Positions 1-46,504 of a DNA stretch of 46,504 nucleotides are shown one piece after another. The notes under the pieces were generated by a model. That model was given only the letters and a program-made list of their open reading frames with translations. It searched no databases and had not been told where the DNA came from. The stretch lies in contig CANGFK010000002.1 in assembly GCA_947452925.1 (NCBI GenBank), positions 1-46,504 on the forward strand. Reading direction: 5' to 3'. Made by a program: the position numbers and the translations under genes. Position 1 is the first letter of the stretch; each line of letters opens with the position of its first letter. Source of the DNA: Chitinophagaceae bacterium. GTDB lineage: Bacteria; Bacteroidota; Bacteroidia; Chitinophagales; Chitinophagaceae.

Positions 1-1
1 C

Positions 2-127
2 GCTTTGCTACCTGCTTTGAAAGAATGCTCCAAAGATTTTCACAACAACTCGTGCTGTCTGATTGATAAAGAAGAGCGTGAAAACATGGTAGCCAATATG
101 TGCAGCTTAGCAGATAAATTGCATTAA
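2..127 (+). CDS. C-terminal fragment of an unidentified protein
   Basis: An open frame runs in from the left edge and ends with TAA at 125-127, leaving 41 residues that end in MCSLADKLH. The piece is rich in cysteine (a CC pair and two single Cys) and contains a short helix-like charged stretch. I do not recognise the family. It reads toward nth with a 33-nt gap, so the two may be cotranscribed. The start and most of the protein lie outside the window. Confidence 0.55.
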   Translation, partial: ALLPALKECSKDFHNNSCCLIDKEERENMVANMCSLADKLH

Positions 128-160
128 CCCCATACCCGCCAAAAGACACTAAGAGAAAGT

Positions 161-799
161 ATGACCACAAAAGAACGGTACAAAATTGCTTTAGACTATT
201 TTCAGGAAGCAATTCCCAATGCAGAAACAGAACTTGTGTATGATAATCCTTATCAACTGTTGGTGGCAGTTATTTTGTCTGCACAATGCACCGATGTTCG
301 TGTGAATCTGACTACCCCCGCTATCTTTAGTAAGTATCCCACACCAAAAGATATGGCTTCTGCTACTTTTGAAGAGCTTTTTCCCCTGATAAAAAGTATT
401 TCTTATCCTAATAATAAAACAAAGCACCTAATAGGGATGGCCAATCTGTTGGAAGAAAGGTTTGGTGGAATCGTTCCGATGACTGTTGATGAGTTAGTTT
501 TATTGCCTGGCGTTGGGAGAAAGACCGCTAACGTAATTACTAGTGTGATAGACGCTCAGCCAAATATGGCAGTGGATACACACGTTTTTAGGGTGAGTGC
601 AAGACTTGGACTCACAAACAAGGCAACAACTCCATTGGCTGCGGAAAAACAATTAATAAAACATATACCCACGGACTTGGTGCATAAAGCACATCATTGG
701 CTGATACTCTTTGGGAGATACCATTGTACTGCTCGTAATCCTAAGTGTATGGGCTGTGGCTTGCAAGACATTTGTAAATATTATAAGGCTTTGAAGTAG
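161..799 (+). CDS. nth: Endonuclease III (DNA glycosylase/AP lyase)
   Basis: Base-excision repair enzyme that removes oxidised pyrimidines and cleaves the resulting abasic site. The 212-residue length is normal for the family. The helix-hairpin-helix motif LPGVGRKTANVI lies at about residues 115-126 and supplies the catalytic Lys121. The second catalytic residue is Asp139 in VDTHVFRVSARL. The C-terminal [4Fe-4S] ligands are C189, C196, C199 and C205, in the expected C-x6-C-x2-C-x5-C spacing. The ATG at 161 follows an A/G-rich leader and no better start exists. The gene ends convergently with a methyltransferase gene across a hairpin at 807-844. Confidence 0.95.
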   Translation: MTTKERYKIALDYFQEAIPNAETELVYDNPYQLLVAVILSAQCTDVRVNLTTPAIFSKYPTPKDMASATFEELFPLIKSISYPNNKTKHLIGMANLLEERFGGIVPMTVDELVLLPGVGRKTANVITSVIDAQPNMAVDTHVFRVSARLGLTNKATTPLAAEKQLIKHIPTDLVHKAHHWLILFGRYHCTARNPKCMGCGLQDICKYYKALK

Positions 800-806
800 T
801 TGCTTG

Positions 807-844
807 ATACAGGTTACAGGTTGCTAGTAACTTGTAACCTGTAT
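807..844. terminator. Bidirectional hairpin between nth and the methyltransferase gene
   Basis: The arms 807-822 (ATACAGGTTACAGGTT) and 829-844 pair over 16 bp with one mismatch around a 6-nt loop. The hairpin sits between two convergent genes, so it probably ends both transcripts. The T-rich stretch after it on the plus strand is weak. Confidence 0.6.
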
Positions 845-850
845 TTATTT

Positions 851-1525
851 TCAGTACTTCTCCAGAATACTCACTTCTATATAACGCATTTTTTTGCTGT
901 GAAAGGTTTCTTTAAATCCAGCATCAGCGAAATGTGATTTGCACAACGGATTAGCATAGATAATTTTTAGCGGCCTTGGATTCGATTTTAAAGATTGTTC
1001 TATGTTTTTTACTACGCCCATCATCAGGTAATCGTCAAAAGGATTAAATAGAAAAATACAATCTACATCAGCAGGTATCTGACAAGTGAATGCATCACTG
1101 TTTATAATCTTTGCTTGCAATGCAGGATGTTTTTGCTGTATAATAGATAGATTGTTGAGGGCATCCATACAAAGTTCCTTAGAAAAATCAATGCCACTCA
1201 CTTTCTTACAACCATTAGCAGCCGCCACACAAATGGCTCTTCCTTTTCCACAGCCAATATCCAAAAGATGGTTAAGGTTTTCAATATTTGCCTTCTCAAA
1301 AATCATTTCAAGCATTGGATAGATGGCGGGCATATAAATGGTGGCATTATCCAGATGCTTACTATCCAATTCATCCAAATTATCAATGCCAATTGAATTG
1401 ATACCATACTTCTTTTCACCTTTTATCTCGTGATAAATAATGTAAATGGCAATGATGATATTCCAGTTCCAAGCGATGTAGAAGAAGTATTTTAGGAAAG
1501 TAGTAAGTCGTAAGTAGTAAGTCAT
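851..1525 (-). CDS. Class I SAM-dependent methyltransferase, membrane-anchored N-terminus
   Basis: Motif I, LLDIGCGKGRAICVAAANG, is the glycine-rich SAM-binding loop at about residues 87-106. An acidic residue follows at the end of the next strand (GIDFSKELC), and a motif IV-like stretch DCIFLFNPFDDY lies further on. The N-terminus has one hydrophobic segment (YFFYIAWNWNIIIAIYIIYH, about residues 14-33), suggesting membrane attachment. The substrate cannot be told from sequence. The start is uncertain: the first codons (MTYYLRLTT) are written by an intergenic 7-bp repeat at 1497-1530, and the next in-frame ATG lies about 65 codons in, past part of the hydrophobic region. The gene is downstream of the cytochrome c gene on the same strand. 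Confidence 0.75.
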   Translation of the reverse strand: MTYYLRLTTFLKYFFYIAWNWNIIIAIYIIYHEIKGEKKYGINSIGIDNLDELDSKHLDNATIYMPAIYPMLEMIFEKANIENLNHLLDIGCGKGRAICVAAANGCKKVSGIDFSKELCMDALNNLSIIQQKHPALQAKIINSDAFTCQIPADVDCIFLFNPFDDYLMMGVVKNIEQSLKSNPRPLKIIYANPLCKSHFADAGFKETFHSKKMRYIEVSILEKY

Positions 1526-1600
1526 AAGTAAAATTGGGGATATATTTTTTTATTGCTTGTCTTCCTTGACCTACAACTTATTACTTAGCGCATACTACTT
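1497..1600. repeat. 7-bp-periodic intergenic repeat (AAGTCGT/AAGTAGT type)
   Basis: Words such as AGTAAGT, CGTAAGT and CATAAGT follow each other every 7 bp at 1500-1528, and complementary words (ACTTATT, ACTTAGC, ACTACTT) appear at about 1567-1598, giving a loose inverted repeat. The left part forms the 5' end of the methyltransferase reading frame. Related repeats occur near 2745, 4350, 6571, 28885 and 28935. Confidence 0.6.
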
Positions 1601-1603
1601 GTA

Positions 1604-2026
1604 CTAATGCCTTGCAGAGATAGATGCATTTTTGATATAGGTAAGAATGGCTAGTATATCATTGTCTTTTAGGTCTGCAAAAGGGGGCATCTGTACCTTA
1701 TGATTACTCTCATATAAGCCTTTTGCATAAGCATCTTTTGCAATTACTTCCTGTGAGTTTCTAATAAAAGCATATAGATTTTCCTTGTTATGCCAACGCT
1801 TATCAACTCCTTTTAATGCAGGACCGGTCAAATTCATATTCACAGCATGACAACTGGAGCATTTTTGAAGAAACAAACTCTGCCCGGTTTCAATCAAATC
1901 ATCCTGACTCATTGTGGTGTTTGAGCTAGCTTTCGATTCACTACTTTGTTGGTTATTGTTAGTTCCACACGAAAGCAAACAAAGCATTAAAGCAAAACAA
2001 ACCGTCTTCATCATCATCATTTTCAT
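1604..2026 (-). CDS. Lipoprotein c-type cytochrome (single haem)
   Basis: A small periplasmic electron carrier. A signal peptide ends in a lipobox, LLSC at residues 17-20, so the protein is probably lipid-anchored. The haem-binding motif is CSSCH at 56-60 and the likely distal ligand is Met113 in VQMPPF. Length (140 residues) and layout fit a class I cytochrome c. The start is ambiguous because the message begins with a run of ATG codons (MKMMMMK). The nearest upstream gene on this strand is doxX, but a hairpin at 2287-2323 and a tandem array separate them, so the cytochrome probably has its own promoter. The electron partner is unknown. Confidence 0.88.
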   Translation of the reverse strand: MKMMMMKTVCFALMLCLLSCGTNNNQQSSESKASSNTTMSQDDLIETGQSLFLQKCSSCHAVNMNLTGPALKGVDKRWHNKENLYAFIRNSQEVIAKDAYAKGLYESNHKVQMPPFADLKDNDILAILTYIKNASISARH

Positions 2027-2076
2027 CGATGCAAATGTATTACTCCAAAAGTAAAATAGTATTATTGATTAATAAG

Positions 2077-2286
2077 AAATAGGTTTTATGGAAAAGCGTA
2101 CCAGTTTTACAGCAAAGCGGCTACGCTTTCTCATAAAACCTATACACTTTGCGACAACACTGGTACGTTCTGTCATAAAATCAAAAGGTTATGAGGTAAA
2201 ACCGGTACGCTTTGCCGCACAACCTATACGCTTTGTCACAACACCTTTCGGTTCTGTGATGAAACTGATCCATTTTGTAACAAAAA
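2077..2286. repeat. 21-bp degenerate tandem array 1 (about 8-10 units)
   Basis: Eight clear 21-bp units run from 2119 to 2286, with two poorer units at 2077-2118. The recurring core is TACGCTTTG followed by an A/C-rich half ending AAAC or ACAC. Units are only moderately alike (for example TATACGCTTTGTCAC, GGTACGCTTTGCCGC, TATACACTTTGCGAC), but spacing is exact. Because 21 is a multiple of 3, a plus-strand frame stays open at 2088-2408 and would give a 7-residue repeat such as PIRFVTT. I treat that frame as a by-product. The array abuts the hairpin at 2287-2323. Confidence 0.85.
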
Positions 2287-2323
2287 GCCTCATAATATCT
2301 GTTGTAACAAGATATTATGAGGC
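2287..2323. terminator. Perfect 14-bp hairpin downstream of doxX
   Basis: GCCTCATAATATCT at 2287-2300 is perfectly complementary to 2310-2323 around a 9-nt loop, GTTGTAACA. It lies just past the doxX stop on the minus strand, so it probably terminates the marR-pirin-yceI-doxX transcript. A run of T follows on the minus strand (AAAAA at 2282-2286 on plus), as expected for an intrinsic terminator. Confidence 0.75.
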
Positions 2324-2345
2324 AATAAGCTTTAAAAGCCAAAGA

Positions 2346-2714
2346 TTATTTAGCTATTATGCCAAAATATTTCTCTTTAGAAAAGAAAAGACCGATTGCA
2401 TTAATTAATACCAAAACCACACCGATGCCTGGCTTATGCGCAAGAAATACTTCGAACAACAAAATATTTACAGCAATAGGTGCAATGAGTAACAAGGCCA
2501 ACGCCCTTGTTGGTTTGATAAGTAATAAAATGCCAATGGATACTTCCAATACTTTTACAAAAGTGAGGTAACCACTTGTATAAAGTAAGCCTGCAAAGGC
2601 TCCTGCATCACCACTCATTGGGGGCATTGCCATAAAATGCAAGAAGAAGTTTAGTCCAAATACAATGAATACGAAGGCTAATAAGAAAGCCGGGATTTGT
2701 TTTGCTATGTTCAT
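2346..2714 (-). CDS. DoxX-family membrane protein
   Basis: A 122-residue, very hydrophobic protein with about four transmembrane segments. The stretches IPAFLLAFVFIVFGLNFFLH, FAGLLYTSGYLTFVKVLEVS and LLLIAPIAVNILLFEVFL are typical of the DoxX/DoxD superfamily. These proteins are linked to redox and thiol stress in several bacteria, but the biochemical role is not settled. It is the last gene of a minus-strand series marR, pirin, pirin, yceI, doxX, a context that supports a stress role. It is followed by a strong hairpin. Confidence 0.8.
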   Translation of the reverse strand: MNIAKQIPAFLLAFVFIVFGLNFFLHFMAMPPMSGDAGAFAGLLYTSGYLTFVKVLEVSIGILLLIKPTRALALLLIAPIAVNILLFEVFLAHKPGIGVVLVLINAIGLFFSKEKYFGIIAK

Positions 2715-2744
2715 TTTGTTTTTTTAAATTGATGAAAGAAAAGT

Positions 2745-2776
2745 AGTCATAAGGTAAAGGCTTATGCCTTATGACT
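2745..2776. repeat. Short inverted repeat in the yceI-doxX spacer
   Basis: AGTCATAAGG at 2745-2754 pairs with CCTTATGACT at 2767-2776. The words belong to the same 7-bp-periodic family (CTTATGC, CTTATGA, CTTACCA). It lies between two genes read in the same direction, so it may act as an mRNA processing or attenuation hairpin rather than a full terminator. Confidence 0.5.
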
Positions 2777-2800
2777 TACCACTTGTGACTATTATTTATT

Positions 2801-3328
2801 TTATGCTTGTTTTACCAACTGAACGGATAACTGTAGTTTTACTTCATCACTAACAACTACACCACCAGCTTCGGTAACAGCGCTCCAGGTAAGTCCGAAT
2901 GCTGCGCGACTAATCTTTGCAGACAATTCAAAACCAACTTTAGATTGACCATAAAAGTCAGTCATGGCACCACCATATTCTACAGCCAATGTTACTGGAG
3001 CAGTAGCGTCTTTGATGGTTAAATCGCCAGTTAATTCGTAGTCACTCCCGCTTTTGTGTTTGAAAGAAGAAGAGGTGAAAGAGATTGCAGGGAATTTTTC
3101 TGCATCAAAGAAATCGGCACTCTTAAGGTGACCGTCACGTTGTTCATTGCCTGTAGAAATACTGTCCACTTCGGCATTGAAACTAATTTTTGCATCGCCA
3201 AAGTCATCTGCTTCAGCTTCCATTGTTGCATCGAACTTAGTAAAGTTTCCTGTAACTGTACTAATCATTAAGTGTTTCACTTTAAAAGTGATTTCGCTAT
3301 GCATAGCGTCTAATTTGTAAGTAGCCAT
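2801..3328 (-). CDS. YceI-family lipocalin-like protein
   Basis: YceI proteins are beta-barrel, isoprenoid-binding proteins often induced by stress. The 175-residue length is usual. Family landmarks are the N-terminal DAMHSEITFKVKHLMIS, the central KSADFFDAEKFPAISF and the barrel strand pattern through the C-terminal SDEVKLQLSVQLVK. There is no signal peptide, so this copy is probably cytoplasmic, unlike many periplasmic relatives. The ATG at 3328 is preceded by an A-rich leader. It lies between the pirin and doxX genes and is probably part of the MarR-controlled cluster. Confidence 0.92.
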   Translation of the reverse strand: MATYKLDAMHSEITFKVKHLMISTVTGNFTKFDATMEAEADDFGDAKISFNAEVDSISTGNEQRDGHLKSADFFDAEKFPAISFTSSSFKHKSGSDYELTGDLTIKDATAPVTLAVEYGGAMTDFYGQSKVGFELSAKISRAAFGLTWSAVTEAGGVVVSDEVKLQLSVQLVKQA

Positions 3329-3370
3329 TTTTTTTGTTTTTGCCCCATTGAAGGGATGTTATGAAAAAAG

Positions 3371-3438
3371 TTTATAATTAATAATTGACAATTGATATTG
3401 ACTCCATTTCTTAATTATCAATTATTCATTGTCAATTA
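3371..3438. repeat. AATTGAC-type 7-bp-periodic inverted repeat
   Basis: AATTGACAATTGATATTG on the left and TCAATTATTCATTGTCAATT on the right are imperfectly complementary and are built of 7-bp words. The same word set forms the near-perfect stem at 37039-37183. It lies between the second pirin gene and yceI. Confidence 0.55.
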
Positions 3439-4302
3439 GTCTTCTATTAGTACCCCCATCTTTCCCAATTGATAATCCCTGAAAGCCTCCATTATTTCTG
3501 TTTGTGTATTCATTACAAAGGGCCCGTGGGATGCTATGGGTTCATTTAATGGTTCTCCTGTGCCAATCATTAACCTGGCATCGTCTAAGGCTTCAATCGA
3601 GAAACCTTCGCCGTCATTATTTAAGATGGTAACATAATTAGTAAGTACTTCTTCACTGCCATTCACCTTAATCTTTCCACCCAAAACGTACACGAAAGCG
3701 TTGTGGGTAGTAGGAATCAAAAATTGAAATTGACCACCTTGTTTAATGTCGGCAGTAAATGTATTTACGGGCGAAAGGGTTGGGATGATTCCTTTTATAC
3801 CATTCAATTCGCCTGAGATTATGTTTATTCTAGCCAATTTATCATCCGTTTCTATAAAAGGAATCTCTTCTTTGCTTGCAGGAAGATACTCGGGCTGATT
3901 CATTTTGTGTTTAGCAGGCGTATTCACCCAAAGCTGAATTATTTCTTGAACACCCCCAATCTCGTGGATATCATGAGGAGGGCGTTCACTATGAATAACA
4001 CCCATTCCGGCATTCATCCATTGGGTACCACCTTCATAAATCACATTGTTATTTCCTCTGCTATCCTGATGATGTACTCCTCCTTTGAAGATGAAAGTAA
4101 CCGGAGAAAAACCCCTGTGCGGATGAGGTCCAACCCCTGCTTTGTTAGTAGGAATATGTGTCGGTACTTTTACATTGGCATGATGCAATAGCAAGAACGG
4201 ATCTATTTGTTCTGCCTTGCGAGAAGGAAAAGCCTGTCTCACCGGAAAGCCTCCCATATCCATCATGTCTGCATAAATAATACTCTTAATTGTTCTATTC
4301 AT
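3436..4302 (-). CDS. Pirin family protein (cupin)
   Basis: Double-cupin iron protein; some family members act as quercetinases or redox-sensing cofactors. From the chosen start the metal ligands are H60 and H62 (GPHPHRGFSPVT) and H104 and E106 (IHSERP), matching the pirin H/H/H/E set. I start at the ATG at 4302 (MNRTIKSIIYAD), which matches the usual N-terminus. An in-frame ATG at 4344 would add 14 residues coming partly from the intergenic repeat. It follows the YhaK-type pirin gene, and two consecutive pirins in one cluster suggest a shared stress regulon. Confidence 0.9.
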   Translation of the reverse strand: MNRTIKSIIYADMMDMGGFPVRQAFPSRKAEQIDPFLLLHHANVKVPTHIPTNKAGVGPHPHRGFSPVTFIFKGGVHHQDSRGNNNVIYEGGTQWMNAGMGVIHSERPPHDIHEIGGVQEIIQLWVNTPAKHKMNQPEYLPASKEEIPFIETDDKLARINIISGELNGIKGIIPTLSPVNTFTADIKQGGQFQFLIPTTHNAFVYVLGGKIKVNGSEEVLTNYVTILNNDGEGFSIEALDDARLMIGTGEPLNEPIASHGPFVMNTQTEIMEAFRDYQLGKMGVLIED

Positions 4303-4344
4303 TGAATTATGATTGTCTGATTTGAATGATAAAATGATACCCAT

Positions 4345-4381
4345 AATAGGACTTATGCCTTATTACTTATCCCTTATGCCT
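4345..4381. repeat. CTTATGC-type 7-bp-periodic spacer
   Basis: Four consecutive 7-bp words (CTTATGC, CTTATTA, CTTATCC, CTTATGC) fill the gap between the two pirin genes. It is the same family as at 1497, 2745, 6571 and 28885. Confidence 0.55.
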
Positions 4382-5101
4382 CTAGTTTAATTGCATCGGA
4401 ATTTCCATTAATAATACTTCTGTATCACGATCTGCTTTAATTTTAATGTCTATTTCAGCAATATCCGTAATCCCTAAACCATCCCTCTCTTCTAAGGCAA
4501 CGCCATTTAAAGTAATGTTCCCCTTAATTACAAAGGCATAAACGCCACTTGAAGCATTGTGCAATTGATAGCTGGAAGTAATATCCTTATCAAAACTACC
4601 AAGGGTGAACCAGGCTTTCTGGTTAATCCAAACGGCTGAAGCATCATCAGGGGCTACTACTAATTGTAGTTTGTTTTTTCGCTCTGCTAATGGAAAAGAC
4701 TTTTGTTCGTATCGTGGCGTGATGTTTTTTTCTTTTGGAAGCACCCATATCTGTAAGAACTTTACTTCCTCGTGATGGTTTGCATTCTTTTCACTATGCG
4801 AAATGCCGCTACCTGCATTCATTATTTGCACATCCCCTTCTTTTATTATTTCATTACGACCAGTACTATCCTGATGTTCTAAATCTCCACTTAATGGAAT
4901 AGAAACTATTTCCATATTGTCGTGGGGATGCTTTCCAAAGCCCATTCCACCAGCCACCGTATCATCGTTCAAAACCCTTAATGTTCCAAAATGTATTCTA
5001 CTTGGATCATAATATCCTGCAAAACTAAAGGTGTGGTAGCTGTTTAGCCAGCCATGATTGGCATGACCTCTTGTGTTAGCTTTATGCAATATTGTTTTCA
5101 T
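4382..5101 (-). CDS. Pirin family protein, YhaK type
   Basis: A bicupin of 239 residues resembling E. coli YhaK. The N-terminal GWLNSYHTFSFAGYYDP is a hallmark of this subgroup. Putative metal ligands are H58 and H60 (GKHPHDNMEIVS), H102 (ISHSEKN) and E104. The ATG at 5101 is the first gene after marR, with a 56-nt gap containing an ATGTA-TA-TACA-type dyad at 5127-5138, a likely operator. Predicted role: cytoplasmic protein of redox or oxidative stress response; enzymatic substrate unknown. Confidence 0.9.
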   Translation of the reverse strand: MKTILHKANTRGHANHGWLNSYHTFSFAGYYDPSRIHFGTLRVLNDDTVAGGMGFGKHPHDNMEIVSIPLSGDLEHQDSTGRNEIIKEGDVQIMNAGSGISHSEKNANHHEEVKFLQIWVLPKEKNITPRYEQKSFPLAERKNKLQLVVAPDDASAVWINQKAWFTLGSFDKDITSSYQLHNASSGVYAFVIKGNITLNGVALEERDGLGITDIAEIDIKIKADRDTEVLLMEIPMQLN

Positions 5102-5126
5102 TTTATTTCCTTTTTATTTTATATAA

Positions 5127-5138
5127 ATGTATATACAC
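5127..5138. promoter_or_regulatory. Candidate MarR operator upstream of the YhaK-type pirin gene
   Basis: ATGTATATACAC contains the perfect palindrome TGTATATACA (5128-5137), 26 bp upstream of the pirin start. It matches in sequence the dyad at 5629-5640 in front of marR. Confidence 0.5.
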
Positions 5139-5157
5139 GTATTTATTCAAAAAAAAT

Positions 5158-5613
5158 TTACGCTATTTCTCTAATCTTTTCTAACAGAACATTTAGTGTC
5201 ACCGCCTCTTCTTCACTCAATACAAATTGCTTCATCATCTTCTCATCCATTACCAAGGTACTTGCCGCCAAAAGCGCTATCCCCCCCTGCGTAATGGTAA
5301 TTACAGTCTCTCTTTTATCTAATGCAGACGTGTTTCTTTTAACTAGTTTTTTCAACTCCAGACGGTCTATAATCCTTGGTACGTTTGAACTCTTCTCAAT
5401 CATTCTACTCGCTATATCGCGCACACACATCTGTTCTGGATGCTTTCCTTTCAAAATTCTTAGTACGTTGTATTGCTCATGTGTCAACCCAAACTCTTTC
5501 AATTCTTTCGCCCCAACTGTCTTTAACCACCAGGCAGTATAGAGAATGTGAAGCACCGCCTTGTGCACTTCACTTTTAAATTTTGTACTCTTTATTGCTT
5601 CTTCTAATTTCAT
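5158..5613 (-). CDS. MarR-family transcriptional regulator
   Basis: A winged-helix repressor of 151 residues. Recognition helix region: CVRDIASRMIEKSSNVPRII at about 82-101. The wing is LVKRNTSALDKRETVITITQ and flanking helices provide dimerisation. It is the first gene of the minus-strand cluster marR, pirin, pirin, yceI, doxX, so it probably controls them and itself. A perfect dyad ATGTA-N2-TACAT lies 16 bp upstream of its start and a near copy lies upstream of the next gene. There is one cysteine, in QMCVRD, which could sense oxidants; that is speculation. Confidence 0.92.
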   Translation of the reverse strand: MKLEEAIKSTKFKSEVHKAVLHILYTAWWLKTVGAKELKEFGLTHEQYNVLRILKGKHPEQMCVRDIASRMIEKSSNVPRIIDRLELKKLVKRNTSALDKRETVITITQGGIALLAASTLVMDEKMMKQFVLSEEEAVTLNVLLEKIREIA

Positions 5614-5628
5614 TTACAATGCAAATAT

Positions 5629-5640
5629 ATGTATGTACAT
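5629..5640. promoter_or_regulatory. Candidate MarR operator upstream of marR
   Basis: ATGTA-TG-TACAT is a perfect 5+5 inverted repeat with a 2-bp centre, 16 bp upstream of the marR ATG. The same half-sites recur at 5127-5138. MarR proteins usually bind short dyads of this kind. Confidence 0.55.
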
Positions 5641-5786
5641 TCAATCTTAAAAACTTTTTTATTTTTAATTATTCCTTTTATCTCTTAACTATTTATTTCT
5701 ATAGCTGCATCCTGATGTATGTTACAATAAACGCACGAATTAGACTTTACCAATATGCAACTACTTTTAACATAATCAATTTTATA

Positions 5787-6566
5787 ATGATTACACTTTC
5801 ATTTACACTCCTTTTATTGTGTGCAGTATCTTTTTCGGCAGGCTTTGTCGATGCAATAGTTGGGGGAGGTGGGTTAATTCAGTTGCCTTGCAGTCTGATA
5901 TTGCTACCACAAATTCCTGTTGCCACTGTTATAGGTACAATTAAGATTCCTGCTTTCAGCGGTACCAGCTTTGCCGCTTATCAATATGTTCGTAAGCACA
6001 AACCCGATTGGAAATTATTAATCCTGATGATGTGTATTGCATTCATGGCTGCTTTCTCCGGGTCTTTTTTGCTCACTATTGTCAGTAACGCCTTCATGAA
6101 ACCTTTACTGTTTGTGCTATTATCCATTGTACTTATATATACCTACTTTAAAAAAGATTTTGGACAGCTACAAGCGCGTAATCATTCAACCCGTACAAAA
6201 TTCATCTACGGCATTTGTATCAGTCTGATTATTGGTATTTATGATGGCTTTGTGGGCCCCGGAACTGGCAGCTTTTTAGTTTTAGCATTTGTTGGCCTGA
6301 TGGGTTACGACTTTCTTCAATCGTCCTCCAAAGCAAAGATGGTAAATGTGGCTACCAATATGGGTTCTATCATATTATTCATTCTTAAAGGGAAAATCAT
6401 TTGGGGAATTGCAATACCAATGGCCGTCTGCAATTCCATTGGTGGAATTTTGGGGGCAAGGTTTGCAATCAGGAAAGGCAATAAATTCATACGCGTATTC
6501 TTTCTGTGCATAGTAACAGCTACTCTATTGCGCTTCGGTTATGATGTATTTATAGCGAAGCACTAG
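5787..6566 (+). CDS. TSUP-family (TauE/SafE) membrane permease
   Basis: A 259-residue integral membrane protein with about eight transmembrane segments. The first helix with AGFVDAIVGGGGLIQLP, and the second-half counterpart GFVGPGTGSFLVLAFVGLMG, are the two inverted-repeat signature motifs of sulfite/sulfonate or organic-anion exporters. I chose the ATG at 5787 (MITLSFTLLLLCAV). The longer open frame from 5583 would overlap the 5' end of marR and begins with nonsense-like AT-rich sequence. The gene is divergent from marR. Substrate not predictable. Confidence 0.9.
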   Translation: MITLSFTLLLLCAVSFSAGFVDAIVGGGGLIQLPCSLILLPQIPVATVIGTIKIPAFSGTSFAAYQYVRKHKPDWKLLILMMCIAFMAAFSGSFLLTIVSNAFMKPLLFVLLSIVLIYTYFKKDFGQLQARNHSTRTKFIYGICISLIIGIYDGFVGPGTGSFLVLAFVGLMGYDFLQSSSKAKMVNVATNMGSIILFILKGKIIWGIAIPMAVCNSIGGILGARFAIRKGNKFIRVFFLCIVTATLLRFGYDVFIAKH

Positions 6567-6570
6567 GCGC

Positions 6571-6655
6571 TAAGTCGTAAGTTGTAAGTCAGGACATATT
6601 AATTTCTAAGACTCTCCTTTCTTTCTTATCACTTATGACTTATTACTTACGACTT
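6571..6655. repeat. 7-bp-periodic inverted repeat after the TSUP gene
   Basis: AAGTCGTAAGTTGTAAGTCA at 6572-6591 pairs with 6636-6655 at 18 of 20 positions, with a 44-nt loop. Both arms are made of 7-bp words. It lies between two plus-strand genes and could end the TSUP transcript. Confidence 0.65.
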
Positions 6656-6766
6656 GCTTTCTGTTAAAGAAATAAAAATAAAACCATCCTCACCACAACA
6701 TCAATCGGGGATATGCCGTTTAATGTGTACTTTCATTTTTCAATTGAACATATTAAACTGTTTTAC

Positions 6767-7660
6767 ATGACAAACGCTTCTTCTATACAAGCAAATTTTG
6801 AAAGAAACAAGAACCTGAAAGCATCAGCTTATACTATTCTTATATGTGCACTTATATTTCTTGCTTTCTATCTTGTTCATTGGGCTCAGCCTCAGACGCC
6901 TCCTCCCATTACAGATGGAGGTATAGAAGTAAATCTGGGCAATAGTGAAACTGGTTCAGGAGATGTTGCGCCGGAGATGCCTGGCGATCCATCTAAAATA
7001 GCTGCAACTACAGATAATATTGCTGCACCAATCTCTGCTCCCAATTCACAGAGTCAACAGATTAATGCAGATCCCAATGAAACAAATGATGTCCCTACCA
7101 TCAATAATCCTACAACTAAACCCACTGTTGTAAAGCCTGTAAACAATCCAGCTAAGGTTACTAAGAAAGTAGTACCCAATGCTACACTTCCTATTGCCGT
7201 GCCTACTCCAAAAGCTGCGATGGGAAAATATGCTGGAGGAAATGGGACAGGCGGAAATGGTGCTGATAGTTATAATGGTGTTACCAGTCAAGGAGTTGCA
7301 GGGGGAAAGGGAGATCAAGGAAGTCCTAATGGTAATCCTAACGGTGATAGTTATAAAGGAAATTCCGCTGCTGGCGGTAGTGGCGTTCGCATTAGAGATG
7401 GTCTGAAAGGAAGACGCATCAATAAGTTTCCTAACTTTCAGGACGACTTCAATGAACCCGGAAAAGTGGCGGTAGATATTACTGTTGACAATGCCGGAAA
7501 CGTAACAAGTACTTCCATCAATCCAAAAGGAACAACTACTACCAATCAAAACATGAGAGGTATAGCATTAAAAAAGGCAAAGGAACTTAAACTAACTGCC
7601 GGAGAGATTGACGGAGAAACAGGTACTATTGTTTTCAATTTCAAATTGCGCGGTGAATAG
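6767..7660 (+). CDS. TonB-like energy-transducer protein
   Basis: From the ATG at 6767 the protein (297 residues) has a cytoplasmic N-terminus, one transmembrane helix (YTILICALIFLAFYLVHWA, about residues 29-47), a Pro/Gly/Asn-rich periplasmic linker and a C-terminal domain (GKVAVDITVDNAGNVTSTSI...IVFNFKLRGE) resembling TonB/TolA-type C-termini. It would couple the inner-membrane proton force to outer-membrane receptors. In relatives such a gene usually follows exbB-exbD and precedes folC; here folC follows but exbBD are not adjacent. The 18 extra residues of the longer frame (from 6713) look non-coding. Confidence 0.75.
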   Translation: MTNASSIQANFERNKNLKASAYTILICALIFLAFYLVHWAQPQTPPPITDGGIEVNLGNSETGSGDVAPEMPGDPSKIAATTDNIAAPISAPNSQSQQINADPNETNDVPTINNPTTKPTVVKPVNNPAKVTKKVVPNATLPIAVPTPKAAMGKYAGGNGTGGNGADSYNGVTSQGVAGGKGDQGSPNGNPNGDSYKGNSAAGGSGVRIRDGLKGRRINKFPNFQDDFNEPGKVAVDITVDNAGNVTSTSINPKGTTTTNQNMRGIALKKAKELKLTAGEIDGETGTIVFNFKLRGE

Positions 7661-7740
7661 TGATTAGTGTTTAGTGATTAACGTTTAGTGTAAGCACTCA
7701 CGTAGAAATAGCAAAACATAATCACACTAATCACTAATAT
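7661..7740. repeat. GTGATTA-type 7-bp-periodic repeat, left flank of the four-helix-bundle gene
   Basis: 7-bp words GTGATTA, GTGTTTA, GTGATTA, ACGTTTA run from about 7661, with complementary words (TAATCAC, CACTAAT) at about 7720-7745. The matching right flank is at 8183-8217. Confidence 0.6.
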
Positions 7741-8103
7741 TTAATCACTACTTAAGTTTCTTTTAGCTGTTTTTATACTACTAGTAATCAATTTCAGTAA
7801 TTCAATAGCTTCATTGTTGATGCTTTCAAATTGTACTTCGGTTATGTAGTTGGTCTCTTTTAATAACTCTAACCAAAACAAAGTTTCATTAATTTCCTTT
7901 TGTGCAATGGCTAACTTATGTATGAAATCGGGTTTACTTTCTCCAAATGATGCTTCACGAATGTTTGCTCCAACAGAAGTACCACTTTTTAAAATTTGCT
8001 TTGACAATACATATTCTTTATGCTCAGCAAGCAGGAACTTATATAAGTTGACTATCCTAATGGCAAAGGCTAGACTCTTATCTCTTAAAATACTATCTTT
8101 CAT
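7741..8103 (-). CDS. Four-helix-bundle protein (23S rRNA intervening-sequence protein family)
   Basis: A 120-residue all-helical protein. The family signature is seen in YVLSKQILKSGTSVGANIRE and in the final helix-rich half (AIAQKEINETLFWLELLKET). Relatives were first found in insertions of 23S rRNA genes but also occur freely in Bacteroidota; their function is unknown. This gene lies opposite to tonB and folC and is bracketed by matching 7-bp-periodic repeats at 7661-7740 and 8183-8217, suggesting insertion between two formerly adjacent genes. Confidence 0.88.
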   Translation of the reverse strand: MKDSILRDKSLAFAIRIVNLYKFLLAEHKEYVLSKQILKSGTSVGANIREASFGESKPDFIHKLAIAQKEINETLFWLELLKETNYITEVQFESINNEAIELLKLITSSIKTAKRNLSSD

Positions 8104-8182
8104 AAATATCTTTGCCCTTAATACGGCAGTCCAACAATACTACGCTTTTAACCGTTGCTAGCGATTTATAATTAGTTGCCGT

Positions 8183-8217
8183 AACTAATCACTAATCACT
8201 AAACACTAATCACTAGT
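8183..8217. repeat. TAATCAC-type repeat, right flank of the four-helix-bundle gene
   Basis: Consecutive 7-bp words TAATCAC, TAATCAC, TAAACAC, TAATCAC. They are the reverse complement of the words at 7661-7690, so the four-helix-bundle gene sits inside an inverted-repeat pair. The right edge is 3 bp from the folC start. Confidence 0.65.
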
Positions 8218-8220
8218 AAA

Positions 8221-9507
8221 ATGACTTATTCTCAAACAATAGACTACCTCTTTAATAAACTTCCAATGTATAGTCGCATTGGGGCGGCGGCTTATAAAAC
8301 GGATCTTACCAATACAATCCGTTTGTGTGAGGCATTGGGTAACCCACATAAACAGTTTAAAAGTATCCATATTGCAGGTACCAATGGAAAAGGTAGTACC
8401 AGCCACATGCTTGCTGCAATTCTTCAAACAGGTGGCTACAAAACAGGACTGCACACTTCTCCTCACTTGATTGATTTCAGGGAACGGATAAAAGTGGATG
8501 GTGTTTGGTGCGAGGAACAGTTTGTGATTGATTTCACCCAACAGGTAAAGCCATTGATTGAGGAGATTGAACCGTCCTTCTTTGAGTTGACGGTAGCAAT
8601 GGCATTCTCTTATTTCGCTGCGCAAAAAGTGGACATTGCCGTGATAGAAGTGGGCTTAGGCGGCAGATTAGACAGTACCAATATCATCACGCCCGAACTA
8701 AGTATCATTACCAATATCGGTATGGATCACATGAATATGTTGGGTAATACACTTACCGCAATTGCATACGAAAAGGCAGGTATCATCAAGCCCAATATCC
8801 CTGTGGTGATTGGGGAATATCTATCGGAAACAAAGCCTGTCTTCATTGATAAGGCTGCCAAAGAAAATGCCCCGATAATCTTTGCGCAAGCGGAAAGAAC
8901 AGTCTCCGACTTTAAAACGGAACCTCACCTGCTTACGGTAGAAGTGGCTTCTAAGCATAAGGATGAACATGAGACTTATCACCTCGATTTACCGGGCATC
9001 TATCAGACAAAAAACTTATTAACGGTATTGGAAGCCGCCCATCAATTACACATACAAGGATTTAATACGCCAACCCCCACTGTAAAAAAGGCTTTAGGAA
9101 GTGTAAAGAAGCAGACAGGACTGCGAGGAAGGTGGGAATTGATTGATAAAAACCCCGACACCATTGTAGATGTTGCCCACAATGAAGATGGCATGAAACA
9201 GTTGGCCGAACAACTGGAACTGTGCAATTATCGTCACCTACATATAGTGATTGGTATGGCGAAGGACAAAGAGATTGGGAATGTATTATCGCTATTGCCC
9301 AAGTTAGCCACCTATTATTTTACAAAAGCACAACTTCCACGCGCCTTGGACGAACAACTGTTGCAACAACAAGCCACCCACTATCAGTTGCAAGGAAAAA
9401 GCTACCCAACAACCCATGAGGCATTAATTGCCGCCAAAACAAATGCGCATAAAGAGGACTTAGTATTGGTATGTGGAAGTGTATTTGTGGTGGGGGAGGT
9501 GATATAG
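8221..9507 (+). CDS. folC: Bifunctional folylpolyglutamate synthase / dihydrofolate synthase
   Basis: Adds glutamate to dihydropteroate and folates (Mur-ligase family). The ATP-binding loop GTNGKGST is at 53-60. Further Mur-ligase landmarks are the folate-domain LHTSPHLIDFRERI, VIEVGLGGRLDSTN, the Mg-binding TNIGMDHMNMLG and the C-terminal TIVDVAHNEDGMKQL. The 428-residue length is normal. The ATG at 8221 directly follows a repeat, so its promoter probably lies in or before that repeat. Confidence 0.95.
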   Translation: MTYSQTIDYLFNKLPMYSRIGAAAYKTDLTNTIRLCEALGNPHKQFKSIHIAGTNGKGSTSHMLAAILQTGGYKTGLHTSPHLIDFRERIKVDGVWCEEQFVIDFTQQVKPLIEEIEPSFFELTVAMAFSYFAAQKVDIAVIEVGLGGRLDSTNIITPELSIITNIGMDHMNMLGNTLTAIAYEKAGIIKPNIPVVIGEYLSETKPVFIDKAAKENAPIIFAQAERTVSDFKTEPHLLTVEVASKHKDEHETYHLDLPGIYQTKNLLTVLEAAHQLHIQGFNTPTPTVKKALGSVKKQTGLRGRWELIDKNPDTIVDVAHNEDGMKQLAEQLELCNYRHLHIVIGMAKDKEIGNVLSLLPKLATYYFTKAQLPRALDEQLLQQQATHYQLQGKSYPTTHEALIAAKTNAHKEDLVLVCGSVFVVGEVI

Positions 9508-9511
9508 GAAG

Positions 9512-9853
9512 CTATCTGAATGCTAGAAATAGTTTTTCTAGTAGAATACGATGAAAAAATTCATTCAGACACCCTGCTTTTTCAGTAATAAGGTTGTGTC
9601 TTAAAGTCATTATCTTATTACATCTAATCTCGCTTACTATATTCAAAGGGATAGAAATCATAGAATCGAGGAGTAGCAACGAAAACATATCTCCTCTTAG
9701 TCTCGATGTGATAGGACAAACCATTATGTCGTTATCCAAACTGTTACTTTCGGCGTTACTTACAATCATTACGGGGCGCATCTTTAGTTTATCTAGCTTA
9801 TCAGACAATGGAAACTGTGCCCACACTATATCAAACTGATTGTAGTTTGCCAT
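9512..9853 (-). CDS. Type II toxin, MazF/PemK family
   Basis: Predicted endoribonuclease of 113 residues from the ATG at 9853 (MANYNQFDIVWAQFPLSD). The N-terminal IVWAQFPLSDKLDKLKMRPVMIV matches the beta-strand/loop with the catalytic Arg of MazF-like folds. SEIRCNKIMTLRHNLI is the usual second conserved block. It overlaps the upstream antitoxin gene by 23 nt. The stop lies 4 nt from the folC stop, giving a tight convergent junction with no terminator. Confidence 0.8.
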   Translation of the reverse strand: MANYNQFDIVWAQFPLSDKLDKLKMRPVMIVSNAESNSLDNDIMVCPITSRLRGDMFSLLLLDSMISIPLNIVSEIRCNKIMTLRHNLITEKAGCLNEFFHRILLEKLFLAFR

Positions 9854-10088
9854 TTTCTTTTTGTTGTTGATAGATGCCATCCCAGATGTCTTCATCCTCG
9901 GTTTCCCATGCCTGATTCATTGCTTGCAGGCTCAATTTATGCCAAAAGTCATCATTGGTTTCTGCCTTTATATTGTTTTCTGTCAATGTATCAACCTTCG
10001 ACAGCCATTCGTACACCACTTTACGTTCAAGCGAAGGCAATGTCTCTATCAAGGAGATAACAGCTTGTGCAGTGGGGCGTCTTTGCAT
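9831..10088 (-). CDS. Probable antitoxin of the MazF-type module
   Basis: An 85-residue acidic protein starting at the ATG at 10088 (MQRRPTAQAVISL). The longer frame from 10193 has no conserved look. The second half is rich in Asp, Glu and Trp (AWETEDEDIWDGIYQQQ), typical of antitoxin tails that wrap the toxin. No clear DNA-binding fold is visible. It overlaps the toxin start by 23 nt, indicating translational coupling. The antitoxin role is assigned from position. Confidence 0.65.
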   Translation of the reverse strand: MQRRPTAQAVISLIETLPSLERKVVYEWLSKVDTLTENNIKAETNDDFWHKLSLQAMNQAWETEDEDIWDGIYQQQKENGKLQSV

Positions 10089-10386
10089 GATGAAAAGTCT
10101 ATTTATTTCTGTAAATATAACAATGTATTGGTTGGAATGCTGAAAGAATGTTTTCATCGAAGGAACACCCCACTGGCCTGCACCAGCAAACACAGTTACG
10201 GACTAGCTAGGTGCTGATAAACATATTTATATGATAGATATAAAATCAATTGTCATTTAATTAATTCAGTTTTTTGTGCTATCATTGTTATAAAATTTGC
10301 GGATTTTGTCCGTAAGGTGTCATAAAGTTATGATTCGTAATTAAATTAACTACCCCCCTAAAGGGAGAATTTTAGTCTACTCTTCT

Positions 10387-11253
10387 ATGTCAATAAAAGT
10401 GCATATTAAAAATAGATTTAGACCCCTATTTCGCACGTGTTATGATTCTTGTTTTAGAATTTTAAAACATCTGCCTATAAATGTCACTATCAGAATCCAG
10501 TCCAAAAAATGTGGCTTTTTTGGAGACTTATATCAAACTCTATCAGCTATTCGTTTTTTTGAACAAATTGGCTTGAACTGCGAAGTAGACTGGGGAAAAA
10601 AATCACTTTACTTTGACAAAAAACATGGAGATAATGTTTGGGATTATTATTTCGTGAATTCAAAATTTTCATTTTCAAAAAAGACAAAACTTAAGCTCAA
10701 TATTTCATATTCCCCCACGGCATACAATATTCGCAAATATGAAGGATTGTCCCAAAAGGAATCAGATTCTATAGTAATATCAAAATTTTGTAAAATGAAA
10801 GAAGAAATTAGTAATTCAATAAATAATTACATTGAAATGAATTTTTCAACTAATACATTAGGTGTTCACTATCGTGGGACAGATGCAATGGCTGGATACG
10901 AAGGAAGGAGTGCAATAGAAATAGATTTATTAGTTAGTGAAATAAATAATTACATTGACGAATATAAGGACGCTAAAATTTTTTTGGCTACCGATGACTA
11001 TAAATCATTAAAAATTTTAAATGCCATCTATAAAAATCAAATGCATTATACAAACTCTTTGCGATCGTTAGACGGAATCTCTGTGCACGGACATTTTGAT
11101 AAAGGAGTAAAGGGAAGCGGTTATCAAAAAGGATATGACGCATTGTTAGATGCCTTTCTGCTATCAAGATGTAATTTTTTAATTCATAAAGGTTCACAAC
11201 TTGCCAAGTTTGCATTGTTAAAAAATCTTAGTTTAAAAAACATAGACATCTAA
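10387..11253 (+). CDS. Predicted fucosyltransferase-like glycosyltransferase (NodZ/GT23-like)
   Basis: A 288-residue cytoplasmic protein. HYRGTD at 161-166, FLATDD at 199-204 and DALLDAFLLSRCNFLIH at 251-267 resemble the nucleotide-sugar-binding motifs of the alpha-1,6-fucosyltransferase/NodZ superfamily. I infer a sugar transferase acting on surface glycans; donor and acceptor are unknown. The gene stands alone, is more AT-rich than its neighbours (many Lys, Asn, Ile codons), and lies in a repeat-laden accessory stretch with no other glycan genes, so recent acquisition is likely. Confidence 0.6.
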   Translation: MSIKVHIKNRFRPLFRTCYDSCFRILKHLPINVTIRIQSKKCGFFGDLYQTLSAIRFFEQIGLNCEVDWGKKSLYFDKKHGDNVWDYYFVNSKFSFSKKTKLKLNISYSPTAYNIRKYEGLSQKESDSIVISKFCKMKEEISNSINNYIEMNFSTNTLGVHYRGTDAMAGYEGRSAIEIDLLVSEINNYIDEYKDAKIFLATDDYKSLKILNAIYKNQMHYTNSLRSLDGISVHGHFDKGVKGSGYQKGYDALLDAFLLSRCNFLIHKGSQLAKFALLKNLSLKNIDI

Positions 11254-11520
11254 AAAAAGGGGGGGCTTCTGTATAGTTGGTGGAATTCTATCTAGTTTGT
11301 AAATATAATATGCATCGAATAGATTCACTCCACTTTTTAAGATGTTGGTGACTTAACTAGTACACACAATCATCCTTAGTAAGACTTGCGAATGGAAACA
11401 ACTACAAATTGTAGAATAATAGCTATAAGAAGTTCAACAAAGGTTCTATCATTTGCACAGCTACACTGTTGCACTTTTGTGATGCATGAAAAAATTAACT
11501 AATCACAAAAATTTAAAAAA

Positions 11521-11679
11521 ATGAGAACTCTAAGTATTGCTTTTTCGAACACAACATCAATTTTCTATTCAATCTTTAATTCTTTAAAGCCAACACAGTC
11601 AAAGAATAGTGTTGACTTTAAAGAACTTACTTCTAGGATTTATAAAGTTCAAAGAAGGGTAGACGGCCAAGCAGAATAA
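11521..11679 (+). CDS. Small ORF, 52 residues, hypothetical
   Basis: The ATG at 11521 follows the A-rich leader CAAAAATTTAAAAAA, the usual translation signal here. The product begins MRTLSIAFSNTTSIFYS and ends RVDGQAE, with a basic middle (LTSRIYKVQRR). No family recognised and no transmembrane segment. A strong hairpin terminator follows at 11751-11787. The good leader, codon-like sequence and terminator together suggest a real small gene. The 267 bp before it hold nothing else I can identify apart from its probable promoter. Confidence 0.5.
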   Translation: MRTLSIAFSNTTSIFYSIFNSLKPTQSKNSVDFKELTSRIYKVQRRVDGQAE

Positions 11680-11750
11680 AATGAGCAGGTATTCTAGAGA
11701 CAATCTAACCACTTTTGTCATAGATAAGTAAACTAGGTATCCAATTAAAC

Positions 11751-11787
11751 AAAAAAAGCGACTTACTTTTTAGTAGTCGCTTTTTTT
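11751..11787 (+). terminator. Intrinsic terminator after the small ORF
   Basis: AAAAAAAGCGACT (11751-11763) pairs with AGTCGCTTTTTTT (11775-11787) and ends in a T tract on the plus strand. The symmetry would also allow termination from the other side. Confidence 0.8.
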
Positions 11788-11840
11788 AATTACGTATATC
11801 GTCTAACACGTATCTAGTTACCCTTGAAAATAACCTCGCT

Positions 11841-11955
11841 GCTACCGCACGCGTTTTGCGTGTGGATTCGCTACAATAAATACATCTCCCAAATTATGTT
11901 ACTAAACATTGACAAAATATCTGAGCGAATCCACACGCTACAAGCGTGCGGTAGC
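11841..11955. repeat. BIME-like pair of inverted palindromic repeats
   Basis: The 32-nt arm 11841-11872 (GCTACCGCACGC, 5-nt centre, GCGTGTGGATTCGCT) is repeated in inverse at 11924-11955, matching at all but the 5 central positions, with a 51-bp spacer. Each arm is itself a small hairpin (CCGCACGC against GCGTGTGG). It is much more GC-rich than the surroundings. The layout resembles REP/BIME elements mobilised by TnpA-REP transposases; no transposase gene is present in this window. Confidence 0.75.
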
Positions 11956-11976
11956 CCTAGTAGATATTTGCGAGTC

Positions 11977-12165
11977 ACGTGGACTAGCTAAGCCAACCAT
12001 ATTTGCGTTGGGGTTGACGAGAATATAAATCAACCTAACAATATTATGGTTGGAGCCAACCCTACTTAAAATGAAGCTAACTATTTTACCGTTGGGGGCG
12101 ACGAAACTATAACCATAAGAAACAATGACTGCATTGGAGGGTCTTATTTTAAAATCCAATAGAAC
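11977..12165. repeat. 21-bp degenerate tandem array 5 (9 units)
   Basis: Nine 21-bp units can be laid end to end. Alternate units share a core (GCGTTGGGGTTGAC, TGGTTGGAGCCAAC, CCGTTGGGGGCGAC, GCATTGGAGGGTCT), giving a 42-bp higher-order period. A dyad GGTTGG-AG-CCAACC lies at 12048-12061. The minus strand is open at 11938-12159, giving weak repeats (NAVIVSY, NGKIVSF, NHNIVRL, NANMVGL) at 14-residue spacing. One further possible unit (11956-11976) joins it to the BIME-like element. Confidence 0.75.
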
Positions 12166-12355
12166 ATTTAGTCAATTGGCTTATTAAGTCAGTTATATGG
12201 ATGGATGCATTTAAAAACCAACCTCTTGCCGGGTGTAACTTACTTTATCTATTATGTAATGAGCTTTGGCGGTTATGTAAGTGGGCTAAGTTTCCCGCTT
12301 AAAATATCTGCAGGTAGCTAGTGATAGTAGTTATGAGTTATGAAATATGAGTTAC
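12166..12355. other. Spacer without identified genes
   Basis: Apart from the end of array 5 I see no gene, RNA or strong hairpin here. Its right edge leads into the terminator at 12356-12389. Confidence 0.5.
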
Positions 12356-12389
12356 AAAAAGCCCTTGAAATATGTTTCAAGGGCTTTTT
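12356..12389. terminator. Strong symmetric terminator downstream of the GH2 gene
   Basis: AAAAAGCCCTTGAAA (12356-12370) pairs perfectly with TTTCAAGGGCTTTTT (12375-12389) around TATG. A/T tracts on both sides make it usable in either direction. It is the likely end of the GH2 transcript on the minus strand. Confidence 0.85.
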
Positions 12390-12455
12390 TAATGAATCAG
12401 GTTCCAAAGGTTACTACAAATAACCACCTATCGGTATTGTTATTTGCTGGTTTTC

Positions 12456-15296
12456 TTATTCCAAACCAACAACTTTCACAACACCCGCAAAGCCTCCCCT
12501 ACCATTCTCGGCTTCTACCAATAGTGTTAGATTTCTACTATTCTTCCCCGCAGGAAAAGCAACTTTAAAGTCGCCATTCTCTGCATTGGTCTTTGTGCCA
12601 ATCAATTGTTTATCCAACCACACTTCTACCTTGCCTGTTATCGATTTAAACAAAATCTGTCCTCCTTTTTCACCTTGTTCTGCATAGGGCTTGAAGGTTG
12701 TACGATACAAAGCATATTTTCCGTTATTAAATTTTTGCAACGTACCAGGCTTAATGGCCGACCAGGTGTTCATATCATAAGAAGCAACTTCCATATTGGC
12801 ATCGGGTTTATCAGAATAAAAGGGCGAAAGCTTCCACTTGTCCAGTATCAAAGCAGGGCCAGACACCAACACCGAAGGAATTTGTTCCGCTTCTTTTACA
12901 GTTAAATGAATGCTTGCCAATTTCAAATTGCCAGACTTAGCGGTTAGTACCACATCGCCCGCGCTTGCAGCTTTACTTTGAATAATCACTTGCGCCAACC
13001 CATTATACAAGCTGTATTTATTGCCCTTTTCTGGATCGTGGTTGTTGTGGTTGCCGTTACCCATCCCAATGATGTTTGCTGGGCCGCTTATCTCAAATTC
13101 CAGAGGCAGGTTAGCTGTTTCCACAGGTCGTCCCTTTGCATCCAATGCCCGCACGGTAACTGGCAATGCATCCTGACCATCGCCTGCAAGGGAATTTTTA
13201 TAAGGAATCAATTCAAGACTCACCGCATCACCAGTAGTTTCCTCTACAAAGTGAGCAACCTCTTTGCCATTTCTGTAGCCAATGGCTTCTAGCTTTCCGG
13301 GTTGATAAGGCACGTTGAAACTATTCATTTCATACTTATCTACCTTCTGCTCGCCAATAACTTTACCATTCAGTTTCAACTTAATGGTTTCGGCATTGCT
13401 CATCGCCATCACACGGATACTTTTACCGATGCTGTCTTTTGGCCAGTTCCAGTGTGGCACCAACTGCAACACGGGCTTTGTCTGTGGAAGCCATTGCGCC
13501 TGATGAATATAGAATGCCGTTTTTGGAAAACCACACACATCCATACAGCCAAAGCTACTACTTGCAGATGGCCACTCAAAAGGTTGTGGCTCGCCCCTGT
13601 AGTCGAAGCCTGTCCAAACAAAACAGCCTGCCACATAGGGCTTCTCATCAACTAATTTCCACGCTGACCGGTGTGTATTGCCCCATCCGGGTTTGTTATC
13701 ATCATAGGCTGCCAACAAATGCTGCTTCTTATCATTCACATATTCGCCCCTGTTCATCAAACCAGAAACATCTTCTGAGCTAGTAATAGGCTTATTTGGA
13801 AACTGTTTGTGGTAGTTTTCATAAGCACCTTGCTGATAGTTGAAACCCACAACATCAACGGCATGCGACACATTGATGGGCGTAAAAAGTCCACCACTTT
13901 GTGCCGCAGTAACGGGGCGGCTCGTGTCTAGCGTCTTCACAACATTACTCATGCGGCGCACCATCTCATAACCGTTTTCGGTACCTTGCATCGGCTCCTC
14001 ATTAAACACACTCCAGAGAATGATGCTTGGGTGATTTCTATCTCTTCGCACCATCCACTCCAACTGACGCTGGTATTCGGGTGAAACATTAAAGTTTCTG
14101 TTCTCATCCATCACCAGAATACCATTTTTATCACAGGCATCCAAAAACTCATTGGACGGGGGATTGTGCGAGCATCGGTTGGCATTAACGCCCATCTCTT
14201 TCAGCTTCTTAATTCTAAAATCCCACAAGGCATCTGGCACCGCAACACCAACGCCAGCATGATCCTGGTGGTTACATGTGCCTTTAATTTTCACCCATTT
14301 ATCGTTGAGGAAAAAGCCAGAATCGGCACGGAACTGAATGGTACGGAAACCACAAGAAGTAATGAGGAGGTCAACCACTTTCTCTTTCTGAGTTACAACT
14401 GTTTTCACACTATATAAAGCGGGATTCTCCAACGTCCACAATTCGGGATTAGTAACTGAAAGATTTATTTTAGCAACACCTTTTTCTAGTGGATTAATGC
14501 TTGCCGCATCCGATTTTCCAGTGGCTATTACAGTACCATCACTCTTTGTAAGCCTCGACTCAACCACGAAACTAGCCGCATCTTTGCCACTATTCTCCAC
14601 TGTAGCTTCCACAGGAACAACCCAACTACCATTTGCCGTTTTCACCGGGTGCGCAAAAACCCCATCGGTAATAATGTGCACAGGAGATTGCTTTACCAAC
14701 CAGGTATGCCTATAAATTCCTGCTCCCTCATACCACCATCCTTCTTGCGTAATTGCATCTATGCGGATGGCTATATTGTTTAGGTCCTCGCCATACCTCG
14801 CCATCGAAGTAATGTCTATGTAAGACGAAGTATAACCACAAAAATTGCGGTGCATGATGGTACCATTTACCCAGATGGTGCAGTTGGTAGCAATGCCATC
14901 AAACTGAAGTTCTATATGCTTTCCCTTGTCGGAAGCGTTTAGTTTAAAGTTGCGTCGATACCATCCAATTCCTCTTTTTCGGTAGCCTTGAGTGGGGTTT
15001 TCGGTGCTGTCATACGCCGATTCTACAGACCAGTCGTGTGGCAGATTCAGCAAGCGCCATTTTGTATCATCATACTCTGGGTCGGCAGCACCCCATGCCT
15101 TTCCAGCTTTGGCATTTGGGTAACTCATACCCTGTCCTCTGATAATAGGGAAGGCAATATCACCCAAATTGAAGCGCCAACCATTGTCTAGCAATAGTCT
15201 TTCGTGCGGAGCAGCGTTAATTGTACTAGTGGTTTGGGCTGTTGTCAATTGACCAATCAGTATCCATACAAGCAGTGATAGGCAAACGTTTTTCAT
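12456..15296 (-). CDS. Glycoside hydrolase family 2, secreted beta-galactosidase-like enzyme
   Basis: A 946-residue protein with a signal peptide ending at about TTAQ (residue 21), so exported. Order: sugar-binding jelly-roll (about 30-200), immunoglobulin-like sandwich (about 205-315), TIM barrel (about 320-610), then C-terminal beta-domains including a DUF4982-like region. The acid/base is probably E433 in WSVFNEEPMQ and the nucleophile E508 in PITSSEDVSG. PWYRR/GWYRRNF and NRCSHNPPS are GH2 landmarks. It stands alone with no SusC/SusD or sulfatase neighbours, so the natural substrate (beta-galactoside or similar) is not fixed by context. A terminator lies at 12356-12389. Confidence 0.9.
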   Translation of the reverse strand: MKNVCLSLLVWILIGQLTTAQTTSTINAAPHERLLLDNGWRFNLGDIAFPIIRGQGMSYPNAKAGKAWGAADPEYDDTKWRLLNLPHDWSVESAYDSTENPTQGYRKRGIGWYRRNFKLNASDKGKHIELQFDGIATNCTIWVNGTIMHRNFCGYTSSYIDITSMARYGEDLNNIAIRIDAITQEGWWYEGAGIYRHTWLVKQSPVHIITDGVFAHPVKTANGSWVVPVEATVENSGKDAASFVVESRLTKSDGTVIATGKSDAASINPLEKGVAKINLSVTNPELWTLENPALYSVKTVVTQKEKVVDLLITSCGFRTIQFRADSGFFLNDKWVKIKGTCNHQDHAGVGVAVPDALWDFRIKKLKEMGVNANRCSHNPPSNEFLDACDKNGILVMDENRNFNVSPEYQRQLEWMVRRDRNHPSIILWSVFNEEPMQGTENGYEMVRRMSNVVKTLDTSRPVTAAQSGGLFTPINVSHAVDVVGFNYQQGAYENYHKQFPNKPITSSEDVSGLMNRGEYVNDKKQHLLAAYDDNKPGWGNTHRSAWKLVDEKPYVAGCFVWTGFDYRGEPQPFEWPSASSSFGCMDVCGFPKTAFYIHQAQWLPQTKPVLQLVPHWNWPKDSIGKSIRVMAMSNAETIKLKLNGKVIGEQKVDKYEMNSFNVPYQPGKLEAIGYRNGKEVAHFVEETTGDAVSLELIPYKNSLAGDGQDALPVTVRALDAKGRPVETANLPLEFEISGPANIIGMGNGNHNNHDPEKGNKYSLYNGLAQVIIQSKAASAGDVVLTAKSGNLKLASIHLTVKEAEQIPSVLVSGPALILDKWKLSPFYSDKPDANMEVASYDMNTWSAIKPGTLQKFNNGKYALYRTTFKPYAEQGEKGGQILFKSITGKVEVWLDKQLIGTKTNAENGDFKVAFPAGKNSRNLTLLVEAENGRGGFAGVVKVVGLE

Positions 15297-15467
15297 GAAG
15301 CTATTTTTCGTTGAGACGCAAAACTAAGTATAAAGTTTAGTAGTGTAAATGAGACATTTAAAGGAATGCGGAAATTAAACAATTAGCAGACCTAGTTCTA
15401 TGTAATCATTAAGAATAATATCAGGACGATGTATGGCATGGGTTAATATTGGTTTTATATAGAAACA

Positions 15468-15503
15468 AAAAGCGGTCAACACTACCAGGTGTTGACCGCT
15501 TTT
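15468..15503. terminator. Intrinsic terminator downstream of rho
   Basis: A 15-bp perfect stem AAAAGCGGTCAACAC / GTGTTGACCGCTTTT with a 6-nt loop. It lies just past the rho stop on the minus strand, and its A tract on the plus strand becomes a T tract in the rho transcript. Confidence 0.85.
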
Positions 15504-15524
15504 AATATGTAGCTTATTAAATTA

Positions 15525-17417
15525 TTATCTGTTCATACTAGCCAGAAACTCTTCATTGCTTCTGGTGCCTCTCATACGTTTCAGCAACTCATTCATTGCT
15601 TCTTCAGGTTTCATATCATTCAAGAACAGACGCAGGATATTCATACGAGAAAGAACTTCCTTGTCTAATAACAAATCATCACGTCTTGTACTAGAACCCA
15701 CCAAATCAATAGCAGGGAAAATACGGCGGTTTGCCAAACGTCTATCCAACACCAATTCCATATTACCAGTACCCTTGAACTCTTCGAAGATAACTTCATC
15801 CATCTTACTGCCTGTTTCTATCAAGGCTGTTGCAAGAATGGTCAACGATCCACCATGCTCTATCTTTCTGGCTGCACCAAAAAATTGTTTTGGCTTCTGC
15901 ATTGCATTGGCTTCCACACCACCACTCAACACCTTTCCACTAGACGGAGACGTGGTATTGTAAGCTCTTGCCAAACGGGTGATGCTATCCAACAATATAA
16001 CTACATCGTGCCCACACTCTACCAATCTCTTTGCTTTTTGCAAAGCCATTGCAGATACTTTTACGTGCTTTTCTGCTGGTTCATCAAAAGTGCTGGCTAT
16101 AACTTCTGCATTAACGCTACGCTCCATATCGGTAACTTCCTCGGGACGTTCGTCTATCAAAACCACCATCAAATAACATTCTGGATGATTGGCTGCAATG
16201 GCATTGGCCACTTCTTTCAGCAACATTGTTTTACCCACTTTTGGTTGGGCCACAATCAATCCACGTTGTCCTTTACCTATTGGGGTAAAAAGGTCGATGA
16301 TACGTGTGCTATAGTTACTAGGTGTGGTGAAAAGATTCAACTTTTCGTGTGGGAATAAAGGCGTAAGGTAATCGAAAGGAACACGATCCCTCACTTCATC
16401 TGGTCTTTTACCATTGATTCCATCAACTTTGAGAAGCGCAAAATACTTTTCGCCTTCCTTTGGTGGACGAACCGTTCCAACAACAGTATCACCTGTCTTT
16501 AGTCCAAATAATTTTATCTGGCTAGGAGAAACGTATACATCATCTGGTGAACTAAGGTAATTGTAGTCGGAAGAACGAAGAAATCCGTAACCGTCAATCA
16601 TCATTTCCAAAACCCCTTCGCCAGTGATGATACCATCAAATTCTATATTGAAAGCGGGTTCTCTTCTGCTAGGTCTGTTTGTTCTTTCAGTATGTTCTAC
16701 AGGTGCTTTGAAGATGTTCTCACCAGCCTGTTCATTTTCGTTTTCTACTTCAATTTCTTCTTCTTCCTCTTCCTCCTCATCACTATCGTCTTCGCCAATT
16801 TCTTTGTTTATTTCTGGAAGAGAAAACTTGGGCATTTCAATTTGATTGCTCAAATGTTCTGTTGCTTGCAACAACATCTCTGCAAGGCTCATTTGTGCAG
16901 CGTCAATTCCTTCGCCAAGTTCCAAATCGGAATAATCATATTCTTCTTCCTCTTCTACTTTCGCCTTCGGTGTTTCTTTTGCTTGTGTTTCCTTCACGCG
17001 CTCCTTCGGTGCTTCTTCTATTGCCGGAATCAATTCATCTGGCCTAGCATTCAACGGCTTGCGCTTACGTTTGCTAGTTGTTTTTTCTGATGGAGCTTCC
17101 TCGGCAGTTACTTCTTTTTCTACTGGTATTTCCAATTGAACTGCTGGGGGAGGAGGTGGCGGCGGAGTAGTAGCTTTCATTACCACGGATTCTTCTACAC
17201 CATTCCTTGTATCTGTTTTGACAACAATGGGTTTACGAGTTCTTAGTTTACGAGGTGCTTCTTCCTTTTTCTCACTTTCCTGAGCGGCCTGAGCATCAAC
17301 GATTTGAGAGATTAAAGCTTTTTTGGTAAGCTTTTTTACATTGGTAAGTTTTAATTTTTCAGCTACATCCAAAAGTTCTGGTAGTAGCAGATTATTCAAT
17401 TGAGAAATGTCGTACAT
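15525..17417 (-). CDS. rho: Transcription termination factor Rho with long N-terminal insertion
   Basis: Hexameric RNA helicase that ends transcripts. The Rho N-terminal helical domain lies at about 4-44. A long low-complexity segment (about 45-260) follows, first basic and proline-rich, then strongly acidic (a run of Glu near 214-222). The RNA-binding cold-shock-like domain is at about 265-332 ([17 protein letters not shown]). The ATPase has Walker A QPKVGKT (391-397), [14 protein letters not shown] and Walker B DVVILLDS (471-478). At 630 residues it is longer than E. coli Rho (419) because of the insertion, as in many Bacteroidota. Its expression control is not evident. Confidence 0.96.
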
Positions 17418-17688
17418 AAGTAAATGTTAATTAAAAAGCCTTTGATAGGGTACTTGGTGTATGAATACAGTATAATCGTATTAAAGTTAAGTTGAAATAA
17501 ATCTTAATAAATGAAAATTTGGAAGGAGAGAAACTGTTAGGCTAGCTAGATTACTAAACAATGTTCAGCTTGTTTCCGCTGCAATGTTACAGTAAAATAT
17601 TTAATACAAAAAAATATTACCCTTGATTTTTTTATTTTGGCTTTTGATAAACACAAATACTCCAATACTTTGGTCAAAGGAGCAAAAC
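17418..17688. other. Spacer upstream of rho
   Basis: AT-rich region between rho and the msrB terminator. It must hold the rho promoter on the minus strand. I see no clear box, hairpin or small gene. Confidence 0.4.
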
Positions 17689-17730
17689 AAAAAAGGACGA
17701 CTAAAATTTCATTTTCAGTCGTCCTTTTTT
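17689..17730. terminator. Intrinsic terminator downstream of msrB
   Basis: A stem of about 14 bp, AAAAAAGGACGACT against AGTCGTCCTTTTTT, with a 14-nt loop, 20 bp past the msrB stop on the minus strand. Confidence 0.85.
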
Positions 17731-17750
17731 ATATTTCAAACGTATTCTTA

Positions 17751-18317
17751 CTATTTATTGTCCTTGTGTTCTGCGTTGTAATGCTTTTCGGCTTCCTTGG
17801 CTTTTTCGAAGTCAAGAACGACTCCATTAATACAAAAGCGAAGTCCTGTTGGCGGTGGACCATCATTAAAAACATGTCCCAGATGTGCCTTGCATCTGCC
17901 ACATTGTGTTTCTGTTCTGCTCATCCCAAAAGAATTATCCGGTGTATAGATGATGGCGGCTTTGCTGATGGGTTCATAGAAACTTGGCCATCCACAACCA
18001 CTTTCAAACTTTGCATCACTTTTAAACAAAGGGTTTCCACATGCGGCACAATAGAAGGTTCCTTTCTCCTTAAAATCCTCAAACTTACTGGTGTAAGGAC
18101 GTTCGGTACCTTTTTCCCTGGCAATATGATATACTTCGGGACTCAAAACTTTCTTCCACTCCTCTTCTTTCAAGGTTACTTTACTGCTATCCGTTTTTGA
18201 ATAAGCAGGATTTGCTGGCTTAGAATTATCCATATTATTTACTTTATTTTTACTTGTTTGAGAATAACAACTTTGTAAAAGCAAAGTTGCGGCTATTAAA
18301 ATCAATGATACTTTCAT
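17751..18317 (-). CDS. msrB: Peptide-methionine (R)-S-oxide reductase, lipoprotein form
   Basis: Repairs methionine-R-sulfoxide in proteins. A lipobox (LLLQSC, Cys17) follows the signal peptide, so the enzyme is probably lipid-anchored in the cell envelope. The zinc-binding cysteines are C90, C93, C139 and C142. The catalytic cysteine is C162 in GLRFCING, and SGCGWPSFYEP is the substrate loop. The 188-residue length equals an MsrB domain plus signal and linker. It stands alone as one transcription unit between rho and adk, with its own terminator at 17689-17730. Confidence 0.93.
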   Translation of the reverse strand: MKVSLILIAATLLLQSCYSQTSKNKVNNMDNSKPANPAYSKTDSSKVTLKEEEWKKVLSPEVYHIAREKGTERPYTSKFEDFKEKGTFYCAACGNPLFKSDAKFESGCGWPSFYEPISKAAIIYTPDNSFGMSRTETQCGRCKAHLGHVFNDGPPPTGLRFCINGVVLDFEKAKEAEKHYNAEHKDNK

Positions 18318-18461
18318 GTTATTATTATTTTCTTTCTTAACCTCCTAGACGCCCATAGTTGCTTATCCTTACAAATTAACGTAACTAGTCTTGTTTAAGT
18401 TTTGTTAAACCAATTTTGATTGCATTTCCTATATTCGCTGCTCAAAATTCGCGTCTCGCAA

Positions 18462-19040
18462 ATGTTCAACATTATATTGTTTGGCCCTCCGGGCAGTGGC
18501 AAAGGCACTCAAAGTGAAAAACTAATTGCTAAATACAACCTCAAACATCTTTCCACCGGTGATTTATTAAGAAGCGAAATTGCTGCGTCTACGCCACTAG
18601 GATTGGAGGCTAAGAAACTGATGGATGCTGGTCAATTAGTTCCAGATGAAGTAGTGGTAGGAATGATTAGTAGTGCATTGGACGCAAATCCTCAGGTGAA
18701 TGGATTTTTGTTTGATGGCTTCCCACGTACTACCGCCCAGGCAGAAGCATTGGATAAGTTGCTGAAACTGAAAGGAACTGAAATAGGTATTGTGCTGGCA
18801 TTGGAAGTGAGTGAAGAAGAGTTGGTGAAAAGATTGCTGAACAGAGGGCTCACTAGTGGACGAAGCGATGACACCAACGAAGCTGTTGTAAGAAACAGAA
18901 TTGTAGAGTATAAAAATAAAACATCGATAGTAGCCGATTATTACAAACCCCTCAACAAAGTAAAAAGCATTAAGGGAGAGGGTACGCTGGAGGAAATATT
19001 TGAGCTACTGAGTAAAGAGATAGATAGCAAGCTTGCTTAA
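18462..19040 (+). CDS. adk: Adenylate kinase
   Basis: Interconverts ATP + AMP and 2 ADP. I start at the ATG at 18462 (MFNIILFGPPGSGKGT, 192 residues) rather than the longer open frame from 18420. The P-loop is GPPGSGKGT at 7-15. The AMP-binding region STGDLLRSEI and DGFPRTTAQAEAL are clear. The LID is the short type (GRSDDTNEAVVRNRI), without the zinc-binding insertion. It is monocistronic, with a terminator at 19075-19108. Confidence 0.96.
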   Translation: MFNIILFGPPGSGKGTQSEKLIAKYNLKHLSTGDLLRSEIAASTPLGLEAKKLMDAGQLVPDEVVVGMISSALDANPQVNGFLFDGFPRTTAQAEALDKLLKLKGTEIGIVLALEVSEEELVKRLLNRGLTSGRSDDTNEAVVRNRIVEYKNKTSIVADYYKPLNKVKSIKGEGTLEEIFELLSKEIDSKLA

Positions 19041-19074
19041 AATTAGCTACCAAAGCAAACTGCAAATGAAGGAG

Positions 19075-19108
19075 ACCCCCACTGAAACATCAGGTTGGGG
19101 GTTTTTTA
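19075..19108 (+). terminator. Intrinsic terminator after adk
   Basis: ACCCCCACTGA (19075-19085) pairs with TCAG plus TGGGGGT, with a 2-nt bulge, and runs into a T tract on the plus strand. Confidence 0.8.
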
Positions 19109-19242
19109 TTTAATGCAATAAAAGAGGGCAGGTGGTGTGGCTTCGCTTTGCTCAAAGCATTCTTTATTTTAGGCTTACCCTTACCCAAATAGTCTCTCGT
19201 TTTGTGAGATGAATGACTCGGAAAAGGCTATTTGAGATATTG

Positions 19243-19431
19243 AAATAAATTAAACGGTGTAACGAATCATTTAAATGATACACCCTATAAAATAAATGGT
19301 GTAACAAATAAATTAAGTGATATATCATATAAAATAAACGGTGTATCATTTAAAACAGATGACATACCGTTTAAAATAAATGACGCACCGAATAAATTAA
19401 ATGATACATCAAATGAAATAAAAGGTACACC
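19243..19431. repeat. 21-bp degenerate tandem array 2 (9 units)
   Basis: Exactly nine 21-bp units, each an A/T-rich half (AAATAAATTAAA, CTATAAAATAAA and similar) followed by a variable TGGTGTAAC/TGATACACC-like half. It contains the perfect palindrome ATCATTTAAATGAT at about 19267-19280. The minus strand is open at 19164-19349 as a 7-residue repeat (for example VIHRLFY-like), which I judge a by-product. It lies after the adk terminator and before the 142-bp repeat. Confidence 0.88.
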
Positions 19432-19478
19432 CTATTTTTTGAAACCCTGTCAGGTTTGGGAGACTTGACGGCTTTAAA

Positions 19479-19620
19479 CCACCCGATATGCCGAAAGAAA
19501 GTAGATTTATTCTGTCATTACAAGCGGCTGCCCAGATTTGGCAACTTTTTAAAAGTTGCCAAATCTATTCAACGGGTTTAAACCATAGGATATGCTAAAA
19601 GAAAGTAGATTTGTGGGTGA
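19479..19620. repeat. 142-bp direct repeat, copy A, with 33-bp palindrome
   Basis: Near-identical to 20213-20354 (offset 734 bp). Structure: a 5' word GATATGCCGAAAGAAAGTAG, then a perfect palindrome with 16-bp arms (AGATTTGGCAACTTTT) about one central base at 19534-19566, then a second, slightly changed copy of the 5' word ending GTAGATTTGTGGGTGA. It stops where the following gene begins. Confidence 0.9.
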
Positions 19621-19658
19621 TGGGAACACAACTTAGTGTTACTAATAAATTTTTAAAG

Positions 19659-20204
19659 ATGAGTTTAAATAGAAACTGGGTTAGTTATAAAATACTCTCC
19701 ATCATTACGCTTCTTTTACTATTTCTTAGGTTCGGTCAAATACTTATTGTTCAATCTGCTATTATTAATGAACTAATTTTAATTCTAACATTTGGATGCC
19801 TTTTACTTCTATTACTAAAATCAATTTCCCTTTCTAATCCTTTTCTAAAACTGTTTTCAACTTTTGCTACCGGAATATCATGCTTGATAGTTTTAGTTTG
19901 TATTCCTTGTGGCTTCTTTGGAATTATATCTAAGGACAAGGGAATACTTGAATGCATTAATGAATTAAAATGTAATAATCAATCAATAAAAGTTTACAGA
20001 AAAAATGGTGGTGCAACAACAGATTTTGGCGTCATGATTAGGGAAGAAAAACAAATCTTACCTAGATTATTGTATGTAAGAACACTTTTTGATAAATACC
20101 ATTTAGATACAATTGGTATTAAAGTAGTTGAAAAGAACAAGTTGCAGATTTTAGATGTAAAGAACAACGATAGCATTATGGCCGAAATAACTATCGGCAA
20201 CTAA
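19659..20204 (+). CDS. Hypothetical membrane protein
   Basis: I recognise no family. From the ATG at 19659 (MSLNRNWVSYK; A-rich leader) it has 181 residues with three predicted membrane segments: SIITLLLLFLRFGQILIV, INELILILTFGCLLLLLL and ATGISCLIVLVCIPCGFFGI. A soluble C-terminal half of about 90 residues follows. An alternative ATG at 19620 would add 13 residues and lies at the very end of the 142-bp repeat. The gene is flanked by the two copies of that repeat. It is AT-rich with no functional neighbours. Confidence 0.6.
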   Translation: MSLNRNWVSYKILSIITLLLLFLRFGQILIVQSAIINELILILTFGCLLLLLLKSISLSNPFLKLFSTFATGISCLIVLVCIPCGFFGIISKDKGILECINELKCNNQSIKVYRKNGGATTDFGVMIREEKQILPRLLYVRTLFDKYHLDTIGIKVVEKNKLQILDVKNNDSIMAEITIGN

Positions 20205-20212
20205 TTCCTTAG

Positions 20213-20354
20213 CCACCCGATATGCCGAAAGAAAGTAGATTTGTTCTGTCATTACAAGCGGCTGCCCAGATTTGGCAACTTTTAAAAAGTTGCCAAATCT
20301 ATTTAACAGGTTTAAACCACAGGATATGCTGAAAGAAAGTAGATTTGTGGGTGA
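20213..20354. repeat. 142-bp direct repeat, copy B
   Basis: Second copy of the element at 19479-19620, with only a handful of substitutions (for example TTCAACGGG becomes TTTAACAGG). The 33-bp palindrome is at 20268-20300, with A instead of T at its centre. It ends about 20 bp before the next gene, so both hypothetical genes have the same upstream sequence. Confidence 0.9.
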
Positions 20355-20375
20355 GGAAACTAAATAATAAAAAAT

Positions 20376-20939
20376 ATGAAAGCATTGCTTATTACATCGC
20401 TTACAGCTGTAGGAATATTTTTAACCTCTTACTCAATTGATAAAAATAAAAAGGTAGTTTCAATCCAGTTATTAGATACAGTAGTAAACGTCAATCCGTT
20501 TCTTACAAAGACTATAGAAGATACTCTAAGAATGACAACAACTTATCAAATAAAATCTCTTCGCCTCTACTATAAAAATAGAAATTATTTTTTTCAAGAA
20601 AAAGATGGTGTTTGCAAAAAAGAAAAGAATTCAATTAGAGTTTATTTGGAAGAAAATATTGGAAATACTACTTTTAATAGAATGGATTTGAGTATAAAAA
20701 ATGGAACTTATAAAGTAAAGGCGGAAGTAGACCAAGATGATGATAATCCTCATATTTATATCCCAGTATCTCAAAAGCTTACTTTGAACAAATCAGATTT
20801 TAAACAGGGTGATACAATGATTGGTGATATATCCTATACAGGAGTATTTAAATGGAGTTATCCAGAACAACATAATGATCAAATCTATTCTAAAGACACA
20901 TTGTTTATAAATGGCAAATTTAAACTGATAGTAAAATAG
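20376..20939 (+). CDS. Hypothetical secreted or membrane-anchored protein
   Basis: No family recognised. 187 residues with an N-terminal hydrophobic segment (ALLITSLTAVGIFLTSYS) that may be a signal peptide or anchor. The rest is beta-strand-like with many Lys, Asn and Asp residues (VKAEVDQDDDNPHIYIPVSQ). The ATG at 20376 has an A-rich leader (AATAATAAAAAAT). It is not similar to the preceding hypothetical gene, though both sit directly behind the same 142-bp repeat. Confidence 0.6.
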   Translation: MKALLITSLTAVGIFLTSYSIDKNKKVVSIQLLDTVVNVNPFLTKTIEDTLRMTTTYQIKSLRLYYKNRNYFFQEKDGVCKKEKNSIRVYLEENIGNTTFNRMDLSIKNGTYKVKAEVDQDDDNPHIYIPVSQKLTLNKSDFKQGDTMIGDISYTGVFKWSYPEQHNDQIYSKDTLFINGKFKLIVK

Positions 20940-21014
20940 CTTTTCGAAGTTGATAATAATATATACCTTCTACCCTACTAAAAATCTCCCCCTCCACCAT
21001 AAAGCCGTTTACAA

Positions 21015-21022
21015 TACTTTTG
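21015..21022 (+). promoter_or_regulatory. Candidate -7 box upstream of gatB
   Basis: TACTTTTG fits the Bacteroidota -7 consensus TAnnTTTG, 24 nt before the gatB ATG. No matching -33 TTTG box is evident at the usual distance. Confidence 0.4.
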
Positions 21023-21046
21023 CGGCTCTTATTTCGATAATCATAT

Positions 21047-22528
21047 ATGGCAAATACAAACGAAACGGCAACTATAAACACCCCTTTAGGGGACGGGGGC
21101 AAATACGAAGCGGTGATTGGGTTGGAGATTCACGCGCAACTGCAAACGGAAAGTAAATTGTTTTGTGGTGACAGTGCCGCTTTTGGTGGTGCGCCAAACA
21201 CGCATATCAGTGCCATCACCATGGGGCATCCGGGTACGCTGCCCAAAACAAACAAGAAGGCGGTGGAGTATGCCATCAAAATGGGACTTGCCTGCAACTG
21301 CGAGATTGTGAAAGACAATTACTTTGCCCGTAAAAACTATTTCTACCCCGATTTGCCGAAGGGTTACCAGACTTCGCAGCATACAACGCCCATCTGCAAA
21401 GGCGGTATTGTACCCATCACCACCAGTGAAGGCGCAAAGAATGTGGAGCTAAACAGGATTCACCTAGAGGAAGATGCGGGTAAAAGCATTCATGATTGGG
21501 ATGTTGATTATACCTGTGTGGATCTGAACCGTGCCGGAGTGCCTCTGATAGAAATAGTGACTGAACCATGCCTGCACAGTAGCGAAGAAGCGTATCAATA
21601 CGTGACGGAAGTGCGGAAGTTGGTGCAATGGATTGGCGTATGCGATGGTAACATGGAAGAAGGTAGCCTTCGTTGTGATGCGAATGTATCGATACGGTTG
21701 AAGGGCGAAAAGGAATTGGGCACCAAGGTGGAAGTGAAGAACCTGAACAGTATCCGAAACGTGAAGAAAGCAATAGATTATGAAATTGCAAGGATGATTG
21801 CCATTGTAGAAGATGGTGGAAAGATAGTGCAACAGACACGCAGCTTTAATGCCGACAACGACACTACCTTCTCGATGCGTGACAAGGAAGAAGCAAATGA
21901 CTATCGCTACTTTGCTTGTCCCGATTTATCTCCTTTTCATTTGACGGATGAATTTATAAAGGGAATTGATGAGGCATTGCCGATGTTGCCGAATGAGTTG
22001 GCAGCACTGTATCAACAAGACTTTGGGTTAAGTGCTTATGATGCAGCACAGTTGTGTGATGAAAAAGAAACATCGGATTACTTCAATGCTGTAGCAAAAG
22101 AAAATACGAACTACAAGGCAATTGTAAACTGGATAACAGGGCCAATAAAGCAATATTTGAATGATAGTAACCTGAGCATTGGTCAATTGAAATTGCCAGC
22201 AAAGACATTGGGGGCATTGATACAATTGATAGATGAAGGAAAAGTAAACTTCTCGGTAGCGGCAACAAGGATATTCCCGGTTTTGTTGCAAGGCGACAAG
22301 CAACCTTTGCAAGTGGCAGAAGAATTGAACCTTTTGCAAGTAAGTGATACCAACGAACTAGAAGGTTGGGTGGATGAAGCCATCAGCAAGATGCCCGACA
22401 AAGTAGCAGAATACAAAAAAGGCAAGAAGGGATTGATAGGCTTGTTTGTAGGCGAAGTAAAAAAACTAAGTAAAGGCAAGGCAGATCCCAAAGTGGTGAC
22501 GGAGTTGTTGCAGAAGAAATTGGGATAG
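21047..22528 (+). CDS. gatB: Asp/Glu-tRNA(Asn/Gln) amidotransferase subunit B
   Basis: Part of GatCAB, which converts mischarged Glu-tRNA(Gln) and Asp-tRNA(Asn) to the correct aminoacyl-tRNAs. Signature blocks: GLEIHAQLQTESKLFCG, the glycine-rich GHPGTLPKTN, YFYPDLPKGYQTSQ and MEEGSLRCDANVS. The C-terminal YqeY-like tRNA-binding domain ends at GKADPKVVTELLQKKLG. The 493-residue length is normal. The partner genes gatA and gatC are not in this window. The short N-terminal extension MANTNETATINTPLGDGG is unusual but harmless. Confidence 0.96.
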   Translation: MANTNETATINTPLGDGGKYEAVIGLEIHAQLQTESKLFCGDSAAFGGAPNTHISAITMGHPGTLPKTNKKAVEYAIKMGLACNCEIVKDNYFARKNYFYPDLPKGYQTSQHTTPICKGGIVPITTSEGAKNVELNRIHLEEDAGKSIHDWDVDYTCVDLNRAGVPLIEIVTEPCLHSSEEAYQYVTEVRKLVQWIGVCDGNMEEGSLRCDANVSIRLKGEKELGTKVEVKNLNSIRNVKKAIDYEIARMIAIVEDGGKIVQQTRSFNADNDTTFSMRDKEEANDYRYFACPDLSPFHLTDEFIKGIDEALPMLPNELAALYQQDFGLSAYDAAQLCDEKETSDYFNAVAKENTNYKAIVNWITGPIKQYLNDSNLSIGQLKLPAKTLGALIQLIDEGKVNFSVAATRIFPVLLQGDKQPLQVAEELNLLQVSDTNELEGWVDEAISKMPDKVAEYKKGKKGLIGLFVGEVKKLSKGKADPKVVTELLQKKLG

Positions 22529-22532
22529 TCTT

Positions 22533-22681
22533 TACCACATAGACACAATAGGCATATAGTTTTTGGGTTAGTTTACATAAGAACAAATAGAATGTAGTTT
22601 GCTTTCCAAATGGTCTATGTGAACTAAAAGTGAAACGTCTTCTTCCTTACTTTTTCTATGTTCCTATGCGCCTATGTGGTA
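22533..22681. mobile_element. MITE-like CCACATAG element, copy 1
   Basis: 149 bp with inverted ends (TACCACATAGACACAATAGG and CCTATGCGCCTATGTGGTA) and a conserved interior CTATGTGAACTAAAAGT at about 22615-22631. A second copy lies at 24689-24830. There is no coding capacity. It starts 5 bp past the gatB stop. Confidence 0.7.
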
Positions 22682-22698
22682 ATTTTTAAAAATAAAGA

Positions 22699-23841
22699 AT
22701 GAGATATTTAGTAATATTAATTGTGGTGATGGTTGTTTGTACTAGTTGCAAGAACAAGAGCAATTACTTTGAAATAAAAGGGAAGATTCTGCATGCAAAG
22801 GGGACAAAGCTTTCGTTGAAGCAATTGGTTATTGGTAACCAGAATCCTGTTTTGCTGGATACTGCTACCATAAACAAAGATGGCAGCTTCGACTTGAAAA
22901 CCTTTATGCCTTTCGACCAAGCTTTGTTTGTACTGAGCATAGAGAAAGGACCAGATGTTTATCTGATAAATGATGTGCCTAATATCAATCTGAATCTGGA
23001 CATCGATCATTACAAGCAATATACTATTGAAGGTTCTCCTTCCAGTAAAGAATTACACAGTTTTCTAGATGCTTACAGTACCAACTATCAAACAGTTGTA
23101 GAGAAAGTATCAGCGTATGATTCTATACAGAAAACAGAAGCTTCCGATAGTGTTGTACAGATTTATAAAGACAATAAAGAGGCTGCGTTGAAAACAGTAA
23201 ATGATTTGATTTCAGCTAATGTTCAATCATCACTCAATCCTGCATTGAAGTCCTATCTGTTGGCAAAAGCTTTTGCAACCATGGATAAAGCAAGCATTGC
23301 TAAGCTACTTTCAGCTACTAAAGAACAGTATAAAAACTATACGCCTATCAATTTCTTAGATAAGATAATTACCCAGCAATTAAAAGAAACGCCTGCTCCT
23401 TATGCCTTGTTAAATAAGCAAGCACCCTCTTTTTCAATGACTGATAATTACAACAGGCCGTTTGTTTTAGATAGCTTGAAAGGGAAATATGTGCTGTTAG
23501 ATTTCTGGGCAAGCTGGTGTAAGCCTTGCAGAGAAGAGAATCCGAATGTAGAAAAGGCCTATCGGTTATATAGGAAAAGAGATTTTACCATCATCAGTGT
23601 TTCGTTAGATTCGAATATGCACGAATGGAAGAAAGCATTGGATGATGATAACCTGTATTGGCAAAATGTAGCTGACTTTAAAGAATGGAAAAGTCCTGTT
23701 GTAGATAAATATAAAATTACTGCACTACCTTTTAACGTTTTACTAGATACTACAGGAAAGATAATAGCTGCCGATTTGAGAGGCCGGGATCTGACGATGA
23801 AACTGAATGAGGTTTTGCCGAAAATAGATAGTAGATATTAG
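22699..23841 (+). CDS. TlpA-like thioredoxin-fold lipoprotein with DUF4369-type N-terminus
   Basis: An envelope thiol-disulfide oxidoreductase. The signal peptide ends in a lipobox (VVCTSC, Cys17). The N-terminal half, starting FEIKGKILHAKGTKLSLKQL, resembles the DUF4369 domain common in Bacteroidota. The C-terminal thioredoxin fold has the active site WCKPC (Trp273, Cys274, Cys277) in LLDFWASWCKPCREEN and the cis-proline loop near TALPFNVLLD. It likely reduces or isomerises periplasmic disulfides. It is followed by a nitrilase gene, and the pair is flanked by two copies of the CCACATAG element. Confidence 0.9.
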   Translation: MRYLVILIVVMVVCTSCKNKSNYFEIKGKILHAKGTKLSLKQLVIGNQNPVLLDTATINKDGSFDLKTFMPFDQALFVLSIEKGPDVYLINDVPNINLNLDIDHYKQYTIEGSPSSKELHSFLDAYSTNYQTVVEKVSAYDSIQKTEASDSVVQIYKDNKEAALKTVNDLISANVQSSLNPALKSYLLAKAFATMDKASIAKLLSATKEQYKNYTPINFLDKIITQQLKETPAPYALLNKQAPSFSMTDNYNRPFVLDSLKGKYVLLDFWASWCKPCREENPNVEKAYRLYRKRDFTIISVSLDSNMHEWKKALDDDNLYWQNVADFKEWKSPVVDKYKITALPFNVLLDTTGKIIAADLRGRDLTMKLNEVLPKIDSRY

Positions 23842-23896
23842 TTATTAGATATAATCTGGCGTATAACTTGCCACGTAAAACGTACAACTCAAAAGT

Positions 23897-24697
23897 ATGT
23901 CACTCACCATCACACTCATACAAACAGATTTAGTTTGGGAAGACATAGATTCCAATCTTACTTTATTGGAGGAGAAGATTGATGCTATTTCTACTAAGAC
24001 AGAAATCATTGTGCTTCCAGAAATGTTTAGTACGGGTTTCTCGATGAATCCAGAGAAAGTGGCAGAGACCATGGAAGGAAAGGCTTTGCAATGGATGAAC
24101 CGTATTGCAAAAACCAAAAAAGTCATACTAACAGGTAGCCTTGCCATCAAAGAAAACGAACACTACTATAACCGATTGATATGGATGCTTCCCAATGGAC
24201 AGTTTAGTTATTACGACAAGCGACACCTCTTTGCTTTTGCTGGGGAAGATAATCACTATACTTCTGGGAATAAACGACTGATAGCACAAGTAAAAGGATG
24301 GAAAATTAACCTACAGGTTTGTTATGACCTACGTTTTCCTGTATGGGCAAGACAACAACCTACCGATGAGCATGAGGCAGAATATGATATATTATTATAT
24401 GTAGCCAACTGGCCCGAAAGAAGAAACCTAGCGTGGAAGACACTGTTAACCGCAAGGGCAATCGAGAATCAATGTTATGTGATTGGTGTAAACAGAGTGG
24501 GGAATGATGGCAATAACATTTATCATAGTGGCGATAGTATGGTCATCAATCCATTAGGTGAGACTATCTATACCAAAGCACACGAAGCAGATGTGTTTAC
24601 TTTTACACTAGAGAAAGAAAGTCTTTTGTCAATCAGAAAACAATTGCCTTTATTGAAGGATGCAGATGGCTTTATTTTAAAGAGATTCACCACATAG
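23897..24697 (+). CDS. Nitrilase-superfamily amidohydrolase (omega-amidase-like)
   Basis: A carbon-nitrogen hydrolase with the Glu-Lys-Cys triad: E42 in LPEMFSTGF, K108 in YYDKRHLF and C142 in QVCYDLRFP. The sequence is closest to the YafV/Nit2 omega-amidase group, which hydrolyses alpha-ketoglutaramate-type amides (metabolite repair). The 266-residue length fits. The stop codon TAG (24695-24697) lies inside the left end of a CCACATAG element, so the last residues may have been shaped by its insertion. Confidence 0.88.
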   Translation: MSLTITLIQTDLVWEDIDSNLTLLEEKIDAISTKTEIIVLPEMFSTGFSMNPEKVAETMEGKALQWMNRIAKTKKVILTGSLAIKENEHYYNRLIWMLPNGQFSYYDKRHLFAFAGEDNHYTSGNKRLIAQVKGWKINLQVCYDLRFPVWARQQPTDEHEAEYDILLYVANWPERRNLAWKTLLTARAIENQCYVIGVNRVGNDGNNIYHSGDSMVINPLGETIYTKAHEADVFTFTLEKESLLSIRKQLPLLKDADGFILKRFTT

Positions 24698-24830
24698 CCA
24701 CAGTAGGCACATTGTTTCTGTCATTTGTTTAAATAAGAAGGCATAGACAAAATAGCACTCTATGTGAACTAAAAGTAAAACACCTTACTATTCTTTTTCT
24801 TCTTCTATGTTCCTACTGTGTCTATGTGTT
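24689..24830. mobile_element. MITE-like CCACATAG element, copy 2
   Basis: Same orientation and ends as 22533-22681 (ACCACATAGCCACAGTAGG; CCTACTGTGTCTATGTG) with the same interior CTATGTGAACTAAAAGT at 24760-24776. It overlaps the nitrilase stop codon. Confidence 0.7.
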
Positions 24831-24838
24831 AAAACCAA

Positions 24839-26854
24839 TTAAAAGCTAAGCAGCTTCGTGATACTTTCATGTAATCTACTCTTTGCCAAGAATTGATTTT
24901 CTAATTCTGTATTAAATGGAACTGGGGTATCCAAGCTTGCACAACGCAATACTGGCGCATCCAACATAGAGAAACAATGCTCGCCAATCCATGCAGCAAT
25001 CTCTCCACCAATTCCGCCAGTAAGCGTGTCTTCGTGCAAGATTAAAACCCTACCTGTCTTTTCCACCGCATAACTAATACTTGTATAATCCAACGGAAGC
25101 AATGTTCTCAAATCCAATATGTTCAATGAAGTCTCTGGGTGTTGTTTCTGATACTCCAATGCCCAATGAACCCCTGCACCATAAGTGATAATGGTTATAT
25201 CATCACCCTTATTAACCACATTGGCCTTGCCTATTTCTACTTCATAATATTCATTGGGAACATTGCCTGATACACTTCTGTACAATGCTTTATGTTCAAA
25301 GAACAGAACCGGATTGGGATCATTTATCGCTGCAATCATCAATCCTTTTGCATCAAAAGAACTGGAAGGATAGACCACTTTCAATCCTGGTACGTGTGTA
25401 AACCACGCTTCATTACTCTGACTATGAAAAGGGCCTGCACCCAAGCCTGCACCTGTTGGCATTCTTACAACCACTTCAGCTTTTTGTCCCCAGCGGTAAT
25501 GTATCTTAGCAAGGTTATTGACAATCTGACTAAATCCTTCCGATACAAAGTCAGCAAACTGCATCTCTACCACACTCTTATATCCTTCCAAGCTTAGTCC
25601 TAATGCTGTACCAACAATAGCGCTTTCACAAAGAGGTGTATCACGCACCCGCTCCTTTCCAAACTCAGCCTGCAAGCCTTCCGTTACTTTAAAAACCCCT
25701 CCATAAGCACCAATATCTTGCCCCATCAACACCAGATTGGGATGTTTCTTCAATGACTGCTGTAGCCCTTGTTTTATTGCATCCAGAAAACGGGTTTGTG
25801 TAGTTGGTTTGCCAGTTAATTGCGTCTCGCTTGATACAATTGCCCAGTTCTCATTGTCGGTATGCTTTTGTGCATACAAATCACCTATCTCTTCAGCAAT
25901 AGAATGCGTAAAGGTTTTAGGTTTATCTGCAATAGCCCATTCGCTATCTATATAACTCTTTATTTCTGTTCTAATCTGTGCAATCTGGTTCTCTGTTAAT
26001 GCTTTTTCCTTCACTAAGAAGGCTTCGTAGTTAGTAATAGGATCTTTCAATGCCCATTCTTCCAGCAATTCTTTAGGGATATTCTTATCCATGCTAGACT
26101 CCTCATGCCCGCCCATCCTAAACGTCTTAAACTCCACCAGATAAGGCTTTCCATCTCTCAAGCACGCCTCTCTGATTCCTTTTATCGCATCATAAACCTG
26201 TATTACATTGTTACCATCCACATAGGCACTCTCCACACCATATCCTTTTGCTTTATCAATCAAATCCTCACACTTATATTGGTCTTTTATAGTAGTACTC
26301 AGTGCATATCCATTGTTTTCAATGGCAAATATCACTGGCAAACCCCACACTGCAGCCACATTCAGTGCTTCGTGAAAGTCTCCTTCGCTTGTGCCACCAT
26401 CACCAATAAACGCCAAGGATACTTTGTTTTGTTTCTTTAGATTATAAGCCAATGCAACACCATCAGCAACAGATAAAGTTGCTCCAATGTGCGAAATCAT
26501 TCCACAAATATGATCATCGGGGCTACCAAAATGAAAGCTACGTTCGCGGCCTTTGCTGTAACCCTCTTTGCCGCCTTGCCATTGAATAAAAAGTTTGTGA
26601 AGTGGTAGGTGTCTGGTTGTAAATACGCCTAGGTTTCTGTGTTGTGGCATTATCCATTCGTCGGGCTCCATTGCAAGGGTTGCGCCAACGCTTATTGCTT
26701 CTTGCCCAAGACCACTGAACCATTTGGTTACTTTACCTTGACGATAAAGCACCAACATTTTTTCTTCTATTAATCTAGGGAGTAATAAATGCTTGTATAT
26801 ATCTATCAATTCCTGATCATAAAATCCTAACCGATTTAAATACATAGCAACCAA
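24839..26854 (-). CDS. 2-oxo-acid dehydrogenase E1 component, fused alpha and beta subunits
   Basis: A thiamin-diphosphate enzyme that decarboxylates branched-chain or related 2-oxo acids. The alpha half (about 1-325) has the TPP-binding motif GDGGTSEGDFHEALN...ENNGYAL. The beta half (about 345-671) has AIVGTALGLSLEGYKSVVE and VYPSSSFDAKGLMIAAI. The 671-residue fusion is common in Bacteroidota. No E2/E3 gene is adjacent. The start at 26854 gives the expected N-terminal FYDQELIDIYKHLLLPRLIEE. The gene ends near a CCACATAG element. Confidence 0.92.
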   Translation of the reverse strand: MVAMYLNRLGFYDQELIDIYKHLLLPRLIEEKMLVLYRQGKVTKWFSGLGQEAISVGATLAMEPDEWIMPQHRNLGVFTTRHLPLHKLFIQWQGGKEGYSKGRERSFHFGSPDDHICGMISHIGATLSVADGVALAYNLKKQNKVSLAFIGDGGTSEGDFHEALNVAAVWGLPVIFAIENNGYALSTTIKDQYKCEDLIDKAKGYGVESAYVDGNNVIQVYDAIKGIREACLRDGKPYLVEFKTFRMGGHEESSMDKNIPKELLEEWALKDPITNYEAFLVKEKALTENQIAQIRTEIKSYIDSEWAIADKPKTFTHSIAEEIGDLYAQKHTDNENWAIVSSETQLTGKPTTQTRFLDAIKQGLQQSLKKHPNLVLMGQDIGAYGGVFKVTEGLQAEFGKERVRDTPLCESAIVGTALGLSLEGYKSVVEMQFADFVSEGFSQIVNNLAKIHYRWGQKAEVVVRMPTGAGLGAGPFHSQSNEAWFTHVPGLKVVYPSSSFDAKGLMIAAINDPNPVLFFEHKALYRSVSGNVPNEYYEVEIGKANVVNKGDDITIITYGAGVHWALEYQKQHPETSLNILDLRTLLPLDYTSISYAVEKTGRVLILHEDTLTGGIGGEIAAWIGEHCFSMLDAPVLRCASLDTPVPFNTELENQFLAKSRLHESITKLLSF

Positions 26855-26911
26855 AGTTTAATTGCCACCAAATTAGGAGTATTTGTTGAAGAAATGACAG
26901 TATAGAAAATA

Positions 26912-26946
26912 AAAACGCCGAATTATTTTTAACAATTCGGCGTTTT
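26912..26946. terminator. Intrinsic terminator downstream of the Bax-inhibitor gene
   Basis: A 13-bp perfect stem AAAACGCCGAATT / AATTCGGCGTTTT with a 9-nt loop, between the Bax-inhibitor gene and the E1 gene (both minus strand). It therefore separates two transcription units. Confidence 0.85.
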
Positions 26947-26967
26947 GCACATTTTTATGTTAATTAC

Positions 26968-27735
26968 TTAGTCCCGCTTAGCAAAACGGCTCAATAACTT
27001 CAAGATTTCTATGTATAACCAAACGATGGTTACCAACAAGCCAAATGCGCCATACCACTCCATATACTGAGGAGCGCCTTGTTCTGCACCACGTTCTATC
27101 ATATCAAAATCCATCAATAGATTTAGTGCAGCAATGGCTACTACAAACAAACTGATACCAATGCCCAACGGGCTGCTGTCGTACATAAAAGGCATATTCA
27201 CATGAAACATTCCAAGTATCATACTCAGCAAATAAAATATTCCAATACCTGCTGTTGCGGTGAAAAGAATGCTTTTGAACTTTTCGGTTACCTTAATGAT
27301 TCTGAAGTTGTAGAGTAAGAACATGGCTATTGCAACACCAAATGTGAGTCCTACTGCTTGCATTACCAAGCCCGGGTACGTCTTTTGAAAAGCATCATTC
27401 ATTATGGCAGAGATACCTCCCAAAAAGAAGCCTTCTAGAATGCCGTATAGTGGCGCAATGTATTGTGCCCAATTGGGTTTGAATATCATGGCAAAAGCGC
27501 AAATCATTCCTCCAAAAATTCCCGTCATCATAAGCGTCATCATCATTCCCTTACTCAAATCTTGATACAAATGCCAGGTGTACGCAGCACCACCAATTAC
27601 CATCAGCAACAAGAAACCAAACTTGTTCATGGTTCCTCTGATGGTCATAGTGCCTTGCATAGAAGCCTCTGCGTTGGCGCTATTGTCAAATATTTTCTCT
27701 GTGAGGGTTGGGTTACCCGATTTAAATAATTCCAT
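26968..27735 (-). CDS. Bax inhibitor-1/YccA-family membrane protein
   Basis: A 255-residue protein with about seven transmembrane helices (starting FGFLLLMVIGGAAYTWHLY). It matches the YccA/BI-1 layout, including the C-terminal IEILKLLSRFAKRD after the last helix and the conserved DFDMIERG segment. Family members are pH-sensitive calcium-leak channels or protease modulators; the exact role in bacteria is unclear. It stands alone with a terminator at 26912-26946. Confidence 0.92.
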   Translation of the reverse strand: MELFKSGNPTLTEKIFDNSANAEASMQGTMTIRGTMNKFGFLLLMVIGGAAYTWHLYQDLSKGMMMTLMMTGIFGGMICAFAMIFKPNWAQYIAPLYGILEGFFLGGISAIMNDAFQKTYPGLVMQAVGLTFGVAIAMFLLYNFRIIKVTEKFKSILFTATAGIGIFYLLSMILGMFHVNMPFMYDSSPLGIGISLFVVAIAALNLLMDFDMIERGAEQGAPQYMEWYGAFGLLVTIVWLYIEILKLLSRFAKRD

Positions 27736-28007
27736 TGTCGTTTACTTTTTTAGTTACACAAATATAAATAGGCTGTTTTTGAAATAAGCGTTAAAATTTA
27801 CTAATGACTAATTCGTCAGTAATGAATAACGTTCATGGAGGGTATTTATTTTAAATGATTTATGAATTGTTTGGTAATCTATAAGGGCGATTACTTGTTT
27901 ATCATTGATATTACTGTTTTATCACTAGCGCTGAGTGCAAATCAGGATGCTCTTTCAACAGAGAAATAATACTTTTAGGGTTATTTTGTTAGTCATTGGA
28001 ATAAAAA
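27736..28007. other. Spacer upstream of the Bax-inhibitor gene
   Basis: AT-rich; must hold the promoter of the Bax-inhibitor gene on the minus strand. Two similar words, TTACTTGTTTATCA and TTACTGTTTTATCA, start 20 bp apart at 27891 and 27911. I see no other gene or RNA. Confidence 0.4.
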
Positions 28008-28040
28008 AAAGCAGCCACTAGTTTAATTAGTAGCTGCTTT
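28008..28040 (-). terminator. Intrinsic terminator of the CAU tRNA
   Basis: AAAGCAGCCACTA pairs with TAGTAGCTGCTTT (one mismatch, 7-nt loop). The A run at about 28003-28010 becomes the T tract on the minus strand, so it ends the tRNA transcript. Confidence 0.8.
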
Positions 28041-28048
28041 AGTATTTG

Positions 28049-28122
28049 TGGGCCCACCTGGGCATGATCCAGGGACCCCCTGATTATGAGTCAGGTGCTC
28101 TAACCAACTGAGCTATAGGCCC
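28049..28122 (-). tRNA. tRNA with CAU anticodon (elongator Met or Ile2)
   Basis: A 74-nt cloverleaf: acceptor GGGCCTA/TGGGCCC, D arm GCTC-AGTTGGTTA-GAGC, anticodon stem CCTGA/TCAGG with loop CTCATAA (anticodon CAT), T stem CCTGG/CCAGG, discriminator A. The CCA end is not encoded. A CAU anticodon can be elongator Met or, with lysidine, Ile2; sequence alone does not settle this. The T loop reads ATCATGC instead of the usual TTCRANY. Not an initiator type by its G-C first pair. Confidence 0.9.
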
Positions 28123-28251
28123 GGACTGAAGAATATTCCTCTTCAGTTTTAAGGAGTGCAAATATATAGAAATCATCACATTCACCAAACCATTATTCTA
28201 TTCTTGCTTATTTTATTCTTAAATATGTAATTAGCCCACTACGCTTCCCTT

Positions 28252-28259
28252 TATTTTTG
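28252..28259 (+). promoter_or_regulatory. Candidate -7 box directly before the HAD gene
   Basis: TATTTTTG fits TAnnTTTG and ends 4 nt before the ATG at 28264. A transcript from it would start at or just after the start codon, so it would be leaderless or use a slightly different start. Confidence 0.4.
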
Positions 28260-28263
28260 TGGG

Positions 28264-28878
28264 ATGAAAGCAATTAAAAACATCATATTCGACTTGGGCG
28301 GTATCTTCCTTAACCTCAACTATCAGCTTACTAAAGACTTATTTATTAAGTATGGGGTTGTTGACTTTGATGAATTCTTTACGCAGCATCATGCCAATAC
28401 TCTTTTTGAAGACTTAGAAAAGGGAAACATCACTCCCGAGCAATTTTACGATGCCTTTAGAGCAGAAACAAAGACAGATCTCACCAATGAGGAAATAAAA
28501 GAAGCCTGGAATGCGATGCTAGTATCGTTTTCTAAAGAGCGGATTGATTGGCTGATGAAGATTAAAGACAAATACGATATCTACCTTTTCTCCAACACCA
28601 ACCAGATACATTATGATGCTTTTATGAATCTATACAAGAGAGATTTGGGTACTGATGATTTTAATTTACACTTTATAAAACCTTATTATTCTCATGAAAT
28701 GGGCTTGCGTAAACCTTATGCAGATTCGTTTTTACACATATTGGAAGAACAAGGACTTATTGCCGATGAGACTTTATTTATAGATGATACCATCAAAAAC
28801 ATAGAGGCAGCGCAGTCACTCGGGTTACAAACAATTCATTTGGTTGCACCGAAGACATTGTTAGATTTGGAACTGTAG
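28264..28878 (+). CDS. HAD-superfamily hydrolase (YihX-like)
   Basis: A 204-residue phosphatase of the haloacid-dehalogenase superfamily. Motif I is FDLGGIF with nucleophile D10 and Gly at +2 (the D-x-G variant seen in YihX). Motif II is Ser in FSNTNQIH, motif III Lys in GLRKPYADSF, and motif IV FIDDTIKNIEAA. YihX relatives act on sugar phosphates such as glucose 1-phosphate, but substrate is not certain here. It is followed by a 7-bp-periodic spacer. Confidence 0.9.
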   Translation: MKAIKNIIFDLGGIFLNLNYQLTKDLFIKYGVVDFDEFFTQHHANTLFEDLEKGNITPEQFYDAFRAETKTDLTNEEIKEAWNAMLVSFSKERIDWLMKIKDKYDIYLFSNTNQIHYDAFMNLYKRDLGTDDFNLHFIKPYYSHEMGLRKPYADSFLHILEEQGLIADETLFIDDTIKNIEAAQSLGLQTIHLVAPKTLLDLEL

Positions 28879-28884
28879 CGCAGT

Positions 28885-28966
28885 AGAAAATGATAAGTGA
28901 TAAGTCGTAAGCAAGAACCTAAACGCTATACTTACTTATAACTTACCACTTATGCCTTACGACTTT
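28885..28966. repeat. 7-bp-periodic inverted repeat between HAD and rpiB
   Basis: GATAAGTGATAAGTCGTAAG at about 28891-28910 is loosely complementary to CTTATGCCTTACGACTTT at about 28950-28967; both are built of 7-bp words. It lies between convergent genes and probably serves as their terminator. Confidence 0.6.
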
Positions 28967-28968
28967 CC

Positions 28969-29427
28969 TTAACAGCTTATCTTATTTACCCTCAAAGCGT
29001 GTCTGCCACCTTCGAACGCAGTATGCATAAAGGTTTCAATCATTTCTTGTGCTAAAGGCAATGCCACAAAGCGTGAAGGGATGCAGATGATGTTACAATC
29101 ATTGTGTAGGCGAACCAGTTTGGCAACTTCATTCTCCCAGCAAAGTCCCGCCCGTATCCCTTGATGTTTGTTTGCGGTAATAGCAACTCCATTGGCACTA
29201 CCACAAAATAAAATACCAAAAGCAGCTTCTCCACTCTCTACACTATGCGCTGTTGGATGAGCAAAATCTGGATAATCAACGCTATCTAAAGAGGTGGTTC
29301 CAAAATCTTTTACGATAAATCCCTTTTCTTTCAGCCATTGTTTTACGGCTTTCTTATACTCAAACCCTGCGTGGTCACTACCGATGGCTATTGGTTTTCT
29401 TGTTGTCTCAAATACTGTCTTACTCAT
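28969..29427 (-). CDS. rpiB: Ribose-5-phosphate isomerase B
   Basis: Interconverts ribose 5-phosphate and ribulose 5-phosphate. GSDHAGFEYKKAVKQWL holds D18 and H19. The catalytic cysteine is C75 in ILFCGSANGVAITANK, which is the RpiB anion hole/active-site loop. It ends with the family's helix-rich tail. At 152 residues it is normal. Only short spacing (about 46 nt) separates it from the holin-like gene upstream on the same strand, so both may be cotranscribed. Confidence 0.92.
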   Translation of the reverse strand: MSKTVFETTRKPIAIGSDHAGFEYKKAVKQWLKEKGFIVKDFGTTSLDSVDYPDFAHPTAHSVESGEAAFGILFCGSANGVAITANKHQGIRAGLCWENEVAKLVRLHNDCNIICIPSRFVALPLAQEMIETFMHTAFEGGRHALRVNKISC

Positions 29428-29473
29428 AATTAATAAATTGATCGTTCTGCGGGGCGAAAATAAAAGAATTTAA

Positions 29474-29824
29474 TCACCCCCTTTCCTTTTTCCCAATCAG
29501 TCCTTCGATAATTGATGTCACCAACGAAACAATGATGCTAAACATAAGTGCTGCCCACCAATCTCTTACCCGAAAGCCATGAACTATCTCTGAGGTCCAT
29601 TTAACTATCAAAACATTGATAAAAAGTAAGAATAACCCAAATGTAAACACCGTAATTGGTATCGTTAGAACAATCAGGATGGGTTTAATAAAACTATTTA
29701 ATAAACCCATTACGGCAGCTACCAATACAGCTGTAATTGTATTGTCTACACTAACGCCACTCAATAAAAAAGCAGCTACCAATACAGCTACAGAGCTAAC
29801 CAACGTTTTTAAAAGAAATTTCAT
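29474..29824 (-). CDS. Phage-holin-family-4-like membrane protein
   Basis: A 116-residue protein with about four hydrophobic segments (LVSSVAVLVAAFLLSGVSV, AVLVAAVMGLLNSFIKPIL, FTFGLFLLFINVLIVKW, WWAALMFSIIVSLVTSII). It matches the PF04020 'phage holin family 4' pattern, common in bacterial chromosomes without phage context. No phage genes are nearby, so the name should not be read as lysis function. Confidence 0.82.
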   Translation of the reverse strand: MKFLLKTLVSSVAVLVAAFLLSGVSVDNTITAVLVAAVMGLLNSFIKPILIVLTIPITVFTFGLFLLFINVLIVKWTSEIVHGFRVRDWWAALMFSIIVSLVTSIIEGLIGKKERG

Positions 29825-29979
29825 GTTGAATAATTTGATGTTGTGAGACTGTAAAAATAATTGTTTATGCCCTCGGTCTTACATACAATTTGAGACATTC
29901 TAGCCCACATAAAAAGACTCCCTATGGTTTTTAAATTAATAAACCTTAATTATAGACCCACTCTACAAACTAAATCTGC

Positions 29980-29987
29980 TACATTTG
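29980..29987 (+). promoter_or_regulatory. Candidate -7 box upstream of the 30059 lipoprotein gene
   Basis: TACATTTG fits TAnnTTTG, giving a leader of about 65 nt. No clear -33 box. Confidence 0.35.
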
Positions 29988-30058
29988 AGGGGGTTTATAA
30001 CCAATAAGCAGCACAGAATTGGTAAATAACATCTACTGTTTTATCTGAAGAATATAAT

Positions 30059-31075
30059 ATGAATAAGGTTTTAGGCTTGGTGTTTTGTTTGGTATCAGTA
30101 ATGACAATCGTTGGTTGTCAGAAGGATTACAGTGTAGAAAATAATCAAACGCTAATTGTTATACCTCCCATCACTACTCCAGCAACTGGTAGCCTTCAAG
30201 ACGAGTCCGGCGATTGTTATGCAATTACAGTAAATGGTGTCTACACACAAGATTCCGCATTAGGCTCTCAAAATTCTATTACCGTCATTGTAAATTTTAC
30301 CAAAACAGGGGGGTATAAACTACATACTGATACTGTAAATGGTATCTGGTTCTCAATGGATTCGACTGTTACCTACAATACAGGAATAAAAAAGATTACT
30401 CTCAAAGGAAATGGCACTCCAACAAAATCTGGTACTTCTTATTTTAATGTTTTCTATCTTAATTCATTTTGCTCTTTCAGTGTATTGACCAATCGGTTAT
30501 CTAGGTCCGAAAAAGACTATTTTCCTATGTCTCTCGATAGTCATTGGACGTATGATACTGTTTTAAAAGCGAGTCCAAAAGACACCGTTCGTTATACAGT
30601 AACTAAAAATACTCAATTGGTAAATGGACTACCCTACACCTTATTTTCATCCTCCAAGAAAAGTGATACCCGTTACTATTACAAAGACTATAAAGGTCAC
30701 TATTATGAATACACAGATATCTTCTCTGGATTTTCTATTCCAAGATTTGAGTTCTTGTTTTTAGATGAAACAAAGAATGTAGGTGAGTCTTGGCAAACAA
30801 AAACATACAATGGAACATTCCAGGGAGCTCCTGTGAGTGTTAGCATCACAACCACCGTTATGGAAAAGAATGTTTCTTATACGTTGTCTAATAATCAAAC
30901 CCTTGACAATGTAATTCACTTAAAACAGACTGTTACATTCATACTTAGTGGGCAAGATCAATCTGGTGCCATTCTTCCAAATGACGTCTATTATGCAAAG
31001 AAAATTGGGTTGGTTAGCTACGCTTCTCCCTCTGTAGACATTTACAGAATCGGAAGAAACTGGGTTGTCCAATAA
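30059..31075 (+). CDS. Hypothetical lipoprotein
   Basis: No family recognised. 338 residues with signal peptide and lipobox (MTIVGC, Cys20), so probably a surface or periplasmic lipoprotein. The first half contains a beta-rich domain with a Cys pair (GDCYAI near residue 50 and FCSFSV near 137). A second domain starts at about SEKDYFPMSLDSHWTYDTV. That phrase ('DSHWTY') recurs in Bacteroidota lipoproteins of unknown function. It converges with the GNAT gene with 10 bp between stops. Confidence 0.75.
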   Translation: MNKVLGLVFCLVSVMTIVGCQKDYSVENNQTLIVIPPITTPATGSLQDESGDCYAITVNGVYTQDSALGSQNSITVIVNFTKTGGYKLHTDTVNGIWFSMDSTVTYNTGIKKITLKGNGTPTKSGTSYFNVFYLNSFCSFSVLTNRLSRSEKDYFPMSLDSHWTYDTVLKASPKDTVRYTVTKNTQLVNGLPYTLFSSSKKSDTRYYYKDYKGHYYEYTDIFSGFSIPRFEFLFLDETKNVGESWQTKTYNGTFQGAPVSVSITTTVMEKNVSYTLSNNQTLDNVIHLKQTVTFILSGQDQSGAILPNDVYYAKKIGLVSYASPSVDIYRIGRNWVVQ

Positions 31076-31085
31076 GCCTACTTCA

Positions 31086-31547
31086 TCAGAAGTCTATTAC
31101 TCCGTTCAGCCATTCGCCATCAAACGTGGCATTGTATTTTTTGTAGAAATTGATGGCTGGTTCATTCCAGTCCAGTACTTGCCAGCACATCCGCTTGAAG
31201 CCTTTTAAATTGCACTCTTCAATCATTACTTCAAAAAGTAACTTTCCTATTCCTTTTCCGCGCATGGTTTCTGTCACAATCAAGTCTTCCAGATACAACG
31301 ATTGTCCTTTCCAAGTGCTATATCTAATGTAATACAAAGACATCCCCACAATATATTCTTCACCGGCTTCAGTAGTTGTTGTTGCTACATAAGCCCACCA
31401 AACAGGATTCTTGCCAAAACCACTCTCCTCAAAATGCTCTAGTGTAACCGTTACTTCTTGTGGGGCTCTTTCATATATGGCTAGTTCTTGCACTAGTTCT
31501 AATAGTCTTTTGCAATCTTCCTTTAGCGCCCTTCTCAGTTTAACCAT
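31086..31547 (-). CDS. GNAT-family N-acetyltransferase, diamine-acetyltransferase-like
   Basis: From the ATG at 31547 (MVKLRRALKEDC) it has 153 residues; the longer frame from 31568 adds 7 unlikely residues. The acetyl-CoA-binding motif A is VTETMRGKGIGKLLFEVM. The phrase LAIYERAPQEVTV and the ending NFYKKYNATFDGEWLNGVID resemble spermidine/spermine or thialysine acetyltransferases. It probably acetylates a small amine. The upstream 54 nt hold no clear promoter. Confidence 0.88.
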   Translation of the reverse strand: MVKLRRALKEDCKRLLELVQELAIYERAPQEVTVTLEHFEESGFGKNPVWWAYVATTTTEAGEEYIVGMSLYYIRYSTWKGQSLYLEDLIVTETMRGKGIGKLLFEVMIEECNLKGFKRMCWQVLDWNEPAINFYKKYNATFDGEWLNGVIDF

Positions 31548-31621
31548 ATACTTAATATTTGAACGCAAAAGAAGGAAATAAAGTTTATATACCCCTTCTT
31601 CAGAATTAGTTTGAAACCCTT

Positions 31622-32212
31622 CTATTCCTTTATAGCAGCAATCACCCGTTTATCTAAGGGCGAAACAGTTTGCTTAAAGAAGTGGGTAAGCGTTCCTTTT
31701 TCATCAATCAAATACTTACAAAAGTTCCAGGTAGGCTGTTTACTACACCATCCATTTTTGGCAGGATCTGTTAGCCATTGGTATATTTCATTCTGATTTT
31801 TTCCTTTCAGCACATCCGATTTCTTCATCAACGGAAAGGTTACGCCATAGTTAAGTTTACAAAACTGACCTATTGCCGTATCATCATGTGGTTCTTGACC
31901 TCTAAAATCATTGGACGGAAAAGCAACAATCACCAACTTATCACGATACTGTTTGTACAACGATTCCAACTCATCATATTGTGCTGTAAAACCACAATTG
32001 CTTGCCGTATTCACCAGCAAAATCTTCTTTCCCCTAAACTGTTCCAATGAAAAGAGCTGGTTGTTATTGGCCATCACTTCTATACTATAAATAGGTATAA
32101 CTGGCAAAGTATGATGAGAATTTATAAGTGACGCATCTTTTGCGGGCATCCACTTGTCTATTAACATGATAAAGGGGTAAAGAAACTTTAGGATGTATTG
32201 TTGTATCGTCAT
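31622..32212 (-). CDS. Glutathione/thioredoxin peroxidase (GPx family)
   Basis: A Cys-type (not selenocysteine) GPx homologue. The peroxidatic cysteine is C73 in VNTASNCGFTAQYDELE. Further signature blocks are VIVAFPSNDFRGQEPHDD and PTWNFCKYLID. The first 40 residues form an N-terminal extension with a hydrophobic segment (YILKFLYPFIMLID), possibly a membrane anchor. Bacterial Cys-GPx enzymes usually take electrons from thioredoxin. The stop is near the GNAT start on the same strand (about 75 nt apart). Confidence 0.9.
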   Translation of the reverse strand: MTIQQYILKFLYPFIMLIDKWMPAKDASLINSHHTLPVIPIYSIEVMANNNQLFSLEQFRGKKILLVNTASNCGFTAQYDELESLYKQYRDKLVIVAFPSNDFRGQEPHDDTAIGQFCKLNYGVTFPLMKKSDVLKGKNQNEIYQWLTDPAKNGWCSKQPTWNFCKYLIDEKGTLTHFFKQTVSPLDKRVIAAIKE

Positions 32213-32431
32213 TGTGTAGTTCGTTGTTCTTTAAGTAAACATCAAAAGGCTTATAAAGTTTTTTCTCATTAGTTCACTTGGCTCATTTATAAGTCCTTCT
32301 CTCTGCCAAACCCTTTACCAGTCTGAATTCTATTGCTTGTTTGTCGATTCTCCAAATGCTTGTTAACAATTTAGTATTGTTAATTTAACATTGGGTTAAT
32401 ATGTGCTATGGAGTTTTGACAAACTTTAATA

Positions 32432-33310
32432 ATGGAAAGAAGACAAGTTGAAGTGGTTGTAATGAGTGATTTACACTTAGGAACCTACGGATGCAATGCC
32501 AAAGAAATAGTCAACTACCTAAAAAGTATCTCCCCCCAAATACTTATTCTCAACGGCGACATCATTGATGGATGGCAGTTTAAAAAGAGTTATTTCCCTG
32601 TGGCGCACATGCAGGTGATAAAAGAAATAATGAACCTGTTGAGCAAGGGAACCAAAGTAATCTACATAACCGGAAACCATGATGAGATGATGCGTCGTTA
32701 CTCCGACTTGCAGATAGGCGATTTTCAGTTGACAGACAAGTTGGTGATGGAGATAAATGGCAAGATGACCTGGGTTTTTCATGGAGACGTGTTTGATGCG
32801 ACCACCAAAGGAAGTGCGAAACTATTAGCTAAATTAGGCGGACAAGGGTATGATTTGCTGATAATGATTAATAGTTTCATCAACTGGTGCCTGAACCTGA
32901 TGGGCAAAGAGAAGATGAGCTTTAGCAAAAAGGTGAAGAATGGGGTGAAGAAAGCGGTGTCCTGGATTGGTGATTTTGAGCAGACCGCTGCCGAACTGGC
33001 TATTGAAAAGAAGTATGACTACGTGATTTGTGGTCACATTCACCAGCCACAAAAAAGGGTTGTTACGACGGATAAAGGAAGTGTTACGTATTTGAATAGT
33101 GGCGACTGGATAGAAAATCTAACTTCTCTGGAGTACAACAACAAGGAGTGGAACATCTATCAATATGACAGCAAAGATTTTGTTACACCAACGGCTCCTG
33201 TGGTTGCGATGGAAAAGAGACTGCCTAAGCTGAATGTAGTACCCGATGAAGTGTTGTTTTTCAAGTCGATGCCTTCCCTTCAAAACACCATTAAAGTATC
33301 TCTACAATAA
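32432..33310 (+). CDS. Calcineurin-like metallophosphoesterase, LpxH-like
   Basis: A di-metal hydrolase with all five family motifs: D13/H15 in MSDLHLGTYG, LILNGDIIDGW, YITGNHDEMM, VFHGDVFD and ICGHIHQP. It resembles UDP-2,3-diacylglucosamine hydrolases of the LpxH group, which work in lipid A synthesis, but the 292-residue length exceeds LpxH and no lipid A genes are adjacent. It is followed 6 nt later by a MurG-like glycosyltransferase gene, so the two probably act in one envelope pathway. Confidence 0.88.
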   Translation: MERRQVEVVVMSDLHLGTYGCNAKEIVNYLKSISPQILILNGDIIDGWQFKKSYFPVAHMQVIKEIMNLLSKGTKVIYITGNHDEMMRRYSDLQIGDFQLTDKLVMEINGKMTWVFHGDVFDATTKGSAKLLAKLGGQGYDLLIMINSFINWCLNLMGKEKMSFSKKVKNGVKKAVSWIGDFEQTAAELAIEKKYDYVICGHIHQPQKRVVTTDKGSVTYLNSGDWIENLTSLEYNNKEWNIYQYDSKDFVTPTAPVVAMEKRLPKLNVVPDEVLFFKSMPSLQNTIKVSLQ

Positions 33311-33316
33311 AAATTT

Positions 33317-34396
33317 ATGCGCTACATAAATAAAAATTTGAGGATTCTATACGCTGTTCAGGCAACAGGAAACGGACATATTGCCCGTGCCATGCAATTG
33401 CTTCCCTATCTGCAACAGTACGGCGAAGTGGATGTTTTTTTGAGTGGCAGCAACAGTAACCTCGATGCGGCATTGCCCGTAAAATATAGAAGCAAAGGCT
33501 TGAGTTTGTTTTATGGCAACAGGGGTGGTCTGGATTACCTGAAGATGTGGAAAGAGCTAAAAATAAGCCGCATCTGGAAAGAAGCAAAGGATTTACCCGT
33601 TGAAAAGTACGATTTAGTAATCAACGATTTCGAAAGTATCACCGCCATTGCCTGCAAACTGAAAGGGGTGCCTAGCATTGGTTTCGGACATCAGGCGAGT
33701 TTTATTTCAGATAATACGCCCAAGCCTAAGAAAAGAGATTTTATTGGCGAATGGGTGTTGAAACATTATGCCACCGCTACCAGCTACATTGGTTTGCACT
33801 TTGATTCGTATGCCGATTTCATTTTTTCGCCCATCATCAAAGACAATATCATTGCCGCCACGCCTACCAACGAAGGGCACGTTACGGTTTATCTGTCTCA
33901 TTACAGCGATGAAGTGGTGGTGGCTGCGTTGAGTAAATGCAAGGAAATACCGTTTCATGTTTTCTCCAAAAAGGTGAAGACGACGGAGCAAAAAGGCAAT
34001 ATTACCCTCATGCCCATCAGCAATGACGGCTTCAATAATAGTATGATTTCAGCTGCGGGAGTCATTACGGGTGCGGGATTTGAGACACCTGCCGAAGCTT
34101 TATATCTAGGCAAAAGGTTACTTTGTCTTCCCATTCGCGGACAATATGAACAGTTGTGCAACGCCGCAGCTTTGGAACGTTTCAATGTAAAAATCATCGA
34201 TAAAATAGGAGAAGACTTCCATCTCTCCGTTCAAAAATGGTTGACAGGTTTGTATGCCGTTCCATTGGTATTGCATCAATCCACCCAAGAGATTGTGGAT
34301 ATGGTGATAGAAAAAGGATTGGCACAACACACCATCCATCATCAGCCGGAAGCAGGTTATTATCCGCATCCGCATGAAACGCTTTCATTGGCTTAG
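33317..34396 (+). CDS. MurG-like (GT-B) glycosyltransferase
   Basis: A 359-residue GT-B-fold protein. The N-terminal glycine-rich loop AVQATGNGHIARAMQLLPYL and the C-terminal donor-binding stretch SAAGVITGAGFETPAEALYLGKRLLCLPIRGQYEQLCNA resemble MurG/UGT-type enzymes. The end is His-rich (HTIHHQPEAGYYPHPHET). It is translationally linked with the upstream phosphoesterase (6-nt gap). Substrate unknown. Its terminator at 34422-34458 is duplicated beyond the next two genes. Confidence 0.82.
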   Translation: MRYINKNLRILYAVQATGNGHIARAMQLLPYLQQYGEVDVFLSGSNSNLDAALPVKYRSKGLSLFYGNRGGLDYLKMWKELKISRIWKEAKDLPVEKYDLVINDFESITAIACKLKGVPSIGFGHQASFISDNTPKPKKRDFIGEWVLKHYATATSYIGLHFDSYADFIFSPIIKDNIIAATPTNEGHVTVYLSHYSDEVVVAALSKCKEIPFHVFSKKVKTTEQKGNITLMPISNDGFNNSMISAAGVITGAGFETPAEALYLGKRLLCLPIRGQYEQLCNAAALERFNVKIIDKIGEDFHLSVQKWLTGLYAVPLVLHQSTQEIVDMVIEKGLAQHTIHHQPEAGYYPHPHETLSLA

Positions 34397-34421
34397 TGCT
34401 GTTTAGGCTTAATTTATACTA

Positions 34422-34460
34422 AAAAACCCCCTTGAAGCAATTGTTTCAAGGGTGTTTTTG
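34422..34460. terminator. Terminator after the glycosyltransferase gene, copy 1 of a duplicated hairpin
   Basis: The stem CCCCCTTGAAGCAA / TTGTTTCAAGGGTG with flanking A and T tracts. The 39 nt are identical except at one position to 35073-35111. Confidence 0.85.
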
Positions 34461-34504
34461 TATGTGATAACGATATGTTTGAGAACAAATACAATTGAAA
34501 CGGC

Positions 34505-34512
34505 TATTTTTG
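34505..34512 (+). promoter_or_regulatory. Candidate promoter of the RelE-type module
   Basis: A -7 box TATTTTTG at 34505-34512 and TTTG at 34478-34481, spaced 23 nt apart, match the Bacteroidota TTTG/TAnnTTTG promoter. The antitoxin ATG is at 34530. Confidence 0.5.
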
Positions 34513-34529
34513 TGATTAAACACCTAACA

Positions 34530-34739
34530 ATGAAAGTATTGGTTGACATTCCAGATAATAAAGTGCCCTTTGGGTTGGAAGTGCTACGCAGCCTTTCATT
34601 TGTGAAAGGGGTAAAGCCTATTTCGACAGCTAAAGCCCAGCTTTGGGAAGAGTTGCAAGAAGCTGCCAGCGAAGTAAGTGAACATAAAAAAGGAACTAAA
34701 AAACTTAAATCAGCTCAAGAACTATTGAATGAGCTATAA
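34530..34739 (+). CDS. Probable antitoxin of the RelE-type module
   Basis: A 69-residue protein from the ATG at 34530 (MKVLVDIPDNKVPFGLEVL), preceded by an A-rich leader. The N-terminal strand/helix and the charged, helical tail (LQEAASEVSEHKKGTKK) are typical of small type II antitoxins. The stop overlaps the toxin start by 11 nt, indicating coupling. The assignment rests on the toxin next door. Confidence 0.75.
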   Translation: MKVLVDIPDNKVPFGLEVLRSLSFVKGVKPISTAKAQLWEELQEAASEVSEHKKGTKKLKSAQELLNEL

Positions 34740-35058
34740 AATATTACTCACCAACCGATTTGAAAAAGAACTCAAGAGGCTAGTAAAAAAGTTTCCTTCT
34801 TTGAAAGAAGAGTTTGCTACGCTGATAGACGAATTGAATACAAACCCAACTTCGGGTACTTTTCTAGGTAATGATTGTTACAAAATACGCATAGCTATTT
34901 CTTCAAAAGGAAAGGGTAAAAGTGGTGGGGCAAGGGCAATTAGTTATGTATATATCGAATCCAATACCATTTACCTACTCACCATCTACGATAAATCAGA
35001 AAAGGAAGACCTTAAAACAAATGAACTAAAAGAGATGATTTTGGGATTGATGCTTTAG
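34729..35058 (+). CDS. RelE/HigB-type toxin
   Basis: A 109-residue protein with the RelE-fold pattern: LTNRFEKELKRLVKKFPSLK (helix pair), then strands CYKIRIAI, ARAISYVYI and IYLLTIYDKSEKEDL. It is probably a ribosome-dependent mRNA interferase. The whole antitoxin/toxin pair lies between two almost identical 39-nt terminators (34422-34460 and 35073-35111). Confidence 0.82.
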   Translation: MSYKILLTNRFEKELKRLVKKFPSLKEEFATLIDELNTNPTSGTFLGNDCYKIRIAISSKGKGKSGGARAISYVYIESNTIYLLTIYDKSEKEDLKTNELKEMILGLML

Positions 35059-35072
35059 TGATTTGTATTAAT

Positions 35073-35111
35073 AAAAACACCCTTGAAGCAATTGTTTCAA
35101 GGGTGTTTTTG
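35073..35111. terminator. Second copy of the duplicated terminator
   Basis: Same hairpin as at 34422-34460 (38 of 39 positions alike). It stands between the toxin gene and the convergent SUMF1 gene. Confidence 0.85.
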
Positions 35112-35158
35112 TTGATGGAGGAGCGTTAAATATTGTTATTGTCAAATAATTCAGTTCT

Positions 35159-36019
35159 CTAATCTTCTACTTCACAAACACACCTAAAAGTCAGCCAATT
35201 ACAAGCATCTTGATATGAAGTAGTGAAGTTTATATTTTTCCAAGAAGTAGAATCTTTCCAATTTCTTCCTTTAGCAACATTTTTTTCAGCTACTATTTCA
35301 GATAAATCATTCAAAAAGAAATACTTGTCACTATAATTATGTTTACCATAAATAGAGTCGTTAATACTTTGTGTAATACCCCCCCTTCCGCTAAAGTTTA
35401 TGTTATCATTAAAAGAAAATTTGCTCGGCAAATGTGTTACCGCATACTCCCATTCTTCTTTAGTGGGCAGTCTATATTTTATTTTTTTATGATTATGGTC
35501 TCTCTTTGACTTTGTTTTGGTTGAAGAAAAATGACTCATTATCATAGCTGTACGCCATTGGCAAAAAGATTCGGCAGCTTGATAGGGCATATTTGTAATA
35601 GGGTAGAAATTATATGCAGGATTTTTAAGATATTGAAGAAAGAAAGGAGAACCAATTTCAGATTGAACTTTGTTTATGTCAATTTTATATCTGTCACTAT
35701 CAGGATTCGGGGTAAAAACAACATTTTTTGTGAAAGAAAAACCATCATAGCCAAAATAGGGTAATAAATTAACGAGACTATCAAGTTGCGAAAAGTTGTA
35801 TTTAGCATATTTTCTGTTATAATACTCATATTCTCTATAATGAACATTGCTTATAGGTACTCTATCAATGTATAAATTGTCTTTTAGCCAAATAGTTCCT
35901 GGAGGATTCTCTTTCTTAACGCTCTCCTTTCGTTGTGCAGTGCAAGAAAAGTGCACTCCCAAAATAAACAATAAGACGGCGTAGCAGCCTTTTCTAGTTT
36001 TTATTTTATTGATAATCAT
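35159..36019 (-). CDS. SUMF1/formylglycine-generating-enzyme-domain lipoprotein
   Basis: A 286-residue protein with signal peptide and lipobox (GVHFSC, Cys26). The FGE-sulfatase fold is seen in PISNVHYREYEYYNRKY, MPYQAAESFCQWRTAM, KYRLPTKEEWEYAV and the C-terminal NWLTFRCVCEVED, equivalent to the usual GFRCV end. In Bacteroidota such lipoproteins include gliding-motility protein GldJ/GldK relatives; this one is shorter and I do not assign it to them. Catalytic cysteines of true FGE are not obvious, so it is probably structural or ligand-binding. Array 3 lies upstream. Confidence 0.78.
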   Translation of the reverse strand: MIINKIKTRKGCYAVLLFILGVHFSCTAQRKESVKKENPPGTIWLKDNLYIDRVPISNVHYREYEYYNRKYAKYNFSQLDSLVNLLPYFGYDGFSFTKNVVFTPNPDSDRYKIDINKVQSEIGSPFFLQYLKNPAYNFYPITNMPYQAAESFCQWRTAMIMSHFSSTKTKSKRDHNHKKIKYRLPTKEEWEYAVTHLPSKFSFNDNINFSGRGGITQSINDSIYGKHNYSDKYFFLNDLSEIVAEKNVAKGRNWKDSTSWKNINFTTSYQDACNWLTFRCVCEVED

Positions 36020-36129
36020 ATCCTTAATTCGATTTTACATTTTGGTTCATCCCTTAATGATAACTCAAATATAAAGACAGTTTGGGGGATATTGACTACA
36101 TCGTCCCCCAAAATGCTAATAAAAACAGC

Positions 36130-36318
36130 CAATATATACATGTATATGGTCAATATATTCATATATATATCCAATATAGAGTAGTATATGGCGAGTATAT
36201 ACATGTATATGGTCGATATATTCATATATATATTCAATATAGAGTAGTATATGGTGGGTATATACATGTATATGCTCAATATATTCATGTATATATCGTC
36301 CATATTCATGAATATATT
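36130..36318. repeat. 21-bp tandem array 3 (9 units, 63-bp higher-order repeat)
   Basis: Exactly nine 21-bp units. Three unit types follow in order A-B-C, A-B-C, A-B-(variant): A holds the perfect palindrome ATATACATGTATAT, B holds ATATATTCATATATAT and C holds ATATAGAGTAGTATAT. So a 63-bp block is repeated, with units 21 bp apart. Both strands remain open across it, which gives misleading 7-residue-repeat frames (such as YIHVYGQ). The array lies in the 402-bp divergent spacer between the SUMF1 gene and the 36422 gene. The rest of that spacer holds only promoters. Confidence 0.92.
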
Positions 36319-36421
36319 GACCCTCCACCGACTGAAACCTTCCTCCTAGAAACTAATTGAAATTGCTAGTTGCAATAAGACTACTTTCAAGGAATTATTT
36401 TCATTTATTAAATTTAAAACA

Positions 36422-37042
36422 ATGGCAGAAGTACTGATTAATTACTCAAGAACAGAATACACCGATTCGTTATTGGTGACGGAAGTGGAAAGTATTGAGA
36501 CGCACATGGATGGCAACACCAACTATGTGTCTCCTTCGCCAACGATGATCGTACTGAAGGCACAGCGAGTGAAATTTCAGGCGAAATTGGCGTTGGCTCA
36601 TAATGGCACGCCAACACAGACGTCTGACAAAAATGATGAACGTAAGATTTTGGAAGAGATGTTGCACACAGAAGGGGTGTATGTGCAGTTGACTAGTGGC
36701 GGCGATGAAACAAAAATTTTGTCATCGGGCATGCACACAGCGGCTTCAAAAGCGCATATTGGTGAGTTTGGCGTAGTGAGTAATTTTAGGGTATTGGTGC
36801 CAGAATCTGGTAATAAAGTAGTGTGTACCTGCGATAAAATGCCCAAAGCAGGCTTTTATGAAGTTTTGTACACGGCTGCTCCTGTTACTGCTGCCAGTGT
36901 TTGGGCATCGGAAACGTCCACCAGCAGTTCCATCGTGATTGATGGATTGCCAAGTTTTGTACCTTATGCCTATAAAATGGCCGCAAGAGGAGCTAGTAAA
37001 GTGAAGAATTTCTCTAACCCTATTGTAAGAGCAGCGAATTAA
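36422..37042 (+). CDS. Hypothetical protein with fibronectin type III-like C-terminus
   Basis: 206 residues, no signal peptide. No family recognised for the N-terminal 125 residues. The C-terminal part (GFYEVLYTAAPVTAASVWASETSTSSSIVIDGLPSFVPYAYKMAARG) has the strand order and the final 'Y-x-Y-K-M-A-A-R' of a fibronectin type III-like module. The stop lies inside the left arm of a long inverted repeat (37039-37072). Function unknown. Confidence 0.7.
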   Translation: MAEVLINYSRTEYTDSLLVTEVESIETHMDGNTNYVSPSPTMIVLKAQRVKFQAKLALAHNGTPTQTSDKNDERKILEEMLHTEGVYVQLTSGGDETKILSSGMHTAASKAHIGEFGVVSNFRVLVPESGNKVVCTCDKMPKAGFYEVLYTAAPVTAASVWASETSTSSSIVIDGLPSFVPYAYKMAARGASKVKNFSNPIVRAAN

Positions 37043-37183
37043 TTGATAATTTATAATTGACAATGGATAATTGAGTTGATTGTTAATTAGAAAAGGGACT
37101 CAGCTATTTTAAAGTATCTGAGTCCCTTTTTCTTTTCCAAAGGTTTTCTAATTATCCATTGTCAATTATAAATTATCCATTAA
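37039..37183. repeat. 34-bp long-stem inverted repeat enclosing a terminator
   Basis: 37039-37072 pairs with 37150-37183 at 33 of 34 positions. The arms are made of 7-bp words (AATTGAT, AATTTAT, AATTGAC, AATGGAT). The 77-bp loop contains the terminator at 37091-37130. The stop codon of the plus-strand gene (37040-37042) lies in the left arm and that of kup (37180-37182) in the right arm. Confidence 0.9.
37091..37130. terminator. Terminator between two convergent genes, inside a larger stem
   Basis: AAAAGGGACTCAG (37091-37103) pairs with CTGAGTCCCTTTT (37118-37130), 13 bp, with A/T tracts on both sides. Confidence 0.88.
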
Positions 37184-39195
37184 TGTGCGCCAATCCTTTT
37201 GAGCGGAATATGCTGAACAGGTGCTAATACCAACGGTATCTTTTCTATGGCAGTATCGCTCCAATCCAATCCAAACGCTTTTTTGTCGGATTGAGCAATC
37301 TTACTGATAGCAAAATAGGAGTTCAGAATGAAGCCTTCCTTGAGAGAGAATTCATTTTCTACCGATAAGAAACGTTGAATAATCACATAGCGGATATCGC
37401 CAGAAATGTTAAGCTTATTCAATGCCTTTTCATTTTCATTGGCACCCACATTCAATTCGTGATGCTCAACCATATCCTCCATTACCTTCTTAAACAATAA
37501 ATGAATGCGAGGCTGAATACGGAAACCAAGCTTGAACTCGATACGGATAATCTTGTCGTGTTCAATTTCCTCAACGGTATATTCCATGGTGTACGGCTCA
37601 TCTGTTCTATCGATATGTACAAACCAATAGACATCAGCCCTTTTAGGTCTTTTGGTGAGGATGGACTCCAGAACACGTTTTTCGATAGCCCTTTTATTGT
37701 TCGATTTAGAAAGATAAACCAAATGAGTAGCATATTTTGGCTCATCATGATTTTCACTCAACGTTTTTAAAGCAGGGATAAAATTGCTCAGGTTTTCGAA
37801 AATCAGGAACCTATTCGTAATCTTTTTAGCTTTAAACCAGATATACATTATAAATATCAACACAATCTCGAAGATTAAGAAAGGCCATCTGTTCTTTATT
37901 TTCTGAACATTAGCGAGGAAGAAAGAGAACTCTACAGTAACAAAAATCATCAAAATGAGGAAGATGAGTACCTGAGCCCATTTCTTCACAAACTTCATAT
38001 AATAGAACATTAACAGGGTGGTCATCAACATGGCAACGGTGATGGAGAAACCATACGCCGCTTGCATCTTTCCAGAGTCCTGGAAGTAAAGCATCATGCC
38101 CACACAACCTCCCCACAACAACCAGTTGATGCTTGGAATATAGATTTGACCCCTGATATTGGTTGGAAACTTGATGGTTATTTTTGGCCAGAAGCCCATA
38201 CTTACTGCTTCACTGATTAATGTAAATGAACCAGATATCAATGCCTGACTAGCGATGATGGTTGCCAAAGTAGAGATGATGATGCCGGGTAACAAAAACC
38301 AATGCGGCATGATTTCGAAGAATGGGTTTAGGGGTGTACTGCCATTGAAAACAAGGTATTTGTTGTGTAAGCTATCTTGCACCAACTCCTTGTTATCTGT
38401 CCAAAGTAACCAAGCAGCTTGTCCGAAATAGTTGGCTAACAATGAAATTTTTACAAATAACCAACTCATCTGAATGTTCTTTTTACCACAATGACCCAAA
38501 TCTGAGTACAGTGCTTCTGCCCCTGTGGTACACAAAAACACAGAGCCTAGTATGAAAAATCCACCAATCTTATGATCGGATAATAACTCGATGGCATAAT
38601 AAGGATTGATGGCAGCCAAAATTTGTGGATGATGTGCAATATTTACTACACCCAGATACATAATCATACTAAACCAGATGAACATGATGGGTCCGAATGA
38701 GCTACCGACCACCTTGGTTCCGAACTGTTGAAAGAAGAAGAGCAAGGAAATGATTGCTATTACGATACTGATGGTCAGTGTATTGCCGGGTACAATTATT
38801 TTCTCTAATCCATGAACTCCATTCAAACCTTCAATAGCAGAGGCAACTGAAATTGGAGGAGTAATGATGCCATCAGCCAACAATGTTCCTGCGCCAACAA
38901 TGGCGGGGAAGTACAGCCAATGACGATACCGCCACACAAGCGCATAAAGTGAAAAGATGCCACCCTCGCCTTTATTGTCAGCCTGAAGCGTGAGTAAAAT
39001 GTACTTGAAGGTTGTTTGAAGGGTAAGTGTCCAAAAGACACAAGACACACCGCCATAAACCAAGGCGGGATCAATTTTGTTTGTACCAATGATAGCACTA
39101 AAAACGTAGAGAGGAGAAGTTCCGATGTCACCGAAGATGATTCCGATAGTAACTAAAAGACCAGCAGCAGTAACTTTTTTCAAGTTGGGGTTCAT
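37180..39195 (-). CDS. kup: Kup-family K+:H+ symporter (copy 1)
   Basis: A potassium uptake transporter. The N-terminal GIIFGDIGTSPLYVFSAII is the Kup signature, followed by about 12 transmembrane helices to around residue 455 (ITPPISVASAIEGLNG, FLCTTGAEALYSDLGHCG). A cytoplasmic C-terminal domain runs to residue 671. Kup is constitutive in other bacteria. It is divergent from a second kup gene (39623), so the two share a 427-bp promoter region. The C-terminus ends HIPLKRIGAH. The stop lies in an inverted-repeat arm. Confidence 0.95.
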   Translation of the reverse strand: MNPNLKKVTAAGLLVTIGIIFGDIGTSPLYVFSAIIGTNKIDPALVYGGVSCVFWTLTLQTTFKYILLTLQADNKGEGGIFSLYALVWRYRHWLYFPAIVGAGTLLADGIITPPISVASAIEGLNGVHGLEKIIVPGNTLTISIVIAIISLLFFFQQFGTKVVGSSFGPIMFIWFSMIMYLGVVNIAHHPQILAAINPYYAIELLSDHKIGGFFILGSVFLCTTGAEALYSDLGHCGKKNIQMSWLFVKISLLANYFGQAAWLLWTDNKELVQDSLHNKYLVFNGSTPLNPFFEIMPHWFLLPGIIISTLATIIASQALISGSFTLISEAVSMGFWPKITIKFPTNIRGQIYIPSINWLLWGGCVGMMLYFQDSGKMQAAYGFSITVAMLMTTLLMFYYMKFVKKWAQVLIFLILMIFVTVEFSFFLANVQKIKNRWPFLIFEIVLIFIMYIWFKAKKITNRFLIFENLSNFIPALKTLSENHDEPKYATHLVYLSKSNNKRAIEKRVLESILTKRPKRADVYWFVHIDRTDEPYTMEYTVEEIEHDKIIRIEFKLGFRIQPRIHLLFKKVMEDMVEHHELNVGANENEKALNKLNISGDIRYVIIQRFLSVENEFSLKEGFILNSYFAISKIAQSDKKAFGLDWSDTAIEKIPLVLAPVQHIPLKRIGAH

Positions 39196-39622
39196 AAATT
39201 CTAATTCAGATTAAAAATTCAAAAAAATCTTTAATCATACGGCGCAGCGCATAAGTTATTCCAATAAAATGCCATAGAGTATAAAATGATTGGGTGGATA
39301 ATCGTAGCTTGATAAAAACCGTTGAAAAATTTATAAAAAATTTTTTCAAATCGGAGTGGGTAGATTTATGAACCACACCATTTTGAAACACTGTTTTTCA
39401 TTTTGATATGGTTTGATTAAAAGTTTAAATAAATATTCGTTTATTTGCCAAGAATTATATTTTAAAAAAAATAATTTAAGGTGATTTAGCAATTTGGTTA
39501 AATTTTTTTCAAGAAAAGCTAATTTTTTTGAAACATATTACACCAAATTGATGAATTTACTAACGAAAGCTACTTTATGAAACTACTTTTTGACAGGCTT
39601 TAATTAACAAACAAAAACAATT
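39196..39622. other. 427-bp divergent spacer between the two kup genes
   Basis: Very AT-rich with no gene I can support; short frames are noise. It must carry promoters for both genes. I looked for a c-di-AMP-type riboswitch and saw no convincing structure, and no clear TAnnTTTG box (the sequence near 39580-39592 is close but has one extra base). Confidence 0.5.
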
Positions 39623-41617
39623 ATGCACCCTACTTCAAAAAAGGTTACAGCAGCAGGCTTACTGATCGCACTAGGAATTATTTATGGGGATATTGGTACT
39701 TCTCCGCTTTATGTTCTGAACGCCATCGTAAAGGGGAGAGCTATCACAGAGGAATTGATTTTTGGATCACTTTCTTGTATTATCTGGACGCTTACCCTTC
39801 AAACTACCATTAAATATGTAATTCTCACTCTGAAAGCCGACAACAAAGGCGAGGGTGGGATTTTTAGTTTATATGCGTTGGTGCGAAGGAGAAAAAGGTG
39901 GTTGGTGTTACCAGCAATGATTGGCGGTGCCGCACTATTGGCCGATGGCATCATTACCCCACCCATTTCTGTAACGTCTGCTATTGAAGGTTTACAACAA
40001 TTGCCTGTTTTTCATGATATCGAAACCAAGACAATTGTGGTTATAGTAATTGGGGTTATATCTTCCCTTTTTGTACTCCAGCAATTTGGAACGGCATCTA
40101 TTGGTAAACTATTTGGCCCATTGATGGGTATTTGGTTTAGCATGTTGGCTATACTTGGTTTGTCACATTTGGCAGACGACTTTAGTATTTTCAAAGCATT
40201 GAGCCCACACTATGCAATTGAACTACTTACTTTTTATCCTAAAGGTTTCTGGATATTGGGTGCAGTGTTCTTGTGTACCACAGGGGCAGAAGCACTGTAC
40301 TCAGATTTGGGTCATTGTGGTAAGGAGAACATCCGTTATTCTTGGGTATTTGTAAAAATGTGTCTAGTTCTGAATTACCTAGGTCAGGGCGCTTGGTTGT
40401 TGGCCAATTATAAAAATCATGTAATTCCTCTTGCGGATTTTGATGCAGGCTTCAATCCATTTTTTGGAGTGATGCCACCGTGGTTTAAATTAATTGGGAT
40501 TATTATAGCAACTGTAGCTGCCATTATTGCTAGTCAGGCATTGATATCTGGTTCATTTACCTTGATAGCAGAAGCGATGAGACTTAACCTATGGCCCAAA
40601 ATGAAAATAATTTATCCAACAGAAGAGAAGGGTCAATTATTTATTCCTGGCATCAACTGGTTGTTGTGGGGAGGTTGCTTGGGTATAGTGCTTTTCTTTC
40701 AAAAATCTACCAATATGGAGGCCGCCTATGGTCTTGCCATTACGTTGTGTATGATTAGTACATCCATACTTTTTGCCAACTTCTTAGTGCGACATCGAAC
40801 GCTTCCTATCTGGATATATTTATATCTAGCTGTTTATATCACCATAGAATGTTCTTTCTTAATTGCCAATCTGGAGAAGTTCCCACATGGTGGTTATGTT
40901 ACCTTACTAGTAGGTGGCGGTCTTTTTTGGGTGATGTATGTATGGTTTAGGAGTCGTAAAATCAAGAATAGGTATATTGAGTTTGTAAAGTTGCAGTCCT
41001 ACCTTCCTATGATAAAAGATTTGATGAAGGACGAAACGGTACCAATCTACTCTACTCACTTGGTTTATATGACCAGTGCAACCAATGCAAAAGAAATAGA
41101 GCATAAAATAATGTATTCTATTTTGAACATGAAACCCAAAAGAGCAAATGTGTATTGGTTTGTACACGTTGAAATATTGGATGATCCTTATTCTTGTGAA
41201 TATTATGTAGACCAGATAGTGCCTAATGAAATCTTCAGGGTTGAATTCAGACTAGGCTTTAGGGTTGAACAAAAAATTACACTCATGTTGAAGCAAGTAA
41301 TACAAGACATGGTTGCTGAAAAAGAAGTGAATGTTTTGAGTCGATTCCCAAGTTTAGCAAAAAACAATATTCCTGGTGACTACCGAGTGATTGTTATGGA
41401 AAAATTCTTGAGCAGAGATAATGAGTTGCCATTGTTGGAAAGAATAATTATGCGTTTCTATTTCTGGTTCAAAGAAATTAGTTTAAGTGAAGAAAGAGGC
41501 TTTGGGTTGGATACAAGTACTGTAACTGTAGAAAAGTTCCCGCTTATGATTTCTCCAGTAAGTAAGTTGAATTTGAAACGGGTTACCCACGCAATTCACC
41601 CACATGCACACCATTAA
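39623..41617 (+). CDS. kup: Kup-family K+:H+ symporter (copy 2)
   Basis: A paralogue of the neighbouring copy, starting with an almost identical N-terminus (KKVTAAGLL, IIYGDIGTSPLYVLNAIV). About 12 transmembrane helices (GTSPLYVL, ITPPISVTSAIEG, FLCTTGAEALYSDLGHCG) and a C-terminal cytoplasmic domain of about 200 residues. 664 residues. The closeness of the two copies suggests gene duplication with inversion; sequence divergence in helices 9-12 and the tail implies it is not recent. A terminator follows at 41621-41653. Confidence 0.95.
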   Translation: MHPTSKKVTAAGLLIALGIIYGDIGTSPLYVLNAIVKGRAITEELIFGSLSCIIWTLTLQTTIKYVILTLKADNKGEGGIFSLYALVRRRKRWLVLPAMIGGAALLADGIITPPISVTSAIEGLQQLPVFHDIETKTIVVIVIGVISSLFVLQQFGTASIGKLFGPLMGIWFSMLAILGLSHLADDFSIFKALSPHYAIELLTFYPKGFWILGAVFLCTTGAEALYSDLGHCGKENIRYSWVFVKMCLVLNYLGQGAWLLANYKNHVIPLADFDAGFNPFFGVMPPWFKLIGIIIATVAAIIASQALISGSFTLIAEAMRLNLWPKMKIIYPTEEKGQLFIPGINWLLWGGCLGIVLFFQKSTNMEAAYGLAITLCMISTSILFANFLVRHRTLPIWIYLYLAVYITIECSFLIANLEKFPHGGYVTLLVGGGLFWVMYVWFRSRKIKNRYIEFVKLQSYLPMIKDLMKDETVPIYSTHLVYMTSATNAKEIEHKIMYSILNMKPKRANVYWFVHVEILDDPYSCEYYVDQIVPNEIFRVEFRLGFRVEQKITLMLKQVIQDMVAEKEVNVLSRFPSLAKNNIPGDYRVIVMEKFLSRDNELPLLERIIMRFYFWFKEISLSEERGFGLDTSTVTVEKFPLMISPVSKLNLKRVTHAIHPHAHH

Positions 41618-41620
41618 AAT

Positions 41621-41653
41621 AAAAAAGTCCGGCATTAATTGCCGGACTTTTTT
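41621..41653. terminator. Bidirectional terminator between kup copy 2 and the kinase gene
   Basis: A 14-bp perfect stem AAAAAAGTCCGGCA / TGCCGGACTTTTTT with a 5-nt loop, 4 bp after the kup stop and 3 bp from the kinase stop on the opposite strand. Confidence 0.92.
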
Positions 41654-41655
41654 AT

Positions 41656-43338
41656 TTAACTCATCAGGTTAAAATAGAAATTACTACCTCCCCCATATTT
41701 ACTTTCCACGTGGATGGTGCCCCCTTGTGCTTCAATAAACTCTTTACTGATGGCAAGGCCCAATCCTGTTCCAGATTTGCTAGTTCCGGGCACTTGAAAA
41801 TATCTGTCGAATATTTTACTGATGTATTTTGTCTCTATCCCTTTGCCATTATCTTTTACTGAGAAAGTAACGAGTTGCTCATTCTTATTAATCTCAATCA
41901 CAACTTCTCCATTTTCGGGACTGTAGCGAATAGCATTCGTTAGAAAGTTTATTAATACCCAAGCTGTCTTCTCTTTGTCTGCTTTTACGTTTGGCAAATC
42001 TTCTGATGTTTTTGTAATAATCGTTATTTGCTTTTGCTCTGCTTGAACCTTTACAGCCTCAGTTGCATATTTCAAAATATCAAAAGGGCTGCAGAGCTGT
42101 ATGTTCAGTTGGATATTACCGGTTTCAACCTGAGACATATTCAACAGTTCTCCGGTTATTTTTAGTAACCTGTTGCTATCGTCTTTAATACTTTCTACCA
42201 ACAAAGCCTGTTCTTCATTTAGTGAACCAGTATTGGCACTCCTCAACAACTGTAAACTCATTTTTATGGAAGCAATTGGTGTCTTTAATTCGTGCGAAAC
42301 CGTAGCAATAAAATTGGTTTTTGCTTCATTCAATTCGTGGAAAGGGGTAATGTTTCGCAATACTATCACCTCCCCAATGACGTTTCCTTCATTGCTCACC
42401 TTCAACACATCCTTGTTGAAATAGCTTTCCTTGTTGTCAGCGTAAATCTTCAATTCATGTTGGTCTTCATCTTGCAATAGTCTGCGCATCAAATCATTTT
42501 GCAGGGCAATGTCTGGTGCATATTGACCAATAATATCCTTTTCTTTCAGTGCCAAAACCTTTTCAGAAACCACATTCAAAAACAAGATGTTCTTATTTTC
42601 ATCAAATCCAATAATGCCGTCACGCATTTGGTTGATGATGGTTTCAATCCTTCTTTTCTCAAATGTAATCTTTGCCAGATTGCTATTTTCATACTCGTCC
42701 AGCTTCTCTGTCATTGTATTGATGGCATCCGCTAGTTCCTTAAACTCATCTTCTTGATCCAGATGAATTCTGTTTTTATAATTCTTATTTGCAATTTCTT
42801 TAATCCCTTTTGCCAAGGCTTTAACGGGTGTAGAAATTACATCGGGAAAGTTGACAGTCAGCGTAAAGGAGATAATGGTGAGCACCGAGAAGATGATGGT
42901 CAGCCAAAAAATAGCACTACTAGCCGACTTCTGAGCATTTTCATTTTTTCTTAGGATGGCATTTTGGTTTATATTATTTATCCTTTGTATGTTGAGTAAT
43001 AAATCTTTATACTTACTACTATCGCTAGGATTTCTTTTCAACCTCTCAAAACTTAAGCGCAATTGCTTGGTGGCATCACCTTCACCAAACTCGGTAATAT
43101 TATTTTCTTGCTTTGCTAGGTTTATTTCAAAATCTGAAAATGCTTGCTTATTAACCGACAACTCATCCAAGTCTTTCAACATATTGTTGTCATAAACTAA
43201 TGTTTCGTAGTTGTTTTTTAAAATATTGTTTGCATCACTGCTCAATTTGCTGATAGAAACTATGCCCAATATCCCAAACACCAATATTACGATGAAAAGG
43301 AAACCGATACCCACCGTCAACTTTGCCTTTAATTTCAT
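41656..43338 (-). CDS. Sensor histidine kinase, the kinase half of the Kdp system
   Basis: A 560-residue membrane kinase: TM1 at about 7-29, periplasmic domain 30-140, TM2 at about 143-165, HAMP (166-220), PAS (about 225-335) and HisKA with phospho-acceptor His349 in FIATVSHELKTPI. The ATPase domain has N box NFLTNAIRYSPENG, G1 DNGKGIE and G2 GTGLGLAIS. It overlaps the KdpD sensor gene by 1 nt (TAATG), so the two are translationally coupled and probably form one sensor split over two proteins. The response regulator (KdpE) is not in the window. Its stop lies at the terminator 41621-41653. Confidence 0.92.
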   Translation of the reverse strand: MKLKAKLTVGIGFLFIVILVFGILGIVSISKLSSDANNILKNNYETLVYDNNMLKDLDELSVNKQAFSDFEINLAKQENNITEFGEGDATKQLRLSFERLKRNPSDSSKYKDLLLNIQRINNINQNAILRKNENAQKSASSAIFWLTIIFSVLTIISFTLTVNFPDVISTPVKALAKGIKEIANKNYKNRIHLDQEDEFKELADAINTMTEKLDEYENSNLAKITFEKRRIETIINQMRDGIIGFDENKNILFLNVVSEKVLALKEKDIIGQYAPDIALQNDLMRRLLQDEDQHELKIYADNKESYFNKDVLKVSNEGNVIGEVIVLRNITPFHELNEAKTNFIATVSHELKTPIASIKMSLQLLRSANTGSLNEEQALLVESIKDDSNRLLKITGELLNMSQVETGNIQLNIQLCSPFDILKYATEAVKVQAEQKQITIITKTSEDLPNVKADKEKTAWVLINFLTNAIRYSPENGEVVIEINKNEQLVTFSVKDNGKGIETKYISKIFDRYFQVPGTSKSGTGLGLAISKEFIEAQGGTIHVESKYGGGSNFYFNLMS

Positions 43339-44465
43339 TACGATAGTATTAAAATGTCAATTTCTGAGGCTGACAATTTATTTAATAATTGATTGAAAAC
43401 TGCAGAACTCAATATCACATTCCAAATTGTAAGATGTGGTTTACCAATACAAATAGTCGTAATACCTTTCTGCTCTGAAGCTTCAAAAATACCCCTTGCA
43501 ATGTTTTTATTTTTCAATCGTATAACTTCTCCTCCCAATTCTGCTGCCATCTTAAAGTTATTAATCAAATGACGTTGTTCGGCAAGTCCAATATTATCTC
43601 CACTTTCGCTTGGTGTCTGCACATATAACAAGAACCATTTGCTATTGTAAGAAGAAGCCATCCGCGCAGTTTTGCGAATAACCTTTTTGGCAATATCATG
43701 GTTGCTACTAATGCACGCCATAAAACGTTCGGGTTTCAGTTGGGCGTTTCTGGGTATTTCAATTTCAATTTTTCGTTCTACCTGGCTTGCCACTTCCTTC
43801 AATGCCAATTCGCGAAGCTGTAGAATCTTCTCGCTTTTAAAGAAATTATTAAGGGAAATTTGAATCTTATCCGGCGTGTAAATCTTTCCTTCTTTTAGTC
43901 GGATAATGAGTTCATCTGACGTTAAATCGATGTTTACCACTTCATCCGCCTGCTGCAAAACGCTATCAGGAATCCTTTCCGATACGCTGATGCCCGTAAT
44001 GTTCTTCACTTCATTGTTCAGACTTTCAATGTGTTGGATGTTTACAGCACTTATTACGTTGATGCCTGCATCCAAAATATCCATCACATCTTTCCAACGC
44101 TTATCGTTTTTACTTCCCTCTATGTTCGAGTGTGCCAATTCGTCAACAATCACCACTTCGGGATGCAGATTTAGCACTGCTTGCAAATCAAACTCTTCCA
44201 GTTCCTTGCCTTTATAAAACAATTTCCTTCGAGGAACAATGGGCAGTCCATCCAGCAACTCATGTGTTTCCTTTCGGTTATGTGTTTCTATATACCCAAT
44301 CTTAATGTCCACTCCACTCCTCAAAAGGCTATGCGCTTCTTGTAGCATCCGGTAGGTTTTGCCCACGCCAGCACTCATTCCTATATAAATTTTAAACTTT
44401 CCACGCCTGCTTTTGCGTATCAAGTCTAGAAAGTGTTCCGCATTATTTCTTACTTCTTCTGGCAT
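43338..44465 (-). CDS. kdpD: KdpD-type K+ sensor protein without kinase domains
   Basis: 375 residues: an N-terminal KdpD domain with Walker A GMSAGVGKT (29-37), the Walker B-like VVIVDELAHSN, then a universal-stress-protein-like domain (about 250-375). In E. coli these two domains precede membrane and kinase parts in one polypeptide; here the protein ends after them and the kinase is a separate gene overlapping it by 1 nt. In Bacteroidota this split form is common. It reports K+ or turgor state to the kinase and thus to kdp expression. An array of 21-bp repeats lies between it and kdpC. Confidence 0.93.
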   Translation of the reverse strand: MPEEVRNNAEHFLDLIRKSRRGKFKIYIGMSAGVGKTYRMLQEAHSLLRSGVDIKIGYIETHNRKETHELLDGLPIVPRRKLFYKGKELEEFDLQAVLNLHPEVVIVDELAHSNIEGSKNDKRWKDVMDILDAGINVISAVNIQHIESLNNEVKNITGISVSERIPDSVLQQADEVVNIDLTSDELIIRLKEGKIYTPDKIQISLNNFFKSEKILQLRELALKEVASQVERKIEIEIPRNAQLKPERFMACISSNHDIAKKVIRKTARMASSYNSKWFLLYVQTPSESGDNIGLAEQRHLINNFKMAAELGGEVIRLKNKNIARGIFEASEQKGITTICIGKPHLTIWNVILSSAVFNQLLNKLSASEIDILILS

Positions 44466-44532
44466 ACCGTAAAGTTATGTTTGAGCCGATTAAGAATGAA
44501 TTAAAAGGACTATAATATTCTTTTGTAGACGG

Positions 44533-44763
44533 CCTAACTCATTTAGGGGGAGTCCTAACTCATTTAGGGGGAGTCCTAACTCATTTAGGGGGAGTCCTAA
44601 TTCATTTAGGGGAAGTCCTAATTCATTTAGGAGGAGTCCTAATTCATTTAGGGGGAGTCCTAATTCATTTAGGAGGAGTCCTAATTCATTTAGGGGAAGT
44701 CCTAATTCATTTAGGAGAAGTCCTAATTCATTTAGGAGAAGTCCTAATTCATTTAGGCGACCA
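44533..44763. repeat. 21-bp tandem array 4 (11 units) in the kdpC-kdpD spacer
   Basis: Eleven units begin at 44533 and every 21 bp thereafter, with a degenerate twelfth at 44764 that runs into the kdpC stop. Each unit holds the near-palindrome CCTAATTCATTTAGG plus a 6-bp linker such as GGAGTC-like. This is the best-conserved array: changes are limited to a few positions. In kdp mRNA each unit would form a small stem (CCUAA/UUAGG, 5 bp). No gene in 44466-44777 otherwise. Confidence 0.95.
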
Positions 44764-44777
44764 CCTAATCCGTCCTA

Positions 44778-45341
44778 TTACTTCAATTCATCCAAAGCAA
44801 TGTTTAACTTCAAAACATTTACTTTTTCAGGCCCTAATATTCCTAATAAAGGCTTTTCCACATGTGCATTTACCAATGCAAGCACTTTATCGGGAGCGAG
44901 GTTACGTACTTTGGCAATCCTGTTCACTTGTACCAATGCACCCTGCACACTAATATTAGGATCTAAGCCACTAGCAGAAGCTGTAACTAAATCGGCGGGT
45001 ATTTCTTCTTTTTTTACGGTAGGATTATGTACCAAAAAACTATCGATAGCAGCATCAACCCCTTTCAGATAAGCACTATCACTAGGGCCTTTATTGCTAC
45101 CTCCCGAACCGGCGGCATTGTAGCCAACAGCCGAAGGACGGCTGTAGAAATATTTATCTAGTGTAAACTTTTGACCTTCATTGGCATAACCAACTACTTT
45201 GCCATTTACCGTTAACGTTTCTCCTTTTCCGCCCCCTGGCGCAAACTTAGCAATACCTGCTATCAACAATGGATACAGTCCTCCAAGGACAGCTATAAAA
45301 ACTAGCGTAAGTATCAGAGCAGGAAATAGATGTTTTTTCAT
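44778..45341 (-). CDS. kdpC: K+-transporting ATPase subunit C
   Basis: Small membrane subunit that stabilises the KdpFABC complex and helps ATP binding by KdpB. From the ATG at 45341 (MKKHLFPALILTLVF) it has 187 residues, with one N-terminal transmembrane helix (LILTLVFIAVLGGLYPLLIA) and the family's YFYSRPSAVGYNAAGSGGSN and SGLDPNISVQGALVQVNRIAK. The longer frame to 45452 would add 37 residues from the opposing antitoxin gene and is rejected. It is separated from kdpB by an oppositely oriented toxin-antitoxin module. Confidence 0.95.
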   Translation of the reverse strand: MKKHLFPALILTLVFIAVLGGLYPLLIAGIAKFAPGGGKGETLTVNGKVVGYANEGQKFTLDKYFYSRPSAVGYNAAGSGGSNKGPSDSAYLKGVDAAIDSFLVHNPTVKKEEIPADLVTASASGLDPNISVQGALVQVNRIAKVRNLAPDKVLALVNAHVEKPLLGILGPEKVNVLKLNIALDELK

Positions 45342-45352
45342 TTTATTTGTTT

Positions 45353-45360
45353 TAGATTTG
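45353..45360 (+). promoter_or_regulatory. Candidate -7 box of the PIN-toxin module
   Basis: TAGATTTG fits TAnnTTTG, 14 nt before the antitoxin ATG. It lies only 12 bp from the start codon of kdpC on the other strand, so the two leaders overlap. Confidence 0.45.
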
Positions 45361-45374
45361 ACGAAAATAAATTT

Positions 45375-45596
45375 ATGTACAGAAAAATAATCGATGTTGT
45401 GAATGAAGAAAACCTCTTCATTCAGCTTCCCAAAGAATACCTCAATAAACAAGTTGAGGTGATTGCCTTTGAAGTAGAAAAGACCAACGAAAAAATCGAT
45501 AAGAAGAAGTTTGAAGAAGCAATGGCTTTCTTTAGTACTTTAAATGTTGACATGAGTAATTTTAAATTTAATCGTGATGAAGCCAACGAGCGTTAA
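45375..45596 (+). CDS. Probable antitoxin of the PIN-toxin module
   Basis: 73 residues from the ATG at 45375 (MYRKIIDVVNEENLFIQLPK). The first part resembles the strand pattern of AbrB/SpoVT-type or related antitoxins; the tail (KKKFEEAMAFFSTLNVDMSN) is helical. It overlaps the toxin start by 20 nt. The assignment rests on position and size. Confidence 0.7.
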   Translation: MYRKIIDVVNEENLFIQLPKEYLNKQVEVIAFEVEKTNEKIDKKKFEEAMAFFSTLNVDMSNFKFNRDEANER

Positions 45597-45999
45597 ATGT
45601 TTCCTAGATTCTAACATCATTTTATATTTAAATGAGAATGATGGAACTTATAAAAAAGACATCGTTACTAATATTTTACTGCCAAAGCCATTTGTTAGTA
45701 GCCAAGTAATATTTGAATGTCTTAATGTTTGTTTAAAAAAATTCAAGTACCCAAAGGAAAAAGCAATAATGTTTGTTCTTTATCTTTTTGAAACTTGCAC
45801 TGTTGTAAGTGAAGAAAAAGAAACTTGCATACTAGCTCTTGATTTATTTTCAAAATATCATTTTCAGCCTTACGATTCCAAAATTGTTGCCTCTGCTTTA
45901 AATTCAGGTTGCAGAACCTTGTACTCAGAAGACATGCAAAATGGGCTTGTTGTTAATAATAAATTGACCATAACCAATCCATTTTTACAATTTAACTAA
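45577..45999 (+). CDS. PIN-domain toxin (VapC-like)
   Basis: A 140-residue PIN-domain endoribonuclease. Putative acidic residues: D11 ([10 protein letters not shown]), E47 ([10 protein letters not shown]), D100 ([11 protein letters not shown]) and D119 (LYSEDMQNG). A GTG at 45574 is an alternative start. Its stop overlaps the end of kdpB on the other strand by 3 nt. It stands inside the kdp gene series. Confidence 0.85.
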
Positions 46000-46504
46000 A
46001 ACCAAATACCCACAATCATATCCAATAATTTAATCCCGATAAATGGCGCAATAACACCACCTACCCCATAAATTAATAGGTTTCTTCTTAACAATGCACT
46101 CGCACCAATGGGTTTGTAAGCCACCCCTCTTAATGCCAATGGAATGAGAATTGGGATAATGATTGCATTAAATATTACCGCAGATAAAATGGCACTTTCA
46201 GCACTTTTCAAATACATCACATTCAATGCTTGTAACCCAGGAATAGACACGATAAACAAGGCAGGAACAATGGCGAAATATTTAGCCACGTCATTAGCAA
46301 TGGAGAAAGTAGTTAATGTACCCCGAGTCATCAATAACTGTTTTCCTATCTCTACTATTTCAATGAGCTTGGTAGGATCGTTATCCAAATCCACCATATT
46401 ACCCGCTTCTTTTGCTGCTGCTGTACCACTATTCATAGCAACTCCTACATCTGCTTGAGCCAAAGCAGGGGCATCGTTTGTACCGTCACCCATCATCGCA
46501 ACCA
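45996..46504 (-). CDS. kdpB: K+-transporting P-type ATPase subunit B, C-terminal part
   Basis: The last 168 or so residues of KdpB; the rest lies beyond the right edge. [21 protein letters not shown] is the P-type ATPase hinge motif (GDGxNDAPAL). The KdpB-specific [22 protein letters not shown] and the last membrane helices follow. KdpB hydrolyses ATP to drive K+ uptake through KdpA. Between kdpB and kdpC the usual tight spacing is broken by the PIN-toxin module. Confidence 0.95.

Follow-up and report, generated by a model that had tools for sequence, protein, structure and literature searches.

The DNA analysed here (hereafter the window, a stretch of 46,504 nucleotides from contig CANGFK010000002.1 of a Chitinophagaceae bacterium) raises the question of why eleven nearly identical units of 21 bp should separate kdpC from kdpD. 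An earlier sequence-only reading held that these units would form successive small stems along the kdp mRNA, which could tune kdpD expression relative to kdpABC or protect the upstream mRNA, or else that they are a multi-site DNA target. The comparisons reported below indicate that the kdp array is not a kdp-specific feature: it is one member of a genus-wide satellite population. The features of the locus are as follows, with genes assigned by Pfam.

41656..43338, minus strand: gene for a separate histidine kinase with HAMP, PAS, HisKA and HATPase domains, located downstream of kdpD
43338..44465, minus strand: kdpD sensor domain gene (PF02702)
44533..44763, no strand assigned: kdp array of eleven 21-bp units; on the plus strand the unit reads CCTAA(T/C)TCATTTAGG followed by a 6-bp spacer (GGGAGT and variants)
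44764..44777, no strand assigned: partial twelfth unit (CCTAATC...) reaching the kdpC stop, recognised from the sequence
44778..45452, minus strand: kdpC (PF02669)

Eleven cores spaced by 21 bp were recovered, the first at 44533 and the last at 44743 (11 matches against a shuffle mean of 0.04, with 0 of 100 shuffles reaching 11), in agreement with what had been read from the letters. Eight of the 11 are CCTAATTCATTTAGG and three are CCTAACTCATTTAGG, and the first three cores have a C at position 6. Two further elements of that reading hold, namely that the array is the best conserved among the 21-bp arrays of the window (TRF: 44533-44757, period 21, 10.7 copies, 95% match, 0% indels) and that it lies between kdpC and kdpD, both found by Pfam on the minus strand. 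After boundary refinement the array spans 44521-44769, at 8 bp from the end of the upstream gene. Heptanucleotide repeats such as those of the outgroups also register at lag 21, which is 3 x 7, as the kdp array does; a heptamer repeat is nevertheless ruled out as the identity of this array, whose self-match is 0.80 at lag 21 vs only 0.24 at 7 or 14 bp. Nor does the array have the form of a CRISPR, the units being contiguous and nearly identical, with no unique spacers between them.

Gene order suggests that the array lies inside the kdp operon. The annotated TTG start of kdpC is probably too long since the alignment begins at residue 38 in 6 of 10 relatives, and the likely start is an ATG near 45344. 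Some 540-650 bp (window 45453-45995) extend from kdpC to the end of a possible kdpB gene, detected through a weak HAD-hydrolase match below cut-off. The kdpD sensor gene is 98 to 71% identical to that of the 11 congeners with a match. Immediately 5' of its start, TAACTTTACGRT (window 44466-44480) is kept in 6 of the 9 genomes for which the full spacer was read, and may act as a promoter or in translation initiation; farther upstream the spacer is replaced between genomes. Two Kup-type potassium transporter genes (PF02705), located at 37180-39195 (minus strand) and 39623-41617 (plus strand), adjoin the kdp genes (43338 onward, minus strand), so that potassium uptake systems are clustered here.

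The period of the kdp array recurs along the window. In a scan of lags 10 to 60, lag 21 and its multiple 42 stand out, lag 12 appearing only at the loosest threshold with 12 positions, and three other arrays were delimited.

2080..2286, no strand assigned: degenerate 21-bp array, a weaker case (maximum self-match 63%)
19243..19427, no strand assigned: 21-bp array with alternating unit orientation (GGTGTA...TACACC); dyad symmetry p 0.04, and 0.15 after end refinement
36127..36316, no strand assigned: 21-bp array with a 63-bp higher order, located between divergent genes and made of TATA-type palindromes; p 0.005 for dyad symmetry

Over 387 kb of this genome (G000, window included), lag 21 marks 18 segments, lag 42 marks 24 and the best lags outside multiples of 21/42 mark 4, in a sample that is biased because contigs C46, C49, C61, C73, C114 and C371 were chosen for matching all or half of the kdp unit (C4 matched too). 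The unit sequence varies from array to array in this genome. There are perhaps some 100-200 satellite arrays per genome, by extrapolation from the 15 TRF arrays found on 326.5 kb (the window and ten larger contigs) of 3.37 Mb. Unit numbers rest on metagenome assemblies in which collapse or truncation is possible, and some arrays occur at or near contig ends (L184 7160-7400 on G010:C1, a 7400-base contig; L045 3203-3361 on a 3622-base contig), which suggests that longer arrays break assemblies and therefore that unit counts may be lower bounds. The TATA-type array of the window (36127-36316) has a near-identical counterpart with shared flanks at L034 9971-10158 (G000:C4:29971-30158), each lying between divergent genes of similar size, and the two look like the outcome of a duplicated spacer or segment.

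Across the genus, 37 of the 52 TRF arrays in 0.97 Mb have periods of 21, 42, 63 or 84 bp (rows kept at a period of at least 10, at least 2.5 copies and at least 60 bp), vs 2 of 12 at 21 bp in 1.71 Mb of outgroup genera, a set that includes one probable congener (L063, 13 kb, no match). Unfiltered, TRF returns more outgroup rows at 21, mostly of about 2 copies or of the 7-bp type and one with 3.1 copies (L072). Lag-scan matches were obtained in 11 of 13 genus genomes, that of G012 being heptamer-like as are two G009 arrays (L177), and none in the 45 kb sampled from G004 or the 56 kb sampled from G008, while all five outgroup lag-21 matches turned out to be 7-bp repeats on reading. Such seven-base tandem repeats, found in other genera (L056, L062, L086, L122) and at L177 within the genus, produce a false lag-21 signal. 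Among the 40 of the 52 TRF arrays with a period near 21, 42, 63 or 84 (82- and 83-bp rows left out), 29 have 0% indels. This is also the case for 8 of the 15 divergent arrays (<80% match), at 66-79% match, the other 7 carrying indels; detection at a fixed lag favours arrays without them.

The sequence-only reading had itself named absence of the array from close relatives, with kdpC/kdpD ratios unchanged, as counting against it. KdpD was found in 12 of the 13 genus genomes and kdpC is adjacent in 11, seven of which have clear 21-bp arrays at the junction (G000, G002, G003, G005, G006, G009 and G011). In G001 the gap holds three or four units that are weak, in G007 (587 bp, with a weak pattern at 0.60) it stays below the array threshold, and in G008 it is reduced to 2 bp. 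In the nearest relative, G010 (KdpD 98% identical), the G000 unit occurs once in the gap with flanks as in G000, so that absence is only half realised there, and assembly collapse is possible. The units were further compared in the 21 possible pairs among the seven arrays: those of G005 and G006 are clearly related (16/21 letters), those of G002 and G006 marginally so (13/21 letters, p 0.015), those of G000 and G009 only when gaps are allowed and those of G002 and G003 marginally with gaps (p 0.02), the remaining pairs being at chance. These pairwise tests imply at least four unit types at this single site when gapped matches are granted, and five or six otherwise. The units of G005 display nested recent expansions within an older degenerate array. 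In the named loci, kdpC is present in 75 of 80; outside the genus the kdpC-kdpD gap is 3-328 bp or at least 683 bp, and no 21-bp array of the kdp kind was seen there.

A 21-bp array also occurs in the cell-wall operon (L207 = G000:C3:37982-38188; L210-L213) between mraY (identified by PF00953 and the MraY signature) and murD (identified by its Mur ligase domains and the MurD N-terminal domain). It is clear in 5 of the 12 genus genomes in which the spacer is covered (G000, G001, G002, G003 and G005), the contig of G007 stopping short of it; the lag-21 maximum is borderline in G009 (0.60) and below threshold in G006 (0.55) and G010 (0.48), and no array was found in this spacer in G004, G008, G011 and G012. 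The five units are mutually related, sharing 12 to 19 of 21 letters with p<=0.05 for 7 of the 10 pairs, and their period is still 21: at mraY-murD the letters drift and the register stays. A third site, upstream of a C8 gene, showed an array by eye in G000 only among 12 spacers and carries little weight, its neighbours differing in at least G010.

With up to 2 mismatches, the kdp unit of G000 is matched 16 times within G000 itself (three contigs), 3 times in G005 and once in each of five other genomes, a level at which the reversed-unit control gave single matches in four genomes too. That of G003 has 17 matches within its own genome, spread over six contigs, 2 to 5 per genome in G002, G005, G006 and G010, and 0 in G000, while G003 has 1 match to the G000 unit. 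Array families are thus dispersed over loci and species-specific in abundance. The two arrays of CCTAA...TTAGG type both have GACGGCCTAA at their left edge (window 44526-44533; L043, G000:C61, near 3419) with unlike outer flanks, which may be a sign of how arrays get copied. Derivation of the kdp unit from a phage or virus was rejected, no match being found in phage records nor, for the exact 18-mer, in viral contigs. Counts of 4-, 5- and 6-mers over 26 arrays of G000 revealed a single common motif, the AT-rich ATTTA (11 arrays vs a 95% shuffled-maximum limit of 10). The arrays are therefore not a site set for one sequence-specific regulator, and of the multi-site DNA target proposed for kdp it is the sequence-independent form that survives.

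Placement relative to genes was read for 39 arrays, with uncurated ORF calls of at least 100 aa taken as genes and arrays inside ORFs or at edges dropped. Same-direction spacers hold 25 of them, divergent spacers 12 and convergent spacers 2; convergent spacers make up 2 of 45 classified, a depletion that is not significant by estimate. In same-direction spacers 20 of 25 arrays lie closer to the stop of the upstream gene than to the downstream start (median distances 48 bp from the stop and 183 bp from the start), and all arrays save one (20 bp) stay at least 40 bp away from start codons. Overlap with an ORF of at least 100 aa concerns 10 of 58 arrays, and some of these ORFs may be spurious. 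Such placement is as expected for tolerated sequence or for a DNA-level element with no need of a given transcript.

Unrelated unit sequences tend toward dyad symmetry. When each array was compared with its own reverse complement, using permuted unit columns as control, symmetry reached p<=0.05 in 34 of 50 arrays (those <105 bp or 7/14-bp periodic being dropped, here as in the G-T and A-C counts below), the kdp array having p 0.06. With refined ends, and at least four units left after trimming, 25 of 40 arrays reach p<=0.05 and the kdp array is borderline (p 0.05); the 15 arrays that lack significant symmetry count against the binding-protein account discussed below. These wider tests supersede an initial palindrome test of narrower scope, based on six consecutive consensus pairs, in which 19 of 60 arrays (the set at a threshold of at least 0.65) were perfect vs 4.6 expected and the rest were near null. 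Pairing letters do not covary unit by unit (455 observed vs 463.9 expected over 26 arrays, z -0.9); a z of 2.6 on untrimmed arrays was read as an edge effect, which disappeared once array ends were refined. A strict dimer site would require each unit to keep its symmetry, and the lack of covariation argues against one. Nor are G-U pairs favoured on the sense strand of the 16 directional arrays, where G-T was counted 164 times for 243 expected and A-C 182 times for 234. Symmetry without covariation, and G-T no better than A-C, point to symmetry of the founding unit at the DNA level and speak against selection on RNA stems.

These results bear directly on an RNA-level element, in which stems of the kdp mRNA would either attenuate the transcript or make it more stable and would determine the ratio of kdpC to kdpD, and which now appears improbable. 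The mRNA (minus) strand is predicted to fold better than its dinucleotide shuffles (-64.8 kcal/mol, z -2.85), but the opposite strand is predicted to fold better still (-81.4 kcal/mol, z -3.16). Moreover, the best mRNA fold would rely on long-range pairing of units, the eleven 5-bp stems amounting to -39.7 vs -64.8 kcal/mol (mean probability of the local stem 0.085; a single stem predicted to be worth -2.2), so that the chain of small stems is not the predicted state. In G005 and G006 the kdp arrays run the wrong way for RNA stems (G-T 4 and 3, A-C 37 and 21), 12 of the 39 arrays lie between divergent genes, and no Rfam family matched at E<=1 in 43900-45600. Tuning of kdpD relative to kdpABC and protection of the mRNA by stems are both left without support by same-period arrays at many unrelated sites, by kdp units that differ between species, and by the absence of G-U preference and of unit-by-unit pairing. 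Intrinsic curvature, by which 21 bp would repeat any bend in phase and curved DNA would be selected, has in its favour a period of two turns (10.55 bp per turn in the model); it is very unlikely in view of 42 arrays (at least 126 bp, not 7/14-bp periodic) whose curvature, predicted from wedge values, does not exceed that of the permuted-column control (9.76 vs 10.13; mean rank 0.535). Neither RNA pairing nor predicted curvature shows any sign of selection. Finally, de Bruijn assemblers start at k = 21, and the congeners traceable to records are all MAGs, so that assembler loops of this k could be imagined to mimic 21-bp arrays. Such an artefact is hardly credible: the units differ among themselves, 42- and 63-bp higher orders exist, related orthologous arrays occur in separate assemblies (at kdp in G005 and G006, at mraY-murD in five genomes) and arrays of this kind are lacking from other MAGs in the family.

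What has to be explained is that arrays unrelated in sequence have a common period and persist or turn over at orthologous sites. The best explanation, which we hold tentatively and place just short of an even chance, is a DNA-level satellite built on a ruler of two helical turns (21 bp) and dispensable at each site. The property shared by the arrays would be an exactly two-turn period, often on a dyad-symmetric founding unit; arrays would grow and shrink through slippage or recombination, spread by copying from site to site and be dispensable everywhere, kdp included, where a kdpC-kdpD spacer of about 315 bp would be a side effect. Their register may be kept by a symmetric, low-specificity DNA-binding protein assembling on one helical face, a possible though somewhat doubtful extension; any repeated 21-mer would then provide same-face avidity. 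The lack of a clear motif common to the arrays, the HU-family counts given below and the indels of 7 of the 15 divergent arrays also weigh against this extension. A neutral satellite with a mutational ruler, in which copying or slippage, helped by hairpins in palindromic seeds, would prefer 21-bp steps and nothing would read the arrays, is conceivable too while falling clearly short of probable. It would account for founding units that are symmetric with no unit-by-unit compensation, for arrays placed near stops and away from starts like tolerated filler, for absent or single units at orthologous sites of close relatives and for recent expansions nested in older degenerate arrays, as in G005. 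It accounts less readily for the divergent arrays devoid of indels and for the register kept across species at mraY-murD, since a register that outlasts letter divergence hints that phase is held after birth, and such a copying process has no known machinery.

A stronger form of the two-turn satellite, in which a protein or enzyme with a ruler of exactly two helical turns writes or reads 21-bp dyads whatever their letters, seems rather unlikely. If true, it would mean that a genome holds about 100-200 arrays of many unrelated sequences in one register, and that an array at an operon junction can be swapped between sister species for one of different sequence. The question "why 21 bp?" can be tested by comparison in this genus, which offers a dozen related genomes, array turnover at orthologous sites and outgroups that contrast sharply; such a comparison could ask for a gene gained with the arrays, for selection against indels or for protein binding in register. 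Such arrays are not to be taken for operon-specific RNA regulators.

Among known systems, REP/BIME elements with RAYT resemble the present arrays, as far as the accessible text of PMC3733652 goes, in being short palindromic intergenic repeats that are dispersed and species-specific, and differ from them in that many unrelated unit sequences coexist per genome here. The REP tag (GTAG or CGTC) is absent from either strand of 44533-44763, and the left flank of the kdp array reads GTAGACGG once, outside the units. PF01797 (Y1_Tnp) was found in 32 of 39 genomes, array-bearing or not, with low-scoring matches over cut-off in G000 (3) and G010 (1) and none in G009. No association of Y1_Tnp genes with arrays was seen that would mark RAYT as the machinery, and the same holds for HU, whose family counts (1-4 per genome) do not track the arrays. 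The tandem repeats of Borgs, in the portions available of PMC9879509 and PMC12660748, are likewise locus-specific, fast-evolving direct repeats of spacers that differ between close relatives; their units, however, show no mismatches and come in several lengths, and about half of them are located within genes, whereas those described here have one length and are imperfect and mostly intergenic.

Tandem repeats of constant size and variable sequence have been called enigmatic in print. Their original description is reportedly that of Subirana & Messeguer in J Bacteriol in 2020. No published arrays of the present genus were found in the open literature, subscription papers apart, the 2020 paper among them. 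According to the accessible parts of PMC8161180 (Subirana & Messeguer), such bacterial repeats measure 20-23 nt in many groups and, in Bacillus, either 20-21 or 52 nt, form several families per genome that are partly conserved between strains, and have a species-characteristic short sequence in many species though not all; the authors point out that 20-21 nt corresponds to two helical turns and propose either a protein that polymerises along DNA or small RNAs. Further context is given, to the extent of the text available, by a 2019 survey of the same authors (PMC6749651) and by a transcription study (PMC8625621). Compared with what these portions describe, the present arrays share a period near two helical turns, several unrelated species-specific families per genome, a mostly non-coding location and partial conservation between relatives. 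They differ in being strictly of 21 bp (and 42, 63 and 84) within one Chitinophagaceae genus, in having, unlike the Bacillus repeats, no characteristic short motif common to the arrays of a genome, and in that dyad symmetry was tested statistically. In size, family structure and non-coding location the arrays of this genus match the published kind, to which the present analysis adds (with possible overlap with the 2020 paper) a comparison of orthologous sites, a symmetry statistic and negative tests of RNA pairing and curvature.
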